Of a DNA stretch of 64,000 nucleotides, positions 1 through 64,000 are shown one piece after another. The DNA lies in assembly GCF_008329525.1 (NCBI RefSeq), contig NZ_NPKQ01000003.1, positions 372,001-436,000 on the forward strand. The letters run 5' to 3'. Numbering within the stretch: position 1 is the stretch's first letter; each line of letters opens with the position of its first letter. The notes beneath the pieces were generated by a model, which worked only from the letters and a program-made list of their open reading frames with translations, was not told the origin of the DNA and searched no databases. Source of the stretch: Tardiphaga sp. P9-11. GTDB lineage: Bacteria > Pseudomonadota > Alphaproteobacteria > Rhizobiales > Xanthobacteraceae. The translations under genes were made by a program, and so were the position numbers.

Positions 1-882
1 GCTGCGCTGTCAGCCAGTTCGAGCAGCACATACCATGGCGCTTCAACCGCCATCGGACTGCCGCTCGCCGCGCCATGGCGCAAAACGATCTGCAATTGGC
101 TCTGCGACATCAGTTCAAAGGTTTCGACACGACCGCCGGTGGTGCGCTGCAGATACTGCAATAGCTCAACCGCGTGGCCGACCTGATCCATCGACACCAT
201 CGCCGTCGCTGACACCATGAGCTTTGGATACAGTTTCAGCACAGCGGCGGTGACGATGCCGAGCGTGCCCTCCGCGCCGACGAACAGCTGCTTGAGATCG
301 TAGCCGGTATTGTCCTTGCGCAGCGCCCTGAGGCCATTCCAGACACGCCCGTCTGCCAGCACCACTTCCAGCCCGAGCACCTGCTCACGCATATTGCCAT
401 AACGCAGCACGCCGGTGCCGCCGGCATTGGTGGAGATCAACCCGCCGATCTCGCAACTGCCGACGCTTCCGAGCAACACCGGAAACTGGCGTTCATGCTG
501 GTCAGCCAGCGCACGCACATCCGCCAGAATGCAGCCGGCTTCGAGCGTCACCGCATTGTTGAGCGGATCGAGATGACGCACACGGTTGAGCCTTCACGAT
601 CAGGCAGTCCAATTCATCCGGTGCGACCGCTCCGCCGGTGAGCCCGGTATTGCCGGCTTGCGGCACGACGGCCACACCGAAGCTGCGGCAGACGCCCATC
701 AGTGCCGCAACTTCCTCCGTACTTCCCGGCAGGGCTACAGCGACAGCAGCCCCGCGATAACGTGCGCGCCAGTCTTGCTGATAGGAATCGGCATCCGCAC
801 CAGTGCGCACATATTTGCTGCCAATAACTGCGGCCACGGCAGCAAGAAATGCGGCAGGATCAGCTTTCAGAGACGTCAACAC
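1..882 (-). pseudogene. FAD-linked (D-2-hydroxyacid) oxidase, frameshifted and cut by window edge
   Basis: The 5' part of a GlcD/DLD-type FAD-binding oxidoreductase (PCMH fold), reading from a GTG at 882 with ribosome-binding site GGAAGGA upstream. Residues about 70-90 hold the FAD-binding segment QAGNTGLTGG. The reading frame breaks near 591-592: upstream it encodes ..DELDCLIVK, and one base further the correct family sequence resumes (NRVRHLDPLNNAVTLE, then GSVGSCEIGGLISTNAGG and GAEGTLGIVTAAVLKLYP) and stays open to the window edge. Removing one C from the CC at 591-592 restores a single frame, so this is a one-base insertion or a sequencing error. It follows the Bug/TctC gene by only 17 bases and is probably the last gene of that operon. 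The family oxidises 2-hydroxyacids and passes electrons to the respiratory chain; the substrate is unknown. Family assignment is firm; whether the gene is dead is not. Confidence 0.85.
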
Positions 883-899
883 GCTATCCTTCCGAAGAA

Positions 900-1895
900 C
901 TACTCAGCCTTCAGACCGGCTGCTTGAATGATCGGGCCCCATTTCACGCCCTCGGCCTTGACCTGTGCTTCGAGCTCAGCGCCGGTCGAACCCACCGGAT
1001 CGCCGCTCAGCTCGCGCAACTGCTTTGCCACGTCCGGATCGGCCACGGCCTTGCGGAACTCTGCGCTCAACCGTTCTGCAAGCGCAGGTGCCATGCCGGG
1101 CGGCCCGAACACCGCATTCCACGTATAGGTCTCATAGTCAGGCAGGCCGGACTCCGCGATGGTCGGGATGTCCGGGAAGGACGGCGACCGCTTCTTGGTG
1201 GTGACGGCCAGCGTGCGGATCGAGCCCGCCTTGATGAACGGAGCCGCGCCGCTGAGCACGTCGAACAGAACCGGGATCTGTCCGCCCATCAGATCGTTCA
1301 TGGCCGGCGCGCCGCCGCGATAAGGCACATGCTCCATCTTCACGCCCGCCTGCACCTTGAACAGTTCTCCCGACAGATTAGGCGGCGTCCCAACGCCGGA
1401 CGATCCATAGCTGTATTTGGTCGGATCGGCCTTGAGCAGCGCGATGAGTTCCTTGACGGTGGTCGCTTGCACCTGCTTGGACACCATCAGTACATTGGGC
1501 ACCGTCACCAGCATCGAAATCGCGGTGAAATCCTTGACCGGATCGTAAGGCGGCACCTTCGCCATCAGTGGATTGATCGTGTGGGTGGAGATGGTGCCCA
1601 TCAACAATGTCAGCCCATCTGGCTTGGCCCGCGCGACCCGCGTGGCACCGACCACACCGCCAGCGCCGCCGACATTCTCAATGAGAATAGTCTGCCCGAG
1701 CTGATCGGAGACCTTCTTGGCGACATGCCGGCTGACAATGTCGGTTGCCCCACCGGCTGCAAAAGGCACGATCAGCGTAATTGGACTCTTTGGCAATTCA
1801 GCCTGCGCCCAGGCATGAGTACCCGGAATCATCATGCCAGACGCCGCGACGGCCGCCGAGCGGCAGAACGTGCGGCGCGTGATCTTGCTCGCCAT
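900..1895 (-). CDS. Bug/TctC-family periplasmic solute-binding protein
   Basis: 331 aa binding protein of the tripartite tricarboxylate transporter (TTT) type. The N-terminus carries a twin-arginine-like signal (RR at residues 7-8, TRRTFCRS, hydrophobic stretch, cleavage near AWA-QA about residue 30). It is followed by the family signature ITLIVPFAAGGATDIVSR, which forms part of the carboxylate-binding pocket in known Bug proteins. The start was moved from an open frame beginning at 2030 to ATG 1895, because this ATG begins the signal peptide and has AGGGTAGGGA just upstream. No TctA/TctB membrane subunits are nearby, so it is an orphan binding protein, as is common in this group. It sits between the ThDP decarboxylase genes and the FAD oxidase on the same strand, suggesting that it captures the acid they metabolise. 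The ligand is not predictable from sequence alone. Confidence 0.93.
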   Translation of the reverse strand: MASKITRRTFCRSAAVAASGMMIPGTHAWAQAELPKSPITLIVPFAAGGATDIVSRHVAKKVSDQLGQTILIENVGGAGGVVGATRVARAKPDGLTLLMGTISTHTINPLMAKVPPYDPVKDFTAISMLVTVPNVLMVSKQVQATTVKELIALLKADPTKYSYGSSGVGTPPNLSGELFKVQAGVKMEHVPYRGGAPAMNDLMGGQIPVLFDVLSGAAPFIKAGSIRTLAVTTKKRSPSFPDIPTIAESGLPDYETYTWNAVFGPPGMAPALAERLSAEFRKAVADPDVAKQLRELSGDPVGSTGAELEAQVKAEGVKWGPIIQAAGLKAE

Positions 1896-2010
1896 TGTTT
1901 CCCTACCCTTGATGATGTTTTTGTTTCCCACACTGGTTTTCCAGCATTGGGTCTTCCAGTGATCGTCGGAAGGGCGCCGCATCCATATGGATGAGCGCCC
2001 TTCTGTTGGT

Positions 2011-2607
2011 TCAGAGCGGCGCGTGTCCAAGCGCTGCGCGGAATCGGTTCTTCACATAGACACCATCACGCGACGGCAGCACGCGCGGCGGGTTTTCCGC
2101 TTTCACCTTGATGGTCGCGAGCTTGACGCCATCGCGCGACGACAGGCGACCGCGCAGATCCTCCACGCCGGCCATATCGCGGATCTCGCGCGTCCAACCG
2201 AAGCCGCAGGCCTGCGCCACGCGATCGAGATTGACGCCAAGCCCGGCGTGGCTGACCTGCATGCCGGTTTCGCCGAAATGCCCGTTGTCGAGGATCGCAA
2301 TGGTGAGATTGGCAGGTTTACGCGTAGCGATGGTGGCGAGTCCGCCCATCCCCATCAGCATCTCGCCATCGCCGGTGATGACCAGCACCGAATAATTCGG
2401 CTTCGCCGTGGCCAACCCGAGGCCAACCATGGCCGCACTGCCCATTGCTGCCCAGAGGTAGTAATTGTTGTCGTGATCACCGGCAGCCATCACGTCATAG
2501 GATGGTGAGCCGAGACCGGTGACGACGAGAAGATCCTTGCGCCCAGCCAGCAGTGTCTGCACGACCTCACGGCGATCGAGCGCGCCGCCCGCGTTTACTT
2601 GACCCAC
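2011..2607 (-). CDS. ThDP-dependent decarboxylase, beta (cofactor-binding) subunit, sulfopyruvate/phosphonopyruvate decarboxylase-like
   Basis: 198 aa protein consisting of a thiamine-diphosphate-binding (PP) domain only. The ThDP/Mg motif begins at GDGEM (residues 79-83) and ends at the Asn of AILDNGHFGE (N108), the usual spacing of about 30 residues. It starts at GTG 2607 with GGAGAG upstream and overlaps the 3' end of the preceding Pyr-domain gene by 13 bases, indicating translational coupling of two subunits of one enzyme. Split Pyr/PP decarboxylases of this size include sulfopyruvate decarboxylase ComD/ComE, and phosphonopyruvate decarboxylase is a fused relative. Which 2-oxoacid is used here cannot be told from sequence. 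Neighbouring oxidase and Bug/TctC genes point to catabolism of an organic or sulfo-acid rather than coenzyme M synthesis. Confidence 0.88.
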   Translation of the reverse strand: MGQVNAGGALDRREVVQTLLAGRKDLLVVTGLGSPSYDVMAAGDHDNNYYLWAAMGSAAMVGLGLATAKPNYSVLVITGDGEMLMGMGGLATIATRKPANLTIAILDNGHFGETGMQVSHAGLGVNLDRVAQACGFGWTREIRDMAGVEDLRGRLSSRDGVKLATIKVKAENPPRVLPSRDGVYVKNRFRAALGHAPL

Positions 2608-3137
2608 TGCTTCTCTCCAATCAAGCGCTGCCCCAGAAGCAATGCGCAGGCCGCATCGCCATTGAATGCCATCGATGCGGCGCCGTGCAACAGCGGCGCA
2701 ACATCCTGCGGCTCATCGGCGCGCCAGGTCAGAACGCCCATCAGGTTAAGTGCCTTCTCGGTCGCCTGCCCCATCGGGTTCTGCCACGCATTGAACTCCG
2801 CCCAGTCGCCGCGCATGGTCACGACCATCAGCAGAGGAAAGCGCGTGCAGGCCTGCAGCGCCAGCGTGTTGATACAATTGCCGACGCCGCTCGACTGCAT
2901 CAGCAGCGCGCCGCGCTCGCCGCCGAGCCAGGCACCCGCGAGATAGCCGATGCCTTCCTCCTCGGTGGTCAGCACCACGGAATTGATCGCATTGTCCTCG
3001 TCGGCGAGACGAATGGCCGTGGAGTGCCCGGCATCGGGCACATAGACCACGTGCTTGACGTCGGCCTCCTTGAGGATGCGAAACACATCGTGCCGCCAAT
3101 CCACCTGTGAACCGGGCGTGGGCCCTGCATCTGACAT
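2595..3137 (-). CDS. ThDP-dependent decarboxylase, alpha (Pyr-domain) subunit
   Basis: 180 aa protein matching the pyrimidine-binding domain of ThDP enzymes. The Glu cluster in LTTEEEGIGYLAG (about residues 57-69) is the expected position of the catalytic glutamate that activates ThDP, followed by the GALLMQSSGVGNCINTL stretch typical of the ComD/phosphonopyruvate decarboxylase group. ATG 3137 was chosen over an upstream ATG at 3161 because only the former has a ribosome-binding site (GGAG about 8 bases upstream). It pairs with the overlapping PP-domain subunit gene downstream to make an alpha/beta 2-oxoacid decarboxylase. It lies 147 bases downstream of the LysR gene on the same strand, so that regulator may control it. 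Confidence 0.88.
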   Translation of the reverse strand: MSDAGPTPGSQVDWRHDVFRILKEADVKHVVYVPDAGHSTAIRLADEDNAINSVVLTTEEEGIGYLAGAWLGGERGALLMQSSGVGNCINTLALQACTRFPLLMVVTMRGDWAEFNAWQNPMGQATEKALNLMGVLTWRADEPQDVAPLLHGAASMAFNGDAACALLLGQRLIGEKQWVK

Positions 3138-3245
3138 TCCAGTCTCCGTTGCTTGCAGCATAGCGCTGACTCACGCTTAGCCCAAAGCAGACCGCGCAAC
3201 GCATACAGATTTGCTTGATGAGATATGCCGAGATTTGATCTCTGG

Positions 3246-3281
3246 CGTTGCAGCACTCGACAGCGCGCGAATGATGCAACG
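3246..3281. promoter_or_regulatory. Inverted repeat between lysR stop and decarboxylase operon
   Basis: CGTTGCA (3246-3252) and TGCAACG (3275-3281) form perfect 7-base arms 22 bases apart, immediately next to the lysR stop. It could be an operator for the LysR protein or a weak transcription-end hairpin. The sequence alone does not decide. Confidence 0.3.
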
Positions 3282-3284
3282 CAG

Positions 3285-4223
3285 CTACGTTTTCTCGGGA
3301 TCGATCATGTGTCCGACCCAGATATTCCGGGCGACGAGATCGGCCGCGATCTCGGTGAATGTATCGCCGACGAAGCGCGCCGCCGCGCTGACCGAACGGT
3401 CTGCCGGATAGGCCAGAACCAGCTTGCGCGCCGGCGTGGGATTGACCAGCGGCGCCGCACAGAGCACCCCACTCTCGACCAGCGCATGGATCGGCGCGAG
3501 CGGAAGCGCAGTCGAGCCAACACCGTTGCGCACCAGATCGATCATCGCGCCGAAGGAATCCGCCTCGACGCTGCCGCGCAATTGAATGCCGGCCTGCCGC
3601 GCGCATTCTTCCATGATTCCACGCAAGCCGTGGCGCAGACTGGGCAAAACTAGTTCCTCATGGGCCAGCGCTGCGAACGGAACGGGACGATCCATGCGCA
3701 ATCCCTTGCTGCCGGCACTGACGAACAGCAGGTTCTCCATCATCACCGGCACGATGCGCAGTGAACGCAACGGCTGCGGATCGTAGGACACAGCGAGTTC
3801 GAGCTCGCCGCGCTGCAGCCAGTCGAGCAGATGCCCGGTGAAAGCCGATGACAGCCGGATCGAGAGCTGCGGATGCACTTCCTTGATCTTCTTCACCAAG
3901 GGAACGGTGACGATCTCCGCCACGGTCGGCGTCGTGCCGATGGAGACGAGCCCCTTGAACGACGCGCTCTCCTCCGAGGTGACATTGCGGATGGCATCGA
4001 ACTCGGTCATCACGCGCGTGGCGTGGTTGAGAACCTCACGGCCAACCTCGGTGATGACCATGCCGCGCCCGTGCCGTTCGAACAGTACGGCGCCGAGCTC
4101 CTTTTCCAAAAGTCTGATCTGCCGGCTCAAGGCCGGCTGCGCGATGTGAAGGCGATCGGCGGCCTTGCTCAGGCTACCCAGTTCGGCCACGTGGATGAGT
4201 GTCTTGAGCTGCGCGACGTCCAT
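3285..4223 (-). CDS. LysR-family transcriptional regulator
   Basis: 312 aa, the normal size for the family. Residues 1-60 form the winged helix-turn-helix (LKTLIHVAELGSLSKAADRL, then QPALSRQIRLLEKELG), followed by a linker helix and a two-lobe effector-binding domain beginning near residue 90 (LVSIGTTPTVAEIV). It belongs to the CbnR/nitrogen-assimilation-like branch, with a sensor domain for small aromatic or carboxylic ligands. It is encoded directly upstream of the ThDP decarboxylase genes on the same strand and probably activates them. The C-terminus runs past the typical end with a short polar tail. The effector is unknown. Confidence 0.93.
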   Translation of the reverse strand: MDVAQLKTLIHVAELGSLSKAADRLHIAQPALSRQIRLLEKELGAVLFERHGRGMVITEVGREVLNHATRVMTEFDAIRNVTSEESASFKGLVSIGTTPTVAEIVTVPLVKKIKEVHPQLSIRLSSAFTGHLLDWLQRGELELAVSYDPQPLRSLRIVPVMMENLLFVSAGSKGLRMDRPVPFAALAHEELVLPSLRHGLRGIMEECARQAGIQLRGSVEADSFGAMIDLVRNGVGSTALPLAPIHALVESGVLCAAPLVNPTPARKLVLAYPADRSVSAAARFVGDTFTEIAADLVARNIWVGHMIDPEKT

Positions 4224-4256
4224 CTCTGTGGTCCACCAGTGCTTGGGAAGGCGCGA

Positions 4257-5210
4257 TTACGCCGCCCGCATGATGGCATCCACAAGCAATCCTGCAAACA
4301 GCAGCAGCCCCGCATCGCGGTTGGATTTGAACAGCCGCAGGCATAGCGCGGAGTCGCTGATATCGGTGCGTGCGACCTGCCAGACCAGATGCAGGGCGAA
4401 TGCCGCGAGGCCGAGCCATGCCGGCCAGCGCGCGCCAGCCAGTGCTAGCGCCGCGCCGATCAGCAACACGGCAAGCCCGTAGAACAGCGTCAGCGCGGCC
4501 TGCGTGCGTTCCCCAAACAGCAGCGCCGTCGACTTCACGCCGATCAGCGCGTCGTCCTCGGTGTCCTGATGGGCGTAGAGCGTATCATAGGCGATCACCC
4601 AGCAGATCGACCCGGCATACAAAGCCAGCGCTGCCGCATCAATGCGGCCGAACACGACGGCGAAGCCCATCAGCGCGCCCCATGAGAAGGCGAGACCGAG
4701 CACGCTTTGCGGCCAGTAGGTGATGCGCTTCATGAAGGGATAGGCGGCAACGATGCCCAGCGAAGCGATTCCGGTGGCGATGGCAAAGGTGTTGAACTGC
4801 AGCAGCACCACGAGACCGATCAGCGCCTGCAGCACCAGAAATGCGAAAGCCTGTTTCGCCGTGACCTGCCCGGCCGGGATCGGCCGCGAGCGCGTGCGCT
4901 CCACCTTGGCGTCGAGATCCCTGTCGGTGATGTCGTTCCAGGTACAGCCGGCGCCGCGCATGACGAAGGCGCCGATAAAGAACAGCGCGATCATCTTAGG
5001 CAGTTGATGGATATCGTGCGCCATGCCGGAGGCGAGCGCTGCCGACCACCAGCACGGCATCAGCAGCAACCATGAGCCGATCGGACGATCGAAGCGCGAC
5101 AGCCGCAGATAGGGCCGCGACCACAGCGGTGCCGAACGATCGACCCAGTTGCCGGTCGCATCCGCAACGCGGGCGGCCGCGTCGCTCACTGGAATAGAAC
5201 GGTTCGCCAC
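4257..5210 (-). CDS. ubiA: 4-hydroxybenzoate polyprenyltransferase
   Basis: 317 aa integral membrane prenyltransferase that attaches the polyprenyl chain to 4-hydroxybenzoate in ubiquinone synthesis at the inner membrane. Two Asp-rich Mg-diphosphate-binding motifs are visible: NDITDRDLD at residues 92-100, followed by the TRSRPIPAGQ segment, and YDTLYAHQDTEDD in the second half. Hydrophobic segments account for about eight to nine membrane spans. The N-terminal extension of roughly 30 residues before RPYLRLSRFDRPIG is usual in this order. The gene stands only 4 bases downstream of the stop of the 5215-5919 secreted-protein gene on the same strand, so the two may share a transcript; the functional link is unclear. 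Confidence 0.96.
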   Translation of the reverse strand: MANRSIPVSDAAARVADATGNWVDRSAPLWSRPYLRLSRFDRPIGSWLLLMPCWWSAALASGMAHDIHQLPKMIALFFIGAFVMRGAGCTWNDITDRDLDAKVERTRSRPIPAGQVTAKQAFAFLVLQALIGLVVLLQFNTFAIATGIASLGIVAAYPFMKRITYWPQSVLGLAFSWGALMGFAVVFGRIDAAALALYAGSICWVIAYDTLYAHQDTEDDALIGVKSTALLFGERTQAALTLFYGLAVLLIGAALALAGARWPAWLGLAAFALHLVWQVARTDISDSALCLRLFKSNRDAGLLLFAGLLVDAIMRAA

Positions 5211-5214
5211 CCGA

Positions 5215-5919
5215 TCATCGGGTGAGCACGTTGCCGTTCAGCGTATCGAAGGTGGTGCCGCCGCTCTTGCGCGCATTGTTGGCCTCCGGCAGCGATGCCG
5301 ACGAGCCCAGCACGTCGCTGAGGCGCGGTGCAGCAGCCGGCCCACCACCACGCTGCTGCTGACTGGCAACGCTGCAGACCTTCTGCCGCATGCCTTCGGT
5401 GTTCTTGTGACCAGTCTTCATCTGTTCACCGACATTGGCCGGAATGCCGCACTTCTGCGCATTTGCCTCGATGTATTTGATCATCTTGACTTCGGTCTGC
5501 GAGAAAGAGGTGATCAGCTTGCAGGCCTCGTCCGGAGGCGCGCGACGCTCGCTCGCAGCCTTGATGGCAGCGCCCTTCTTTTCCGCGTCCTGGCGCAGGG
5601 GCAGAAAGCCCTTCATGCAATCCTCGCCGCCGGGCGGGCCCGCCTGCTGCTGCGGGGGAGCGCCGAAGCCGCCGCCACCAAGCGGTGCAGCGCCGCCTGA
5701 GGGGAACGCGCTGGGCGCGGCAGCCGAACCATTGATCGGCGGAAATGGCGATGCGCTCGCAGGCGCGCCATTCACCGGCGGGAACGGCGACGAATTCGCA
5801 GGCGCGGCAGAGCTGTTGCCCGGCAGCGGCGCGGGAAACGCGCCCTGGGCATGAACTTCCACAGCCTGCATGGCGAAGACAGCCATGGTGAGCGGCACAA
5901 TCAAACGACGGATGATCAC
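5215..5919 (-). CDS. Secreted Pro/Ala-rich protein of unknown function
   Basis: 234 aa. An N-terminal signal peptide ends at VHAQG (about residue 25). Residues 30-95 are a low-complexity Pro/Ala/Gly/Ser region with near-repeats SPFPPVNG, SPFPPING and SAFPSGG. A more ordered domain (about residues 97-180) has four Cys (EDCMKGF, EACKLI, QKCGIP, QKVCSV) that could form two disulfides in the periplasm, and a helical segment containing ITSFSQTEVKMIKYIEA. The tail is Ser/Asn-rich. I do not recognise a named family; similar exported proteins are common beside ubiA in Bradyrhizobium relatives (general recollection). No function is assigned. Confidence 0.8.
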   Translation of the reverse strand: MIIRRLIVPLTMAVFAMQAVEVHAQGAFPAPLPGNSSAAPANSSPFPPVNGAPASASPFPPINGSAAAPSAFPSGGAAPLGGGGFGAPPQQQAGPPGGEDCMKGFLPLRQDAEKKGAAIKAASERRAPPDEACKLITSFSQTEVKMIKYIEANAQKCGIPANVGEQMKTGHKNTEGMRQKVCSVASQQQRGGGPAAAPRLSDVLGSSASLPEANNARKSGGTTFDTLNGNVLTR

Positions 5920-6122
5920 AGATATTCCTCCGGCAGCTCAGTGCCCCGATATGTCGGGGGGCGAAGCCCATCCTGATTCAGGACTTTCTACGATTCCTGC
6001 CAAGCCTTAACAACCCACCAACAGCACGCGGATTCGGGCGGCAGCGCGGCGCAAACCCACGTTCTCGCATGATAATTCGTCGCAGTTGGGCTAAAGCTCG
6101 CCCTCTGAATGGAACATGAACG

Positions 6123-6887
6123 ATGCCGCAAGCCGATTTCCGCAGTCCCCGCCTCTTTGTCGACGCGCCTTTTGCAGCCGACGCCACTATTTCGCTCGAC
6201 CGCAACCAGAGCAATTACCTCGGCAATGTGCTGCGCCTTGGCTCCGGCGCCTCGGTGCTGGTGTTCAACGGCAAGGACGGCGAATGGCAGGCCGCCATTT
6301 CCGGCGGCAAACGGGCCGACCGCCTGACGCTGCTGGCCCAAACCCGGCCGCAGGATCGCCTGCCTGACGTGACCTATGTGTTCGCACCGCTGAAGCACGC
6401 CCGGCTCGACTACATGGTGCAGAAGGCCATCGAAATGGGCTCCGCGGCGCTGCAGCCGGTCATGACGCGCTTTACCCAAGCCAGCCGGGTGAATACCGAG
6501 CGGATGCGCGCCAATGTGGTGGAAGCTGCCGAACAATGCGGAATCCTGAGCGTGGCTACGGTCGCCGAGCCGCTGAACCTGCCCAAATATCTCGATCAGC
6601 GGGACGCCAAGCGGCTGCTGATCTTCTGCGACGAAGCCGCCGAAGTGGCCGATCCCGTGGCGGCGCTGACCGGCGCCCGCACGGCCGCCTCAGCCGGAAT
6701 TGATGTGCTGATCGGCCCGGAAGGCGGTTTTGCCGAGGAAGAGCGGGCCCTTCTGCTGAAACAGGCCAATATTCTCCGACTGGCGCTGGGACCTCGAATC
6801 ATGCGGGCCGATACCGCCGCCGTGGCTGCGCTGGCACTGGTGCAAACCGCCCTTGGTGACTGGAATGGTAACCAAGTAGGCAAATAA
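6123..6887 (+). CDS. rsmE: 16S rRNA m3U1498 methyltransferase RsmE
   Basis: 254 aa SPOUT-class methyltransferase that methylates N3 of U1498 in 16S rRNA using S-adenosylmethionine. It has the N-terminal PUA-like domain (LFVDAPF, YLGNVLRLGSG) and the C-terminal trefoil-knot motifs LIGPEGGFAEEE (about residues 196-207) and LALGPRIMRADTAAVAALA (about 219-237), which build the SAM site. KHARLDYMVQKAIEMG is the family's conserved central segment. Length is typical (about 240-255). ATG 6123 places the family-typical start PQADFRSPRLFVD at the N-terminus. It is transcribed divergently from the ubiA-side genes and is followed 113 bases later by hisZ. Confidence 0.96.
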   Translation: MPQADFRSPRLFVDAPFAADATISLDRNQSNYLGNVLRLGSGASVLVFNGKDGEWQAAISGGKRADRLTLLAQTRPQDRLPDVTYVFAPLKHARLDYMVQKAIEMGSAALQPVMTRFTQASRVNTERMRANVVEAAEQCGILSVATVAEPLNLPKYLDQRDAKRLLIFCDEAAEVADPVAALTGARTAASAGIDVLIGPEGGFAEEERALLLKQANILRLALGPRIMRADTAAVAALALVQTALGDWNGNQVGK

Positions 6888-7000
6888 GGCGCCGCCCTGA
6901 CCCCACATTAAGGCCACCGGGCGATGGTGGTCGAAACGTCGCAACCGCCATGCTATGGGCTGCGCCAACGACCACTCTATTGAGATTGCTGGACTTCGAG

Positions 7001-8167
7001 ATGACCAAACCCGCCGCCCCTCGCGCGACCGGATCCGCCGCATGGGCGGATGCATTGCTGTTGTCGTTTGCCGAGGCCGGCTACGTCCATGCCGAGCCCG
7101 CGATCCTCCAGCCGGCCGACCCGTTCCTCGACATGTCCGGCGAAGACATCCGCAAGAGCCTGTATCTGACGACAGACGCGTCGGGCGAAGAGCTGTGCCT
7201 GCGGCCGGATCTCACGATCCCCGTGGCGCGCGATTATCTCGCCTCACTGCAGGCCGGCCAGCCCGCGGGCTTCAGCTATCTCGGCCCGGTGTTTCGCTAT
7301 CGGCAGGGCACGGCCAGCGAATTCCAGCAGGCCGGCATCGAATCCTTCGGCCGCCAGGACCGCGCCGCAGCAGACGCTGAAATGCTAGCGCTCGGTCTTG
7401 AGGCGATGGCCGCCTTCGGTCTCTCTGACATCGAAATTCGCACCGGCGACGTCGCACTGTTCGCGGCACTGATCGAGGCGCTCAATCTGTATCCGGTGTG
7501 GAAGCGCCGGCTGATGAAGGACTTCAACCGCAAGGTCAGCCTGACCCACGATCTCGACCGGCTGACACTCGCGGAGTCGCCCGTCCGCAACGAATATGAG
7601 GGCGTGCTCGCCGCGCTGGCCGGCTCCGACCGCAAGGCGGCGCTGGCATTGGTCACCGACCTGATGTCGATCGCCGGCGCCACCAATGTCGGCGGCCGTT
7701 CGGTGGCGGAAATCGCCGACCGCTTCCTCGAACAGTCGACGCTGAAAGGCGGCGCGCTGCCGCGCGATGCACTGGTGCTGATCAAGCGCTTCCTCGCTAT
7801 CTCGGGCGATCCCGACGATGCCTTGCAGCAACTGCGCAAGCTCGCCTCCGATGCCAAACTCAACATCACGGCCGCCATCGACGAATTTGAAAGCCGCATC
7901 GGCTTCATGGCGGCGCGCGGTATCGATACCACCAGGACGCGTTTCTCGACGTCGTTCGGCCGCGGCGTCGACTACTACACCGGCTTCGAATTCGAACTGC
8001 ACCGCAAGGGCGATAGCACCGAGCCGCTGGTCGCTGGCGGCCGCTATGACGGATTGCTGACGCAGCTCGGCTCCGCTACGCCGATCCCAGCGGTCGGCTT
8101 CTCGATCTGGATCGAAGCACTGACCCAAAACGCGTCCTCGGCGCTGGTTTCCGGGAGCGCGTCATGA
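7001..8167 (+). CDS. hisZ: ATP phosphoribosyltransferase regulatory subunit HisZ
   Basis: 388 aa paralogue of histidyl-tRNA synthetase that lacks aminoacylation and acts as the regulatory subunit of HisG in the first step of histidine synthesis. Class II synthetase motifs are visible: [15 protein letters not shown] (motif-2 region, about residue 65), [27 protein letters not shown] (motif 2 loop), and [15 protein letters not shown] plus [11 protein letters not shown] near the C-terminus. The frame is open back to ATG 6950, but ATG 7001 gives the usual N-terminus; the choice is moderate because both ribosome-binding sites are weak. The stop overlaps the hisG start (ATGA at 8164-8167), so HisZ and HisG are translationally coupled, as expected for one complex. 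Confidence 0.94.
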
Positions 8168-9141
8168 CAGCACCATTCGTCCTTGCCGTTCCCTCCAAGG
8201 GACGTCTGCAGGAAAACGCCGAAGCCTTCTTCTCCCGCGCCGGCCTGACGCTGGCAAAGCCCGGCGGCGTGCGCGACTACCGCGGCACCATTGCCGGCTT
8301 CGACAACGTCGAAATCGCCTATCTCTCGGCCAGCGAGATCGCCTCGAACCTGGCGCGCGGCGCCGTGCATCTCGGCATTACCGGTGAAGACCTGCTGCGC
8401 GAGAGCATCCCTGACGCCGACAAGAAGGTTGCACTGATCGAAGGTCTTGGCTTCGGCAGCGCCAATGTGGTCGTCGCGGTGCCGCAGGCCTGGATTGACG
8501 TGCGCACCATGGCCGATCTCGATGACGTCACCACCGGCTTTCGTGCGCAGCACAATCGTCGCATGCGCGTCGCCACCAAATATATCAACCTGACGCGAAA
8601 CTTCTTCGCGTCCCATGGTGTGGTCGACTATCGCATCGTCGAAAGCGCCGGCGCCACTGAAGGCGCACCTGCGACCGGCACCGCCGAACTGATCGTCGAC
8701 ATCACCACCACCGGTGCGACCCTCGTCGCCAACGGCCTCAAGGTACTAGATGACGGCGTGATCCTGCGCAGCCAGGCCAATCTCGTCGCATCGCGCGCTG
8801 CCGACTGGTCGCCGCAGGCGCGTGATACAGCGAGCATCATTCTCGATCACATCGCCGCGCGCGCCCGCGCCAGCAAGTACAAGGAAGTGCGCACCCGCTT
8901 TGCCGGCTGCAATCAGGCGCTGCTCACCGAAGCGCATAACCGCTTCGGCGTGGTATCGCCGTTCGGCGGCCCGACGTCGTCGGGCATGATCACGCTGCAC
9001 TGCCCGCCGGCACAGCTTTATGCGCTCAGCAGCTTCCTGCGTGCCAACGGCGCCGACACCGTGTCCGTGGCGTCGCTCGACTATGTGATGGATCGCGAGA
9101 ATCCGCTATTCGCCAAACTTGAGGCCTTCCTGCGGCAGTAA
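8164..9141 (+). CDS. hisG: ATP phosphoribosyltransferase catalytic subunit
   Basis: 325 aa enzyme condensing ATP with PRPP, the committed and feedback-controlled step of histidine synthesis. The N-terminus [19 protein letters not shown] and the segment [11 protein letters not shown] are typical of HisG. The PRPP-binding loop lies near [28 protein letters not shown] (about residues 178-205). Short HisG forms that need HisZ are about 210-230 aa, yet this protein continues for about 100 more residues. Its last 75 residues (from [20 protein letters not shown]) resemble the regulatory ACT-like C-terminal domain of long HisG. It therefore appears to be a long-type HisG next to a hisZ gene. The ATGA overlap with hisZ implies one operon. 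Confidence 0.95.
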
Positions 9142-9231
9142 TGCGCAGCGCGGCGTTTCGCCTTGCTGGCAAGCGCGCTGGCCGATTACCATATGATTCA
9201 TGAGCATATTCTGGATGTTGGATTCTGATCG

Positions 9232-10278
9232 ATGATGCTGGGCAGCGACGTATCGAGCCTCTCGACCGATGCCGCGACCGCCGCGGCACAAGGCCTGTCG
9301 ATCGTTGTGCCTGTCTACAACGAGGCACTCGGCCTCGCTTTGTTTCATGAGCGGCTAGCCGTGCTCGCGACCACGCTGAAGGAGCGTCACGGCCTCGCAT
9401 GCGAAGTCGTCTATGTCGATGACGGCAGCACCGATGGCACGCTGGCGGTTGCGCGCAGCCTGCAAGCCACGTCGCTCGACGTTCAGGTCGTGTCGCTGTC
9501 GCGTAATTTCGGCAAGGAAGCGGCCCTGATGGCGGGGCTCGACCATGTTACCAAAGGCGCGGTTTTGTTCATGGATGGCGACGGCCAGCATCCGCCAACG
9601 CTCGTCGAGCAACTGGTGCGTCACTGGATCGTCGAAGGCTATGACGTCGTCTACACGGCCAAAGCCCATCGCGACAACGAATCCTTCCTGCGCCGCCAGG
9701 CCGTACGCGGCTTCTATGCGCTGATCAACTGGGGCGCACGGCAGAAAATTCCGGAAGATGCCGGCGACTTCCGTTTGCTGTCACCACGCGCGGCCGCGGC
9801 ACTGCGCCAGTTGCCGGAGCGCAATCGTTTCTTCAAGGGACTTGCCACCTGGATCGGCTTCCGCCAGCTCCGCGTCGATTATGAACCGGCGGCGCGTGAG
9901 CATGGCGTCACGTCTTTCAATCCGAAGCAGCTGATCGGCCTGTCGATCGAAGGCCTGACCTCGTTCTCGGTCGCGCCGCTGCGTTTCGCGAGCCTGCTCG
10001 GGCTGCTGCTCGCCTTCGGCGCGTTCCTGTTCGGGATCTCGATCCTGTGGGAGACGTGGATCTCGGGCAAATCAGTGCCGGGCTATCCGTCTCTCGTGGT
10101 CGGCCTGATGACCATCGGCGGCGTTCAGCTGCTCATGATCGGCGTACTCGGCGAATATATCGGCAAGATCCTGTCCGAGCTGAAGGCGCGGCCGATCTAT
10201 TTCGTCGCCGAACACAGCGTGAAGCGCAACGCGACCGAAAGCACGGTACAAACCACCGACCGGACCGCCGCCGAATGA
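9232..10278 (+). CDS. Polyprenyl-phosphate glycosyltransferase, GT2 (DPM1/ArnC/GtrB-like)
   Basis: 348 aa inner-membrane glycosyltransferase. The GT-A domain shows IVVPVYNEALGL near residue 23, VYVDDGSTDGTL, the nucleotide/metal-binding DGDGQHPP (about residue 117), and the acceptor-site EDAGDFRLL. Two transmembrane helices follow near residues 255-275 and 290-315 (LRFASLLGLLLAFGAFLFGI, then VGLMTIGGVQLLMIGVLGEYIGKI). This architecture transfers a sugar from a nucleotide donor to undecaprenyl phosphate. The stop overlaps the start of the downstream YdjC-type deacetylase gene by four bases (ATGA at 10275), so the pair is probably one pathway, with an amino-sugar carrier made and then deacetylated. 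The sugar is not known. Confidence 0.92.
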   Translation: MMLGSDVSSLSTDAATAAAQGLSIVVPVYNEALGLALFHERLAVLATTLKERHGLACEVVYVDDGSTDGTLAVARSLQATSLDVQVVSLSRNFGKEAALMAGLDHVTKGAVLFMDGDGQHPPTLVEQLVRHWIVEGYDVVYTAKAHRDNESFLRRQAVRGFYALINWGARQKIPEDAGDFRLLSPRAAAALRQLPERNRFFKGLATWIGFRQLRVDYEPAAREHGVTSFNPKQLIGLSIEGLTSFSVAPLRFASLLGLLLAFGAFLFGISILWETWISGKSVPGYPSLVVGLMTIGGVQLLMIGVLGEYIGKILSELKARPIYFVAEHSVKRNATESTVQTTDRTAAE

Positions 10279-11120
10279 CCGGCGCTGCCCTGCGCCGCAT
10301 CACGCTCTGCGCCGACGATTACGGCATCAGCCCCGGCGTCAATCAGGGCATCCGCGAACTCATCGCACTCGGGCGCCTCAACGCCACATCCGTGATGGTC
10401 GTCGGTCCTGCGATTTCGCGCGATGACGTGAGTGCGCTGCAGGATGCCGTCGCCAAGAATCCGAATTGCGAGATCGGGCTACACGCGACGCTGACCGCGC
10501 CGTTTCATCCACTGACGATGCATTACCGACCGCTGCTCGATGAACTGTTCCTGCCGCTTGGCAGGATGCTGCGTTTCAGCCTGTTGCGAAAACTCGATCG
10601 CGAGGCGATCCAAACCGAGCTGACCGCGCAGGTTGCGAAGTTTGCGACCCTGTTCGGACGCGCACCTGATTATGTCGACGGGCACCAGCACGTGCAGACG
10701 TTCCCCCAAGTGCGCGATGCGATCCTCGCCGCGGTGAAGAAACATGCGCCAAAGGCATGGGTTCGACAATCCGGCCGTATGCTGCCGTTAGGCCAACGCC
10801 TCGATAATCCGAAGGCGCTGTTGCTCGACACGCTGAGCGCCACGTTTCGCAGGCGTGCGACGCGCGCCGGCGTGACGTTCAATCCGGGATTCGCTGGCGC
10901 CTATGATTTCGCCAAACAGGCCGACTTCGGTGCCCTGATGGCCGGCTTTCTCGACGGCCTCCCGGATGGCGGGCTGGTGATGTGCCATCCCGGCCATGTC
11001 GATGACATCCTGGTCGATCTCGATCCGTTCACCGACCAGCGCGAGCGCGAATATCAATACCTGGCAAGCGAAGCCTTCGCGCAGCTGCTGGTGGCAAACA
11101 ACGTCACTCTCGCACGCTAG
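10275..11120 (+). CDS. YdjC/ChbG/HpnK-family carbohydrate deacetylase
   Basis: 281 aa. The metal-dependent deacetylase fold is shown by ITLCADDYGISPGVNQGI at the N-terminus (Asp-Asp pair, catalytic base and metal ligand), DYVDGHQHVQTFPQVR (about residue 133; His ligands) and LVMCHPGHVDD near residue 235. The start at 10275 was chosen because it gives the conserved N-terminus and a four-base overlap with the glycosyltransferase gene; the longer open frame from 10047 is out of phase with that gene and not real. Known relatives deacetylate chitooligosaccharides (ChbG), hopanoid precursors (HpnK) or undecaprenyl-phosphate-N-acetyl amino sugars (NaxD). Pairing with a DPM-like transferase favours the NaxD-like role; this is inference. 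Confidence 0.9.
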   Translation: MTGAALRRITLCADDYGISPGVNQGIRELIALGRLNATSVMVVGPAISRDDVSALQDAVAKNPNCEIGLHATLTAPFHPLTMHYRPLLDELFLPLGRMLRFSLLRKLDREAIQTELTAQVAKFATLFGRAPDYVDGHQHVQTFPQVRDAILAAVKKHAPKAWVRQSGRMLPLGQRLDNPKALLLDTLSATFRRRATRAGVTFNPGFAGAYDFAKQADFGALMAGFLDGLPDGGLVMCHPGHVDDILVDLDPFTDQREREYQYLASEAFAQLLVANNVTLAR

Positions 11121-12085
11121 TCTGCGAACTGTCCGCTAGCCTTGATGATCGGCGCCCAGCGATCGACCTCGCTGTCGAGCTGCTTCTTCAATGCCTGCGG
11201 CGTCGCCTGATCCTGCGGCACCGGATCGGTGTTGATGTCGTTGAAGCGCTTGATCAACTCAGGATCACGCAGCGATTCCTGCAGCGTCTTGGCGAGTTTC
11301 TGCACGATATCATCGGGCGTCCCCTTCGGCGCATAGATGCCGTGCCAGGCGCCCGCTTCGAAACCCTTCAGGCCGGCCTCGTCGGCCGTAGGGAGATCCG
11401 GCATCGACGACAGGCGTGTCTTGGTGGTGATGGCGTAGCTCTTCACGAGCTTGGCTGCGATCGGGCCGGTGGTGTTGGTGGTCTGGTCACAGGTGAGATC
11501 GATCTGGCCGGCGATCAGATCGTTCATCACCGGGCCATTACCCTTGTAGGGCACCGACAGGATCTGCTTGTCGATGGCATTCATGAACATCAGGCCGCAG
11601 AGCTGCGAGGCCGCGCCGAGGCCGGCATTGCCGAAAGTCATCTTGTCGCCGTTGGCCTTGATATAGGTAATTAGTTCGGCAAGCGTGTTCGGCGGCAGGT
11701 TCGGCCTGGAGATGATGGTCATCGGCGCATTGGTGACGAGGCCGATCGGCGCGAAGGCGGTCTTGGTGTCGTAAGGCAGCTTGCGATACAGCGTCGCAGC
11801 CGTAGAAATTCCGATGTGATGGATCAGGATCGTGTAGCCGTCCGGCTCGGCGCGGGCCGCGCGGGCCGCCGCGATGGTGCCGCCGGCGCCTGTGGCGTTT
11901 TCGATGATGATGGTCTGGCCAAGCAGTTTCGACATGGTCGCCGCGGTGACGCGCGCGACGGTGTCGGTGGCACCGCCGGCCGCGAACGGCACCAGCATGG
12001 TGATCGGCCTGTTGGGATAGCCCTGTGCGAAGGCAGCGGAGCTTGCCAGCGTAATCGCAAACGCAAGTGTAGCTGTGGCTTTCAT
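11117..12085 (-). CDS. Bug/TctC-family periplasmic solute-binding protein
   Basis: 322 aa. A Sec-type signal peptide (ATLAFAITLASSAAFAQG, cleavage near residue 21) precedes the family signature PITMLVPFAAGGATDTVARV. Further family segments are IIENATGAGGTIAAARAARA and ILIHHIGISTAATLYRKLPYD. It overlaps the convergent deacetylase gene by four bases. Upstream on the same strand, 75 bases away, lies a tartrate/D-malate dehydrogenase gene; the two probably form an operon, pointing to a C4 hydroxy- or dicarboxylate as ligand. As with the protein at 900-1895, no TctA/TctB subunits are nearby. The two Bug proteins are related only at family level. Confidence 0.93.
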   Translation of the reverse strand: MKATATLAFAITLASSAAFAQGYPNRPITMLVPFAAGGATDTVARVTAATMSKLLGQTIIIENATGAGGTIAAARAARAEPDGYTILIHHIGISTAATLYRKLPYDTKTAFAPIGLVTNAPMTIISRPNLPPNTLAELITYIKANGDKMTFGNAGLGAASQLCGLMFMNAIDKQILSVPYKGNGPVMNDLIAGQIDLTCDQTTNTTGPIAAKLVKSYAITTKTRLSSMPDLPTADEAGLKGFEAGAWHGIYAPKGTPDDIVQKLAKTLQESLRDPELIKRFNDINTDPVPQDQATPQALKKQLDSEVDRWAPIIKASGQFAD

Positions 12086-12160
12086 GAGATCCTCCCTGAA
12101 TATTGTTTTGATTTATTGAAGGCGAACGCCCCGGTGAGGCCGGGGCGTTCGGAAATCGCG

Positions 12161-13234
12161 TCAGACGTTCGAACTATGGATTGCGTCCACCACTGCGTCG
12201 GTCACTTCTTTCGTCGTGGCCTTGCCGCCGACATCCGGTGTGATGATGCCGGCTTCGCAGACTTTCTCCACCGCACGCATCAGCCGCGCCGAGGCATCCG
12301 GTTCGCCGAGGTGATCGAGCATCTGTGCCGCAGTCCAGAAGCTGGCCACAGGATTGGCGATTCCCTTGCCGGTGATGTCGAAAGCCGAGCCGTGGATCGG
12401 TTCGAACATCGAGGGGAAGCGCCGTTCCGGGTCGATATTCGCCGTCGGCGCGACACCGAGGCTGCCGGCCAATGCACCGGCCAGGTCGGAGAGAATGTCG
12501 GCGTGAAGGTTCGTCGCGACGATGGTGTCGAGGCTCTGCGGCTTCAGTGTCATGCGCACGGTCATGGCGTCGACCAGCATCTTGTCCCAGGTGACGTCAG
12601 GGAAGTCCTTCGACACTTCGTCGGCGATCTCGTCCCACATCACCATGCCGTGGCGCTGCGCGTTCGACTTGGTGACGACAGTGAGTAGTTTGCGCGGACG
12701 CGACTGCGCCAGCTTGAACGCATAGCGCATGATCCTCATCACGCCGACGCGGGTGAACACCGAGACTTCGGTGCCGACTTCCTCGGGCAGTCCGCGATGC
12801 ACACGTCCGCCGCAGCCGGCATATTCGCCTTCAGAGTTTTCACGCACGATCACCCAGTCGAGATCGCCGGTATTCACGTTGCGCAGCGGTGAGGTGATGC
12901 CCGGCAGAATCTTGGTCGGGCGCACATTGGCGTATTGGTCAAAGCCCTGGCAGATCGGCAGCCGCAGGCCCCACAGCGTGATGTGGTCGGGCACATCAGG
13001 TGCGCCCACAGCGCCGAAATAGATCGCATCGAACTTCTTCAACTTCGGCAGACCGTCGGCTGGCATCATCACGCCATGCTTGCGGTAATATGCGGAGCCC
13101 CAGTCAAAGGTCTCGACATTGAAAACCACGTCGCCGACGCGCTTCTGCAGCGCTTCCAGCACACGGGTGCCGGCGGCGATGACTTCGGGGCCGATCCCGT
13201 CGGCCGGAATGGCCGCGATAGAATATGTGCGCAT
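12161..13234 (-). CDS. Tartrate dehydrogenase / D-malate dehydrogenase (decarboxylating), NAD-dependent
   Basis: 357 aa member of the isocitrate/isopropylmalate dehydrogenase superfamily. Recognisable segments are IPADGIGPEVIAAG at the N-terminus, the substrate-site region DLDWVIVRENSEGEYAGCGG, RHGMVMWDE, NLHADILSDLAGALAGSLGVAPTANI (metal-binding Asp residues), and MFEPIHGSAFDITGKGIANP. The last two and GLRLPICQGFDQYANVRP match TTUC/DmlA rather than LeuB (no leucine-pathway neighbours). The reaction is NAD-dependent oxidation and/or decarboxylation of tartrate or D-malate. It sits upstream of a Bug/TctC protein gene on the same strand and is divergent from a LysR gene with a good operator between them, so it is probably induced by its substrate. 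Confidence 0.9.
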   Translation of the reverse strand: MRTYSIAAIPADGIGPEVIAAGTRVLEALQKRVGDVVFNVETFDWGSAYYRKHGVMMPADGLPKLKKFDAIYFGAVGAPDVPDHITLWGLRLPICQGFDQYANVRPTKILPGITSPLRNVNTGDLDWVIVRENSEGEYAGCGGRVHRGLPEEVGTEVSVFTRVGVMRIMRYAFKLAQSRPRKLLTVVTKSNAQRHGMVMWDEIADEVSKDFPDVTWDKMLVDAMTVRMTLKPQSLDTIVATNLHADILSDLAGALAGSLGVAPTANIDPERRFPSMFEPIHGSAFDITGKGIANPVASFWTAAQMLDHLGEPDASARLMRAVEKVCEAGIITPDVGGKATTKEVTDAVVDAIHSSNV

Positions 13235-13307
13235 GTAAAGGTCTCTGCTGGGTTGAGCTTGCTTTCCTCACCCTGCAGGCAGGCTGCGCGCAGCTCAATC
13301 GCATTTG

Positions 13308-13330
13308 ATTATACAAATAAATGATATAAT
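13308..13330. promoter_or_regulatory. LysR-type operator (T-N11-A box) between tartrate dehydrogenase and lysR
   Basis: ATTATA (13308-13313) and TATAAT (13325-13330) form perfect 6-base arms separated by 11 bases, the exact T-N11-A geometry of LysR-type regulator recognition sites. It lies in an AT-rich stretch of the 133-base region between two divergent genes, 37 bases before the lysR start and 74 bases from the dehydrogenase start. Base composition alone favours some AT palindromes, but spacing and place support the call. Confidence 0.7.
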
Positions 13331-13367
13331 TTGTTGTCGAGGCGATGAGAGCTCGCCGGGAGGACCG

Positions 13368-14273
13368 ATGGATCTGCACCAGCTACGCTGCTTCACTGTG
13401 GCAGCGGACGAGCTGCATTTCGGCCGCGCGGCGCGGCGGCTCGAAATGATGCCGTCGGCGCTCGGCCGCACTATCCGTATGCTGGAGGACGACCTCGGCA
13501 CCCGTCTGCTTACGCGCACCACGCGCAGCGTTGCCCTGACCGATGACGGCGCCGAGTTTCTGAAGCAAGCGCGCGACCTCCTCCTCCGCGCCGACCAGAT
13601 CGCATCGTCATTCCGGGCGCGCGTGCGGGCCCGCGCAGCCACGATCCGCGTCGGCGCCATAGACAGCGCCGCTGCGGGGCTGGTTCCAGCACTGCTGCAC
13701 GATCATCGCGAACGAGCCCCGGAGGTTGCGATCCAACTGGTCGAGGACAAGACTATCCGGCTGCTGCCCCGCCTGCTCTCGGGTCGGCTCGATCTCGCTT
13801 TCGTCCGGCCGCCTGAGAGCGCCGACAAGCGACTGGAATTCATGTTTCTGTTTCACGAGACGGCGGTCGTCGCTGTCTCCGAACGTCACCCGCTGGCATC
13901 GCGGGCGAGCCTGACGATTGCGGAGATCGCCGACGAGCCGCTGATCGTGCCGGAGCGACGTTCGCGGCCGCATAGTCACGACCTGACGATGAAACTGTTT
14001 GCGGAAGCCGGCCTGCAGGCCAATGTCGTGCAGATCGCTGACGAGAAGCAGACCATCGTCAATCTCGTTGCCGCCGAGATCGGGCTGGCGATCGTGCCGC
14101 GCTGGACCTCCCGCATGCCGGCACGCGGCGTTCGCTATATGCCTCTGGGCACGTCGGGGATGAACAAACTGCCCCTCGCCGCCGCCTGGGTGCGAGGAAC
14201 GCGCGATCCCGCACGGGATCAGCTTCTGGAGATGCTGCAGGCCAATCTGGCGCGTTACGCGCGGGAAGCGTGA
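13368..14273 (+). CDS. LysR-family transcriptional regulator
   Basis: 301 aa. Residues 1-60 are the winged helix-turn-helix ([20 protein letters not shown], then [20 protein letters not shown]), close to the BenM/CatM/CbnR branch, which begins with almost this motif. The effector domain follows from about residue 90 ([18 protein letters not shown]). ATG 13368 has GGGAGGA at the right distance and starts the conserved HTH; the frame is open to 13305 but that extension is not family-like. It is divergent from the tartrate/D-malate dehydrogenase gene and shares with it the T-N11-A operator at 13308-13330, the classical arrangement for an autoregulated activator of a catabolic operon. Confidence 0.95.
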
Positions 14274-14393
14274 CAAGGCCGCCGGTCGTTTTGTCGCATA
14301 ACGAAATTTAATCCAGGCGGCACTTATTGCGACACAAAGCGTCACTACATCTCCAGCGCGCAAAGCAAGCGCGCTTTGAAGACAGAGGACGCC

Positions 14394-15203
14394 ATGACAC
14401 CGCAAGAACGCCAACTGGTTGACGATCTTTTTGACCGGCTCAGCAAGGTCGAAGGCGCGCCACGCGATCCGGACGCGCTCGACGCCATTGCGCAGGGCCA
14501 GCGCCGCGCACCCAATGCGCTCTATGCGTTGGTGCAGACCGTATTGCTGCAGGACGAAGCGCTGAAGCGCGCCCATGAGCGCATCCAGCAGCTGGAAGGC
14601 AACGGCGCCCCCGAACAGGCCGCTCAGGGCGGTTTCCTCGATTCAATGCGTGACGCGCTGTTCGGTCAGGGCCAGAACCCGAACCAGCCGCGCGGCTCGG
14701 TGCCGAGTGTGCGCCCGCCTGAACCCAATCGCGCTGCCTGGAACACCGGGCAGGTCCTCGGCCAGCCGCAGCCACAGGGTGGCTATGGTCAGGGCGGCTA
14801 TGGCCAAGGTCCCGCACCGGGCCAGTTTGGCCAGCAGCAGCCTCAGGCCGGCGGTGGTGGCGGTTCCTTCCTGGGTACAGCCGCAGCGGCGGCAGCCGGC
14901 GTGGTCGGCGGCTCGCTATTGCTCGGCAGCATCCGCTCGATGATGGGTGGCAGCCATCAGCAAGGTTTCGGCGATGCCGCCAATGCCAGCGAGAGCAAGA
15001 GCCCATGGAGCTCCGGTTCGGATTCGTCCGGCGGCAGCCTCGGCAATCAGGCCGGCGTCAATGATATCGGCTCGTCCGGCGGCTCCCGTGCCGGATCGTT
15101 CGATCAGGCGCAGGCCGATGCCGATCAGGACCAGGATCAAGACCAGGACGACGGTGACTACGACACGATGGATATGGACTCCGACGACAGCGATTTCACC
15201 TGA
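14394..15203 (+). CDS. DUF2076-family protein
   Basis: 269 aa. The N-terminal 80 residues (TPQERQLVDDLFDRLSKVEG ... LYALVQTVLLQDEALKRAHERIQQLE) are the helical, possibly coiled-coil DUF2076 signature. A middle Gly/Gln/Pro-rich stretch follows (GGYGQGGYGQGPAPGQFGQQ), then one hydrophobic segment AAAAAAGVVGGSLLLGSIRS, and a strongly acidic tail of alternating Asp/Gln ending in DDGDYDTMDMDSDDSDFT. ATG 14394 has AGAGGA upstream. The hydrophobic segment could anchor it to the membrane. It is followed by a strong bidirectional terminator. The family has no established function; the layout suggests a cell-envelope or surface-associated protein. Confidence 0.88.
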   Translation: MTPQERQLVDDLFDRLSKVEGAPRDPDALDAIAQGQRRAPNALYALVQTVLLQDEALKRAHERIQQLEGNGAPEQAAQGGFLDSMRDALFGQGQNPNQPRGSVPSVRPPEPNRAAWNTGQVLGQPQPQGGYGQGGYGQGPAPGQFGQQQPQAGGGGGSFLGTAAAAAAGVVGGSLLLGSIRSMMGGSHQQGFGDAANASESKSPWSSGSDSSGGSLGNQAGVNDIGSSGGSRAGSFDQAQADADQDQDQDQDDGDYDTMDMDSDDSDFT

Positions 15204-15223
15204 TCGTTTAGACCCGCAACAAA

Positions 15224-15253
15224 AAAACGGCCGCTCTCACGAGCGGCCGTTTT
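15224..15253. terminator. Bidirectional intrinsic terminator
   Basis: A 13-base perfect stem (15224-15236 with 15241-15253, core ACGGCCGCTC/GAGCGGCCGT, loop TCAC) flanked by A and T runs on both sides. It lies between the convergent DUF2076 and L,D-transpeptidase genes and can end both transcripts. Confidence 0.9.
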
Positions 15254-15271
15254 CATGTGATGTGAGATCGA

Positions 15272-16060
15272 TCAGATCACGACGACCCGTGCTCCGACGC
15301 CAACGCGGCCATAGAGATCGATGACGTCCTCGTTGCGCATGCGGATGCACCCAGACGATACGTTCGTGCCGATTGTCCAAGGCTCGTTGGAGCCGTGAAT
15401 GCGGTACAGGGTCGAACCGAGATACATCGCACGCGCGCCGAGCGGATTTTCCGGACCACCTTCCATGTAACGCGGCAAGTCAGGACGGCGCGCCAGCATT
15501 TCCTTTGGCGGCGTCCACGACGGCCATTCCTTCTTTGCCGTGATTGTCTTCACACCGGACCACGTAAAGCCCGGACGTCCGACACCGATGCCATAGCGCA
15601 TAGCCTTGCCGCCGCCCTGCACCAGAAACAGAAACTTGTTCGGCGTATCAACGACGATGGTGCCGGCACTCTCGCTGCCCTGATACTCGACCATTTGCGG
15701 TTGATACTTGGGATCGAGCGTCGGGCGGGCGGCATCCGCCGTCTCCTCCTGCTGATAGACGCGCTGTTGCGGATCCATCGGCGGCAGCATCGAACGACGC
15801 TGTTCGTAGGAATATTCCGGCTGCTGATAGCGCTGGCCCTGCTGCGCCGGACCATCACTGAACAGAAACTCGATGAAGCCGCCGCCCATGCGCGAGCGTT
15901 CGGCATAGGCCGTGCGCTGCATGGGGCGCTGCGGCTGCGGCGCATAGACCACGGAAGGTTCGGCGAATGGCGCTGCGGCCTCGACCGCAACCGCCTGATC
16001 GAATCCGGCGCTAATGAATGACGCGCTGGCAAGAAGCGTGAGCGAGAACTTTTTGAACAT
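15272..16060 (-). CDS. L,D-transpeptidase (YkuD family)
   Basis: 262 aa periplasmic enzyme that makes or anchors peptidoglycan cross-links by attack of a Cys on the third residue of the stem peptide. A signal peptide (FKKFSLTLLASASFISAGFD) begins at ATG 16060; the open frame runs further upstream but lacks a signal before that point. Residues 40-120 are Gln/Pro-rich. The YkuD domain covers roughly the last 130 residues and ends with the catalytic motif: His near residue 222 (HGSNEPWTIG) and Cys near residue 238 (SSGCIRM). Such proteins are numerous in rhizobia. It is convergent with the DUF2076 gene and shares its terminator. Confidence 0.94.
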   Translation of the reverse strand: MFKKFSLTLLASASFISAGFDQAVAVEAAAPFAEPSVVYAPQPQRPMQRTAYAERSRMGGGFIEFLFSDGPAQQGQRYQQPEYSYEQRRSMLPPMDPQQRVYQQEETADAARPTLDPKYQPQMVEYQGSESAGTIVVDTPNKFLFLVQGGGKAMRYGIGVGRPGFTWSGVKTITAKKEWPSWTPPKEMLARRPDLPRYMEGGPENPLGARAMYLGSTLYRIHGSNEPWTIGTNVSSGCIRMRNEDVIDLYGRVGVGARVVVI

Positions 16061-16292
16061 CGACGTACTCTGCACTGTTTCGTCGTGCGCGTTCTCACCT
16101 GAGAAGCGCTTTGCACGCTCCGATTTAAGGTTAAAATCGCCTCGGTTTGGTAAACACAATCGCCATTTGGATTCACCACGTCGTCAAACGGTGCAGTTCT
16201 GTCGAGTAGCGTTTATTTTGAATAAACGCGAAGACCTCATGGTTAACTAACAGTTCTCGCCGCGACGCCTGACTATCGGTGCACTGTTCCCG

Positions 16293-16305
16293 CGTGAACT
16301 TCACG
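16293..16305. promoter_or_regulatory. 13-base palindrome upstream of cheZ
   Basis: CGTGAA-C-TTCACG is a perfect 6-base inverted repeat 51 bases before the cheZ start, in the 296-base region between the divergent L,D-transpeptidase and cheZ genes. It may be an operator. I see no other structure in this region, which is AT-richer than its surroundings and probably holds both promoters. Confidence 0.3.
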
Positions 16306-16356
16306 TTAAACTCATGCGTATACGAACGGGGGATTGATTGAACGTTGGGGGACCTG

Positions 16357-17127
16357 ATGTCTGTTCGTCGCAAGCGATTTCGCATTGAAGAAGTTTTCGG
16401 TACCGCACCTATGCCCAATGAAGTGGTGGGCAGCGAGCCAATGCCGATGCATCGCGAAATCATGACCGAACTCCGCGCTATCCGCGCGCAGATGGGAGCG
16501 CCGTCTCGCAATGCTGTGACAGACCAGGTCGGCGCCGCTGCCGATCAGCAGATCGCGGAAGCGCAGGCCTTGCTTGCGACCTATCGTGCGCAGATCGAGC
16601 AGTGCGAGAAGCTGAAGATCGAACTCGACCTCATCCACGATGCCATTACCCGCACCAAGCAGGAAATCGCAGTTCTTCACGGCAAGAGCTTCGAAGGCGA
16701 CGAAATGGCCAAGGTCAACGGCGAACTCGGCGCTGTCGTCGGTGGCACCGAAGAAGCCACGCAGCAGATCCTGGCTGCCGCCGAAGCGATCGACAATGCC
16801 GCCACTGCACTGAGCAAGGTAACCTCGCCCGATCAGCAGAAGCAAATGCTGGAAGAGATCGGCGACAGTGTCGTGGCGATCTTTGAAGCCTGTAACTTCC
16901 AGGATCTCACCGGCCAGCGCATCAGCAAGGTCATGACCACGATGAAGTTCATCGAGAATCGCATCACCGCGATGATGGACATCTGGGGTGGCGTCGACGA
17001 GATCAAGGCGCATGCGCCAGCGAAGGTTGACGAGCGCGGCGAAGACGAGAAACTGCTGAACGGTCCGAAGCTGGATGGCGATGTCGGCCATGCCTCGCAG
17101 GACGATATCGACGCATTGTTCGGCTAG
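16357..17127 (+). CDS. cheZ: CheZ-family chemotaxis phosphatase (orphan)
   Basis: 256 aa. Residues 60-200 are a long helical region. CheZ's catalytic motif is present as FQDLTGQRI with Asp183 and Gln187, the residues that dephosphorylate CheY-P in the Escherichia coli enzyme. The extreme C-terminus, SQDDIDALFG, resembles the short CheY-binding peptide of CheZ. ATG 16357 has GGGGGA directly upstream. No other chemotaxis or flagellar gene is in the window, so the gene is isolated from its partners, as reported for some alphaproteobacterial CheZ-like genes. It probably acts at the inner face of the cell on a CheY or similar response regulator encoded elsewhere. Confidence 0.88.
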   Translation: MSVRRKRFRIEEVFGTAPMPNEVVGSEPMPMHREIMTELRAIRAQMGAPSRNAVTDQVGAAADQQIAEAQALLATYRAQIEQCEKLKIELDLIHDAITRTKQEIAVLHGKSFEGDEMAKVNGELGAVVGGTEEATQQILAAAEAIDNAATALSKVTSPDQQKQMLEEIGDSVVAIFEACNFQDLTGQRISKVMTTMKFIENRITAMMDIWGGVDEIKAHAPAKVDERGEDEKLLNGPKLDGDVGHASQDDIDALFG

Positions 17128-17140
17128 GGTTGACGACCGA

Positions 17141-18349
17141 CTAACGCCGGGTGGCGACACCCGGCGGACGGATTGCCAGAAAACACCCCAGGACGATCAG
17201 GGCGCCCAGCGTGCCCAGTTGCAGGACGGTACGGTCGGACAGCGTCTCGACCGCGGACGCCACCACGAATGGCGCAAAGGCCTGCACGAACAAAGCTGGC
17301 CGTGCGATACGGCCGATGACGCGACCATACCCCACCGGACCGAACATCAGAAGCGGCAGCGCGCCGCGTGCGATGGTCATGACGCCATTGGCGGCGCCGA
17401 AGCCGATAGCGAACAATGCCGCCAGCGGAAACGAAATCCCCGCAAAGGCCAGCATCGCGAAGGCCCAAACCACCACTACCACCGCCCCGCGCGCGATCCA
17501 CAGTGGATGGGTGCGCCCGGCCAGCATGAAATCCGCGAGGCGCGACGCCACCTGCGCCGGACCGAACATCGCACCGATGGTTACCGCCGTCGCCGCACTC
17601 AGCCCGCCGCGCTCCAGCATTGCCAACAGGTTCGACGTCACGCCCGACAGAATGAAGCTGTAGAGCGAGAAAGCCGCCGCCAGCAGGATGAACGGCCAGC
17701 CCTCCGGCCGCAACGTTGCTTGCTGCGGGACGACAACGGCGTCCGCCACAGGCAGAGGCGGGACGGCGACGTGGCGCGGCAATGCAAAAGCATGCAGCGG
17801 CGCAACGACAAAGGCGAAGATCGCCGCGAAGGTCAGATAGGTGCCGCGCCAGCCGACAGCCTCAAGCAGAAGATGGGTCGCCGGCCAGCCGATCGTCGAG
17901 GCGAAGCCACCCGCAAAGGTCACAAAGGTGATCTGCCGCCGTGCCGAGGCGCCAAAGATCCGCGTCAGCGTGGCGAAGGCCGGATCATAGAGCGACGCGG
18001 CCATCGCAGCACCGAGCAACAACCAGCAGGCCAGATAGGCCGCGGGGTGATCGGCAATCGAAAACAGGGCAAGGCCCAAAGCACCGGCAAGCGCGCCCGA
18101 CGCCATAACGACATTGCCCCCGTGCCGGTCGATCAGCCCGCCCACCAGAGGCGACAGCAGACCCGACACGATCAGCCCCAACGAAAAGCCGGCCATACCG
18201 AAGGCCAGCGACCAGCCATGTGCGGCCGTCACATGCGGCATGGTCAGCACCGGCGGGTAGATCAGAATGCCCCAGGTCAGGATCTGGGTGAATGCCAGCA
18301 CGAGGACCGCACGGCCCGGTCCGAAAACAAGGTCGCGAAGTCGATGCAT
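17141..18349 (-). CDS. Major facilitator superfamily transporter
   Basis: 402 aa with about twelve hydrophobic segments. The motif GGLIDRHGGNVVMASGALAG (about residue 70) is the MFS loop 2-3 signature in its GXXXDRXG form. The N-terminus (LVFGPGRAVLVLAFTQILTW) has only a short cytoplasmic lead. The sequence resembles the monocarboxylate/oxalate-formate antiporter-like bacterial MFS group, but the substrate cannot be inferred. It is convergent with cheZ (14 bases between stops) and 35 bases downstream of the lipoprotein gene's stop on the same strand. Confidence 0.92.
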   Translation of the reverse strand: MHRLRDLVFGPGRAVLVLAFTQILTWGILIYPPVLTMPHVTAAHGWSLAFGMAGFSLGLIVSGLLSPLVGGLIDRHGGNVVMASGALAGALGLALFSIADHPAAYLACWLLLGAAMAASLYDPAFATLTRIFGASARRQITFVTFAGGFASTIGWPATHLLLEAVGWRGTYLTFAAIFAFVVAPLHAFALPRHVAVPPLPVADAVVVPQQATLRPEGWPFILLAAAFSLYSFILSGVTSNLLAMLERGGLSAATAVTIGAMFGPAQVASRLADFMLAGRTHPLWIARGAVVVVVWAFAMLAFAGISFPLAALFAIGFGAANGVMTIARGALPLLMFGPVGYGRVIGRIARPALFVQAFAPFVVASAVETLSDRTVLQLGTLGALIVLGCFLAIRPPGVATRR

Positions 18350-18384
18350 GATCTCACGTTGTCAGCAGGATGGCGGGACCCACT

Positions 18385-18912
18385 CTACGCCTTGGGCGCG
18401 CAGCGGACATAAACCATGTTGCCGTAACGGACTGCCGCGTCCTTGTCGATGAAGCGCGTGACAAGGACCCGGCCGTCAAACGAGACGATCTCGCGGTCCT
18501 TCTCGCCACCGGCGGGACCGGGCGGGCCGATATAGTTCTTGCCGCTCGGTGAGCCCTTCAGACGCAGCTCCTGCGGCGTCGCCTCGTCAGCGAGATGCAT
18601 GATGACGCCACCGGTGGCGCCCTGGCCGATAATGTAGGGCTGCTTGCACTGGCCACGCGCAGCGTTCTCGGTACGAACGCGATCATTGGGATTCATATAG
18701 GACGCCAAGCCCCAGCGGCCGACGAGTTCCTCGGAACGGATCGAGGCCGGCAATTCCGGTGCCGGCGGCGGTTCCGACGGCGGTGCCGGCTGCGAGTTCC
18801 CAAAGCTGAACCCACCCAATCCACCAGACGTGCCGCACCCGCCCAATGACAGCGCCAAAGTTGAAACGATCGCCAGATGGGCAACCGTGCGGGCGTAGCG
18901 TGACCTGATCAT
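18385..18912 (-). CDS. Putative lipoprotein of unknown function
   Basis: 175 aa. The signal sequence ends in a lipobox, LSLGGC (Cys near residue 26), followed by a Gly/Ser-rich and Pro-rich linker (SEPPPAPELP). A folded domain begins at EELVGRWGLASYM (about residue 57) and resembles small beta-barrel inhibitor/calycin-like exported domains by pattern, but I cannot name a family. Two Cys occur in the mature domain (GQCKQ and VRCAP), possibly bonded. ATG 18912 was chosen since it opens the lipoprotein signal; the frame extends upstream without a signal. It is probably anchored to the inner leaflet of the outer membrane. Confidence 0.78.
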   Translation of the reverse strand: MIRSRYARTVAHLAIVSTLALSLGGCGTSGGLGGFSFGNSQPAPPSEPPPAPELPASIRSEELVGRWGLASYMNPNDRVRTENAARGQCKQPYIIGQGATGGVIMHLADEATPQELRLKGSPSGKNYIGPPGPAGGEKDREIVSFDGRVLVTRFIDKDAAVRYGNMVYVRCAPKA

Positions 18913-19063
18913 ATTATCCCCTAGAGCAAATTCCCCGGCTGCCCGTCCCGGCAGCCAAGCGCAAAACACATGACGGCGCAATGAGGTCGGCAGAATTACG
19001 CCGACTCTCCATTATGGTTTCCAGATCATCCTATATTGGCCTCACCAAGGCCTTAAGGCCTCG

Positions 19064-19090
19064 CTTGACTCAAAAAGCGTCTGGCCATAT
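19064..19090 (+). promoter_or_regulatory. Sigma-32-like (RpoH) promoter of groESL
   Basis: CTTGACT (19064-19070) and GCCATAT (19084-19090), 13 bases apart, agree well with the RpoH consensus CTTGAAA-N13-CCCATNT. The element ends 15 bases before the CIRCE operator. The combination suggests dual control by RpoH and HrcA. Confidence 0.6.
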
Positions 19091-19105
19091 TTCCCGGACG
19101 CTCAA

Positions 19106-19132
19106 TTAGCACTCCCGGAGCGCGATTGCTAA
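19106..19132 (+). promoter_or_regulatory. CIRCE operator (HrcA binding site)
   Basis: TTAGCACTC (19106-19114), nine bases, then GATTGCTAA (19124-19132). The CIRCE consensus is TTAGCACTC-N9-GAGTGCTAA, so the left arm is perfect and the right arm has one mismatch. It lies 90 bases before groES, where HrcA represses chaperonin expression in unstressed cells. Confidence 0.93.
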
Positions 19133-19222
19133 GGGAATGAGCCGGCCGCCCCGAGCGTTCCGGCTGGATTCCCGCCCGCCTCCGAGATGGCAACGAAATC
19201 GCAAACCCAAAGGGACACTCCC

Positions 19223-19519
19223 ATGGCCAAGACCAAATTCCGCCCGCTGCACGACCGGGTCGTCGTCAAGCGCATCGTCGCCGACGAGAAGACCAAGGGC
19301 GGCATCATCATCCCGGACAGCGCCAAGGAAAAGCCGTCTGAAGGCGAAGTCGTCGGCGTGGGCCCCGGTGGCCGCGACGAAGCCGGCAAGCTGATCCCGA
19401 TCGACATCAAGGTCGGCGACAAGGTTCTGTTCGGCAAGTGGTCGGGCACCGAGATCAAGCTCGACGGCGAAGAACTCCTCATCATGAAGGAGTCGGACAT
19501 CATGGGCGTGATCGCTTAA
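19223..19519 (+). CDS. groES: Co-chaperonin GroES
   Basis: 98 aa, the standard length. It begins [17 protein letters not shown] and contains the mobile loop around [16 protein letters not shown] (residues about 20-35) that contacts GroEL, then [16 protein letters not shown] and the end [12 protein letters not shown]. It forms the heptameric lid of the GroEL folding chamber in the cytoplasm. The frame is open to 19187, but ATG 19223 with AGGGA upstream gives the conserved start. It is the first gene of groES-groEL under CIRCE and RpoH-like control, followed by an intercistronic hairpin before groEL. Confidence 0.98.
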
Positions 19520-19536
19520 GCGACGCCGCCTTCCAC

Positions 19537-21264
<1,728 letters not shown>

Positions 21265-21296
21265 GCCCTGCTTTCACGCTCAACTGCATTGTGATC

Positions 21297-21326
21297 GAAG
21301 GCCGCCTCCGGGCGGCCTTCTTTTTT
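21297..21326 (+). terminator. Intrinsic terminator of groESL
   Basis: GAAGGCCGCC (21297-21306) pairs with GGCGGCCTTC (21311-21320), loop TCCG, followed by six T. It lies 32 bases after the groEL stop. Confidence 0.93.
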
Positions 21327-21464
21327 GCCCTGATACAATGCGCCTGCGACTTATGGCCTTTCGCCTTGGTCGCGGTTCTGATTCAATCCCGTGATTAATC
21401 TCGCATGGGCGGAATCAGATAAATCCGCCCGGAGACACGTCGATCACGTCCAGGGACTTTTGAA

Positions 21465-22673
21465 ATGCGCGCGCTTCATCTTTGTCTGCTCGGCCTTACG
21501 GTCACCGCGTCGGTTGCGACCGTCCACCACGCCTTCGCGCAGGTGAAAGCCGCGCCGAAGAGCCAGCCGGCGGGCCCCGAGACGCGCTATTTCACCTCGA
21601 TCGACGGCGTCATGAACGGCAATGCCGACGTCATCCTGCGGGAGACCCGGCAGGGCAAGGCCGTCACGGCGGCGACGCTTGATGTCTGTTATCCCGCCGA
21701 GAAGGGCAGCGACCGCAAGGATCGCTTCGTCGCCAACCTCACGGTCAGCGGTTCGACGCTGACCGGCGCAACGCAGACCCAGGTCGACAAGCTGCCGGTG
21801 ACCATCAAGCTGAACCGCCGGCCGACCGGCGACACGTTCGAATTCAAGGGACAGATTTCGGTCGGCCAGACCAACAACAACGTGACGTCCTCGGACAACT
21901 CCGATCAGAGCGAGAAGGAATTCCAGGACAACCAGTCCACGGACGACAATATCGCGCCGGCCCCGAAGGATTTCGCCGAAGTGTCGCCCGAAGCGATCGC
22001 AGTCAAGATCAAGCTGGAAGCCGCACTGGATTTCGTGCGCACACTGCGCGGGCAGAGCGTCGAGGTCGCGCTGAACAGCCTGGCAGTCTCCTGCGATGCG
22101 TTGCGTGCCGGCGAGCAGGTCATCAGCCTCGCCATCGATCCGGAACGCGCTGCCGCCTTCATCGCCAAGACCAAGACCTATCCTGGCGTCGTCAACGTCG
22201 GCTGGACCACGGGCGCCATCGACATGGATCGGACCGTGCGCTTTGCGGCCGCCGACTGGCGCGACGGCGACAAGATCAATCGCGACAAGGTAGCGACGAC
22301 ACTGGCGAACATTCTCGCCAAGACCATGTCGGGCAAACCTGCAACCAGCTCATGGGATGACGAGACCGGAAAGCTCAAGCTAACCTTCAAGCGCCCGAGC
22401 CAGGTTCTGCCGGCGCTCGAATTGACGGAGACGGTCGAGGTCAGCGCGATCATCGCTCCCGACAAGCCCGGCACGACTGACAAGCTCATCCTGTGGGTCG
22501 GCACGCCGGCGGTCACCACGGCGGATGAGAACTCAGGCGCGAAGCTTGCTCTCGCGGATTCGCCAACGGCCGATGAAGAAAGCGATCCGCGCGACGACAA
22601 CGGCGCGGTTGCCGCCGTCGCGGCGGAGTTCAAGGCTCAGCGCTGGGATGCGGATAATTCGAACTGGAAGTGA
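21465..22673 (+). CDS. Exported protein of unknown function
   Basis: 402 aa. A signal peptide (HLCLLGLTVTASVATVHHAFAQ, cleavage near residue 25) leads to a periplasmic protein. Residues about 45-130 look like a beta-rich domain (DADVILRETRQGK-like strands, then KLPVTIKLNRRPTGDTFEF). An Asn/Asp/Ser-rich linker follows (TSSDNSDQSEKEFQDNQSTD, about 145-165), then a second domain with VSPEAIAVKIKLEAALDFVR and a long beta-rich stretch. The last 40 residues are acidic. I do not recognise a family; proteins of this layout appear in Bradyrhizobium relatives as hypothetical. It stands alone, 200 bases after groEL. Confidence 0.8.
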   Translation: MRALHLCLLGLTVTASVATVHHAFAQVKAAPKSQPAGPETRYFTSIDGVMNGNADVILRETRQGKAVTAATLDVCYPAEKGSDRKDRFVANLTVSGSTLTGATQTQVDKLPVTIKLNRRPTGDTFEFKGQISVGQTNNNVTSSDNSDQSEKEFQDNQSTDDNIAPAPKDFAEVSPEAIAVKIKLEAALDFVRTLRGQSVEVALNSLAVSCDALRAGEQVISLAIDPERAAAFIAKTKTYPGVVNVGWTTGAIDMDRTVRFAAADWRDGDKINRDKVATTLANILAKTMSGKPATSSWDDETGKLKLTFKRPSQVLPALELTETVEVSAIIAPDKPGTTDKLILWVGTPAVTTADENSGAKLALADSPTADEESDPRDDNGAVAAVAAEFKAQRWDADNSNWK

Positions 22674-22698
22674 GCTGCGCCAACCTCTTTCTTCCTCT

Positions 22699-22728
22699 CT
22701 TTCCCTAGCGAAGCTTCACTAGGGAAAG
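22699..22728. terminator. Terminator-like hairpin between convergent genes
   Basis: CTTTCCCTAG (22699-22708) pairs with CTAGGGAAAG (22719-22728); the loop contains the palindrome GAAGCTTC. It lies between the stops of the convergent 21465-22673 and 22761-23165 genes. It lacks a long T run, so efficiency is uncertain. Confidence 0.6.
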
Positions 22729-22760
22729 GAGAAGAAAGAAACACTGCCGCTCAAGAACCA

Positions 22761-23165
22761 TCAGTTAGTATTCAGCCGAAACCGCAGTGACTTGGGGCCT
22801 ACGAACGTAATGGCGTCGCCCCGCCGCTGCCAGTTGGTGGCTGCGCCGAGATCGGTCAACAACTGATCATCGAGCTGTGCCTGCGTATCTGAGCAGCTAC
22901 GGTTATCCATGGCACCAGCCACGAAGATCACCGTGTTGCCGGCGACTGAGAACTGCCCTTTTCCGCCCTTGCACCACAACTCCACCCGCACCTCGCCGGC
23001 GTCGCCGATTTCCAGATTGGGAATCCGCTTCGAGCCGGGCTGACGCTGCGCGTCGAGGGTCATCTCCATGCCGAATGGAAACTCTTCCGCGGCATGCGCG
23101 GGGACGACAATTAGAAGTGCGGCGCTGGCAAAAGCGGCCCGCAGCAATCTGGTCATAGGAGTCAT
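22761..23165 (-). CDS. Small exported protein with a META-domain-like fold
   Basis: About 134 aa. The signal peptide RLLRAAFASAALLIVVPAHA is cleaved near residue 23. The mature part (ELWCKGGKGQFSVAGNTVIF, AGAMDNRSCSDTQAQLDDQL, then GDAITFVGPKSLRFRL) has the pattern of the META/HslJ domain: a glycine-led strand, a Cys followed by an acidic/Gln helix, and a final strand. Two Cys could form a disulfide. The start may be ATG 23165 or 23156; the former has GAGAA upstream. The open frame further upstream overlaps a terminator and is not coding. META proteins are periplasmic or outer-membrane with roles in heat or antibiotic tolerance; the function here is not known. Confidence 0.72.
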   Translation of the reverse strand: MTPMTRLLRAAFASAALLIVVPAHAAEEFPFGMEMTLDAQRQPGSKRIPNLEIGDAGEVRVELWCKGGKGQFSVAGNTVIFVAGAMDNRSCSDTQAQLDDQLLTDLGAATNWQRRGDAITFVGPKSLRFRLNTN

Positions 23166-23270
23166 ATGAATTCTCGGCGTGACGGCAAGTGGCAACAATG
23201 GCCGCGGTTCTACGCGCGGCGGCACCGGTTGACCAGAACCGAACGGAGACAATGTGGCACCGAAATGAAA

Positions 23271-23300
23271 AATCCCCGCGGTCTTGCAGCCGCGGGGATT
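23271..23300 (-). terminator. Intrinsic terminator of the lactate permease gene
   Basis: AATCCCCGCGG (23271-23281) pairs with CCGCGGGGATT (23290-23300). On the minus strand the hairpin is followed by TTTTTCATTT. It lies 25 bases beyond the permease stop. Confidence 0.9.
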
Positions 23301-23324
23301 CGTCATTGCTTCGCTACGTGCGGT

Positions 23325-24992
23325 CTACGGCGCCAGGACCATCAGCGTGAACGGATAGACATAGGCCTGCAGCATCACGAACAGGCCGACCATGCAGGCC
23401 AGCACGATCGAGTGCCAGAATACGAAGCGCAGGATAGTGCCCTCATGCCCGAACCAGTTGGTTGCGGTCGAGGCCACAACGATCGATTGCGCATCGATCA
23501 TCTTGCCCATCACGCCACCGGACGAGTTCGCCGCGCTCATCAGGATCGGCGACAGACCGAGCTGTTCGGAGGTGATCTTCTGCAGATTGCCAAACAGCAC
23601 GTTCGACGCCGTGTCCGACCCTGTCAGCGCCACACCGAGCCAGCCCAGTAGCGTGCCGAAGAACGGGTACAACACGCCGGTCGCCGCAAAGGCCAGACCG
23701 AGCGTTGCGTCCACGCCCGACAGGCGCGTCAGCGTGCCGATCGCGAGCATTGCCGAGATGGTGATCAGCGAGTAGGCGCAGAGCTTGATGGTGCGACCAT
23801 ATTCCAGGATCATCTTGGCGGGCGAGAAGCCCATGATGAAGCCGGAGATAATCGCGGCCAGCAACATGCCCGAGCCGGTGAAGGACACGTAAGTGAACGA
23901 GAATACGGCACCTTCCGGCGTCGGCTTGGCGGCCACCGGAGGCACCTTGTTGATCATGTTGTGCAGCTCGGGCACCGGGTAATTCCAGGTGAAGATCGGA
24001 TTGACAATGCCCTTGAACCAGTTGGTGCCCCAGATCAGCAGGATCACGCACAGGATGATCCACGGCGTCAGTGCCCTCCACACTTCGGCGGAGGTCAACT
24101 TTTCCGTGCTCATCGGCTTCACCGGCGGCACGGTCGACGCGGAGTCGTCGCGCTGGCGCAGCGCCGCCGAGGTCCACACCGTCTTCGGCTGCCAGACCTT
24201 CAGGAACAGGATCAGCGCGCCCATTGAGATCAGCGAGGCGCCGATATCGACGATCCACGGATTGATGTAGTTCGAAATCACGAATTGCGGGATTGCGAAG
24301 GACAGAGCGGTGACGAGAATCGCCGGCCAGACTTCCTTCATGCCCTTCCAGCCGGCGAAGGCCCAGACCACCCAGAACGGGACGATCATCGAGAAGACCG
24401 GCAACTGCCGACCGACCATCGCACCCAGAACGAAGGGATCGAAGCCGGTGACGGTGGCGAGGCCCTGGATCGGCGTGCCGAGCGCGCCATAGGCGACAGG
24501 CGCAGTGTTCGCAATCAGCGACAGGCCGGACGCGGCCAGCGGCGAGAAGCCGAGGCCGATCAGCACGGCGCCGGTGACGGCCACCGGCGTCCCGAAGCCC
24601 GACGCGCCCTCGAAGAAGGCGCCGAACGAAAACGCGATCAGCAGGATCTGCAGACGCCGATCATTGGTGACACCGCCGATGGCGCGCTGCAGCACCTCGA
24701 AGCGGCCGCTGTCCACCGTGAGGCGATACATGAAGATAACGTTGAGAACGATCCAACCTATCGGGAAGAAGCCGGTAACGACACCGAGCGCCGATGCGCG
24801 GATCGACATGTTGGCAGGCATCGTGAATGCGTAAATCGCTACGAGATTGGCGAGCACCAGCGCGATGACCGCAGCGATATGCGCCTTGACCTTGTTGGTC
24901 GCGATCAGCACCAGCAGGACGACCACCGGTATCGCGGCGACGAGTGTCGAGATCGCGCTGCTATTGAATGGATTGTAGACCTGATTCCACAT
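23325..24992 (-). CDS. lldP: L-lactate permease (LctP/GlcA family)
   Basis: 555 aa, the family length, with about thirteen to fourteen membrane spans (for example VAAIPVVVLLVLIATNKVKAH-like segment near residue 20, and the C-terminal span VLACMVGLFVMLQAYVYP). The region FFEGASGFGTPVAVTGAVLIGLG (about residues 130-152) and the segment LTGSDTASNVLFGNLQ, then ANSSGGVMGKMI, are diagnostic. It imports L-lactate, D-lactate or glycolate with protons. ATG 24992 has GGGGGAG upstream. It is a single-gene unit with its own terminator. The window also carries glcDEF about 5 kb away, so glycolate as substrate is possible. Confidence 0.95.
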   Translation of the reverse strand: MWNQVYNPFNSSAISTLVAAIPVVVLLVLIATNKVKAHIAAVIALVLANLVAIYAFTMPANMSIRASALGVVTGFFPIGWIVLNVIFMYRLTVDSGRFEVLQRAIGGVTNDRRLQILLIAFSFGAFFEGASGFGTPVAVTGAVLIGLGFSPLAASGLSLIANTAPVAYGALGTPIQGLATVTGFDPFVLGAMVGRQLPVFSMIVPFWVVWAFAGWKGMKEVWPAILVTALSFAIPQFVISNYINPWIVDIGASLISMGALILFLKVWQPKTVWTSAALRQRDDSASTVPPVKPMSTEKLTSAEVWRALTPWIILCVILLIWGTNWFKGIVNPIFTWNYPVPELHNMINKVPPVAAKPTPEGAVFSFTYVSFTGSGMLLAAIISGFIMGFSPAKMILEYGRTIKLCAYSLITISAMLAIGTLTRLSGVDATLGLAFAATGVLYPFFGTLLGWLGVALTGSDTASNVLFGNLQKITSEQLGLSPILMSAANSSGGVMGKMIDAQSIVVASTATNWFGHEGTILRFVFWHSIVLACMVGLFVMLQAYVYPFTLMVLAP

Positions 24993-25029
24993 GGTCGTTC
25001 TCCCCCATTATAATATTATTGCAGCGGCA

Positions 25030-25045
25030 CGATCGTTATCGATCG
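25030..25045. promoter_or_regulatory. Inverted repeat upstream of lactate permease
   Basis: CGATCG-TTAT-CGATCG, perfect 6-base arms 38 bases before the lldP start, in the 281-base region between two divergent genes. It may be an operator for a GntR/FadR-type regulator, but CGATCG is common in such genomes. Confidence 0.3.
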
Positions 25046-25273
25046 GCAAATTGCTGATTGTTCACTTGCGAGGGCATCCGCGATCGGTCAAAGCCCAACA
25101 GCGCCCGTGGCTGTGCGAATGCGAGGCCCCATATCTCACCTTCGGTGCCATGCTAGGGTGAATCACAGTTTCGCGACAAGGCGTCGCAGGCCATCAAACC
25201 AGCAACTTTAGTCTAAACGCTCTAATTCCATTCTGATTTGAGGGACTTAGCGCCCTCCTCCCGGAGACGATCT

Positions 25274-27019
25274 GTGAATAACATCCGCTCTACCCTCGCG
25301 ACCGTCTGGCGGATCGCGATTCCCTATTTTCGTTCCGAGGATAAATGGGCGGGGATCGGACTGCTTACGGCGGTGATCACTATCGAACTGGCAGTGGTCG
25401 GCCTCAGCGTGTTGTTCAATCGCTGGAACAACACTTTCTACAATGCGCTGCAGGAAAGAAACCTCGACGTCTTCACCTATCAGCTCGCTTACTTCAGCGT
25501 TCTCGCGGCCATTAACATCGCACTCAAAGTGTATCAGCTCTATCTCAACCAGTGGTTACAGATCCGCTGGCGGCGCTGGATGACCGAGCGCTATCTCGGC
25601 AACTGGCTCGCCGACGCCAACCACTATCGCATGCAGCTGCAGGGCGACGCTGCCGACAATCCGGATCAGCGCATCGCCGAAGACGTGAAGCTGTTCGTGG
25701 AGAAGACCCTCGACATCGGTATCGGCCTGCTGAGTTCGGTCGTTACGTTGCTCTCCTTCGTGATCATCCTGTGGGGCCTGTCCGACGCGGCGCCGCTGCA
25801 TGTGTTCGGTCGGGATATCCCGATTCCCGGCTATCTCGTCTGGGGCGCGCTCGTCTATGCCGTGATCGGCACCGCGCTGACCCACTATATCGGTGCACCG
25901 TTGATGGCACTGAATTTCCAGCAGCAGCGCTATGAAGCGGACTTCCGCTTCAATCTGGTGCGTGCGCGCGAAAATGCTGAGCAGATCGCGCTGCTGCGCG
26001 GCGAACCGGTCGAGCGCCAGCGGCTCTCGACCCGCTTCCAGTTGGTCGTCGGCAACTGGATCGACATCATGCGCCGCACCAAGAAGCTGACATCCTTCAC
26101 GGTCAGCTATCAGCAGATCGCGATCATCCTGCCCTATGTTCTGGTCGCGCCAGCCTACTTTGCGGAGAAGGTCCAGCTCGGCGCCGTGATGCAGACTGCG
26201 GATGCGTTCGGCACCGTGCAGGGTGCGCTTTCATTCTTCGTCACAGCCTATCGCACGCTGGCGGAATGGCAGTCCGGCGTGATGCGCCTTGATGGCTTCG
26301 AGACAGCCATTGCCAACGTACAGGCGCTGACGACGAAGGCCGATATCGTTCATGCCACTGAGATCGGCACCAGTGACATCGCGCTGAGTGATCTGACGCT
26401 CACCCTCCCCAGTGGCGCTCCCATGGTGCAGACGCCGGGCTTCAGTTTCCGCCGCGGGGAACGCACGCTGTTTACGGGCCCATCGGGCTCCGGAAAATCC
26501 ACACTGTTTCGCGCCATCGCCGGCATCTGGCCATTCGGCAAGGGCAAGATCTCGATCCCCGCGGATGCGGCGATCATGATGCTGCCGCAGCGGCCGTATT
26601 TTCCGGTCGGCACGCTGCAGGATGCGGTGGCTTATCCCGCCGGGACCGACGCGTTCAGCCCACAGGAGATAGCGGGGGCCGTCGCTGCCGTGGGTCTGCC
26701 TGCGCTGGCGACCCGGCTTGGCGAAGATGGCCACTGGAATCGCATGCTGTCGCTCGGCGAACAACAGCGTCTCGGCGTCGCCCGCGCGCTACTGCAAAAG
26801 CCGCAATACCTCTTCCTTGACGAGGCGACCGCGTCGCTCGACGAACCATCGGAAGCGGCTTTGTACCGGCTGCTGGAAGACAAGCTGCCCGACACGACCA
26901 TCATTTCGATCGGCCACCGCAACACGCTCGATGCTTTGCATCAGCGCAAGGTGTCGCTAACGCGGTCCGGCGATCACTTCGCGTTAGGAGATGCAAAGTC
27001 CAGGATGGAAACCACCTGA
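25274..27019 (+). CDS. ABC transporter with fused membrane and ATPase domains (ABCD/YddA/BacA-related family)
   Basis: 581 aa half-transporter. Residues 1-330 form six transmembrane helices of the SbmA/BacA-like membrane domain (ABC_membrane_2), with the motif NNTFYNALQERNLDVFTYQL near residue 55. The ATPase domain follows from about 375: Walker A GPSGSGKST, Q-loop MLPQRPYFPVG, signature LSLGEQQRLGVARALL and Walker B YLFLDEATASLDE, then the H-loop GHRNTL. The start is GTG 25274 with GGAG at the right distance; the longer TTG start at 25238 is not supported. Related proteins move fatty acyl-CoA, vitamin B12 (Rv1819c) or peptides; the substrate here is not known. Confidence 0.93.
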   Translation: MNNIRSTLATVWRIAIPYFRSEDKWAGIGLLTAVITIELAVVGLSVLFNRWNNTFYNALQERNLDVFTYQLAYFSVLAAINIALKVYQLYLNQWLQIRWRRWMTERYLGNWLADANHYRMQLQGDAADNPDQRIAEDVKLFVEKTLDIGIGLLSSVVTLLSFVIILWGLSDAAPLHVFGRDIPIPGYLVWGALVYAVIGTALTHYIGAPLMALNFQQQRYEADFRFNLVRARENAEQIALLRGEPVERQRLSTRFQLVVGNWIDIMRRTKKLTSFTVSYQQIAIILPYVLVAPAYFAEKVQLGAVMQTADAFGTVQGALSFFVTAYRTLAEWQSGVMRLDGFETAIANVQALTTKADIVHATEIGTSDIALSDLTLTLPSGAPMVQTPGFSFRRGERTLFTGPSGSGKSTLFRAIAGIWPFGKGKISIPADAAIMMLPQRPYFPVGTLQDAVAYPAGTDAFSPQEIAGAVAAVGLPALATRLGEDGHWNRMLSLGEQQRLGVARALLQKPQYLFLDEATASLDEPSEAALYRLLEDKLPDTTIISIGHRNTLDALHQRKVSLTRSGDHFALGDAKSRMETT

Positions 27020-27035
27020 GAAGTGACGCGCTCCG

Positions 27036-27548
27036 CTAAAGCCAGTGCCGCGGCCAGTCGCGGCCTGCCGCATAGCGATGCCAGACAAACGTGAAGCTCG
27101 CGAGCAGCAACGCGCCGACCAGCACCGGCGCGAGCAGGAACGTCCACGGTAGTGCGTGAGACACGACAAGCAACGGGTTGATCCCGGCAGGCGGGTGGAA
27201 TGTGCCGGTGACATACATCGCCAGCACAGCGAGGCCGACTGCCATGGCGGCGGCCCAGGCATGGGGGCCGGTCAGCTTGAGCACCGCGAGCCCTACCAGC
27301 GTCGCGACGATGTGTCCGCCGATCAGCGCCCGCGGCTGCGCCGGTTCGGCTTCCGGGGAACCGATCACAAGGACGATCGAGGTCGCAAAAGGAATGATGA
27401 CCAGCGGATAATGCGCAACCGCCGAGAAGAACTCCATCACACCGATGGCAATCCCCGCCCCCAGCCCGGCAACGGCACCGGCCAGCGCATTGCGATGATT
27501 GTTGCGACGGATCGTCTTCGCTGCGCGCCGCAACCAGTCCCGATTCAT
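27036..27548 (-). CDS. HPP-family membrane protein
   Basis: 170 aa with four hydrophobic segments and the diagnostic motif TGTFHPPAGINPLL (about residues 112-126), which gives the family its name. Family members are integral inner-membrane proteins; a plant homologue transports nitrite into chloroplasts, but bacterial roles are not established. It is convergent with the ABC transporter gene (16 bases between stops). The porin gene upstream has its own terminator between the two, so HPP probably has its own promoter. Confidence 0.93.
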   Translation of the reverse strand: MNRDWLRRAAKTIRRNNHRNALAGAVAGLGAGIAIGVMEFFSAVAHYPLVIIPFATSIVLVIGSPEAEPAQPRALIGGHIVATLVGLAVLKLTGPHAWAAAMAVGLAVLAMYVTGTFHPPAGINPLLVVSHALPWTFLLAPVLVGALLLASFTFVWHRYAAGRDWPRHWL

Positions 27549-27570
27549 GGAAGCTCTATCCCAAAAGAAA

Positions 27571-27600
27571 AAGGGGCGGCAGATTGCTCTGCCGCCCCTT
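27571..27600 (-). terminator. Intrinsic terminator of the TorF-type porin gene
   Basis: AAGGGGCGGCAG (27571-27582) pairs perfectly with CTGCCGCCCCTT (27589-27600). On the minus strand a T run follows (TTTTTCTTTT). It is 18 bases beyond the porin stop. Confidence 0.93.
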
Positions 27601-27618
27601 TGATTTAAGTCGAAGTAC

Positions 27619-28605
27619 TTACTTCAGGTTCGACATCGCGGTCAGGTCAGCCGAGAGCTTGACGATGCCAGTCGCGCCGCACCAGCTCGAGCCAGCGCCC
27701 GACGGGTTGATCGCGGTGAAGTTGGTGCCCGAGGAAGCAGCCGTGAAGTCCGAAGTGAAGGCGTTGCAATCACCCTTGGACAGGTTGGTGTCCGAGTAAC
27801 GCAGGTCCAGCGTGAAGACCTTGTAGGTGAAGCCGATGCCGATGTTCCAGGTGTTGTAGTCGGCATACTTGATGCCGTTCGGGAAGGCGACGGTACCGTA
27901 GAAGGAATCCGAGGTGCCCAGCCACTGACGGCCGAACTCGCCCGAAACGTAGGAGCCGATACCGGTCGAACCGAACCAGGTCGACGGCGCAATCACCTTG
28001 CCGGTGATCGAAGCATAGGTGCCTTCTGCGCCAGTGTTCAGGAAGTTCGGCGAGTAGAACGCGTTGCCGCCCAGCGAGAAGTAGTCGTTGAAGGTGTAGT
28101 TGAGCTTGGCATAGCCTTCATAGAAGCTGGCGTTCTTCTTGGCGACACTGCCGTTCGGCAGCGCGACGGCGTTGATATCGCCACCGCAGAAGGCTGGGGT
28201 GTTGAAGCACTGGCCGCCCGGATATCCATAATAGAAGAAGCCGAAGTCGAACGCTGCTGCGCCCCAGGTCGGACGGATACCGAAGTAGCCATCGAGCTCC
28301 ATCGAAGCGCGATTCGGGAAGGAGATGCTCTCACCCGAAACACCGGCGTAAATCTGGACGTCCTTGGTGATGTTATAGCGCGGCTCGAAATAAGCTGCCA
28401 CCGAACCCTTGTTGCCGTTCGACTGGGTGATACCGCGGAATACGTAGTTGCTCATGACCGCAGCGCCGAAAGCGATGTCCCAAGGATCGTAGGCAGCCAC
28501 GATCGGCGGCGCCTTCTTGTACATCTTCGCGCCCAGATCGGCTGCGGAAGCTGAGCTCATCCCCATGGCGAGCACCGCAGCAGAGGCGACAACAATTTTC
28601 TTCAT
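27619..28605 (-). CDS. TorF-family putative porin
   Basis: 328 aa outer-membrane beta-barrel of the TIGR02001/TorF group. The signal peptide KKIVVASAAVLAMGMSSASA ends near residue 22. The start of the mature protein (DIAFGAAVMSNYVFRGITQS, about residue 45) is the family's characteristic first strand, with its VFRGITQS sequence. Alternating aromatic strands follow to the C-terminus, and two Cys pairs (QCFNTPAFC and the GDC/SWC pair) may be bonded. ATG 28605 was chosen over 28620 because it opens the Lys-Lys signal peptide. It is likely a highly expressed porin: single gene, strong terminator, long upstream region. Confidence 0.9.
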   Translation of the reverse strand: MKKIVVASAAVLAMGMSSASAADLGAKMYKKAPPIVAAYDPWDIAFGAAVMSNYVFRGITQSNGNKGSVAAYFEPRYNITKDVQIYAGVSGESISFPNRASMELDGYFGIRPTWGAAAFDFGFFYYGYPGGQCFNTPAFCGGDINAVALPNGSVAKKNASFYEGYAKLNYTFNDYFSLGGNAFYSPNFLNTGAEGTYASITGKVIAPSTWFGSTGIGSYVSGEFGRQWLGTSDSFYGTVAFPNGIKYADYNTWNIGIGFTYKVFTLDLRYSDTNLSKGDCNAFTSDFTAASSGTNFTAINPSGAGSSWCGATGIVKLSADLTAMSNLK

Positions 28606-29073
28606 GACATTCCCCATCACTTTTGAAACCAGAGGCAGTTCCGTGTCCGAAAGACGGCGAGACCGCGAAATTCATCAACTGGACGCAACTCTGAGGCGCA
28701 AAAGCGGAGCGGTGAAGGAAAAAAAAAGAGCAAGTGCCGCCTAAATAGGCGTTCTGACGTTTCCGTGAGAGGTTGTGGCGCGGTGTTGCAAAAGCACAAC
28801 GTTTTTTGAGGGATTCCAGCCCAAAAATACCACCAGGAGGAATTATCACTGGTTGGGAATTGTTAATTACCCTCCCGGAAGCGGTGAGTACCTGCCCTCC
28901 ACAGCCTCCGGGGGACGACGATTGCTCGAATCGCCCCTGCGGATTTGATGCGACACGCCGGAATCGAGCACGCCCGCACCGGGCGTTCCCATAGAAAAAA
29001 CCGCAACGACGAGCGTTGCGGTTTCCTCAGATATCAGTCGGTTGAACAGAACCGATGGTTAGCCTTGATCCGA
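28606..29073. other. Intergenic region upstream of the TorF-type porin gene
   Basis: About 470 bases without a gene. It contains the promoter side and 5' leader of the porin gene, with poly-A/poly-T tracts around 28718-28731, and at 28998-29024 the terminator of the histone-like gene. I examined it for sigma-54 spacing and short ORFs and found nothing convincing. Confidence 0.5.
28998..29024 (-). terminator. Intrinsic terminator of the histone-like gene
   Basis: AAACCGCAACG (28998-29008) pairs with CGTTGCGGTTT (29014-29024), loop ACGAG. On the minus strand the stem is followed by a TTT-rich tail. It lies 50 bases beyond the stop at 29074. Confidence 0.9.
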
Positions 29074-29670
29074 CTACCTGGACTCGTCGTGATCTGGCGC
29101 CGTGTAGCCGGGCGACTCGATTGGCGCGGTCTCGCCGGACGAGTGTCCTTCGACCGGTGACGGATCAGGCTCCGGCGCCGCCCAGCTCGGTGTCTCAGCG
29201 ATCGCCGGTGCGACCGGCTTCGGCTTGGGGGCCCGCGGCTTGCGCGGCGGCTTCGGCGGCATCGCAACCGGCACAGACGCCTCAACCACGGCCGGCGCGG
29301 GCGCCGTGCTGGCCAAGAGCGCGGAAGGAACCTTCACCGCCTTCTTGGCTGCCTTCTTCGGCGCAGCTTTTTTCGGTGACGCTTTCTTGGCAACCTTTTT
29401 CGGCGCGGCCTTCTTCACCGTCTTTTTGACGGGAGCTTTCTTCGGCGCCTTCTTGGCAGACTTCTTCGCGGCTTTCTTGACGGTCTTCTTGGTGGCTTTC
29501 TTGGCCGCCTTCTTCACCGTCTTCTTGGCTGATTTCTTCGCGGCCTTCTTGGCCGTTTTCTTCACAGCCTTCTTCGCGGATTTCTTGACTGACTTCTTGG
29601 CGGGCTTCGCCGCAGTCAAAAGCTTCTTCTGCTTTTTCTTGTCCTTCTTCGACTTCTTGCCTTTAGCCAT
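29074..29670 (-). CDS. Histone H1-like Lys/Ala-rich protein
   Basis: 198 aa. Residues 1-110 are nearly all Lys, Ala, Thr, Ser, Val and Pro in short imperfect repeats (KKSAKKAVKKTAKKAAKKSA type, then KKAPVKKTVKKAAPKK). These resemble the C-terminal tail of eukaryotic histone H1 and bacterial AlgP/HctA-type DNA-binding proteins. Residues 110-198 are Pro-rich and acidic with no Lys repeat. ATG 29670 has AGGAGGACC, a strong ribosome-binding site. It probably binds nucleic acid non-specifically and may compact DNA; this is inference from composition. Gene length can vary by repeat number, and the internal repeats may be a slippage site. It is a single-gene unit. Confidence 0.85.
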   Translation of the reverse strand: MAKGKKSKKDKKKQKKLLTAAKPAKKSVKKSAKKAVKKTAKKAAKKSAKKTVKKAAKKATKKTVKKAAKKSAKKAPKKAPVKKTVKKAAPKKVAKKASPKKAAPKKAAKKAVKVPSALLASTAPAPAVVEASVPVAMPPKPPRKPRAPKPKPVAPAIAETPSWAAPEPDPSPVEGHSSGETAPIESPGYTAPDHDESR

Positions 29671-29769
29671 CGTGGTCCTCCTGTTGGCGCCGATCCAAAA
29701 GGGACCAGCGTTCAAGTCTTCCGCGCCAGCGCGGGGCCAGTTTAACGCGGGGCCGATGTCACAATTAGA

Positions 29770-31083
29770 TCAGTTCAATCCTGGCCTGGGACCGCCTGTC
29801 GCCCAATCGAGTAGCTCAATCGTATGTACGACCGGGACTGACGTCCCTCCGGCGATCTGAACCATGCAGCCGATGTTGCCGGCAGCGATGATATCCGGCT
29901 TGACCATCGCGATGTTGGCGACCTTTCGATCGCGCAACCGGCTCGCAATATCAGGCTGGAGAATGTTGTACGTCCCCGCCGAACCGCAACACAAATGGCT
30001 CTCTGGGATATCTTTCACCACGAATCCATTCTTGGAAAGCAATTCTTTCGGAGCCTGTGTGATTTTCTGCCCATGCTGCAGCGAACATGCGGAATGATAG
30101 GCGACGACGAGATCGCTTTGTTTGTCAGGCTTCGGGAGATCCATGGCGCTGACATACTCGCTGATATCCTTCGCCAGCGCAGAGACCTTGGCGGCCGGCG
30201 CGGCAAACTCCGGATCCTCGCGCAGCATGTAGCCGTAGTCCTTTATGACAGTTCCACAGCCGGACGCCGTAACCAGAATAGCGTCGAGACCGCCCCGGTC
30301 TGCCTCCCCCAGCCAGACGCCGATATTGGCCTTGGCCCGTGCCAGCGCATCCCCGTCGCGGCCGAGATGATGGGTCAGCGCACCGCAGCACTGTTCGTCC
30401 TGGACCAGCACGACCTCAACGCCATGTCGGGTCAAAAGGCTGATGGCGGCCTGATTGATCCGCGGCGCCAGTACCTGCTGGGCGCACCCCTGCAGCAGCG
30501 CGACCCGGCCACGGCGAGCGCCGATAGCCGGAAAGACGCTGCCACCCGATGGGCCGGCCGCGGGCAGCTGCTTCGGCGCCATGGTCAGCATCGCCTTCAC
30601 CCGGCTGAGCGTGTTCGGGCTGGATTGCATCTTCGTCGAGGGCAACAGCATCGCCAGCGGTCGCGCCAGCCGGGCCATGGTCATGCTCAGGCGAAACAGA
30701 CCGGGACGCGGCAGCACCCAGGCCAGCACGTCACGCAGCAACCGCTCGGAGAGCGGCCGGGTGTAGTCCTTCTCGATCTTCACCCGCGCCTGATCGACCA
30801 GATGCATGTAGTTCACGCCGGACGGACAGGTTGTCATGCAGGCCAGACACGACAGGCAGCGGTCGACATGCTTGACCACCTCCTGCGTCGGCTTCTGATC
30901 CTTTTCCAGCATCTCCTTGATCAGATAGATGCGGCCGCGCGGACTATCGAGTTCGTCGCCGAGCAGTACATAGGTCGGACAGGTCGCCGTGCAGAATCCG
31001 CAATGCACGCATTTGCGCAGGATCTTGTCGGCCTCGGCAATATCCGGATCGGCCAGCTGGGTCGGGGTGAATTCGGTTTTCAT
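29770..31083 (-). CDS. glcF: Glycolate oxidase iron-sulfur subunit GlcF
   Basis: 437 aa. Two [4Fe-4S] motifs in the N-terminal part, CVHCGFCTATCPTY (about residues 26-39) and CLSCLACMTTCPSG (about 77-90), each CX2CX2CX3CP. Two CCG cysteine-rich domains follow, with CCGALTHHLG and CCGSAGTYN. It passes electrons from the FAD subunit GlcD to the respiratory chain during oxidation of glycolate to glyoxylate. It is the third gene of glcD-glcE-glcF, 12 bases downstream of glcE on the minus strand. Length is typical (about 407-440). Confidence 0.95.
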   Translation of the reverse strand: MKTEFTPTQLADPDIAEADKILRKCVHCGFCTATCPTYVLLGDELDSPRGRIYLIKEMLEKDQKPTQEVVKHVDRCLSCLACMTTCPSGVNYMHLVDQARVKIEKDYTRPLSERLLRDVLAWVLPRPGLFRLSMTMARLARPLAMLLPSTKMQSSPNTLSRVKAMLTMAPKQLPAAGPSGGSVFPAIGARRGRVALLQGCAQQVLAPRINQAAISLLTRHGVEVVLVQDEQCCGALTHHLGRDGDALARAKANIGVWLGEADRGGLDAILVTASGCGTVIKDYGYMLREDPEFAAPAAKVSALAKDISEYVSAMDLPKPDKQSDLVVAYHSACSLQHGQKITQAPKELLSKNGFVVKDIPESHLCCGSAGTYNILQPDIASRLRDRKVANIAMVKPDIIAAGNIGCMVQIAGGTSVPVVHTIELLDWATGGPRPGLN

Positions 31084-31095
31084 GTCGCAAGTCTT

Positions 31096-32346
31096 TCAAG
31101 TACCAAGGCCACGCGACATCCGGCCGCGATTGAGAATGGTCTTCGGATCGAAACTGTTGCGCACCCGCTCGCCCAGCGCGGCGATGCCTTTGGGCTGCGG
31201 ATGAAACACATCGACCGCACGCCGCACGTCATCCGGCGCGCGGATCAGCGTCGCATGCCCACCGGCCGCATTGACCAGCTTGCGGAGCTGCGCTGCCTGC
31301 GCATCGACCGATGGCGGTAGTGCCGCCCAGATCAACCCGCCGCCCCAGTCATAGATGACCTCGCCCTGCGAGCCCTTGACGATAGCTTGGCCAAGTGCAC
31401 CACCGGATGCCGGCGGCGTCACGATGCGCCACACCGGCCACATCGCGCGCGGACCGCTGGCTGCAAATGGCGTTACGTCACGGACGGCTGCCCACAGCAC
31501 CGCAGATGCAGCGTCTTCAAGTATCTCGGCCACGCCGAATGACTTCAGCGTCGTACTCAGTGACACCGCGCGCTGCGACGCGGAAGCAGTGATGCCTTCA
31601 AGACGGATCAGCGTGACCGACTGGTCGGGCAACGCGATCTCGCCAAGCGTCCCCTGCGTGGTGCGCAACGCCGAGCCCGGCAGATGCGCGGCACCTGAGA
31701 CATCGAATGGCGACCCCAACGCCACGGTCATCGCCTTGTTGGCCGCGATATCGTCGAGCCCGCGCAGCACCAGCGTGCGCTCGCTCTCCGCCCGCGGCAT
31801 GACCTTGAGGGTCACCTCCGTCATCACGGACAGCGTGCCCCACGCGCCGGCAAGCAGCTTGCAGACATCGTAGCCGGTGACATTCTTCACCACCCGGCCG
31901 CCAGCCTTGTAGCTGTCGCCGAAGCCTGACACTGCATGCACGCCAAGCAGATGATCGCGCGCACCGCCGGCCTGAATGCGGCGCGGCCCGGCGAGCCCGG
32001 CCGAGATCATGCCGCCGATGGTGCCGATATCCGGCGTGCCCAGGAGCTGTGACGTGTTCATCGGCTCGAATGAAAACTGCTGATTCTTGGAATCGATCAA
32101 CGACAGCACATCGGCCATCGGCGCACCGGCCTGTACCGTGAGGATCAATTCGTTCGGCTCATAGGACGTCACGGCATTCAAGGCCGACACGTCCAGCACC
32201 GCATTGGTCGCAATGGGCTGGCCGACCATGCGCTTGCTGCCATGACCGATGATCTCTAGCGGCTGCTCGCTGGCGATTGCGGCACGCACCGCCTGCTCCA
32301 CGTCCTGAGCGTCTCTAACTTTCAAAATATCCACGGATGCGTCCAA
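31096..32346 (-). CDS. glcE: Glycolate oxidase FAD-binding subunit GlcE
   Basis: 416 aa. It has a GlcE-type FAD-binding fold with VDILKVRDAQDVEQAVRAAI at the start and GTPDIGTIGGMISAGLAGPR, then GVHAVSGFGDSYKAGGRVVKN, in the FAD site. The N-terminus is uncertain: TTG 32346, right after the glcD stop, or GTG 32334; neither has a strong ribosome-binding site, so translation may depend on coupling with glcD. It is the second subunit of the GlcDEF complex at the inner membrane. Confidence 0.92.
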   Translation of the reverse strand: MDASVDILKVRDAQDVEQAVRAAIASEQPLEIIGHGSKRMVGQPIATNAVLDVSALNAVTSYEPNELILTVQAGAPMADVLSLIDSKNQQFSFEPMNTSQLLGTPDIGTIGGMISAGLAGPRRIQAGGARDHLLGVHAVSGFGDSYKAGGRVVKNVTGYDVCKLLAGAWGTLSVMTEVTLKVMPRAESERTLVLRGLDDIAANKAMTVALGSPFDVSGAAHLPGSALRTTQGTLGEIALPDQSVTLIRLEGITASASQRAVSLSTTLKSFGVAEILEDAASAVLWAAVRDVTPFAASGPRAMWPVWRIVTPPASGGALGQAIVKGSQGEVIYDWGGGLIWAALPPSVDAQAAQLRKLVNAAGGHATLIRAPDDVRRAVDVFHPQPKGIAALGERVRNSFDPKTILNRGRMSRGLGT

Positions 32347-33840
32347 CTAAAATCGCGGCAAATCAGGGAAAGCGAGCTTGCCGCCATGCACATGTACGCG
32401 GCCGAGTTCGGCGCAGCGGTGCAGCGTCGGAAACACCTTGCCGGGATTGAGCAGACCCTGCGCGTCGAACGCGCATTTGATGCGCTGTTGCTGATTGAGA
32501 TCGACCTCGCTGAACATCTCCGGCATCAGGTCGCGTTTCTCGATGCCTACGCCGTGCTCGCCGGTCAGCACGCCGCCAACCTCGACGCACAGCCTCAGAA
32601 TATCTGCGCCGAAGTCTTCCGCGAGCTGCAGCTCACCGGGTTTGTTCGCATCATACAGGATCAGCGGGTGCAGATTGCCATCACCGGCATGAAACACATT
32701 GGCAACGCCGAGGCCGTATTTGGCTGACATCTCCTTCATGCGGCGCAGCACCAGAGGCAAGGCCGCGCGAGGAATGGTGCCGTCCATGCAGAGATAATCC
32801 GGCGAGATGCGCCCAACTGCCGGGAAGGCTGCCTTGCGGCCAGACCAGAACAGCAGGCGTTCCTGTTCGGAGGTCGATATCTGGCAGGTGGTCGAACCGC
32901 AGCCGAGCGCTATCTTCTCGACGCGCTTGATCAGTTCGTCGACTTCTACGCCTGGGCCGTCGAGTTCGATGATGAGCAGTGCCTCGACGTCGAGCGGATA
33001 GCCCGCATGGACGAAAGCTTCGGCCGCATGGATCGCGGGCTTGTCCATCATCTCCATGCCACCGGGAATGATGCCGGCGCTGATGACATCGGCAACGCAT
33101 TGGCCGGCGTGCTCGACCTCGGCGAAGCCGATCATCAGCGCGCGCGCCGTTTCCGGCTTCTGCAGGATGCGCACGGTGATTTCGGTGATGACGCCGAGCA
33201 GACCTTCGGAGCCGGTAATGATCCCCATCAGGTCGTAGCCCGATGTCTCGGCGGTCTTGCCGCCAACGCGAATGACTTCGCCCGACATCAATACAATCTC
33301 GCAGCCGAGGAGATTGTTGGTGGTCATGCCGTATTTGAGGCTGTGCACGCCGCCAGAGTTTTCCGCGACATTGCCGCCGATCGAACAGGCAATCTGCGAT
33401 GAGGGATCCGGCGCGTAGTAGAAGCCGGCATGCGCTACCGCCTGGCTGATGGCGAGATTGGTGACGCCGGGCTCGACAACAACGGCGCGGTTGTCGAAAT
33501 CGATCTCGCGTACGCGCTTGAACTTGCCGAGACCAAGCAGCACCGCGTCGGCCAGCGGCAGCGCGCCACCGGACAGCGACGTGCCCGAGCCGCGCGGCAC
33601 CACCTTTATGCCGTTCTCGTGACAATATCTCAGAACTTTCGAGACTTGCTCGGTCGTGTCGGGCAATACGACGACCATCGGCGGCTGGCGATAGGCCATC
33701 AGCCCATCCGACTCATAGGGCAGCATTTCCGCAGCACTGGAAATCACGCCCTCGCCCGGCACCAGCTTTCGCAATGCAGCGATAATGGCCTCGCGCCTTG
33801 CGAGGACTGCCTGATCCGCCGCAGGCATCATGATGGTCAT
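32347..33840 (-). CDS. glcD: Glycolate oxidase FAD-linked subunit GlcD
   Basis: 497 aa PCMH-fold flavoprotein that oxidises glycolate (and D-lactate in relatives). FAD-binding segments PRGSGTSLSGGALPLADAVL (about residue 83) and CSIGGNVAENSGGVHSLKYG (about 150) are visible, with the C-terminal GVGIEKRDLM region that closes the active site. The start was set to ATG 33840 (MTIMMPAADQAV) with GGGAG upstream rather than the open frame to 33900. It heads the glcDEF operon and is divergent from a cytochrome c gene, 203 bases away. Confidence 0.95.
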   Translation of the reverse strand: MTIMMPAADQAVLARREAIIAALRKLVPGEGVISSAAEMLPYESDGLMAYRQPPMVVVLPDTTEQVSKVLRYCHENGIKVVPRGSGTSLSGGALPLADAVLLGLGKFKRVREIDFDNRAVVVEPGVTNLAISQAVAHAGFYYAPDPSSQIACSIGGNVAENSGGVHSLKYGMTTNNLLGCEIVLMSGEVIRVGGKTAETSGYDLMGIITGSEGLLGVITEITVRILQKPETARALMIGFAEVEHAGQCVADVISAGIIPGGMEMMDKPAIHAAEAFVHAGYPLDVEALLIIELDGPGVEVDELIKRVEKIALGCGSTTCQISTSEQERLLFWSGRKAAFPAVGRISPDYLCMDGTIPRAALPLVLRRMKEMSAKYGLGVANVFHAGDGNLHPLILYDANKPGELQLAEDFGADILRLCVEVGGVLTGEHGVGIEKRDLMPEMFSEVDLNQQQRIKCAFDAQGLLNPGKVFPTLHRCAELGRVHVHGGKLAFPDLPRF

Positions 33841-34043
33841 TGAACGCGCACTCCCGGAGATCGCAGCGATCACTCGGCTGCTTTGCCATGAATCAACCAC
33901 GTCCGTGTGGCTTTGGGTAGCTTACCAAAGCATGACGCGGCGCATGGCGCCGGAACGCGCGGCAGCTGCCATCGCACTTGTGGACTACTCGGAGCGTGTG
34001 CAACAAACTAGACCGGAAAGCCAACCAACAAGAAGAGCCATCC

Positions 34044-34439
34044 ATGAAGTCTGTCACTTTCGGCGCCCTGATCGTCCTTGCCGCCTCGACCGCCTCTTCC
34101 TTCGCACTTGCACAGGACGTCGCCGCCGGGAAATCCTCCTTCAACAAGTGCCTCGCCTGCCACGCCGTCGGCGAAAACGCCAAGAACAAGGTCGGTCCGG
34201 AACTCAATGGGTTGAACGGCCGCAAATCGGGAACCGCCGAGGGCTATTCATATTCGGACGCCAACAAGAATTCCGGCATCACCTGGGATGAAGCAACGTT
34301 CAAGGAATACATCAAGGACCCGAAGGCCAAGATCCCGGGCACCAAGATGGCCTTTGCCGGCATCAAGAAGGAATCCGAGGTCAACGACCTGTGGGCATTC
34401 CTCGTGCAGTTCGACAAGGACGGCAAAATCAAGCCGTAA
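34044..34439 (+). CDS. Class I cytochrome c (c2/c550-type)
   Basis: 131 aa. The signal peptide is cleaved after ALA near residue 23. The haem motif is CLACH (Cys36, Cys39, His40), and the likely axial methionine is in GTKMAFAG (Met102). Sequence around VGPELNGLNGRKSG and ITWDEATFKEYIKDP is typical of small soluble class I cytochromes. It is a periplasmic electron carrier. ATG 34044 was chosen as the start of the signal peptide. It is divergent from glcDEF and may carry electrons for it or for another oxidase; no partner is shown by the sequence. Confidence 0.95.
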   Translation: MKSVTFGALIVLAASTASSFALAQDVAAGKSSFNKCLACHAVGENAKNKVGPELNGLNGRKSGTAEGYSYSDANKNSGITWDEATFKEYIKDPKAKIPGTKMAFAGIKKESEVNDLWAFLVQFDKDGKIKP

Positions 34440-34507
34440 GCGCTGGAGCCCTATGTTTTGACGCGTTTTCTTCACGCGAACCGGCACCCACGTCGCTTGA
34501 AAACGCG

Positions 34508-35194
34508 CTAGGCGCCGGCCGCCATCTTGGTCGGAAGCACGGCCTGCACCACAAGCCCGCGTGCGCGGGCATCCATCACGCCGACGGCGCGCAGCGCCAG
34601 CAGCGTGACGGTCTGCACCGCGTCGCGCAGCTTGGCCTGATCTTCGAGATTGTCGGGGGCCATCGGCCCAACCAGCGCTTCATGCAACGCGCCGAGCAAT
34701 GCGGCGGCTGCGAGCGCTGTGTCCTGCGCCGGCAGATGACCAGCGCGAATCGCGGCGGCGATTCGGGATTCGATCTCGCCAGCGATCTCGCGGCGGCTGG
34801 CCAGTCGCGATTCCGTCACATCGACCTCGACCGGCTCGGCCAGGATGCCCCACGACAGTTTTCGGTGTGAGACGACATGCACGGCCACCGTGGTTACCGC
34901 AGCGGCGAGCGCCGATGACGGACCCGGCGCAGCATCCGCAGCACGACGGATCGCGGCGAGTTCGTCGCGCGAGACGTCAGCGATGAGTTCAGAAATCAGG
35001 TCGGCCTTGGACGGGAAATACCGATATACCGTGCCCGCTGCGACATTGGCGCGAACCGCAACCGGTGCGATCTGCACCGCCGCCATGCCACCTTCGGCAC
35101 AAGTTTCGCGTGCAGCCGCCAGAATAGCGCTGCGCCGCGCCGCAAGTCGCTTCACGACTTGATGGGTCCGTCGGTAAACCATGGGCGTTCTCAT
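34508..35194 (-). CDS. TetR-family transcriptional regulator
   Basis: 228 aa. The HTH region covers residues about 18-65 (ARRSAILAAARETCAEGGMA, then VAAGTVYRYFPSKADLISEL). The C-terminal ligand domain has no recognisable specificity. It is convergent with the cytochrome c gene and upstream of no obvious target on its own strand. It likely represses an efflux, fatty-acid or aromatic function encoded elsewhere. The 159 bases upstream separate it from the azlD stop. Confidence 0.92.
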   Translation of the reverse strand: MRTPMVYRRTHQVVKRLAARRSAILAAARETCAEGGMAAVQIAPVAVRANVAAGTVYRYFPSKADLISELIADVSRDELAAIRRAADAAPGPSSALAAAVTTVAVHVVSHRKLSWGILAEPVEVDVTESRLASRREIAGEIESRIAAAIRAGHLPAQDTALAAAALLGALHEALVGPMAPDNLEDQAKLRDAVQTVTLLALRAVGVMDARARGLVVQAVLPTKMAAGA

Positions 35195-35353
35195 CCCGGC
35201 ACCCTTTGGCCAACCCGACGGCTGTCACAAATAAGGTGCGTAACTTCAAGGTTTTGAGCGAGCTTTGAGGCGCCCGCGATAAGAACTGAACACTAATTCA
35301 GACTCATTGACAAGGTGTTTTGCGCGTGGCGGGATTCAACTTTTCGGGTAGAC

Positions 35354-35671
35354 CTAACCACCAAATCCGAGCGCACGGGCAGCCGCGGCTACCGCCATCC
35401 CGGTGATGACGGCAATGAAGTCGTTGCGGCGGATGATGGTCACGGCCATCGCGGCGAGGATCGCGAAAACCACTACCGGCCCACCATTGACAGCCACGGG
35501 AAGCGCGGCGGCGACGATGATCGAGCCCGGCAATGCGTCGAGCATCCGGCGCACCCGCGGCGTCACATTGACGTAACCCATGAGCCAGTAGCCACCGAGG
35601 CGCGAGGCCACCGTGACCGCCGTCATGACAGCGAAAGCGATCATGACATCGCTGCGCAGAAATTCCGTCAT
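35354..35671 (-). CDS. azlD: Branched-chain amino-acid exporter subunit AzlD
   Basis: 105 aa with three to four hydrophobic segments, typical of AzlD (about 100-110 aa). The stretch ALPGSIIVAAALPVAVNGGP and RRNDFIAVITGMAVAAAARALG are family-like. It overlaps the azlC stop (ATGA at 35668-35671), so the two proteins are made together and form the two-subunit exporter for branched-chain amino acids and analogues. An in-frame extension upstream to 35815 is not coding; it lies inside azlC in another frame. Confidence 0.92.
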   Translation of the reverse strand: MTEFLRSDVMIAFAVMTAVTVASRLGGYWLMGYVNVTPRVRRMLDALPGSIIVAAALPVAVNGGPVVVFAILAAMAVTIIRRNDFIAVITGMAVAAAARALGFGG

Positions 35672-36417
35672 GCGGACACGCCTGCCGGATGCTGCGGTTC
35701 GCGTTCGTCCATGAGCCCGGCACTGATCGCTCCCGATAGCGCGCCGGCGATGATGAACCACCAGCCCGGCACCAACCAATGCACCACCAAGGCAACCACG
35801 CCCGAGACGACCCACGGGATAGCGCGGCGCGGACCCTTCCAGGCAGGAACCAGCATCGCGGCATAGAATGCCGGCATTACCAGATCGACGCCGTATTTTC
35901 TGGGATCGGTGAGTTGCTCAGCCAGCAGGAAACCGGGAATGGCCGAAAACAGCCAGGTGAAATACAGCACGATGCCGCCGCCGAGATAGAACGACGCATC
36001 GGCCCCACCATGATCGCGATAGCGCATTGCTGCGAGCCAGCCGCCATCCGTGACCAGCAGCATCGACGGATAGGCCTGCCATGCGGGCAACGTACCGAAC
36101 CATGGCCGCAGCGTCGCACTCATCAGGAAGAAGCGGATGTTCACGGTGAGCGTGAGCAGCGCCAGTGTCGCGATCGCGCCCGGCGTCAAAACATCAGGCC
36201 ATGACTGCAATGCAACAAATTGCGAAAGCCCGCCATAGACCGTCGCCATCATCACTTCGACTTCGGCAAGCGTGAGGTTCTTCTGCGCACACAGCGCACC
36301 GAATGCCATGCCGAAAGCGAGCGTGCCGGGCAGCATCGGGCCGATGGCAATGATGCCAGGCACGATGGCGGCCTTCGACCAATAGGCTGGTGCTTTAGGG
36401 ATGTGAGTGGCGTGCAT
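35668..36417 (-). CDS. azlC: Branched-chain amino-acid exporter subunit AzlC
   Basis: 249 aa large subunit of the AzlCD exporter. It has about seven membrane spans and the family motif GTLAFGMAFGALCAQKNLTL (about residues 30-50), then VMMATVYGGLSQFVALQSW. It exports branched-chain amino acids (AzlCD in Bacillus, YgaZH in E. coli). It is encoded upstream of azlD with a four-base overlap and 112 bases downstream of nrdB's stop on the same strand, so it is not clearly part of the nrd unit. Confidence 0.93.
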   Translation of the reverse strand: MHATHIPKAPAYWSKAAIVPGIIAIGPMLPGTLAFGMAFGALCAQKNLTLAEVEVMMATVYGGLSQFVALQSWPDVLTPGAIATLALLTLTVNIRFFLMSATLRPWFGTLPAWQAYPSMLLVTDGGWLAAMRYRDHGGADASFYLGGGIVLYFTWLFSAIPGFLLAEQLTDPRKYGVDLVMPAFYAAMLVPAWKGPRRAIPWVVSGVVALVVHWLVPGWWFIIAGALSGAISAGLMDEREPQHPAGVSA

Positions 36418-36529
36418 CGACTGATCCGCGTGATGCCGAAAGGCGAGATCATGCCTGCGGGCATCACGCGATCAGGTCAAGCGATGCGGATTCATATGCG
36501 CCATGCAGCGGCGGATATGAGACCAAAGA

Positions 36530-37654
36530 CTACTCCCAGTTCAGCGCGCCACCATTCTGGTATTCGATCACCCGGGTCTCGAAGAAGTTCTTCTCCTTCT
36601 TCAGGTCCATGGCTTCCGACATCCATGGGAACGGATTTTCCGTCTCGTCGAACACCGGCGCGAGGCCGATCTGGGCGCAGCGGCGGTTGGCGATGAAGTG
36701 CATATAGGTCTCGCACAGCGCCGCATTCAACCCGAGGAAGCCGCGCGGCATGGTGTCCCGCCCATAGGCAGCCTCGAGTTCGGCGGCGGTGCGGATCATG
36801 TCGCGGATTTCCTCCTGGAATGCCTTGGTCCAGAGATGCGGGTTCTCGATCTTGATCTGATTGATGACATCGATGCCGAAGTTCAGGTGGATCGATTCAT
36901 CGCGCAGGATGTACTGATACTGTTCGGCGATCCCGACCATCTTGTTGCGGCGGCCGAGCGACAGGATCTGCGCAAAGCCGGTATAAAACCACATACCTTC
37001 GAAGATCACATAGAAGGCGACGAGATCGCGCATGAAAGCCTGATCGGTCTCGGGCGTACCGGTCTTGAAGCCGGGATCGTCGAGATGCTGGGTGTGCTTC
37101 AGCGCCCAGGCCGCCTTCTCGGTGATCGAGGGCACCTCGCGATACATGTTGAACAGCTCGCCCTCGTCGAGACCAAGGCTTTCGACGATGTACTGGAACG
37201 TATGCGTATGCACCGCCTCCTCGAAGGACTGCCGCAGCAGATATTGTCGGCATTCCGGATTGGTGAGGTGACGATAGATCGCCAGCACGATGTTGTTGGC
37301 GACAAGGCTCTCTGACGCCGCGAAGAAACCGAGATTGCGTTTGATCGCGCGGCGTTCGTCTTCGGTGAGGCCATCACGCGACTTCCACAATGCGATGTCG
37401 GCCTGCATCGAGACCTCAGTTGGCATCCAATGATTGTTGCAGCCGGCGAGATACTTCTCCCACGCCCATTTGTATTTCAACGGTAGCAGCTGATTGACGT
37501 CGGCACGGCAGTTGATCATGCGCTTCTCGTCGACCGAGACGCGGCCGCCGGAGCGGTCGATGGCGCCGAGGCCGGTTTGATCGACAGCACCTTGCGGCAG
37601 CGGGATGAAAGCGGGTGCCTTGGCGGCGGATGAAGTATCGGACCAGTCGAGCAT
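36530..37654 (-). CDS. nrdB: Class I ribonucleotide reductase beta subunit, class Ic (Mn/Fe) type
   Basis: 374 aa. The six expected metal ligands are visible: Glu115 (FAASESL), Glu146 and His149 (FEEAVH), Glu219 (VIFEG), Glu253 and His256 (RDESIH). Counting four residues after His149, as in E. coli NrdB (His118 then Tyr122), gives Phe153 (HTHTF), so the radical-bearing Tyr is absent. Glu115 replaces the Asp84 of E. coli. Both features, and the near-identical C-terminus [20 protein letters not shown], match Chlamydia trachomatis class Ic NrdB, which uses a Mn(IV)/Fe(III) centre in place of a tyrosyl radical. ATG 37654 has AGGAA upstream; the open frame extends into a repeat element. It is 163 bases downstream of nrdA. 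Confidence 0.95.
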
Positions 37655-37710
37655 GGGGCGTTCCTGAGATAGCTGTCGCGCTTTGCGCGTGTAGAGCGAA
37701 ATGTGTCGTG

Positions 37711-37796
37711 TCGTCATTGCGAGGAGCGAAGCGACGCGGCAATCCAGTATTGCTTTGAGACAGAACTGGATTGCTTCGCTTCGCTCGCAACGACGG
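37711..37796. repeat. REP-like palindromic repeat between nrdA and nrdB
   Basis: An imperfect inverted repeat: the left arm CGTCATTGCGAGGAGCGAAG...CAATCCAG (37712-37747) and the right arm CTGGATTGCTTCGCTTCGCT...AACGACG (37767-37795), with a 19-base loop. This is the dispersed repeat type common in Bradyrhizobium and Rhodopseudomonas. It forms a hairpin in the mRNA between nrdA and nrdB and may stabilise the nrdA part or reduce nrdB expression. Confidence 0.85.
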
Positions 37797-37817
37797 CTGA
37801 AAGTTAAGCGTGGGCCG

Positions 37818-40745
37818 TTACTGGCACGCCTCACATTCGGGATTGTCGATCGAGCAAGCCATCGCTGCGGACAGGTCCGGCGCCGTGACTGCGGAGGACT
37901 GAACCAGAATTGGTGCGCCGGCCGTCTTCGCCGCCGACACTGTTGCGGACACGGCGTTCAGCTTGCCGTCAGTACCCTTCAGCGTCGACTTCTCCACATG
38001 CGTGGCACTGCGCGAGCGCAGATAGTAGGTCGTCTTCAATCCCAGCGTCCAGGCCAGGCGATAGAGCTGGTCCAGCTTCTTGCCGGATGGATTGGCGATA
38101 TAGAGATTGAGCGACTGTGCCTGGTCGATCCACTTCTGCCGGCGCGAAGCCGCCTCGATCAACCATGCACTGTCAATCTCGAACGAGGTCGCATACAGCG
38201 CCTTGAGATCATCCGGCACGCGATCGATCGATCCGACGCTGCCATCGAAATATTTCAGGTCGGAGACCATCACCCCGTCCCACAGCCCCCTCTTTTTCAG
38301 ATCGCGCACAAGGAAGGCATTCACCACCGTGAAATCGCCCGACATGTTCGATTTGACATAGAGGTTCTGATAGGCCGGCTCGATCGACTGCGCGACGCCG
38401 CAAATGTTGGAGATGGTCGCCGTCGGCGCAATCGCCATCACGTTGGAATTACGCATGCCCGTCGTCCTCACACGGTCACGCAGACTGCTCCAGTCGAGTG
38501 TCGCGGAGCGGTCCATCTGCACGCCACCGCGGGCCTCCGCAAGTATCTCGATGGAGTCGATCGGCAGGATGCCGCGGCTCCACAGCGATCCGTCGAAGGA
38601 CGGATAGCGACCGCGCTCGGCCGCGAGATCGACCGACGCCGAGATCGAATGGAAGGCAATTGCCTCCATGCTGGTGTCGGCAAAGGCCACCGCCGCATCG
38701 GACGCCATCGCGATGCCCTGCACCTGCAGCGCATCCTGGAAGCCCATCAGGCCAAGGCCCACCGGGCGATGCTTGAGGTTCGAGCGGCGCGCTTCCGGGA
38801 TGGTGTAGAAATTGATGTCGATGACATTGTCGAGCATCCGCATCGCCGTGGTCACGGTGCGCTTGAGCTGCGCGTGGTCGATACCATCCTTGCCGATATG
38901 ATTGAGCAGGTTGATCGAGCCGAGATTGCAGACCGCGACTTCGTCGTCTGACGTGTTGAGCGTGATCTCGGTGCAAAGATTCGACGAGTGGATCACGCCG
39001 GCATGCTGCTGCGGCGAGCGCAGGTTGCAGGGATCCTTGAAGGTGATCCAGGGATGGCCGGTCTCGAACACCATGGTCAGCATGCGGCGCCACAGATCGG
39101 TCGCACGCACCTTCTTGAACACGCGGATTTCGCCGCGCGCAGCCTTCTCTTCATAGGCTGCGTAACGCTCGGCAAAAGGCTTGCCATAGAGGTCATGCAG
39201 TTCCGGCGTCTCGTCCGGCGAGAACAGCGTCCATTCACCGTCGGCCTCGACGCGTTGCATGAACAGATCCGGCACCCAGTTGGCGGTGTTCATGTCGTGG
39301 GTACGGCGGCGATCGTCGCCGGTGTTCTTGCGCAGATCGAGGAATTCCTCGATGTCGATGTGCCAGGTTTCCAAGTAAGCGCAGACTGCACCCTTGCGCT
39401 TGCCGCCCTGATTGACGGCGATGGCCGTATCGTTGGCGACCTTCAAGAACGGCACCACGCCCTGGCTCTCGCCATTGGTGCCCTTGATATGCGCGCCGAG
39501 GCCGCGCACGCGGGTCCAGTCGTTGCCGAGACCACCGGAATATTTCGCCAGCAGCGCATTGTCCTTCACCGACTTGAAGATGCCGTCGAGATCGTCGGCC
39601 ACAGTCGTGAGGAAGCAGGACGACAGTTGCGGGCGCAGCGTGCCGGAATTGAACAGCGTCGGCGTCGAGGCCATGAAGTCGAACGACGACAGCAGATTGT
39701 AGAATTCGATGGCACGGGCTTCGCGGTCGATCTCGCGCAAAGCGAGGCCCATGGCGACGCGCATGAAGAACGCCTGCGGCAGTTCGATACGGTGGCCCTG
39801 CACATGCAGGAAGTAGCGGTCGTACAGGGTCTGCAGACCCAGGAACTGGAACCGGAGGTCCCCCTCCGGCTTCAGCGCGGCAGCGATTCGCTTGAGATCG
39901 AAGCGCGCGAGTTCCGGATCGAGCAGCTCGGCCGCAATGCCGGTCTTGATATAGGCGCTGAAATATTCGGCGTAACGCGTCGTCATATCGGCCTGCGACG
40001 CGTGGGCCGGCGTGCCCCCGACAAAGGACAGGACTTCGGTGCGCAGTTTGTCGAGGAGCAGGCGGGCGCTGACAAAGGTGTAGTTCGGCTCCTGCTCGAC
40101 CAGCGTGCGCGCGGCCATGATGCCGGCCAGTGCCAGCTCATCCAGCGTGATGCCGTCATAGAGATTGCGGCGGGTTTCCTCGAGCACCGGGGCGGCATCG
40201 ACGCCGTCAAGGCCGGCGCAGGCCTCGTTGACGATCAGCGCGAGCCGCGCCGAATCAAGCGGAGCGCGGGTGCCGTTGGCGAGCGTGACATGCAGCACCG
40301 GTGCGCTAGAGACGAGCGCCGGCTTCGCGGCCAGTTCTTCGGCGCGGGTGCGAGCGCGTTCCTCGCGATACAGCACATAGGCGCGGGCCACTTTGTGGTG
40401 CTCGCTGCGCATCAGCGCCAGTTCAACCTGATCCTGCACGTCCTCGATATGGAATGTGCGCCCCTCACCGACGCGGCGCGTCAGCGCAGCCACGACTTCG
40501 CCGGTCAGTTGTTCCACCGCCTCATGGACGCGGCGTGACGCCGCTGCCGTGTGGCCCTCGACGGCCAGAAAGGCCTTGGTCATCGCGACGGAAATCTTGC
40601 TGCCGTCGAAGGGCGACACCGTGCCGTTGCGCCGGATGATCTGCATCGAGGGCTCGCGCGCGGACACGACATTCGGTTCAGAGGAAACATGGGCGGTTAC
40701 GGCCGCGTCATGGCCGTTGGAGAGGGCGTAGGACGTGGAAGGCAT
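37818..40745 (-). CDS. nrdA: Class I ribonucleotide reductase alpha subunit, two ATP-cones
   Basis: 975 aa. Two ATP-cone regulatory domains are visible near the N-terminus: residues about 34-125 ([20 protein letters not shown]) and about 150-240 ([20 protein letters not shown]). E. coli NrdA (about 760 aa) has one. Catalytic residues are in place: Cys377 (LSSCFLT), Cys591 within SNLCTEI (radical Cys, with Asn589 and Glu593) and Cys606 (AVCNLGSIN). Redox-active cysteines sit at the end (Cys964, 971, 974, ECEACQ). It reduces ribonucleotides to deoxyribonucleotides with NrdB. ATG 40745 is chosen; the in-frame extension to 40907 is the translated riboswitch. It is preceded by a cobalamin riboswitch on the same transcript. 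Confidence 0.96.
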
Positions 40746-40810
40746 CGGCAAGACCCCATGTGATGCATCAAGCAATGGGGGCTGGGGCCGAAAGGACGCT
40801 GCAAAATACA

Positions 40811-40826
40811 CGGCGGAGATCCGCCG
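40811..40826 (-). promoter_or_regulatory. Candidate expression-platform hairpin of the nrdA riboswitch
   Basis: CGGCGG (40811-40816) pairs with CCGCCG (40821-40826), loop AGAT. On the minus strand it is followed by TGTATTTTGC. It sits between the riboswitch core and the nrdA start, where a B12-dependent terminator could form. The stem is short and the T run imperfect. Confidence 0.45.
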
Positions 40827-40874
40827 GCATTGCCTGCAAGCGACCGCTGGGACACCCCGCCCATGGACGTTCTG

Positions 40875-41065
40875 GTGTCGCGGCAGGTCTCCTGGCTCGC
40901 AGGTCAATGTCTGTTTCAGCCTTCCCGATGCTTGCGCATCAGTGACTTCAATCGAAACAGACTCACTGCTTACAGTTGCGGGGGCAGCGCCGGAATATGA
41001 CGCAAAACAGCGTCTTTACCGGCTTCCCTCTTAGCCACCAAGTCTTGCGACAGGGCGGACCGTGA
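40875..41065 (-). ncRNA. Cobalamin (B12) riboswitch upstream of nrdA
   Basis: On the minus strand the conserved blocks occur in order: TAAGAGGGAAGCCGGT, then GCTGCCCCCGCAACTGTAAG, then GTCACTG, GGGAAGGC, and the B12 box GAGCCAGGAGACCTGCCG. This is the full cobalamin-riboswitch core, not a partial match. It lies about 130 bases before the nrdA start and on the same transcript, so binding of adenosylcobalamin is expected to shut off expression of the ribonucleotide reductase. The same logic is known for other nrdAB and metE genes whose B12-dependent isozymes exist. Boundaries are approximate. Confidence 0.96.
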
Positions 41066-41268
41066 CGTCTACATTTGGTGTGACCCGCGGTGAAGTGTCA
41101 AGCGGGCATTGGAGCCTACCGCAACAAATTCGGTAGGGCTGTTGGTTCAGTGGACAACCGCTTGCGTGGCGGAAACCGCGGGATCGTGGGCGGCTTCTGA
41201 ACGATGCGATTCGTTGCCGCCGAGCACCGCGAGACGCAGAACGTTGTCATCAACCGATGGAGGATGGA

Positions 41269-41454
41269 GTGCGCAACCTGACAATGACCACTCCGAGGAT
41301 CAACTTTAAAGCTTTCGTCGAGCATGCAGGCGCGCTCACGGCGTTCGAGACGACGGAGCAGATCGCCCGACGCCGGCTCGACGAGACGCTCAACGAAGCG
41401 CTGATGGACAGCTTTCCTGCGAGCGATCCGATTTCTTCGCTGCAACTCGCCTGA
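41269..41454 (+). CDS. Small protein with FPASDP motif, unknown function
   Basis: About 61 aa. The C-terminal half contains RRRLDETLNEALMDSFPASDPISS, a pattern shared by many small proteobacterial proteins (LDEALxxTFPASDP). The start is uncertain: GTG 41269 has GGAGG at the right distance, while ATG 41257 and ATG 41284 are alternatives in the same frame. It ends six bases before the stop of the convergent GlxA-type gene. No function is known to me; it is soluble and probably cytoplasmic. Confidence 0.72.
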   Translation: MRNLTMTTPRINFKAFVEHAGALTAFETTEQIARRRLDETLNEALMDSFPASDPISSLQLA

Positions 41455-41460
41455 GCAGAA

Positions 41461-42420
41461 TCAGACCGTGCGGAAGTTGGCCCGATACTGGCTGGGCGTC
41501 AGGCCCAGCCGCCGCACGAAGACCTGACGCATATGTTCGGCGGTGCTGAAGCCTGATTCATAAGCCACCACCTTGAGCGGCAGATCGCTGCCTTCGAGGC
41601 GGTTGCGTGCCGTGTCGATCCGGGCGCCCTCGACAAAATCTGCCGGCGTCATTTTGGTCTCGAGCTTGAATACCCGCGCGAAGGTGCGCACGCTCATCCC
41701 CGCCACATCGGCCAGTTCGTCCACACTGTGCGCGTCACGGAGATGAGCCATCACATGGGCATGGACTCGCGCGATCGGTGAATCCGGCTCGGCCGGCGGT
41801 ACCAGATAGGGACTGAACTGCGATTGACCACCCTGGCGCTGCGCGACGACAACCAGACGCTTGGCCACGGCCAGCGCGACGTCCGCGCCATGATCTTCCT
41901 GGACCAGCGCGAGACCGAGATCGATTCCTGCGGTGACGCCGGCCGACGTCACCAGCGCGCCATCGCGGCTATAGATGCGATCGAACTCCACATGCGCTTT
42001 GGGAAAACGCAGCGCCAATAGCGGCGCATTCTGCCAGTGCGTCGTCACAGTCTTGTCGTCGAGCAAGCCTGCATGGCCGAGCGCGAATGCCCCGGTGCAG
42101 ACCGAGCCATAACGCTCCGCATGGAGCGCCGCATTGGCCAGCCACTGTGTAAGCTGCGGGTCGGCTTCCGCCGTCGGCAGCCCTGGCCCGCCGGCCACCA
42201 GCACCAGATCCCAGGGCTTGTTCGCATCACTGAACGCCAGATCGGCGGATATCCGCAAACCGTTCGATGCACGCAGCGGCGCGCAATCTGCAGCGACAAG
42301 TGTGATGTCGTAGCCGTCGCCCGGCGCGACGAAGCCATTGGCCTCCATGAACACATCGAGCGGACCGGCCACGTCCAGCGACTGGACGCCCGGAAAGATC
42401 GCAAGAGCAACAGTCTTCAT
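41461..42420 (-). CDS. GlxA-type AraC-family transcriptional regulator with DJ-1/PfpI domain
   Basis: 319 aa. The N-terminal part (about residues 1-175) is a DJ-1/PfpI glutamine-amidotransferase-like fold: VALAIFPGVQSLDVAGPLDVF at the start and the nucleophile-elbow region SVCTGAFALGHAGLLDDKTV near residue 108 (a Cys is present). The C-terminal 100 residues form the AraC-type double HTH (VDELADVAGMSVRTFARVFK, then VAYESGFSTAEHMRQVFVRR). Relatives such as GlxA and CdhR/ArgR-type regulators sense amino-acid-like compounds or catabolites. It is divergent from the HD-domain gene, 172 bases away, so that gene is a plausible target. Confidence 0.93.
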   Translation of the reverse strand: MKTVALAIFPGVQSLDVAGPLDVFMEANGFVAPGDGYDITLVAADCAPLRASNGLRISADLAFSDANKPWDLVLVAGGPGLPTAEADPQLTQWLANAALHAERYGSVCTGAFALGHAGLLDDKTVTTHWQNAPLLALRFPKAHVEFDRIYSRDGALVTSAGVTAGIDLGLALVQEDHGADVALAVAKRLVVVAQRQGGQSQFSPYLVPPAEPDSPIARVHAHVMAHLRDAHSVDELADVAGMSVRTFARVFKLETKMTPADFVEGARIDTARNRLEGSDLPLKVVAYESGFSTAEHMRQVFVRRLGLTPSQYRANFRTV

Positions 42421-42592
42421 GGTGATGCTTCATTCCATCGATGGCAGTTAACCCAAGCGTTACGGAACAGATAGTCGCCTTCCGGCAGGAAATCACGGGC
42501 GAATGGCAGCTTTGCAGGGCGCGGCGCGATTGCGAGGACACAGCCCCCGGACGACAACGGATGGATCATAGCGACAGTGCAAGGAGCATCCC

Positions 42593-43234
42593 ATGAGCAA
42601 GACCATCGCCGGCATCAAAGTGCCAGACAGCGCCCTCGCCCGCCAGGTCGATCAACTGGTGCGCGATACCGAAAGCGATCTTCTATATCATCACTCCAAT
42701 CGCGTTTTCCTGTTCGGCGCGCTCGCCGGGCAGCGCAAGGGTCTCAAAGTCGATTCCGAGTTACTTTATGTCGGCGCGATGTTTCACGACATGGGCCTGC
42801 AGGCGCCCTATGCGAGCAAGGAGGAGCGCTTCGAAGTCGACGGCGCGAATGCTGCAGCGGACTTTCTACGCAGCTACCATATTGATGAGCGCGACATCGA
42901 CGATGTCTGGGACGCCATTGCACTTCACACGACGCCGGGCATTCCCAAGCACAAGCGGCCCGTGGTGGCGCTCGTCACGGCCGGTGTTGAGATGGATGTA
43001 TTGGGTCTGGAGTATGAGGCCTTCACCGCACATCAGCGCCACGAAGTGTGTGCCTGCCATCCGCGCGGCCATGACTTCAAGAACGGGATCATCGATGCGT
43101 TCGCTGCAGGGACGATCCACAAGCCGGAGACCACCTTCGGCAACGTCAAGGCCGACGTGCTCGACCTCCGCGATCCCACCTACAAGCGCGCGAATTTTTG
43201 CAGCATCATCCTGAACTCAGCGTGGAGCGAATAG
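42593..43234 (+). CDS. HD-domain protein (cyanamide hydratase-like)
   Basis: 213 aa. The metal-binding His/Asp motif is visible: His34 region (YHHSNRVFLFG), then His65-Asp66 (MFHDMGLQ), a later His (IALHTTPG) and Asp in VEMDVLG. This pattern (HSxRVFxFGALxG ... LYVGAMFHDMGL) is found in cyanamide hydratase-like and other small HD hydrolases. The enzymatic role here is not established. It is divergent from the GlxA-type regulator and its 3' end overlaps the convergent GT87 gene by 29 bases. The start is ATG 42593 with AAGGAG upstream. Confidence 0.88.
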   Translation: MSKTIAGIKVPDSALARQVDQLVRDTESDLLYHHSNRVFLFGALAGQRKGLKVDSELLYVGAMFHDMGLQAPYASKEERFEVDGANAAADFLRSYHIDERDIDDVWDAIALHTTPGIPKHKRPVVALVTAGVEMDVLGLEYEAFTAHQRHEVCACHPRGHDFKNGIIDAFAAGTIHKPETTFGNVKADVLDLRDPTYKRANFCSIILNSAWSE

Positions 43235-44402
43235 ACTCCCGCACGCGCATGGCGATCAACGCTGCCACCAGCAGCGTTGCGCCAAAACCCGTGGGAGCCC
43301 CGAGGAACGGATAGGCGATCAGCAGCACGGCAGCAAGGCCGAGGACCGGTAGTTCGTGACGGCGAAAGCCTTCCGCGAGACCGATACGGGCGATGAAGCC
43401 GACAGCAATTGCGAGCACCATGACGTCATAGAGAAACAGATACGGCGTCGTGAGCAAGGCGCCGACTGCCAGCGCAGCGGCTTTCAGTTCATAGCGCACG
43501 CTGCTGCGCCACAACGGTAACAGGACCGCTACGACGGCACCAATCATGATCCACTGAAACGTCCAGGCTAGCGGCTCGCTGCCGTCAAAATAGCGCACCA
43601 GTGCGAAGATACTCTGCATCTTGCCCCATGGCGCGCGGCCTTCGGTGAGGAAGGCCTGCGAGAACATCGGCATCCAGTGGATAAAGGCTTGCCAACTCTC
43701 GGTGCCGAAAGCGAGCCACGACACAGCGGCCAGCAACACGGTCGTGATGCCTGCGCTAACGAAGGCCTTCCATTGCGATGCTGCGATCAGCATCAGCGGA
43801 AACAGGAAGCCATATTGCGGCTTGTAGCTCAGCAAGCCGAGGCAGATGCCAGACAGGATCGGCCGTGTGGACAACAGCACCAGCATGCCGCCGATCAGCG
43901 CCGCCGTCAGAAATCCATTCTGCCCGACCAGCGCGTTGGTCATCACGACCGGAAACGCCGCGGCCAACACCAACCCGAACGGGCGACCGACGATGGCGCG
44001 CATCGCCACCAGATACGGGATGAAGCTAACCGTCGCCCAGCCGGCAAAGGCCACGGCGTAAGGCAGTTTCGCAAGCAGTGCCGCGATGAACAGGAATGGC
44101 GGCGGATAATGCCAGGCGAAATTGCCGGGATAGGTCTGACCAAGGACGGCGATCTGGACCTTCTTCTGAATATCCCAGTCATAGGCCCAAGCCGGATGCC
44201 CATCGAGCACCAATCGCCCGGCAGACCAGACATTGACGAAGTCGGTGGGAGAGCCGAGGCCGTCCTCATAGATCCAGCCGCGGCCATAAAAGGTCGGGAA
44301 GAATGCGACATTGAGGATAGCCAGCACGGCGCAAACGATCAGCAGCGCTGCCGGAACGGGGCCACGCCCGGGTGTCGAAGTCATCGTAAGCGGCGCAACC
44401 AT
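43206..44402 (-). CDS. GT87/DUF2029-family membrane glycosyltransferase
   Basis: About 398 aa with roughly ten hydrophobic segments. The N-terminal luminal loop has TDFVNVWSAGRLVLDGHPAWAYD (about residues 55-77; the Asp corresponds to the catalytic Asp of GT-C polyprenyl mannosyltransferases) and FAWHYPPPFLFIAALL. Membership in DUF2029 (glycosyltransferase 87 family) is firm. It probably uses a polyprenyl-phosphate-linked sugar to modify an envelope glycan or lipid. Start ATG 44402 has GGGGA upstream, and several other ATG are possible. It overlaps the HD-domain gene end-to-end by 29 bases. Confidence 0.88.
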   Translation of the reverse strand: MVAPLTMTSTPGRGPVPAALLIVCAVLAILNVAFFPTFYGRGWIYEDGLGSPTDFVNVWSAGRLVLDGHPAWAYDWDIQKKVQIAVLGQTYPGNFAWHYPPPFLFIAALLAKLPYAVAFAGWATVSFIPYLVAMRAIVGRPFGLVLAAAFPVVMTNALVGQNGFLTAALIGGMLVLLSTRPILSGICLGLLSYKPQYGFLFPLMLIAASQWKAFVSAGITTVLLAAVSWLAFGTESWQAFIHWMPMFSQAFLTEGRAPWGKMQSIFALVRYFDGSEPLAWTFQWIMIGAVVAVLLPLWRSSVRYELKAAALAVGALLTTPYLFLYDVMVLAIAVGFIARIGLAEGFRRHELPVLGLAAVLLIAYPFLGAPTGFGATLLVAALIAMRVRESIRSTLSSG

Positions 44403-44476
44403 GCAATCCCCGGCGCGCATGATGCGCGGTATGACACTGCCCGGGGAAGTTTGAGGAAGGTTTAAGTCAGGCGTAG

Positions 44477-44555
44477 CCCGGAGGGCGCGAAGCGCAATCC
44501 GGGACGTCGATAAGCACGCAGCGGCTGCCTCGGATTACGCTTCGCTCCATCCGGG
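44477..44555. repeat. Dispersed palindromic repeat upstream of ftsH terminator
   Basis: Left arm CCCGGAGGGCGCGAAGCGCA...CCGGG (44477-44503) and right arm CTCGGATTACGCTTCGCTCC...CCGGG (44529-44555) form an imperfect inverted repeat, 25 bases apart. The sequence type (CCCGGATGGAGCGAAGCG..ATCCGGG) is a widely dispersed repeat in proteobacteria, including Bradyrhizobium. It lies between ftsH and the GT87 gene. Confidence 0.8.
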
Positions 44556-44567
44556 CAAGGGCAATAA

Positions 44568-44593
44568 AAAACGCGGCCTTTCGGCCGCGTTTT
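44568..44593 (-). terminator. Intrinsic terminator downstream of ftsH
   Basis: AAAACGCGGCC (44568-44578) pairs with GGCCGCGTTTT (44583-44593). On the minus strand the stem is followed by TTTTATTG. It lies 22 bases beyond the ftsH stop. Confidence 0.92.
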
Positions 44594-44614
44594 GCATTCT
44601 TAAATGCGAGACCC

Positions 44615-46531
<1,917 letters not shown>

Positions 46532-46763
46532 CGATCTTCCTTCGTCGCCGCGCGAAATCGCGGCCTTATTCCCTTGTGAGTCGCCACAAGGGTTCACCCT
46601 GGGTCGGTCGGATACAATCTAGGTGCGACCGAGGGCGCTGCCAAGGGAACTGGGATGGACTATTTAACGCATCTACGCGCAGTTCCAGTTCAAATAATGG
46701 CGGTGTTTACAGGGTTTCCCACGGTGGTTAAGGCAACGTGGGGACCGTAGGTAGCCTACGCAC

Positions 46764-47795
46764 TCAATCGGCCCGGCGCCGCCTGGGCGGCGCCGGGCGG
46801 ATTCTCAGGCGGTCCTGCGTCAGCGTAATCATGGCTCCCGCCAGCGTCTGCTTCAGCAGAATACCTTTTCCGCCCGATCGTGCAGCTCGACCCATGGCCA
46901 ACACCAGTGTTTCGACCTTGCCAAGCTCGGCCGGGCCTTCGTGTCCGACCTGATCGATCATTTGCAACAGCAGCCGGACGCGGATTTCCTCCGCCAGCCC
47001 CGCAAAGACCCCGGCATCGATGGCTTCGGGTACCCTGCCCGGGCTGTGCAACGCCAGAAAACGCCCTGCCCCATCGACCATCAATTCCAGCGCGGCATCG
47101 GCGCGCCGCAACCGCGTCGCCAGCCGGGCGAGATTGCGCGAATCGAAGCCCTCGGACGCCAGTATCGGCATTAGCGCCCGCAGCCGCGGACGGACGTAGC
47201 TAGGGTCAGAATTACTGGGATCAGTTGCGAAGTCGATTTTCGCTTTGGTCAGCGTAGCCACAAGCTGCGCTTTTGCGATGTGCAAGAAAGGACGCGCGAT
47301 CTGGATGCCATCGCGCTCAGTCTGCCGCGCCATCCCTGCGAGGCCAGCAATGCCGCTGCCCCGCGCCATCCGCATCAGCAGGGTCTCGGCCTGATCGTCG
47401 CGGGTATGGGCGGTCAGTACATGGAATGCTCCGACGCTCCGAGCGGCCTTGGCGAGCAACAGATAGCGCGCTTCGCGTGCTGCGGCTGGCAGCCCGGTTT
47501 TCGGCTTGGCGCCGGTCCAGCGCATGGTGCGATGAGGAATGTCGAGGGAAGTCGCGAGCCGCTTGACGTCGCGCGCCTCGCGGGCCGCTTCAGGTCGCAA
47601 ACCATGGTCGATGGTCACGGCAACAAGGTCGGGGCCGCGTTTGAGCGCACGCCGCCAACGCGCAGCAAGCCACATCAGGGCGACGGAATCAGGACCGCCG
47701 GACACGGCAAGGACCAATGCAGGCGCGGGCGCCCAGTCAGCGAATAGCTGTTTCGCCGTCTGGGCCGAAATCGGCGACTGGTCGTCGTCGGACAT
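46764..47795 (-). CDS. tilS: tRNA(Ile)-lysidine synthetase TilS
   Basis: 343 aa N-type ATP pyrophosphatase that converts C34 of tRNA-Ile(CAU) into lysidine, so that the tRNA reads AUA. The PP-loop SGGPDSVAL is at residues 33-41, followed by VTIDHGLRPEAAREARDVKR and LTAHTRDDQAETLLMRMARG. Its conserved order next to cpoB and ftsH is usual in alphaproteobacteria. It is about 48 bases downstream of the cpoB stop on the same strand, so probably co-transcribed. Confidence 0.96.
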   Translation of the reverse strand: MSDDDQSPISAQTAKQLFADWAPAPALVLAVSGGPDSVALMWLAARWRRALKRGPDLVAVTIDHGLRPEAAREARDVKRLATSLDIPHRTMRWTGAKPKTGLPAAAREARYLLLAKAARSVGAFHVLTAHTRDDQAETLLMRMARGSGIAGLAGMARQTERDGIQIARPFLHIAKAQLVATLTKAKIDFATDPSNSDPSYVRPRLRALMPILASEGFDSRNLARLATRLRRADAALELMVDGAGRFLALHSPGRVPEAIDAGVFAGLAEEIRVRLLLQMIDQVGHEGPAELGKVETLVLAMGRAARSGGKGILLKQTLAGAMITLTQDRLRIRPAPPRRRRAD

Positions 47796-47842
47796 GTGCG
47801 TCAGAACCGGTTACGCCCCGGCTCACCGTCGGGGTCGATCAC

Positions 47843-48847
47843 CTAGCACTTAACGCGTTTTTGCTCGCGATCCACACCCTGTTTCACGCCGGCCGAGGCG
47901 CGGGGATATTTCCGTGTCACTTCACCGAAGGCGGCGCAGGCCGCTTCCTTTTCCTTCAACGCAGCCAGCGACTGGCCGAGTCGCAGCAAGGCATCGGGCG
48001 CCTTGGCGGATGTGTCGTATTTCGTGGTTACACCCAGAAATATTTCGGCGGCGTCGCGATATTTCTGGCGCTGGAAGAAGCTCTCGCCGAGCCAATACTG
48101 CGAATCCGCAATCATTGGATCACCGGGATATTTCTGGGCGAAGTTGCGCATGGTCTCTTCGGCCAGCGCGTAATCACGACGCTGCATATAGCCGATGCCG
48201 AGATCGAACTCGTCCTTCGGGGTCGCGCCAGGCGGCAAGGTCGTCAGTGCTGGCGCCGCTCCGCCCGGAGCGGCATTGCCCAGCGGGAGCGGCTCTCCGG
48301 CGGCACGGCCGCCCTGAGCGCCCACTGGCGCGTTGGCAGGCATCGGTTGCTGTCCGCCACCCAGCGCGCGCGGCACGCCCGGCGCATTCGGGTTGGCATT
48401 GGGATCGAACGCATCGTTGCGACGGCCAGCACGCGGTGCCGGCGCGGGATCCTGAGCAATTGGTGCAGGTGCGGCGATCTGCGGCTGCTGCTGATTATAG
48501 CCGGGCTGCGGCGCCTGCTGCACCGGGGCGGCAGCGATATTAGGCCTGCCGCCGGTCGCGGGAGGCGCACCGGCTGGAACACCACCGGCCTGAAGCTGCC
48601 GAAGTTGATCCTCAAGTTGGCGGTTACGGAATTGCAGCTCCTCGTTCTGGCCGGTGAGCTGCCGCAGCTGGTTCTGCAACCGCTCGATCTGCAAGCCCTG
48701 ATCGGCATCCTCGTCGCCCGACTGCTGGCCGTAGCCCTGCTGGCGGGGAGCCGGTTGACCAAACAACTGCGCCCAAACCGGCGAAGCCGTGACGAGCAAC
48801 ATGGAGACGAGTGCAGCGCCGGCGAGCGAATGAGATCTGGATGACAT
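47843..48847 (-). CDS. cpoB: Tol-Pal system protein CpoB (YbgF)
   Basis: 334 aa periplasmic protein that coordinates outer-membrane constriction and cell-wall synthesis with TolA. The signal peptide ends at VWAQL (about residue 27). A trimerising coiled coil follows (about residues 48-85, with QIERLQNQLRQLTGQNEELQ), then a Pro/Gln/Ala-rich linker, and TPR repeats in the last 130 residues (YALAEETMRNFAQKYPGDPM, then SQYWLGESFFQRQKYRDAAE). ATG 48847 starts the signal. It is downstream of pal with a terminator-like hairpin between, and upstream of tilS. Confidence 0.95.
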   Translation of the reverse strand: MSSRSHSLAGAALVSMLLVTASPVWAQLFGQPAPRQQGYGQQSGDEDADQGLQIERLQNQLRQLTGQNEELQFRNRQLEDQLRQLQAGGVPAGAPPATGGRPNIAAAPVQQAPQPGYNQQQPQIAAPAPIAQDPAPAPRAGRRNDAFDPNANPNAPGVPRALGGGQQPMPANAPVGAQGGRAAGEPLPLGNAAPGGAAPALTTLPPGATPKDEFDLGIGYMQRRDYALAEETMRNFAQKYPGDPMIADSQYWLGESFFQRQKYRDAAEIFLGVTTKYDTSAKAPDALLRLGQSLAALKEKEAACAAFGEVTRKYPRASAGVKQGVDREQKRVKC

Positions 48848-48956
48848 CTGAGCCTGAAAATGACCGGTTTCACGCCCCATTGGCGCGCATCACGATGAGG
48901 ATTTCACTACGCCAAAAATGTGACTTTCGACAGCGACAAAGGCGCCCGTTGAAAAC

Positions 48957-48994
48957 AAAAACGGCGCCTGCCCCAGGGCAGACGCCGTTTCGTT
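48957..48994 (-). terminator. Intrinsic terminator-like hairpin downstream of pal
   Basis: AAAACGGCG (from 48957) pairs with CGCCGTTT ending near 48990, with nested CTGCC/GGCAG, in the 160 bases between pal and cpoB. On the minus strand the stem is followed by TTTTTGTTTT. It would reduce transcription from pal into cpoB. Confidence 0.8.
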
Positions 48995-49010
48995 TGATAG
49001 CAACGCCTGC

Positions 49011-49505
49011 TTAAGCGCCGGCGTTCAGCACGGTGACCGCACGGCGGTTCTGCGACCAGCACGAGATGTCGTTACACACCGCGACCGGGCGTTCCTTACC
49101 GTAAGAGATGGTGCGCATCCGGCTGGCATCGATCCCGCGCGAGGCCAGGAAGGTGCGAACCGACTGGGCACGGCGGGCGCCGAGGGCAATGTTGTATTCG
49201 CGTGTGCCGCGCTCGTCCGCATGACCTTCGATGGTGAAGGAGTAGCGGTTGTACTGCTGCAGCCACTGCGCCTGCTTGTCCAAGGTCGCGATCGCCTGCG
49301 GCGACAGTTCGGTCTGATCGCTCTCGAAGAACACACGATCGCCGACATTGACGACGAAGTCCTGCTGGCTGCCCGGCGTCGCGGCATTGGCCATCGCGCC
49401 ATCGGCACCCAAACCGTTCTTGTTGGCGCAAGCGCCCATCGACAGCGCCACGGCCAGCACTGCAGCCAGTTTTAATCCCTGGAGGATACGCATCTGATGC
49501 TTCAT
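49011..49505 (-). CDS. pal: Peptidoglycan-associated lipoprotein Pal
   Basis: 164 aa outer-membrane lipoprotein that links the outer membrane to peptidoglycan and binds TolB. A lipobox ALSMGAC ends the signal (Cys near residue 26). The OmpA-like domain (about residues 55-160) shows DRVFFESDQTELSPQAIATL, TIEGHADERGTREYN (peptidoglycan-binding region) and the C-terminal SYGKERPVAVC. The start may be ATG 49505 or ATG 49493; GGAGG upstream favours the former. It is separated from tolB by two unrelated genes (FeeM-like and GGDEF-EAL), and 271 bases upstream hold its own promoter region. Confidence 0.96.
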   Translation of the reverse strand: MKHQMRILQGLKLAAVLAVALSMGACANKNGLGADGAMANAATPGSQQDFVVNVGDRVFFESDQTELSPQAIATLDKQAQWLQQYNRYSFTIEGHADERGTREYNIALGARRAQSVRTFLASRGIDASRMRTISYGKERPVAVCNDISCWSQNRRAVTVLNAGA

Positions 49506-49776
49506 TCCCGGAGCCTCCACGCTCACGCTTTACCCAACTGTCATTCGGTCTACAGGGCGTTGGTTAAGCGAACGTTCCGTCAACCTTGATGAGGTGTTGC
49601 CAAAACCGATCAAAAGCCACAGGCCGCGAAAAAGCAACGACGTGGTTAATGGTTGGCAAATGTGGCGCGACGGTGAAGGTTCTGGGAAAGCAGCTGGTTT
49701 TTAGGCAGAATCCCGCTGCGGGACTGCTTGGATCGTCAACAATCGGCGGCGACGGGACTGTCGCCACCCTTCACCC

Positions 49777-50520
49777 TCAGGTGCGAGGCGACATCGCGGC
49801 TTGGGCGATATGGAACTCGGATGAATGAAGATCTGGCGCCAAGGGCTCGCTCTTGCGCTCGAACAAGGCCCGCTGCTCGAAAAGGCTGGAGCGGAAATGC
49901 GGGTAGCGCATGAAAATACGTTCGCGCACCGAAGCGTAATCCGCCGCCATCAGGCATAACGGCTTGGTCAGCGTCGGATAGGGCCGCGGCTCGCACATCG
50001 GCGTCTGCAGGAAAACCTTGCGATAGAACGCACGATGCTCGGCCCGCACCGTTGCCGTCCCGATATCGGCATTGAAATAGCCGCAGGCAACGTAGCCTAG
50101 CCGAACCGTCATATAGGGCAGTTCGGGATATTTGTTGCGGTTGTTCGGGTCGGCCACGAAGCGGTTCGGGTCGACAATGACCTTGCCCCTGTCCAGCTCG
50201 GGACGCAGCAGGTCTCCGAATGCATCGACGGCGGGCGTTTCAGGATTGTCCGGCGTAGCTACGCTGACGCGCAGCGAACTGGCGAGCTCGCCATCGATAA
50301 ATATCCCGAAAGTCCATGAATTCGGCAAATTGTCGAAACGGTCGGCAAGACGGCGATCCGCGCGAGGCTCGATGGCCCCCTCATGGAGGTAGGCCCTATA
50401 GCGCAAGCTATAGATCGCTTCTTTTTCAGCTTCGGTTTCGGCAAGACGGTAGTCAACCCGGTCGAGAATATCGCTGCTGCGTTTCGAAGATTCAGTCGCT
50501 TGATCGGCCGAAGCCATCAT
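49777..50520 (-). CDS. FeeM-like N-acyl amino acid synthase / LuxI-related acyltransferase
   Basis: 247 aa. The domain from about residue 22 (VDYRLAETEAEKEAIYSLRY) has the GNAT-type acyltransferase fold shared by FeeM and LuxI autoinducer synthases, with SLRYRAYLHEGAI near residue 38 and GKVIVDPNRFVADP about residues 112-125. FeeM joins an acyl group from acyl-ACP to tyrosine. The substrate here is not known. The start has two adjacent ATG (50520 and 50517). It sits between the GGDEF-EAL gene and pal, all on the minus strand, inside the Tol-Pal cluster. A large inverted repeat lies just upstream. Confidence 0.82.
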   Translation of the reverse strand: MMASADQATESSKRSSDILDRVDYRLAETEAEKEAIYSLRYRAYLHEGAIEPRADRRLADRFDNLPNSWTFGIFIDGELASSLRVSVATPDNPETPAVDAFGDLLRPELDRGKVIVDPNRFVADPNNRNKYPELPYMTVRLGYVACGYFNADIGTATVRAEHRAFYRKVFLQTPMCEPRPYPTLTKPLCLMAADYASVRERIFMRYPHFRSSLFEQRALFERKSEPLAPDLHSSEFHIAQAAMSPRT

Positions 50521-50553
50521 TCCGTCTCCTACGCACCAACGCCATGACTACGC

Positions 50554-50631
50554 GAGTAAGGGAAAGGTTAAAGCTTTCTTAAAAGTTGTCAAAGGTTCTG
50601 CCACAATGTGGTTAACCTTTTGCCCTTACTC
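50554..50631. repeat. Long imperfect inverted repeat between GGDEF-EAL and FeeM-like genes
   Basis: GAGTAAGGGAAAGGTTAA (50554-50571) pairs with TTAACCTTTTGCCCTTACTC (50612-50631). The arms differ by a two-base bulge (CA) and are 40 bases apart. It lies 34 bases before the FeeM-like start and 53 bases after the GGDEF-EAL stop. It has no T run, so it is more likely an operator or an mRNA structure in the leader than a terminator. Confidence 0.65.
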
Positions 50632-50683
50632 AGCGCGGCGAACCGAATAGAACCGGAAATTCGAAAGTGTGGCCCGCGGCTGG

Positions 50684-53011
50684 TCAGGCCGGTGCGCGCG
50701 TGGCCTCGACATTGGCGCCGGACTCGATCGCGCGGCGTCCGTGGGACGCGTCCAGGAGCTGCCTAATACGGGTCGCAGGGACCGGGCGGCTGAACAGATA
50801 GCCCTGCGCCTCGCTGATCGTGCCGTCCGCGCTGATCAACTCGAGCTGCTCGTTGGTCTCGATGCCTTCGACGACGACCGTCATTCCGAGATCGGCACTG
50901 AGGCGCGCCACGCCGCGCAGTAGCGTCAATGGACGGTCCGTATCGATCCCTTCGAGGAATGAGCGATCGATCTTCACCTTTTGCAGCGGAAAATTGTGCA
51001 GATAGCTCAGGCTCGAATAGCCGGTACCGAAATCGTCGAGCGAAATCCGGCAGCCTGCTGCATGCAACTGCGCGAGGGCATCGTGGGTCCACTGCGTGTT
51101 ACGCAGCAGGGACGATTCTGTGATCTCGATTTCGAGACGATGCGCCGGCAGGCCGGACACGTCGAGGGCGTAACGTACCTCGCTCAACACGTCGCGCTGA
51201 TGAAACTGCTGTGACGAGAAGTTGACGGCAACACTGACCGCGTTCGGCCACTTCATGCATTCGATACAAGCCTTGCGCAAAATCCAGCGGCCAAGATCGA
51301 CGATCAAGCCCATGTCTTCTGCAACGGGAATGATATCGACCGGCGAAACAGTACCGCGGACAGGATGATTCCAGCGCAACAGCGCTTCGCAAGTCGAGAT
51401 CCGTCCCGACTTCAGATTGACCAGTGGCTGGTAATAAATCTCGAATTCTTCATTGGCGAGCGCCTGACGCAGATCGAGTTCGAGCACGCGGCGCGCCTCG
51501 ACCGTCTGGGCCATCTCGTCGCGGAAGAAGCAGAAGGTGCCGCGGCCCGACGCCTTGGCGCGGTACAGCGCCATATCGGCATTCTTCAGGAGATGGTCAG
51601 CGCTGACATCGGGTTCGGTCAGGGCAATACCAACGCTGGCGCCGATTTCGACCTGATGATTGTCGACCTCGTAGCGTTCGCTGAGCCGTTCGACGATACG
51701 GCGCGCCAGATCGGCTGCATCATGATTTGTCTTGATGGCACGTTGGAACACGACAAATTCGTCACCGCCAAAACGAGCCACGAAGTCGTCCGCGCGCAAC
51801 ATCTCGCGCAGCCGGTCGGCCACCATACACAGCAGCTGATCTCCGCATGGATGACCGAGCGTATCGTTGACCTGCTTGAACTGGTCGAGGTCGACGAACA
51901 GCAGGGCCGACAACGTGGATACGTCCGAGCTCTTCAGCATACGGCCGATTTCGTTTCGGAAACTGACCCGGTTCGGCAACCCCGTCAATTCGTCGAAACG
52001 CGCCATGTGGCTGATACGCGCTTCGGAATTGCGGCGCTCGGTAATATCTTCGAGTAGAACGACCGTGCCGCCACCGACCATCGGCTGGAATTTCCAGGAC
52101 AGCGCGCGTTCTGCGTCGTGGGCATGATCCAGCGTCGTAATTTCGGCGGCCTTCAGGCTTTCGATTTCAGCGATGATGGTCATGCCGCTCGCTGCGGACA
52201 CGGTGCCGGCATTGACGCAAAACGAGACGACTTCGCGAACGCTGACGCCGCGCTGCACGACATTGTCGGCGATTTCCATCATCTCGGCAAAGCGATTATT
52301 GAGCACTGCCAGTCGGCCATCGGCACCGAACATACACAGCCCGTTCGGCATATTGTTCAGCGCCGTATCGAACTGGCCGGCGATGGAGCCGACCCGCTCG
52401 GTGGCCAGCAGCGCCTTGACGTAGACATCATGCAGACGAAGCGTGATCCGCCGCAAGCCGACAAAGAACAGGACGTTCAGAAACGCAAAGCCGATATAGT
52501 AGAAGTCGCCGTGGATAATCAGTGCCAGCGCCATCGGGCCGCATGCCAGCAGCACCTGCAACTGCGCGATCTTCGGACGGCCATAAGTTCGGCCGGCACC
52601 GGCCGCTATATAAGCGACGGTCACTGCCGTACCAAGCATATGCGCGACCGGATCATCGCTGCCGAGCAGAACGACCCAGCACCACAGGCCCAACGCGGCT
52701 GCATAAAGCGAGCCGCCAATCATGTAATTGAATTCCCAACGGATCGCCTCGTCGGGCGTCAGCGCGGTCTCGCGCTTTTCATAGCGGCTAAGCTGAAGAG
52801 CCCGCAAAGCGCCGATGACGATGATCAGGGCGGCGCATGGCCACAGCAAAGGATTGCCGGTCTTCACAGCCGTCATGACTGCGCCGGTCCCGGCGCAGAC
52901 CGCACCGGCCAGCATCGGAATCGGGTTTTCGAACAATGAATCGACGAGCGCCGTGTAGATCGACGGCGACATCGACTTGCTGTTCGTCCGGTTGTGATCG
53001 GCGAGCTGCAT
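50684..53011 (-). CDS. Membrane GGDEF-EAL cyclic-di-GMP signalling protein
   Basis: About 775 aa. The N-terminal third has about five to six hydrophobic segments, so the protein is anchored in the inner membrane. A PAS-like sensor follows (about 215-330, NGLCMFGADGRLAVLNNRF), then GGDEF (about residues 345-500, with intact FGGDEFVVF near 414) and EAL (about 515-770, with CEALLRWNHP near 540 and DDFGTGYSSLSYL). Both catalytic motifs look complete, so it could make and degrade cyclic-di-GMP. Start ATG 53011 is chosen; ATG 52972 is an alternative. It interrupts the Tol-Pal cluster between tolB and pal. Confidence 0.93.
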   Translation of the reverse strand: MQLADHNRTNSKSMSPSIYTALVDSLFENPIPMLAGAVCAGTGAVMTAVKTGNPLLWPCAALIIVIGALRALQLSRYEKRETALTPDEAIRWEFNYMIGGSLYAAALGLWCWVVLLGSDDPVAHMLGTAVTVAYIAAGAGRTYGRPKIAQLQVLLACGPMALALIIHGDFYYIGFAFLNVLFFVGLRRITLRLHDVYVKALLATERVGSIAGQFDTALNNMPNGLCMFGADGRLAVLNNRFAEMMEIADNVVQRGVSVREVVSFCVNAGTVSAASGMTIIAEIESLKAAEITTLDHAHDAERALSWKFQPMVGGGTVVLLEDITERRNSEARISHMARFDELTGLPNRVSFRNEIGRMLKSSDVSTLSALLFVDLDQFKQVNDTLGHPCGDQLLCMVADRLREMLRADDFVARFGGDEFVVFQRAIKTNHDAADLARRIVERLSERYEVDNHQVEIGASVGIALTEPDVSADHLLKNADMALYRAKASGRGTFCFFRDEMAQTVEARRVLELDLRQALANEEFEIYYQPLVNLKSGRISTCEALLRWNHPVRGTVSPVDIIPVAEDMGLIVDLGRWILRKACIECMKWPNAVSVAVNFSSQQFHQRDVLSEVRYALDVSGLPAHRLEIEITESSLLRNTQWTHDALAQLHAAGCRISLDDFGTGYSSLSYLHNFPLQKVKIDRSFLEGIDTDRPLTLLRGVARLSADLGMTVVVEGIETNEQLELISADGTISEAQGYLFSRPVPATRIRQLLDASHGRRAIESGANVEATRAPA

Positions 53012-53091
53012 CGGGCGTAAATGCGTCCTGTTCAGGCGCACATTGGTACCGGGTCCTGATGAAATCTTTCTGAGGGAAGATCGTTAGCGAA

Positions 53092-53115
53092 CTGTTTACG
53101 CATTCGTATAAACAG
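53092..53115. promoter_or_regulatory. Inverted repeat upstream of GGDEF-EAL gene
   Basis: CTGTTTA (53092-53098) and TAAACAG (53109-53115), perfect 7-base arms, spacer 10 bases. It lies 81 bases before the GGDEF-EAL start, in the 186 bases between that gene and tolB. It looks like an operator for a dimeric regulator. Confidence 0.45.
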
Positions 53116-53197
53116 CAAATCTACTCGTGATTTCAGCACGGTGGGCAAAGTTTGCCGGGAATAGCCGGTAATCCGCCCGTCGCCGCTAATGATTTAT

Positions 53198-54520
53198 TTA
53201 CGATAGCAGCGGCGACCAGGCCGGGTCGGAGGCAAAGCCGGGCGTTGGAACCTTGAGCTCGTTGCGTCCCGACACGTCGACCGTAAAGAGCGATGGCCCC
53301 GCGCCTGTATCGCGGAAGAACATGATCACGCGACCGTTGGGTGCGAAGGTCGGACCTTCATTGTGATAGCCGGATGTGAGCAGACGCTCGCCGGATCCGT
53401 CCGGCTTCATGATGCCAATCGAGAACTGTCCGCCGCCCTGCTTGGTGAAGGCAATGTAGTCGCCGCGCGGCGACCAGACAGGGGTCGAGTAGCTGCCTTC
53501 GCCGAACGAGATGCGCTGCGCGGGTCCGCCAGCGGCAGCCATCGTATAAACCTGCGGTTTTCCGCCGCGATCGGATTCAAAGCAGATCTTTGAGCCATCC
53601 GGCGAATAGGACGGCGAGGTATCGATCGCCGGCGTGTCGGTGAGGCGTGTGGTCGACTTCGAGCGAAGGTCCATAACGAACAGGTTCGAATTGCCACCCT
53701 GCTGCAGGCTCATGATGACGCGTTGGCCATCCGGCGAGAAACGAGGCGAGAACGACATTCCCGGGAAATTCCCGACGACCTCGCGCTGACCCGTCTCAAT
53801 GTTGAAGAGATAGACCTTTGGATCGCCCTGTCCGAATTCCATATAGGTGATCTCTTGCGTGGACGGCGAGAACCGCGGCGTCAGCACCAAGTCCGCACCA
53901 CGCGTCAGGTACCGTACATTGGCGCCGTCCTGATCCATCAGGGCCAGTCGCTTGACGCGGCGCTCCTTGGAGCCCGTCTCGTCGACGAACACCACGCGGC
54001 TGTCGAAATAGCCCTTTTCGCCGGTCAGACGCTCATAGATCTGGTCGGAGATGATATGCGCGATGCGGCGCCAGTATTCCGGCGAGGTGAAATACTGCTG
54101 ACCGGCCAGCTGCTGACCGGTGGCGACGTCCCACAGCCGGAATTCGGCCTTCAGACGACCATCGCCCTGCCGGGTCATGCGGCCGGTCACCAGCGCCTGC
54201 GCACTGACGGTCTTCCAGTTCACGAAGTTCGGCGGCGCGTCGATATTGACGGCCTTCTCGACGAAGGCAGCCGGATCGATCGGCGCGAACAGGCCGCTGC
54301 GCTTCAGATTGTTGGTAATGACCTGCGCGACGCCGTTGGCTACCTCGTTGTCGGCGCCGGTGCCAGCGGAGAAATTGGGGATTGCGATGGGCAGCGGCGC
54401 GACGTCACCTCCGGTGATGACCGGACGCGCCTGCCCCGAAGCCTTACGAATTGGAGATGCCATGATCCCCGCCGCGGCCAAACCGTGCACCATCTGCCGG
54501 CGGTTGATGTAAAATGTCAT
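53198..54520 (-). CDS. tolB: Tol-Pal system beta-propeller protein TolB
   Basis: 440 aa periplasmic protein linking Pal to TolA. An N-terminal signal ([20 protein letters not shown], possibly twin-arginine-like) is followed by a domain up to about residue 160, and then a six-bladed propeller with repeated SPDGQR-type motifs ([49 protein letters not shown]). Length is typical. It is 73 bases downstream of tolA. Unlike in most relatives, pal does not follow directly: two other genes intervene. Confidence 0.97.
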
Positions 54521-54593
54521 CTGTTCAATCCGTTATCTTTTCCCGCCAAAACAAGCCGTACTTTTACTTCACTGCGAAATTGCCAGTTACACT

Positions 54594-55664
54594 TCAAGAT
54601 CGCACGTCTTCAAATCGTGGTTGGAACCACTGCCATTCCTGATAAAATGCCTGTGGTAATCTATAGGGCTGACAGTCGATAACGGCCCGCAGTGCACTTT
54701 CCTGATAAACCCTCAAGCTAGGAGCCGATGAGGCGCCCATGATTGTCGGAGTGGATTGCAGCGAACCGTCCGACTTCAACTTGATATCGAGATCGACGAT
54801 AACCTTACTCGCTTCGATGCCACCATAGGGCTTCTTCCAGCAACGCTCGACCTGCGACTTGAACATCGCGCCCCAGGTCGCTGAGTTATCCGCGGCCTTG
54901 CCCTTGGCCGTACCGAGTGCATCATTCGGATTCACGGCCGATCCGGTGACCGATTGACGGGTCGGATCGCGCTTGTCGATGAGTGCCGCGATCTTCGACT
55001 GGTCGAATACGCGCTCGGCCTTCTTGGCCTCTTCAGCTTTGGCTTTCGCCTCTGCCTTGGCTTTCGCTTCAGCGTCTGCCTTGGCTTTGGCCTCAGCCTT
55101 CACCTTGGCTTCCGCTTTGGCCTTGGCTTGCGCTTCGGCCTTCGCCTTGGCCGCTTCAGCCTGTTCCTTGGCATCGGCCTCAGCATCCGCCTTGGCTTCG
55201 GCTAGCGCTGCAGCTTTCGCTTCCGCCTTGGCTTTTGCATCCGCCGCGGCTTTGGCTGCAGCCTCAGCCTTTGCTGCTGCCTCCGCTTTTGCCGCCTCGG
55301 CGGCTGCCTCGTCGGTCTTAGGCTGTTCCTTCGGCGCCGTCTCGGTGATCACCGGCGCCTTCTTGTCGTCAATCTTGCCGACGGTATCCTCGACCGGCGG
55401 CTTGGCCTCGGCGACTTTATCTACGCGCGGGGTTTTGTTTTCCGGCTTGGCGGTCTTGATACCGGCCATAGCCTTGGCCGGCTCCATCGAGACCTCGACG
55501 CCGACGGAGTCTTCCATCGGAATTTCCAATGCCTTGGAAGAGAACGTGAAGAGGCCCCACCCGATCACAATGACGTGCAGGGCAACTGACGCGATGAGTG
55601 TCTTGTCGACCTTCACGATCAGATTTCCAATCCTGCTCCTGCCGAGATCAACCGGTTGCTCCAC
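54594..55664 (-). CDS. tolA: Tol-Pal system protein TolA (membrane-spanning, Ala/Lys-rich)
   Basis: 356 aa. An N-terminal transmembrane helix (LIASVALHVIVIGWGLFTF, about residues 22-40) anchors it in the inner membrane. Residues about 85-235 form a long Ala/Lys/Glu-rich helix of repeats such as KAEAKAKADAEAKAKAEA, which spans the periplasm. The C-terminal domain (about residues 250-356) binds TolB/Pal; Cys in VERCWKKPYGG and VIDCQPYRLP are typical. The start is GTG 55664, four bases after the tolR stop, with GGGGACG upstream. TolQRA uses proton-motive force to constrict the envelope at division. Confidence 0.95.
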   Translation of the reverse strand: MEQPVDLGRSRIGNLIVKVDKTLIASVALHVIVIGWGLFTFSSKALEIPMEDSVGVEVSMEPAKAMAGIKTAKPENKTPRVDKVAEAKPPVEDTVGKIDDKKAPVITETAPKEQPKTDEAAAEAAKAEAAAKAEAAAKAAADAKAKAEAKAAALAEAKADAEADAKEQAEAAKAKAEAQAKAKAEAKVKAEAKAKADAEAKAKAEAKAKAEEAKKAERVFDQSKIAALIDKRDPTRQSVTGSAVNPNDALGTAKGKAADNSATWGAMFKSQVERCWKKPYGGIEASKVIVDLDIKLKSDGSLQSTPTIMGASSAPSLRVYQESALRAVIDCQPYRLPQAFYQEWQWFQPRFEDVRS

Positions 55665-55668
55665 GAGC

Positions 55669-56142
55669 TTACGTCCCCTGCTCCGGCAGGATCACGATAT
55701 TGGCCTTGAATCCGGCAGAGCGAACCGTCCCGAGCAATTTCATCATGTCCGTGTAGCAAACGTCCTTGTCACCACGCAGAAACACGGTGTTGTCCGTCTC
55801 CGAACGCGTCGCCCGGATCGCCTTAATCTTGGCGTCGAGCTCGCTCGCCGGCACCAGAGCGTCGCCGATATACATTTCGACCGCCGAATTACAGCCACCG
55901 CCGGTGCGCTTGACCGACACGGTGAGCGGCGGCGCATTCTGCGATATCGATTTGCCGCCGCTGGCGATCGGCAGGTCGATATCGATCGTCGACGTCATGA
56001 GCGGCGCCGACACCATGAAGATGATCATCAGCACCAGCATGACGTCGACCATCGGGGTGACGTTGATCTCGGCCATGACGGCAGCACGCCGGCGCCCGCG
56101 CCGACCTCCGCCACCACCGCCCGAGCCCACATTCATCCCCAT
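55669..56142 (-). CDS. tolR: Tol-Pal system protein TolR
   Basis: 157 aa. One transmembrane helix near residues 30-48 carries the conserved Asp of the proton channel (NVTPMVDVMLVLMIIFMVSA). The N-terminal Gly/Arg-rich cytoplasmic part (GSGGGGGGRRGRRRAAVMAE) is an alphaproteobacterial feature. The periplasmic domain continues to the end, with a Cys in GGCNSAVEM and DVCYTDMMK. It forms the motor complex with TolQ. It is 37 bases downstream of tolQ. Confidence 0.96.
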   Translation of the reverse strand: MGMNVGSGGGGGGRRGRRRAAVMAEINVTPMVDVMLVLMIIFMVSAPLMTSTIDIDLPIASGGKSISQNAPPLTVSVKRTGGGCNSAVEMYIGDALVPASELDAKIKAIRATRSETDNTVFLRGDKDVCYTDMMKLLGTVRSAGFKANIVILPEQGT

Positions 56143-56179
56143 GACAGGATGCTCACTTCAAGATTCAATCCATCACCCA

Positions 56180-56893
<714 letters not shown>

Positions 56894-57278
56894 GAACGGT
56901 ATCCTCTCAACGCAAAAATCCTCAATTTGCCAGCGACTTGCTCATCGCTGGTGTCGCGGCCACGCATCGCGCGCGGCGCGGAACGCCAGTGCAATGTTCT
57001 TGTTGTGTCGCATGGAGGGCTTGTCCAAAGCCGAGCCCTAAATTCCCTGCCAACATGTCAAAACAAGGGCTTGCACGCGTTTCTGCGACTTTTACCAGAC
57101 GCCAGTCATGGTTAATGCGGAGTTACCAAAGCGTGTTCTGGCCGAGAAATGAAGCGGTATTCGCTTGTTCGTGAAGGACCCGTGACAAAGCAAAACCGCC
57201 CGCCTGAATGATCAGACGGGCGGCGATGTCGGCATCGGGCGAAGGGGGCGCTACCGCCTGACGCCAGAGCTCAAGGCG
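56894..57278. other. Intergenic region upstream of tolQ
   Basis: 385 bases without a gene. It contains the tolQ promoter side and, at 57196-57223, the terminator of the DUF2852 gene. No other structure that I can support. Confidence 0.5.
57196..57223 (-). terminator. Intrinsic terminator of the DUF2852 gene
   Basis: CCGCCCGCCTGA (57196-57207) pairs with TCAGACGGGCGG (57212-57223), with one G-U pair on the minus strand, followed there by TTTTGC. It lies 55 bases beyond the stop at 57279. Confidence 0.85.
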
Positions 57279-57758
57279 TTAGCCCTGCGGCTGATTGTTG
57301 TCGGCCGGCGGGGTCGGCTTCGGGCGGTGCTGCGCCATGAACTGGTCGAACTCTTCCTTGTCCTTGGCGTGACGCAAGCGATCGAGGAAGTTCTTGAACT
57401 CGTGCTGCTCTTCCTCGAGCCGGCGCAGGGTTTCGACGCGATATTCGTCGAAGGCGCGGTTGCCGGAGGTCGGCGGGCCGAAGCCGAAGCCCGATCCGAA
57501 ACCGGAGCGCTCCATGCGGTTGCGCATGCGCTCCATCTTGTACTGCATCCGCTCCATCTTGTTCTCGAAACGGCCGTGACGATCCCAGCAACCCATTTTT
57601 CTGCTCCCGAGTGTGAAGAAGAGAAGTGCGAGGCCAACCGGCCACCAAATGATAAAACCGAGCACGATCAATACGATGTGCCATGGTGAGCGCATCTGGT
57701 AGGACACCCGATCATCGGCGGGCGGACCCCATCGATTGTAATCTGCAGCGTTAGCCAT
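57279..57758 (-). CDS. DUF2852-family protein with one membrane helix
   Basis: 159 aa. The segment RSPWHIVLIVLGFIIWWPVG and the continuing LALLFFTLGSRKMGCW (about residues 23-58) form a membrane anchor, followed by a Met/Arg-rich helix (ENKMERMQYKMERMRNRMER) and an amphipathic helix (RVETLRRLEEEQHEFKNFLD) that could form a coiled coil. The end is Pro-rich and polar. DUF2852 is found mainly in alphaproteobacteria with no known function. ATG 57758 has GGAGAGGA upstream. A palindrome 36 bases upstream may be its operator, and a TetR gene lies just upstream on the same strand. Confidence 0.88.
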   Translation of the reverse strand: MANAADYNRWGPPADDRVSYQMRSPWHIVLIVLGFIIWWPVGLALLFFTLGSRKMGCWDRHGRFENKMERMQYKMERMRNRMERSGFGSGFGFGPPTSGNRAFDEYRVETLRRLEEEQHEFKNFLDRLRHAKDKEEFDQFMAQHRPKPTPPADNNQPQG

Positions 57759-57793
57759 TTTCCTCTCCATCAGCGGCACCATGCCGCTTGTGA

Positions 57794-57812
57794 ATGTAAA
57801 TAACATTTACAT
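57794..57812. promoter_or_regulatory. Palindromic operator upstream of the DUF2852 gene
   Basis: ATGTAAAT-AAC-ATTTACAT, perfect 8-base arms with a 3-base spacer. TTACATACGTAA overlaps it on the right. It lies between the stop of the tetR gene (57866) and the start of the DUF2852 gene (57758), 36 bases before the latter. It is a good candidate for binding by the adjacent TetR protein. Confidence 0.6.
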
Positions 57813-57865
57813 ACGTAACTCACGGCCAGATTTTGTCAAGGCGACCGCAAGGGGAGCGCCGCGAA

Positions 57866-58570
57866 TTATTTTGGGGCGGTTCCCCAAGGGCCCGATTTGG
57901 GCGCTGTAGATGTGTCGGACTTGTGGACGTTTTGGTCGGTTGGAAAGCCCAGCCCGCGCAAATAAATCAGCGCGCCGGCTTCGAGCAGATCCTCCGGCGA
58001 CATCGGCAGCTTGCGCCGCGCGGCATCGCCGCGGCCGAACAGCGAAGCCACGCCGTGCGACAGCGACCAGATATGCAGCGCCATCATCATCGCCGGCGGA
58101 CGCGTCACGCCGGGGGGCGTCAGCGCCGCCAGCCGCTCGGCCGCCGCGCGGATGACCGCGAAGGCGCGCTCGCCTGCTGCAGCCAGTTCAGGGCTTGAAT
58201 CAACGGGAATTCCTGACTCGAACATCGCCGAATAGAAGGCGGGTTCAGTGCGGGCGAAGTTGAGATACGCCTTGCCGATCCGCTCAAAGGCCGTGACCGT
58301 ATCCGGCCGTCCGTCGTCCCAAGCGGCAGTCAGCGTCGCCTCGAACTGCTCGAAGCCTCGCTGCGCGATGCTGGCGAGGAGATCGTCACGGTCGCGGAAG
58401 TGACGATACGGAGCGGCGGCGCTGACGCCGGCGGTACGCGCGGCATCGGCAAAGGTAAAGCCCGCTGGCCCCTTCTCCGCAATCAGCCCGAGTGCGGCCT
58501 GCAGCAGCGCCTCTTTCAGATTTCCGTGGTGATAGCCGCGCTCGCCGCGACGGTCCTTGTGCCAGCTCAT
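57866..58570 (-). CDS. TetR-family transcriptional regulator
   Basis: 234 aa. The HTH covers residues about 15-60 (GYHHGNLKEALLQAALGLIA, then FADAARTAGVSAAAPYRHFR). The C-terminal domain contains LNFARTEPAFYSAMFESG, the TetR_C_33/WHG-type ligand domain pattern. It is upstream of the DUF2852 gene on the same strand, and the palindrome at 57794-57812 between them is a possible target. The YciI, NTF2 and GST genes further upstream on the same strand could also be targets. Ligand unknown. Confidence 0.92.
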   Translation of the reverse strand: MSWHKDRRGERGYHHGNLKEALLQAALGLIAEKGPAGFTFADAARTAGVSAAAPYRHFRDRDDLLASIAQRGFEQFEATLTAAWDDGRPDTVTAFERIGKAYLNFARTEPAFYSAMFESGIPVDSSPELAAAGERAFAVIRAAAERLAALTPPGVTRPPAMMMALHIWSLSHGVASLFGRGDAARRKLPMSPEDLLEAGALIYLRGLGFPTDQNVHKSDTSTAPKSGPWGTAPK

Positions 58571-58729
58571 GTGAAGAGCTCTTACATGAGCCGGGTCAAA
58601 AGGTCACTGCAAAACGCGGCGATGCGCCGGCGGCAAACCTGCGATTTCGCAAGTTTGCCGCAGGAAGGTCGCAGGATTTTCGCAAGAAAACGCCCCAAAT
58701 CCTGCGTTTGAGCCCGGTTTTACGGCAAT

Positions 58730-59155
58730 TCAGCCGAGCCGCTTCGCGGTGGTCTGCATCTCCTCGAATCCTGCGGCGACCGCCTGCACGTCCTCCGGAT
58801 AATCGGCCATTTCCTGCACCTGGCGGATTTCGATGATCTCGTTGGTTCCCCCTGGGCAGCGACTGGCCCAGGCGATGGCCTCATCGCGCGAGGCGACGTC
58901 GATCATCCAGTAGCCGCCGAGTACTTCCTTGGATTCCGCGAACGGCCCGTCGGTGCCCACCGGCTTGCCGGATGGAAAGGACACGCGCGCGCCCATCGAT
59001 GGCGGGTGCAGCCCGTCGCAGGTGATCAGCACGCCGGCGTCCATCAGCGCCTTGTTATAGGCCATCATCGCGGCGACGCGCTCGACGTCCTCCGGCACGG
59101 TGCCCGGCGCCGCAGTCTCATACCCGCCGGGGATCATCAGCATCATGAATCGCAT
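58730..59155 (-). CDS. YciI/DGPF-family protein (first of two)
   Basis: 141 aa of the YCII-related/DGPF family. The signature DGPFAESKEVLGGYWMIDV is near residues 75-93. The start is ATG 59155 (MRFMMLMIPG) with AGGGATAG upstream; a GTG start two codons earlier is possible. DGPF proteins are small dimeric ferredoxin-like-fold proteins. In many genomes they lie next to ECF42-type sigma factors, but no sigma-factor gene is in the window. It is followed upstream by a second family member; the pair is probably co-transcribed, with 27 bases between. Confidence 0.9.
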   Translation of the reverse strand: MRFMMLMIPGGYETAAPGTVPEDVERVAAMMAYNKALMDAGVLITCDGLHPPSMGARVSFPSGKPVGTDGPFAESKEVLGGYWMIDVASRDEAIAWASRCPGGTNEIIEIRQVQEMADYPEDVQAVAAGFEEMQTTAKRLG

Positions 59156-59182
59156 GGTCACTATCCCTATTGAACTCGTCGC

Positions 59183-59599
59183 TTATTTCTTCGCGGCTTG
59201 CGCGCGCAGGCGCTCTTCCTGCTCGCGCAATTCGGGTGTCAGAGCCTCGCCGAAATCCTTCGCCGCAAACACCTGACGGATCTCGATCTCCTCGCCGGCC
59301 GCAAATGGCGCGCGCTTCATCCACACAATCGCCTCGTCCTTCGAGGCGACGTCGATCAGCCAGAAGCCCGCGATCAGATCGCGCGTTACATCGAACGGAC
59401 CCTGCTTTACCGCCGGCTCGCTGCCAGTAAAGGTGATCCGCGCGCCCTTCGACGTCGGATGCAGTCCATCGCCGGCCTGCATCACACCGGCCTTGACCAT
59501 TTCCTCATTGAACTTGCCCATCGCAGTCAGCAGTTCCGTCGTCGGCATCACGCCAGCCTCGGTGTCCTTGTTCGCATGCACAATCACCATGAAACGCAT
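59183..59599 (-). CDS. YciI/DGPF-family protein (second of two)
   Basis: 138 aa, a paralogue of the neighbouring YciI protein: both start MRFM and share the pattern QGPFDVTRDLIAGFWLIDVA (residues about 66-85). The key motif is QGPF rather than DGPF. The conserved Glu/Arg in GEEIEIRQVF match. ATG 59599 has GGGAGAGA upstream. It probably forms an operon with the first copy. No catalytic residues are defined for the family; the function is not known. Confidence 0.9.
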   Translation of the reverse strand: MRFMVIVHANKDTEAGVMPTTELLTAMGKFNEEMVKAGVMQAGDGLHPTSKGARITFTGSEPAVKQGPFDVTRDLIAGFWLIDVASKDEAIVWMKRAPFAAGEEIEIRQVFAAKDFGEALTPELREQEERLRAQAAKK

Positions 59600-59730
59600 T
59601 TCTCTCTCCCGTTTAGGCATCCACCGGACCCGGACTCATTGTCCGCCACAAACCCGGTTCTGCCAGAATGACGAATGAGCTTTTGGCAGACCGACATCTC
59701 CCGCGACATTATTTCTGAGGTCATGCGACC

Positions 59731-60096
59731 TTACGTCGCCTGCTTCTGAAACACCCCATCCCTGTATGTCGCGCCGAAATACACATCGATCGACCGGATG
59801 AAATCGCCCTCGAAGCCGAAGACTTCGGTGTTGCGAAAGCTCTTGCCGTCCCTGGCCACGCAACGATAGGTCACGAAAGCCACATCGTCGTCGACCGCGA
59901 TACGCTCAAGATCATGCTGCGCGATCCAGTCGGCAACACGCCAACAGCGGGCGAAATAGGTAGGCTTGTCGATGCGATCGTCGAACGGGCTCGTAAAGGT
60001 GAAGTCGCCCGCGAACGCATCTTCGACAGCCCCGCGATCATTGCGCAGATAGGCTGCAAACAGGTCCCGGATGATCCCGGCCTTTTCGGCACTCAT
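59731..60096 (-). CDS. NTF2-like/SnoaL-like protein
   Basis: 121 aa single-domain alpha/beta cone-fold protein. Pattern: helix IIRDLFAAYLRNDRGAVEDAF, then FTFTSPFDDRIDKPTYFARC, and the closing strands RNTEVFGFEGDFIRSIDVYFG. SnoaL-like proteins include hydrolases, isomerases and ligand carriers. The start ATG 60096 follows the GST stop by five bases with AGGAGTGAG upstream, so the two genes are co-transcribed. The long open frame to 60297 is not coding. Confidence 0.85.
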   Translation of the reverse strand: MSAEKAGIIRDLFAAYLRNDRGAVEDAFAGDFTFTSPFDDRIDKPTYFARCWRVADWIAQHDLERIAVDDDVAFVTYRCVARDGKSFRNTEVFGFEGDFIRSIDVYFGATYRDGVFQKQAT

Positions 60097-60101
60097 GATG
60101 C

Positions 60102-60749
60102 TCACTCCTCCGGAAACATGTGCGCATAGGGCTCCGCCTGCTTCACTACCCGCGCGAATGACGAACGCGCCAGCAGCCGGCCGAGATAGGCCGAGACGTT
60201 GCGATGCGCATCTCCGAACGGCTGTACCTTGTTCGCGTAGTAGAGCGCCGGCGCCGCGGCGCAGTCGGCGAGCGTGAATGCCTCGCCCATCGCCCACTCG
60301 TTCGTCACCATCTGCTTGTCGATCATTCCGTAGGACGTGGCGAGCTGGGCCCGCGCCATGGCCACACCATGCGCATGCTTCTTCTCGGCCGGCACCAGCC
60401 TGTCGCCGACGATTTTCTGCACTGGCGTATGGACATAGAGATCATAGAAGCGGTCGCGCAGCCGCGTCTGCGGTCCGCGATTGCCATCGGGGATAAACCG
60501 CGTGCGGCCCGGAAAATGCAGATCGAGGTATTCGATGATGATGGAGGACTCCGGCACGGTCGCGCCGCGCACATCGTCCTGCAACACGGGGAATTTACCG
60601 ATCGGCCACAGTTTCAACAGCGCCGCGCGCTCGGCCTCGTCGCCGAGATTGACCATATGCGGCGTGAACGGCATGTCGTTCTCGTACAGAGCGACCAGCG
60701 CCTTCCAGCAATAGGACGACAGCGGATGGTAATGGAGCGTGAGCGACAT
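60102..60749 (-). CDS. Glutathione S-transferase family protein
   Basis: 215 aa. The N-terminal thioredoxin-like domain (about residues 1-80) contains YHPLSSYCWKALVALYEN (the Ser/Cys region of the glutathione site), KFPVLQDD and the binding motif PESSIIIEYLD (residues 67-77, the Glu-Ser pair that holds the gamma-glutamyl group). The C-terminal helical domain has EAFTLADCAAAPALYYA (about residues 158-174, the N-capping box). ATG 60749 has GGAGGATC upstream. It could conjugate or isomerise a toxic or catabolic compound; the substrate is unknown. It is divergent from the SDR gene and forms a unit with the NTF2-like gene. Confidence 0.93.
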   Translation of the reverse strand: MSLTLHYHPLSSYCWKALVALYENDMPFTPHMVNLGDEAERAALLKLWPIGKFPVLQDDVRGATVPESSIIIEYLDLHFPGRTRFIPDGNRGPQTRLRDRFYDLYVHTPVQKIVGDRLVPAEKKHAHGVAMARAQLATSYGMIDKQMVTNEWAMGEAFTLADCAAAPALYYANKVQPFGDAHRNVSAYLGRLLARSSFARVVKQAEPYAHMFPEE

Positions 60750-60909
60750 GGGATCCTCCTGCATGTTGTTGCTGGAAGACGAACAGGAACGGCCCATCCC
60801 GACAAGCCCATCGCAAAATTCCGGCCGAGAATCCGGGCTTGTCCCGCCCTGCTCCGTCTCCTAAACAGGCGCGCAAACAACAAGCCATCGATAACCATCA
60901 GGGCAGAAC

Positions 60910-61713
60910 ATGACCAAGGCTGACGGCAAGGAACAGATTCGCAAGGTTGCACTCGTCACCGGCGCCGCGCGCGGTATCGGCCTTGCGGTCGCCAAGCGCT
61001 TTCTTGGCGAAGGCTATCGTGTCGCGCTGCTGGATATCGAGCGCGAACTGCTCGACGCCAGCGTCAAGGCGCTGAACGATCCCGACAATACGCTGGCGCT
61101 GCATACGGACGTCTCCGACGCCGCCGCTGTCGACAAGGCCTTTGCCGCCACGCAGGCCCGCTTCGGCCGGCTCGATGCGTTGGTCAACAATGCCGGCATT
61201 GCGAATTTCAAGCCCCTGCTCGAGACGACGCTGGAGGAATGGGAACGCATCATGGCCGTGAACCTCACCGGCCCGTTCCTGTGCACCAAGGCGGCGGCAC
61301 CCTTGATGCGCGAGCACGGCGGCGGCGCCATCGTCAACATCGCCTCGATCTCGGCGCTGCGCGCGTCCACGCTGCGCGTCGCCTACGGCACCAGCAAGGC
61401 CGGCATCGTTCACTTCACCAAGCAGTCTGCCGTCGAGCTCGCGCTGCTCGGCATCCGCGTCAATGCCGTGGCGCCGGGCCCAGTGGAAACCGCGATGGCC
61501 AAGGCCGTGCATACGCCGGCGATCCGCGCCGATTATCACGATGCCATTCCGCTGAACCGTTACGGCGGCGAGGACGAACTCGCTGACGCGATCTTCTTCC
61601 TGTGCAGCGACCGGTCAAGCTACATCACCGGCCAGATGCTGGCAGTCGATGGCGGCTTCGACGCCACAGGTATCGGCCTGCCGACGCTGCGACGCGAGGG
61701 CATCAACGGGTAG
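60910..61713 (+). CDS. Short-chain dehydrogenase/reductase
   Basis: 267 aa classical SDR. The cofactor motif TGAARGIG is at residues 17-24, NNAG near 95, the catalytic Ser in SISALRAS (about 145), and the YXXXK motif in AYGTSKAG (about 158-162). The C-terminal segment ITGQMLAVDGGFDATG is typical. An acidic Asp after beta-2 (LLDIERELLD) suggests NAD rather than NADP. The substrate is not known. It is divergent from the GST gene, 160 bases away, and convergent with the DUF1772 gene, sharing a perfect hairpin terminator. Confidence 0.94.
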   Translation: MTKADGKEQIRKVALVTGAARGIGLAVAKRFLGEGYRVALLDIERELLDASVKALNDPDNTLALHTDVSDAAAVDKAFAATQARFGRLDALVNNAGIANFKPLLETTLEEWERIMAVNLTGPFLCTKAAAPLMREHGGGAIVNIASISALRASTLRVAYGTSKAGIVHFTKQSAVELALLGIRVNAVAPGPVETAMAKAVHTPAIRADYHDAIPLNRYGGEDELADAIFFLCSDRSSYITGQMLAVDGGFDATGIGLPTLRREGING

Positions 61714-61739
61714 GCTTGGAATTCCAGCGCTGCCTTTTT

Positions 61740-61774
61740 CTGACCTCTCCCCGCTCTGAGCGGGGAGAGGTCAG
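61740..61774. terminator. Long perfect palindrome between SDR and DUF1772 genes
   Basis: CTGACCTCTCCCCGCTC (61740-61756) and its exact complement GAGCGGGGAGAGGTCAG (61758-61774) around one central base, preceded by TTTTT on the plus side. It lies between convergent genes and probably ends both. The core CCTCTCCCCGC recurs at 63577 and 63743, so it also belongs to a dispersed repeat family. Confidence 0.8.
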
Positions 61775-61777
61775 ATG

Positions 61778-62275
61778 CTACATCCCGCGCAGCGCCAGCA
61801 TGAAGCAGGCGAGCGCGCCGGTGGACGTTACCGTGCGGACATGGTTCCAGCGGGTCCAGACCTCAAGGTAGTTGCGCCACAGGCTGGCGCCTTCCGCATT
61901 GTCCGGCGAGACCGCAGCAAGCGTATCGTTCAGCGGCACGTTGAACACCATGGTCACCAGCATCGTGCCGACCACATAGAGCACGGCACCCGCGATCAGC
62001 CAGGCAGCGCCGGGCTGTGACCATCGGACGACGCCGAAGATCGCCAGCACGACGCAGAGCAGCGCCGTGCCCATGAAGGCGCTCATGAAGATCGGGTTCA
62101 AGATCGTCGCATTGATCGACTGCATCGCGGCGATTCCGGTCGGCGCCGGCAATTTGTCGAACGCGCTCATGACCGTGACCGAGAACACGAAGAACAGTCC
62201 GGCCATCAGGCCGGAGCCGATGGCAGCCAGGAAGGTCAAACCGAACACGATCCGATCCACCGACGACCTCCCCAC
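61778..62275 (-). CDS. DUF1772 (anthrone oxygenase-like) membrane protein
   Basis: 165 aa with four hydrophobic segments (IVFGLTFLAAIGSGLMAGLF, ALLCVVLAIFGVVRW, AGAVLYVVGTMLVTMVF, and STGALACFMLALRGM). The stretch FNVPLNDTL (about residue 116) and LWRNYLEVWTRWNHVRTV near 132-149 are DUF1772 signatures; the family includes anthrone oxygenase/noranthrone monooxygenase-like proteins. The biochemical role in bacteria is unclear. It is about 30 bases downstream of the Bcr/CflA transporter gene on the same strand and may be co-transcribed. Confidence 0.88.
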   Translation of the reverse strand: MGRSSVDRIVFGLTFLAAIGSGLMAGLFFVFSVTVMSAFDKLPAPTGIAAMQSINATILNPIFMSAFMGTALLCVVLAIFGVVRWSQPGAAWLIAGAVLYVVGTMLVTMVFNVPLNDTLAAVSPDNAEGASLWRNYLEVWTRWNHVRTVTSTGALACFMLALRGM

Positions 62276-62305
62276 CTGACCGATGCGGTATACTAGCAGC
62301 TTCGC

Positions 62306-63505
62306 CTACTCCGCGAGCTGCGGTGAAAGTTCCCGCGGGCGCAGCGTTGCGATACTGACGGCAAGTGCCCCCACTGCCGTGCAGGCAATGGTCGCCACCA
62401 TCGGCAGCGAGGTACCATCGAAAAACAGGCCCGAGATGCCGATCATCACGCCGCCAGAGACCATCTGCAGCGTGCCGCCGAGCGCCGAAGCGATGCCTGC
62501 GATGGGGCCATGGTTCTCCAGCGACAGCACCATGGTCGACGGGATCACCAGACCGAGAAAAGCGAAAGACGCGAACAGCAGCGGGATCAGCACGACTAGG
62601 CTGGTGAAGCCCGCCAATGTCAGCGCCAGCAGCACGACTGCGAAAAACGCATAGGCCGACACCGCCGCCATCACCACGCGGCCCATGCCGAAGCGGCCAC
62701 CGAGGAACCCCGCGAATTGCGAGGCGCCGATAAAGCCGATCGCATTGACCGAGAAGGCCAGGCTGTATTGCGTCGGCGTCAGGCCATAGTGGCCGATATA
62801 GACGAAGGACGACGTCGCCAGGAACGCGAAGAAGCTCGCCATGCCGAGGCCGCCGATGAAGGTGAGCCCGAGGAAGTGCCAATCGCGCAAGAGCTCGCCG
62901 AAGCTGCCGAGCACGTTGCGGATGCTGCCCGAGATGCGCTCATGGACGGGGCGCGTTTCCGGCAGCAGCGCTGCCACAAGGACGAGGGCGAGTACGGCAG
63001 CGATAGTCACGGCAACGAACACCGCACGCCAGCCAAACGGAACGATCAACGCACTGCCGCCGAGCGGCGCAAGAATCGGCGATACCGAGAATACCAGCAT
63101 CACCAGCGCCATCAGTTTCGTTGCTTCGACGCCGGTATGCAGATCGCGAATGATGGCGCGCGGAATCACGCCCATGGCGGCAGCGCCAAGGCCCTGGACG
63201 AAGCGGAACGCGATCAGCCACGCCACGCTTGGCGCCAGCGCACAGCCGATCGAGCCGGCGATGAACAGCGTCAGCCCTGCATAAAGCGGCGCCTTGCGGC
63301 CATAGACATCGGACAACGGGCCATAGGCGATCTGGCACAGGCCGAAGGCGATGAAGAACGCAATCAGCGTCATCTGCGTCGCCGAGGTAGTGGTGTGCAG
63401 ATCGGCGGTGATCGCGGGCAGCGCCGGCAGATACATGTCGATGGCGAAAGGACCGACGGCGGACAACAGACCGAGCACGACGGCGTTGCGGGTAAAGGCG
63501 GACAT
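62306..63505 (-). CDS. Bcr/CflA-family drug-resistance MFS transporter
   Basis: 399 aa with twelve predicted membrane spans. Near the N-terminus, VGPFAIDMYLPALPAI (about residues 18-33) and the loop GPLSDVYGRKAPLYAGL (about 64-80) are typical of the DHA1 Bcr/CflA subgroup, as is the motif GLGAAAMGVIPRAIIRDL (motif C region, about 115-132). It extrudes drugs such as bicyclomycin, chloramphenicol or sulfonamides in relatives. ATG 63505 was chosen since upstream residues are Pro/Ser-rich and lie in a repeat. It is upstream of the DUF1772 gene on the same strand. Confidence 0.94.
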   Translation of the reverse strand: MSAFTRNAVVLGLLSAVGPFAIDMYLPALPAITADLHTTTSATQMTLIAFFIAFGLCQIAYGPLSDVYGRKAPLYAGLTLFIAGSIGCALAPSVAWLIAFRFVQGLGAAAMGVIPRAIIRDLHTGVEATKLMALVMLVFSVSPILAPLGGSALIVPFGWRAVFVAVTIAAVLALVLVAALLPETRPVHERISGSIRNVLGSFGELLRDWHFLGLTFIGGLGMASFFAFLATSSFVYIGHYGLTPTQYSLAFSVNAIGFIGASQFAGFLGGRFGMGRVVMAAVSAYAFFAVVLLALTLAGFTSLVVLIPLLFASFAFLGLVIPSTMVLSLENHGPIAGIASALGGTLQMVSGGVMIGISGLFFDGTSLPMVATIACTAVGALAVSIATLRPRELSPQLAE

Positions 63506-63576
63506 GACGAATCTTTTCTTTTCAGACTGGAGCAGAGACACGCTGAAAGCGTGCTCCCGCGCCCCGTTCCCGACGC

Positions 63577-63791
63577 AGCTTCGCCAGGCGGGGAGAGGGC
63601 TGGGTGAGGGGCATCGCACGACGCACCCACGACGACGGTCTACCGGATCGCGCCATGATAGGCGACTCTTGCCTACCCTTGCCTGCAGTGTGGGTTGGCT
63701 AGCGGAGTGCCCCGCCCCTCACCCGCCGCGAAGATGCGGTGACCTCTCCCCGCCTGGCGAAGCTTCATTTCGCCGGGATGTGGGGAGAGGT
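63577..63791. repeat. Nested inverted repeats of a dispersed palindrome family
   Basis: A 22-base arm (63577-63598, AGCTTCGCCAGGCGGGGAGA...) has a perfect inverted copy at 63743-63764, and inside it GGGTGAGGGGC (63602-63612) has a perfect inverted copy GCCCCTCACCC (63714-63724). A second pairing, ACCTCTCCCC (63742-63751) with GGGGAGAGGT (63782-63791), competes for the right arm. The region between MFS and VOC genes (63506-63806, about 300 bases) has no gene; apart from these repeats I see nothing. Confidence 0.8.
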
Positions 63792-63806
63792 TAAGAAAGC
63801 CCGCGC

Positions 63807-64000
63807 TTATTCAAACGCGCAGTTGATCATCCAGGGCGCGCCGAATTTATCGACACACATGCCAAATCCCTTCGACCAGAACGTGGCGCCGAACGGCATC
63901 TTGATGACGCCGCCCTCGGACAGTGCCGCAAAGACCTTGGCGCCATCTGCAGGATCCTTGATCTGCAGACAGACCGACATGCCCTGCATCTTCTCGAAAT
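63807..64000 (-). CDS. PhnB-like/VOC-family protein, C-terminal part only
   Basis: About 64 codons visible; the gene continues past the window end. The segment FEKMQGMSVCLQIKDPADGA, then FAALSEGGVIKMPFGATFWS and GMCVDKFGAPWMINC, is the second half of the PhnB/glyoxalase-like (VOC) family, whose members often have a domain-swapped fold with weak metal sites. Function unknown. It is upstream of the Bcr/CflA gene on the same strand, with a repeat between. Confidence 0.9.
   Translation of the reverse strand, partial: FEKMQGMSVCLQIKDPADGAKVFAALSEGGVIKMPFGATFWSKGFGMCVDKFGAPWMINCAFE

Follow-up and report, generated by a model that had tools for sequence, protein, structure and literature searches.

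The nrdB gene of Tardiphaga sp. P9-11 encodes a ribonucleotide reductase (RNR) R2 subunit with phenylalanine at the place of the radical tyrosine, and it raises the question of which metal centre such a protein would use and which role it would have in an operon that begins with a cobalamin riboswitch. According to the available portions of the literature, class Ic RNR was shown in Chlamydia trachomatis in 2007 (PMC8463856) and had been seen in haloarchaea by 2010, with "other bacteria" mentioned (PMC3019208), and a 2021 map of >31,000 R2 proteins has Ic-like nodes within the Pseudomonas aeruginosa cluster (PMC8463856). A literature search with most subscription journals outside its reach found, in the accessible text, no description of class Ic in Alphaproteobacteria or of class Ic combined with a riboswitch.

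The stretch of DNA analysed, referred to as the window, comprises 64,000 nucleotides of contig NZ_NPKQ01000003.1 (positions 372,001 to 436,000), and all coordinates given below are those of the window. The features of the locus are the following:

36530..37654, minus strand: nrdB, class Ic-type (Phe-type) R2 subunit, 374 aa (NCBIfam NF005550, PRK07209)
37196..37198, minus strand: codon of Phe153, at the radical-tyrosine place (position computed from the start codon at 37654)
37310..37312, minus strand: codon of the metal ligand Glu115 (position computed from the start codon)
37724..37786, no strand assigned: palindromic repeat with 14-nt arms, 93% complementary, occupying much of the 163-nt nrdA-nrdB spacer
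37818..40745, minus strand: nrdA, class I catalytic subunit, 975 aa (ATG at 40745, stop at 37818)
40865..41079, minus strand: cobalamin riboswitch RF00174 in the nrdA leader (129.9 bits against a gathering threshold of 31.5, full-length model 1-189)

NrdB and its key residues

The original prediction placed NrdB at 36530-37654. The frame holds, with a length of 374 residues, and the strand is corrected to minus: the gene reads from 37654 down to 36530, and a plus-strand reading of the interval in the same register contains stops. The protein matches NF005550 with 680.2 bits (cut-off 309) and is the single R2 match in the 6.16 Mb host genome; its closest named relatives are from Tardiphaga sp. 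(94% and 92% identity).

The translation agrees with the predicted residues, and their numbering is exact. It contains the six-ligand dimetal set E115, E146, H149, E219, E253 and H256, with Glu at the place of E. coli Asp84, and the redox-inert Phe153 stands where the radical tyrosine would be; the class Ia feature of a radical Tyr near the di-iron site is absent. In phmmer alignments Phe153 faces Phe and E115 faces Glu of the C. trachomatis R2 (1SYY), whereas E. coli-like R2s, for example L158, have Tyr and Asp in these columns, so that both predicted substitutions were borne out. Entry 2ANI differs from 1SYY, within the aligned stretch displayed, solely by a Tyr at the Phe153 place. We take this place to be that of E. 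coli Y122 and C. trachomatis F127, and the Glu115 place to be that of E. coli Asp84 and C. trachomatis E89; by alignment offsets, the seven NrdB residues presumably correspond to chlamydial E89, E120, H123, F127, E193, E227 and H230. The C-terminal tail with the pathway residue Tyr365 is present. None of the 161 aligned R2 rows deviates at W76, D252 or Y365, and Y248 is present in all 96 Phe-type rows.

The same seven residues recur in 18 of the 18 related genomes read, out of 39 followed (36 from the family sample described below plus G197, G247 and G534). They were likewise found in 80/80 loci recovered by peptide search, a count that is partly selected, as two of the query peptides contain residues typical of the Phe clade; the phylum sample is free of such bias.

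Phe/Glu and Tyr/Asp types among aligned R2 proteins

The two positions vary together. An alignment of 152 rows (the window's NrdB, 6Y2N, C. trachomatis, 80 peptide-search loci and 69 phylum-sample rows, with the own-genome duplicates L001, L002 and L090 excluded) contains 90 rows with E115/F153 and 62 with D115/Y153; with nine named plasmid and phage rows added, the numbers become 96 and 65 of 161, and mixed cases are found in neither set. Columns 79, 115, 152 and 153 distinguish, without overlap, these 90 Phe rows and the near Tyr-type rows, which number 35 and are Tyr/Asp throughout; column 79 no longer separates the types once haloarchaea join the alignment.

Overall identity behaves differently. 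The long near-identical stretches shared with the chlamydial protein, which had been cited in support of class Ic, do exist but are not discriminating: NrdB is 59.8% identical to C. trachomatis R2c and 59.7-67.6% identical to the near Tyr-type rows, 34 of which are closer to it than the chlamydial protein is. As identity fails to tell the types apart, likeness to Chlamydia is no argument for class Ic. On the residues at the metal site, NrdB is a class Ic-type R2.

Among characterized systems, the C. trachomatis class Ic enzyme (1SYY, 4D8F, 4M1H) shares with NrdB all seven key residues as well as the C-terminal tail and the W and Y residues of the radical path; we know of no cobalamin riboswitch or NrdJ beside the chlamydial genes. 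The closest solved structure is the R2 of Saccharopolyspora erythraea (6Y2N; 84.9% identity), which is alike in the E/F pair and the ligands, its host being an actinobacterium. The word "manganese" occurs 0 times in the available text of its structure report (PMC7467353). The nearest Tyr-type rows are R2s of the P. aeruginosa kind.

One origin of the Phe type or two

All trees were quick trees, in which long branches (C. trachomatis and phage L191) weaken any choice between a single and a double origin of the Phe/Glu pair. A first tree required one change between the Phe and Tyr types (SH-aLRT 57). With haloarchaea included, a free search gave two changes, the Phe rows falling into two separate groups; forcing them together gave a lnL 8.4 higher and was not rejected (p-AU 0.65), again on quick trees. 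A reduced tree that omitted three long branches, one of them C. trachomatis, recovered the Phe rows as one group (SH-aLRT 93), and the position of C. trachomatis beside the Phe clade depends on the long branches. R2 proteins without the tyrosine are described as forming a tight cluster in the part of the source available (PMC4390871), with which the present trees agree but which they do not prove. A single clade of NrdB with the C. trachomatis, S. erythraea and haloarchaeal Phe-type R2s is thus favoured by the sequences, though not proven.

Distribution

R2 proteins 82-100% identical to NrdB occur in 36 of the 149 sampled genomes of the host's family, but at E 1e-100 or better a match was present in just 3 of the 289 genomes sampled evenly across the class, the host's own being one of them, which indicates a patchy accessory gene. 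At E 1e-10, 113 of 299 genomes in the phylum sample match this R2. Holders identified by the peptide search include Bradyrhizobium, Kaistia, Labrys, Mesorhizobium, Methylobacterium and Thalassospira and, in the Acidobacteria and Actinobacteria, Acidobacteriaceae, Nocardiopsis, Amycolatopsis and Streptomyces; cultured type strains are represented among these alphaproteobacterial, acidobacterial and actinobacterial Phe-type proteins. Mobile elements also contribute: alphaproteobacterial plasmids are among the holders, 7 of 41 matching plasmid records being 80-90% identical, and the two of these seven that were read (L192, L199) are both E/F, while 11 of 50,697 phage records match at E 1e-40 or better and the one read (L191) is Tyr-type.

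The locus had been presented as a chlamydial feature in an unexpected host. This view finds no support, as class Ic is published in haloarchaea and other bacteria, 6Y2N is 85% identical and proteins of 82-100% identity occur in the family as described. Beyond Chlamydia, class Ic has precedents in archaea and in more than one phylum of bacteria; as a member of the class, NrdB adds a further case that is not unusual, and little beyond that.

Several additional observations were made in these samples. Ten of the 149 family genomes carry instead an R2 of about 30% identity (the one read, L156, is Asp/Tyr), and the two R2 types occur together in 0/149, as if mutually exclusive. The plasmid-borne Phe-type nrdAB genes of L199 (Methylocella tundrae) and L192 (Phyllobacterium zundukense) have a B12-linked neighbourhood, with metE adjoining in one and metH close in the other.

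The cobalamin riboswitch and class II NrdJ

The original prediction of a B12 riboswitch nearby proved correct: RF00174 is located just ahead of nrdA, its end being 119 nt from the ATG, and it is one of five cobalamin riboswitches in the host genome. A single class II NrdJ, full-length, is encoded on a different contig of this genome (G000:C28; PRK07562, 2349 bits). Among the related genomes with this nrdB, 38/39 have the riboswitch on the same strand, 2,984-3,281 bp ahead of nrdB, and 38/39 have a PRK07562-type NrdJ above the cut-off. The sole exception in both counts is G693, which has Phe-type nrdAB but neither NrdJ nor a riboswitch at nrdA and is a natural genome in which to test the purpose of the switch. 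Further afield, the riboswitch was found in 7/7 acidobacterial loci and in 10/19 scanned actinobacterial loci (L078 and L083 lay outside the scan). By comparison, scans of the 6 kb ahead of nrdB in 20 of the 35 near Tyr-type operons detected no RNA family; NrdJ is clearly present in the genomes of four of these 20 (G062, G219, G246, G255).

To relate the riboswitch to NrdJ, the alphaproteobacterial loci were tabulated from 47 loci whose genomes were searched. L005 (upstream sequence cut) and L032, L048 and L053 (genomes whose sole class II-like frame is divergent and scores under the cut-off) were dropped; L006 was scored NrdJ-positive from two sub-cut-off pieces on two contigs; L039, L042 and, with upstream sequence cut, L025, L045 and L059 lay outside the table. 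The riboswitch calls in the 38 positive loci derive from a B12-box motif scan alone in 33 cases and from cmscan in 5; the motif scan overlooked the L043 riboswitch, which cmscan detected. Both elements were present in 34 loci, NrdJ only in 2 (L055, L057), the riboswitch with no NrdJ detected in 4 (L007, L019, L041, L054) and neither in 3 (Fisher p 0.024). The NrdJ absences in L007, L041 and L054, which are MAGs, may reflect assembly loss. The corresponding actinobacterial numbers, with L082 dropped (NrdJ in pieces), are 8, 8, 1 and 1. Across all groups the association gives p 0.08, and on tree-independent pairs it reached no significance; across phyla the link between riboswitch and NrdJ is weak. 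A rule by which the riboswitch occurs only where NrdJ is present proved weak: it fits the window's relatives, including G693, and fails in the Actinobacteria and in several alphaproteobacteria.

The contrast between 38/39 relatives and 0/20 Tyr-type operons, together with the weak link to NrdJ, indicates that membership of the Phe clade predicts the riboswitch better than the presence of NrdJ does. We tentatively raise the possibility that, among class I nrdAB operons, the cobalamin riboswitch is specifically associated with the Phe/Glu (Mn/Fe) clade, although we consider this somewhat less probable than the contrary. The association may instead stem from descent and from the lineages sampled, since the Tyr-type rows belong to other classes of the phylum.

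The layout of the locus has a precedent in the Streptomyces nrdABS operon, in which the riboswitch is likewise followed by nrdA and nrdB, with a class II NrdJ encoded apart; in the available part of the source this operon is labelled class Ia (PMC4991794). The same text, citing Borovok 2006, describes a cobalamin riboswitch on S. coelicolor nrdAB and a parallel class II enzyme (PMC4991794). S. nanshensis L070, the one Streptomyces in the set, has the riboswitch, a full NrdJ and the E/F residues, which suggests, but does not show, that S. coelicolor NrdB is also Phe-type. P. aeruginosa-type operons have a similar NrdA and differ in both of the other respects, with Tyr/Asp in place of Phe/Glu and no cobalamin riboswitch in those scanned.

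Were the association with the Phe clade causal, cells would be exchanging a cobalt cofactor for a Mn/Fe one, and Streptomyces nrdABS, the "class Ia" operon best known for its riboswitch control, would in truth belong to class Ic. The frequent pairing of Phe-type genes with a cobalamin riboswitch may be useful in that it opens such a Co-to-Mn/Fe enzyme swap to direct genetic testing.

Two further observations concern these loci. The genomes of L032, L048 and L053 (G763, G707 and G711) contain frames of 640-743 aa that match the class II NrdJ model at 209-223 bits, below the cut-off, and that possibly encode a divergent class II reductase. In addition, some loci have a pair of cobalamin riboswitches on the 5' side of nrdA, separated by about 75-260 bases and lying on opposite strands, one serving nrdAB and the other pointing away towards another gene (G217:C1:6370184-6370748; L043:4479-4927; L051:4465-5025; L061:7-475; L070:4025-4722).

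Proposed function and alternative readings

The sequence features, the gene order, the riboswitch and NrdJ, all observed in this genome, are well accommodated by an oxygen-dependent class Ic-type RNR, formed by a Mn/Fe NrdB with NrdA and acting as a B12-independent spare for the class II NrdJ. We regard this assignment as probable. For the cofactor and its chemistry we reason from relatives. Apo-NrdB would most likely take up Mn in site 1 and Fe in site 2. Reaction with O2 or H2O2 would then produce Mn(IV)/Fe(IV), and its reduction by one electron arriving via a surface Trp/Tyr relay (W76 and Y248, roles assumed after C. trachomatis W51 and Y222) would yield the predicted Mn(IV)/Fe(III) centre. 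Mn(IV), instead of a tyrosyl radical, would then oxidise the active-site Cys of NrdA by the usual long-range path, probably running from W76 through Y365 to the NrdA tyrosines. The Mn(IV)/Fe(III) chemistry is reviewed for C. trachomatis (PMC8463856), whose cofactor is the only one of class Ic found described in the literature available; no metal measurement for alphaproteobacterial, acidobacterial or actinobacterial Phe-type proteins was found there. The position of the riboswitch ahead of nrdA, in a genome that has a class II NrdJ, is best read as the mark of a B12-independent backup. The direction of the switch is again taken from relatives: plentiful adenosylcobalamin would allow the leader riboswitch to hold nrdAB low, and scarcity of B12 or cobalt in the presence of oxygen would turn nrdAB on.

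Metal content is unreadable from sequence, and a Phe-type R2 could in principle work in vivo with a di-iron Fe(IV)/Fe(III) or a dimanganese, class Id-like centre in place of Mn/Fe. NrdB, however, has the E/F pair of the C. trachomatis R2, with which a common clade is favoured, and the structures presumed to be class Id (5OLK, 6SF4, 6CWO and 6CWQ, together with 6CWP) match it at 45-73 bits against 462 for 1SYY. In the available text of two sources (PMC6754362, PMC8463856), class Id proteins retain the Tyr at the aligned position and have a Lys close to the metals; with Phe153 at that position, membership of class Id was rejected. The accessible part of the review also describes the C. trachomatis scaffold as prone to mis-metallation (PMC8463856), which keeps a di-iron or dimanganese centre in consideration, though as an unlikely one.

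The Phe residue might also mark a decayed R2 whose radical site was destroyed by mutation, with NrdJ left as the sole working enzyme, as the complete NrdJ makes nrdAB dispensable in principle. We consider this very improbable: the frame is intact, the Glu ligand accompanies Phe in 96/96 Phe rows, and the retention of the key residues in all 18 related genomes read speaks against decay. Mn/Fe use would be compatible, too, with an R2-like ligand-binding oxidase (R2lox), a protein that is no reductase subunit and of which M. tuberculosis Rv0233 is presumably an example. According to the available portions of the sources, R2lox may use Mn/Fe (PMC6399176) and Rv0233 is said to resemble class Ic (PMC4428469). 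The model scores contradict this reading (31.6-53 bits for the R2lox models, all below cut-off, against 680.2 for the R2 model), as do the C-terminal tail with Tyr365 and the adjacent nrdA, and its probability is negligible. The class Ic-type reductase with a predicted Mn/Fe centre remains the preferred reading.

nrdA and the intergenic repeat

The nrdA gene is complete and adjoins nrdB, lying upstream on the same strand, and encodes the one class I NrdA in the genome. Its nearest solved structure is 5IM3, which we take to be P. aeruginosa NrdA (954 residues, 1379 bits). A 91-base query covering the repeat in the nrdA-nrdB spacer gave nine matches in the genome, two being the site itself on either strand and the others 75-88% identical; by the sequence of these copies, the palindrome is a dispersed REP-like element.
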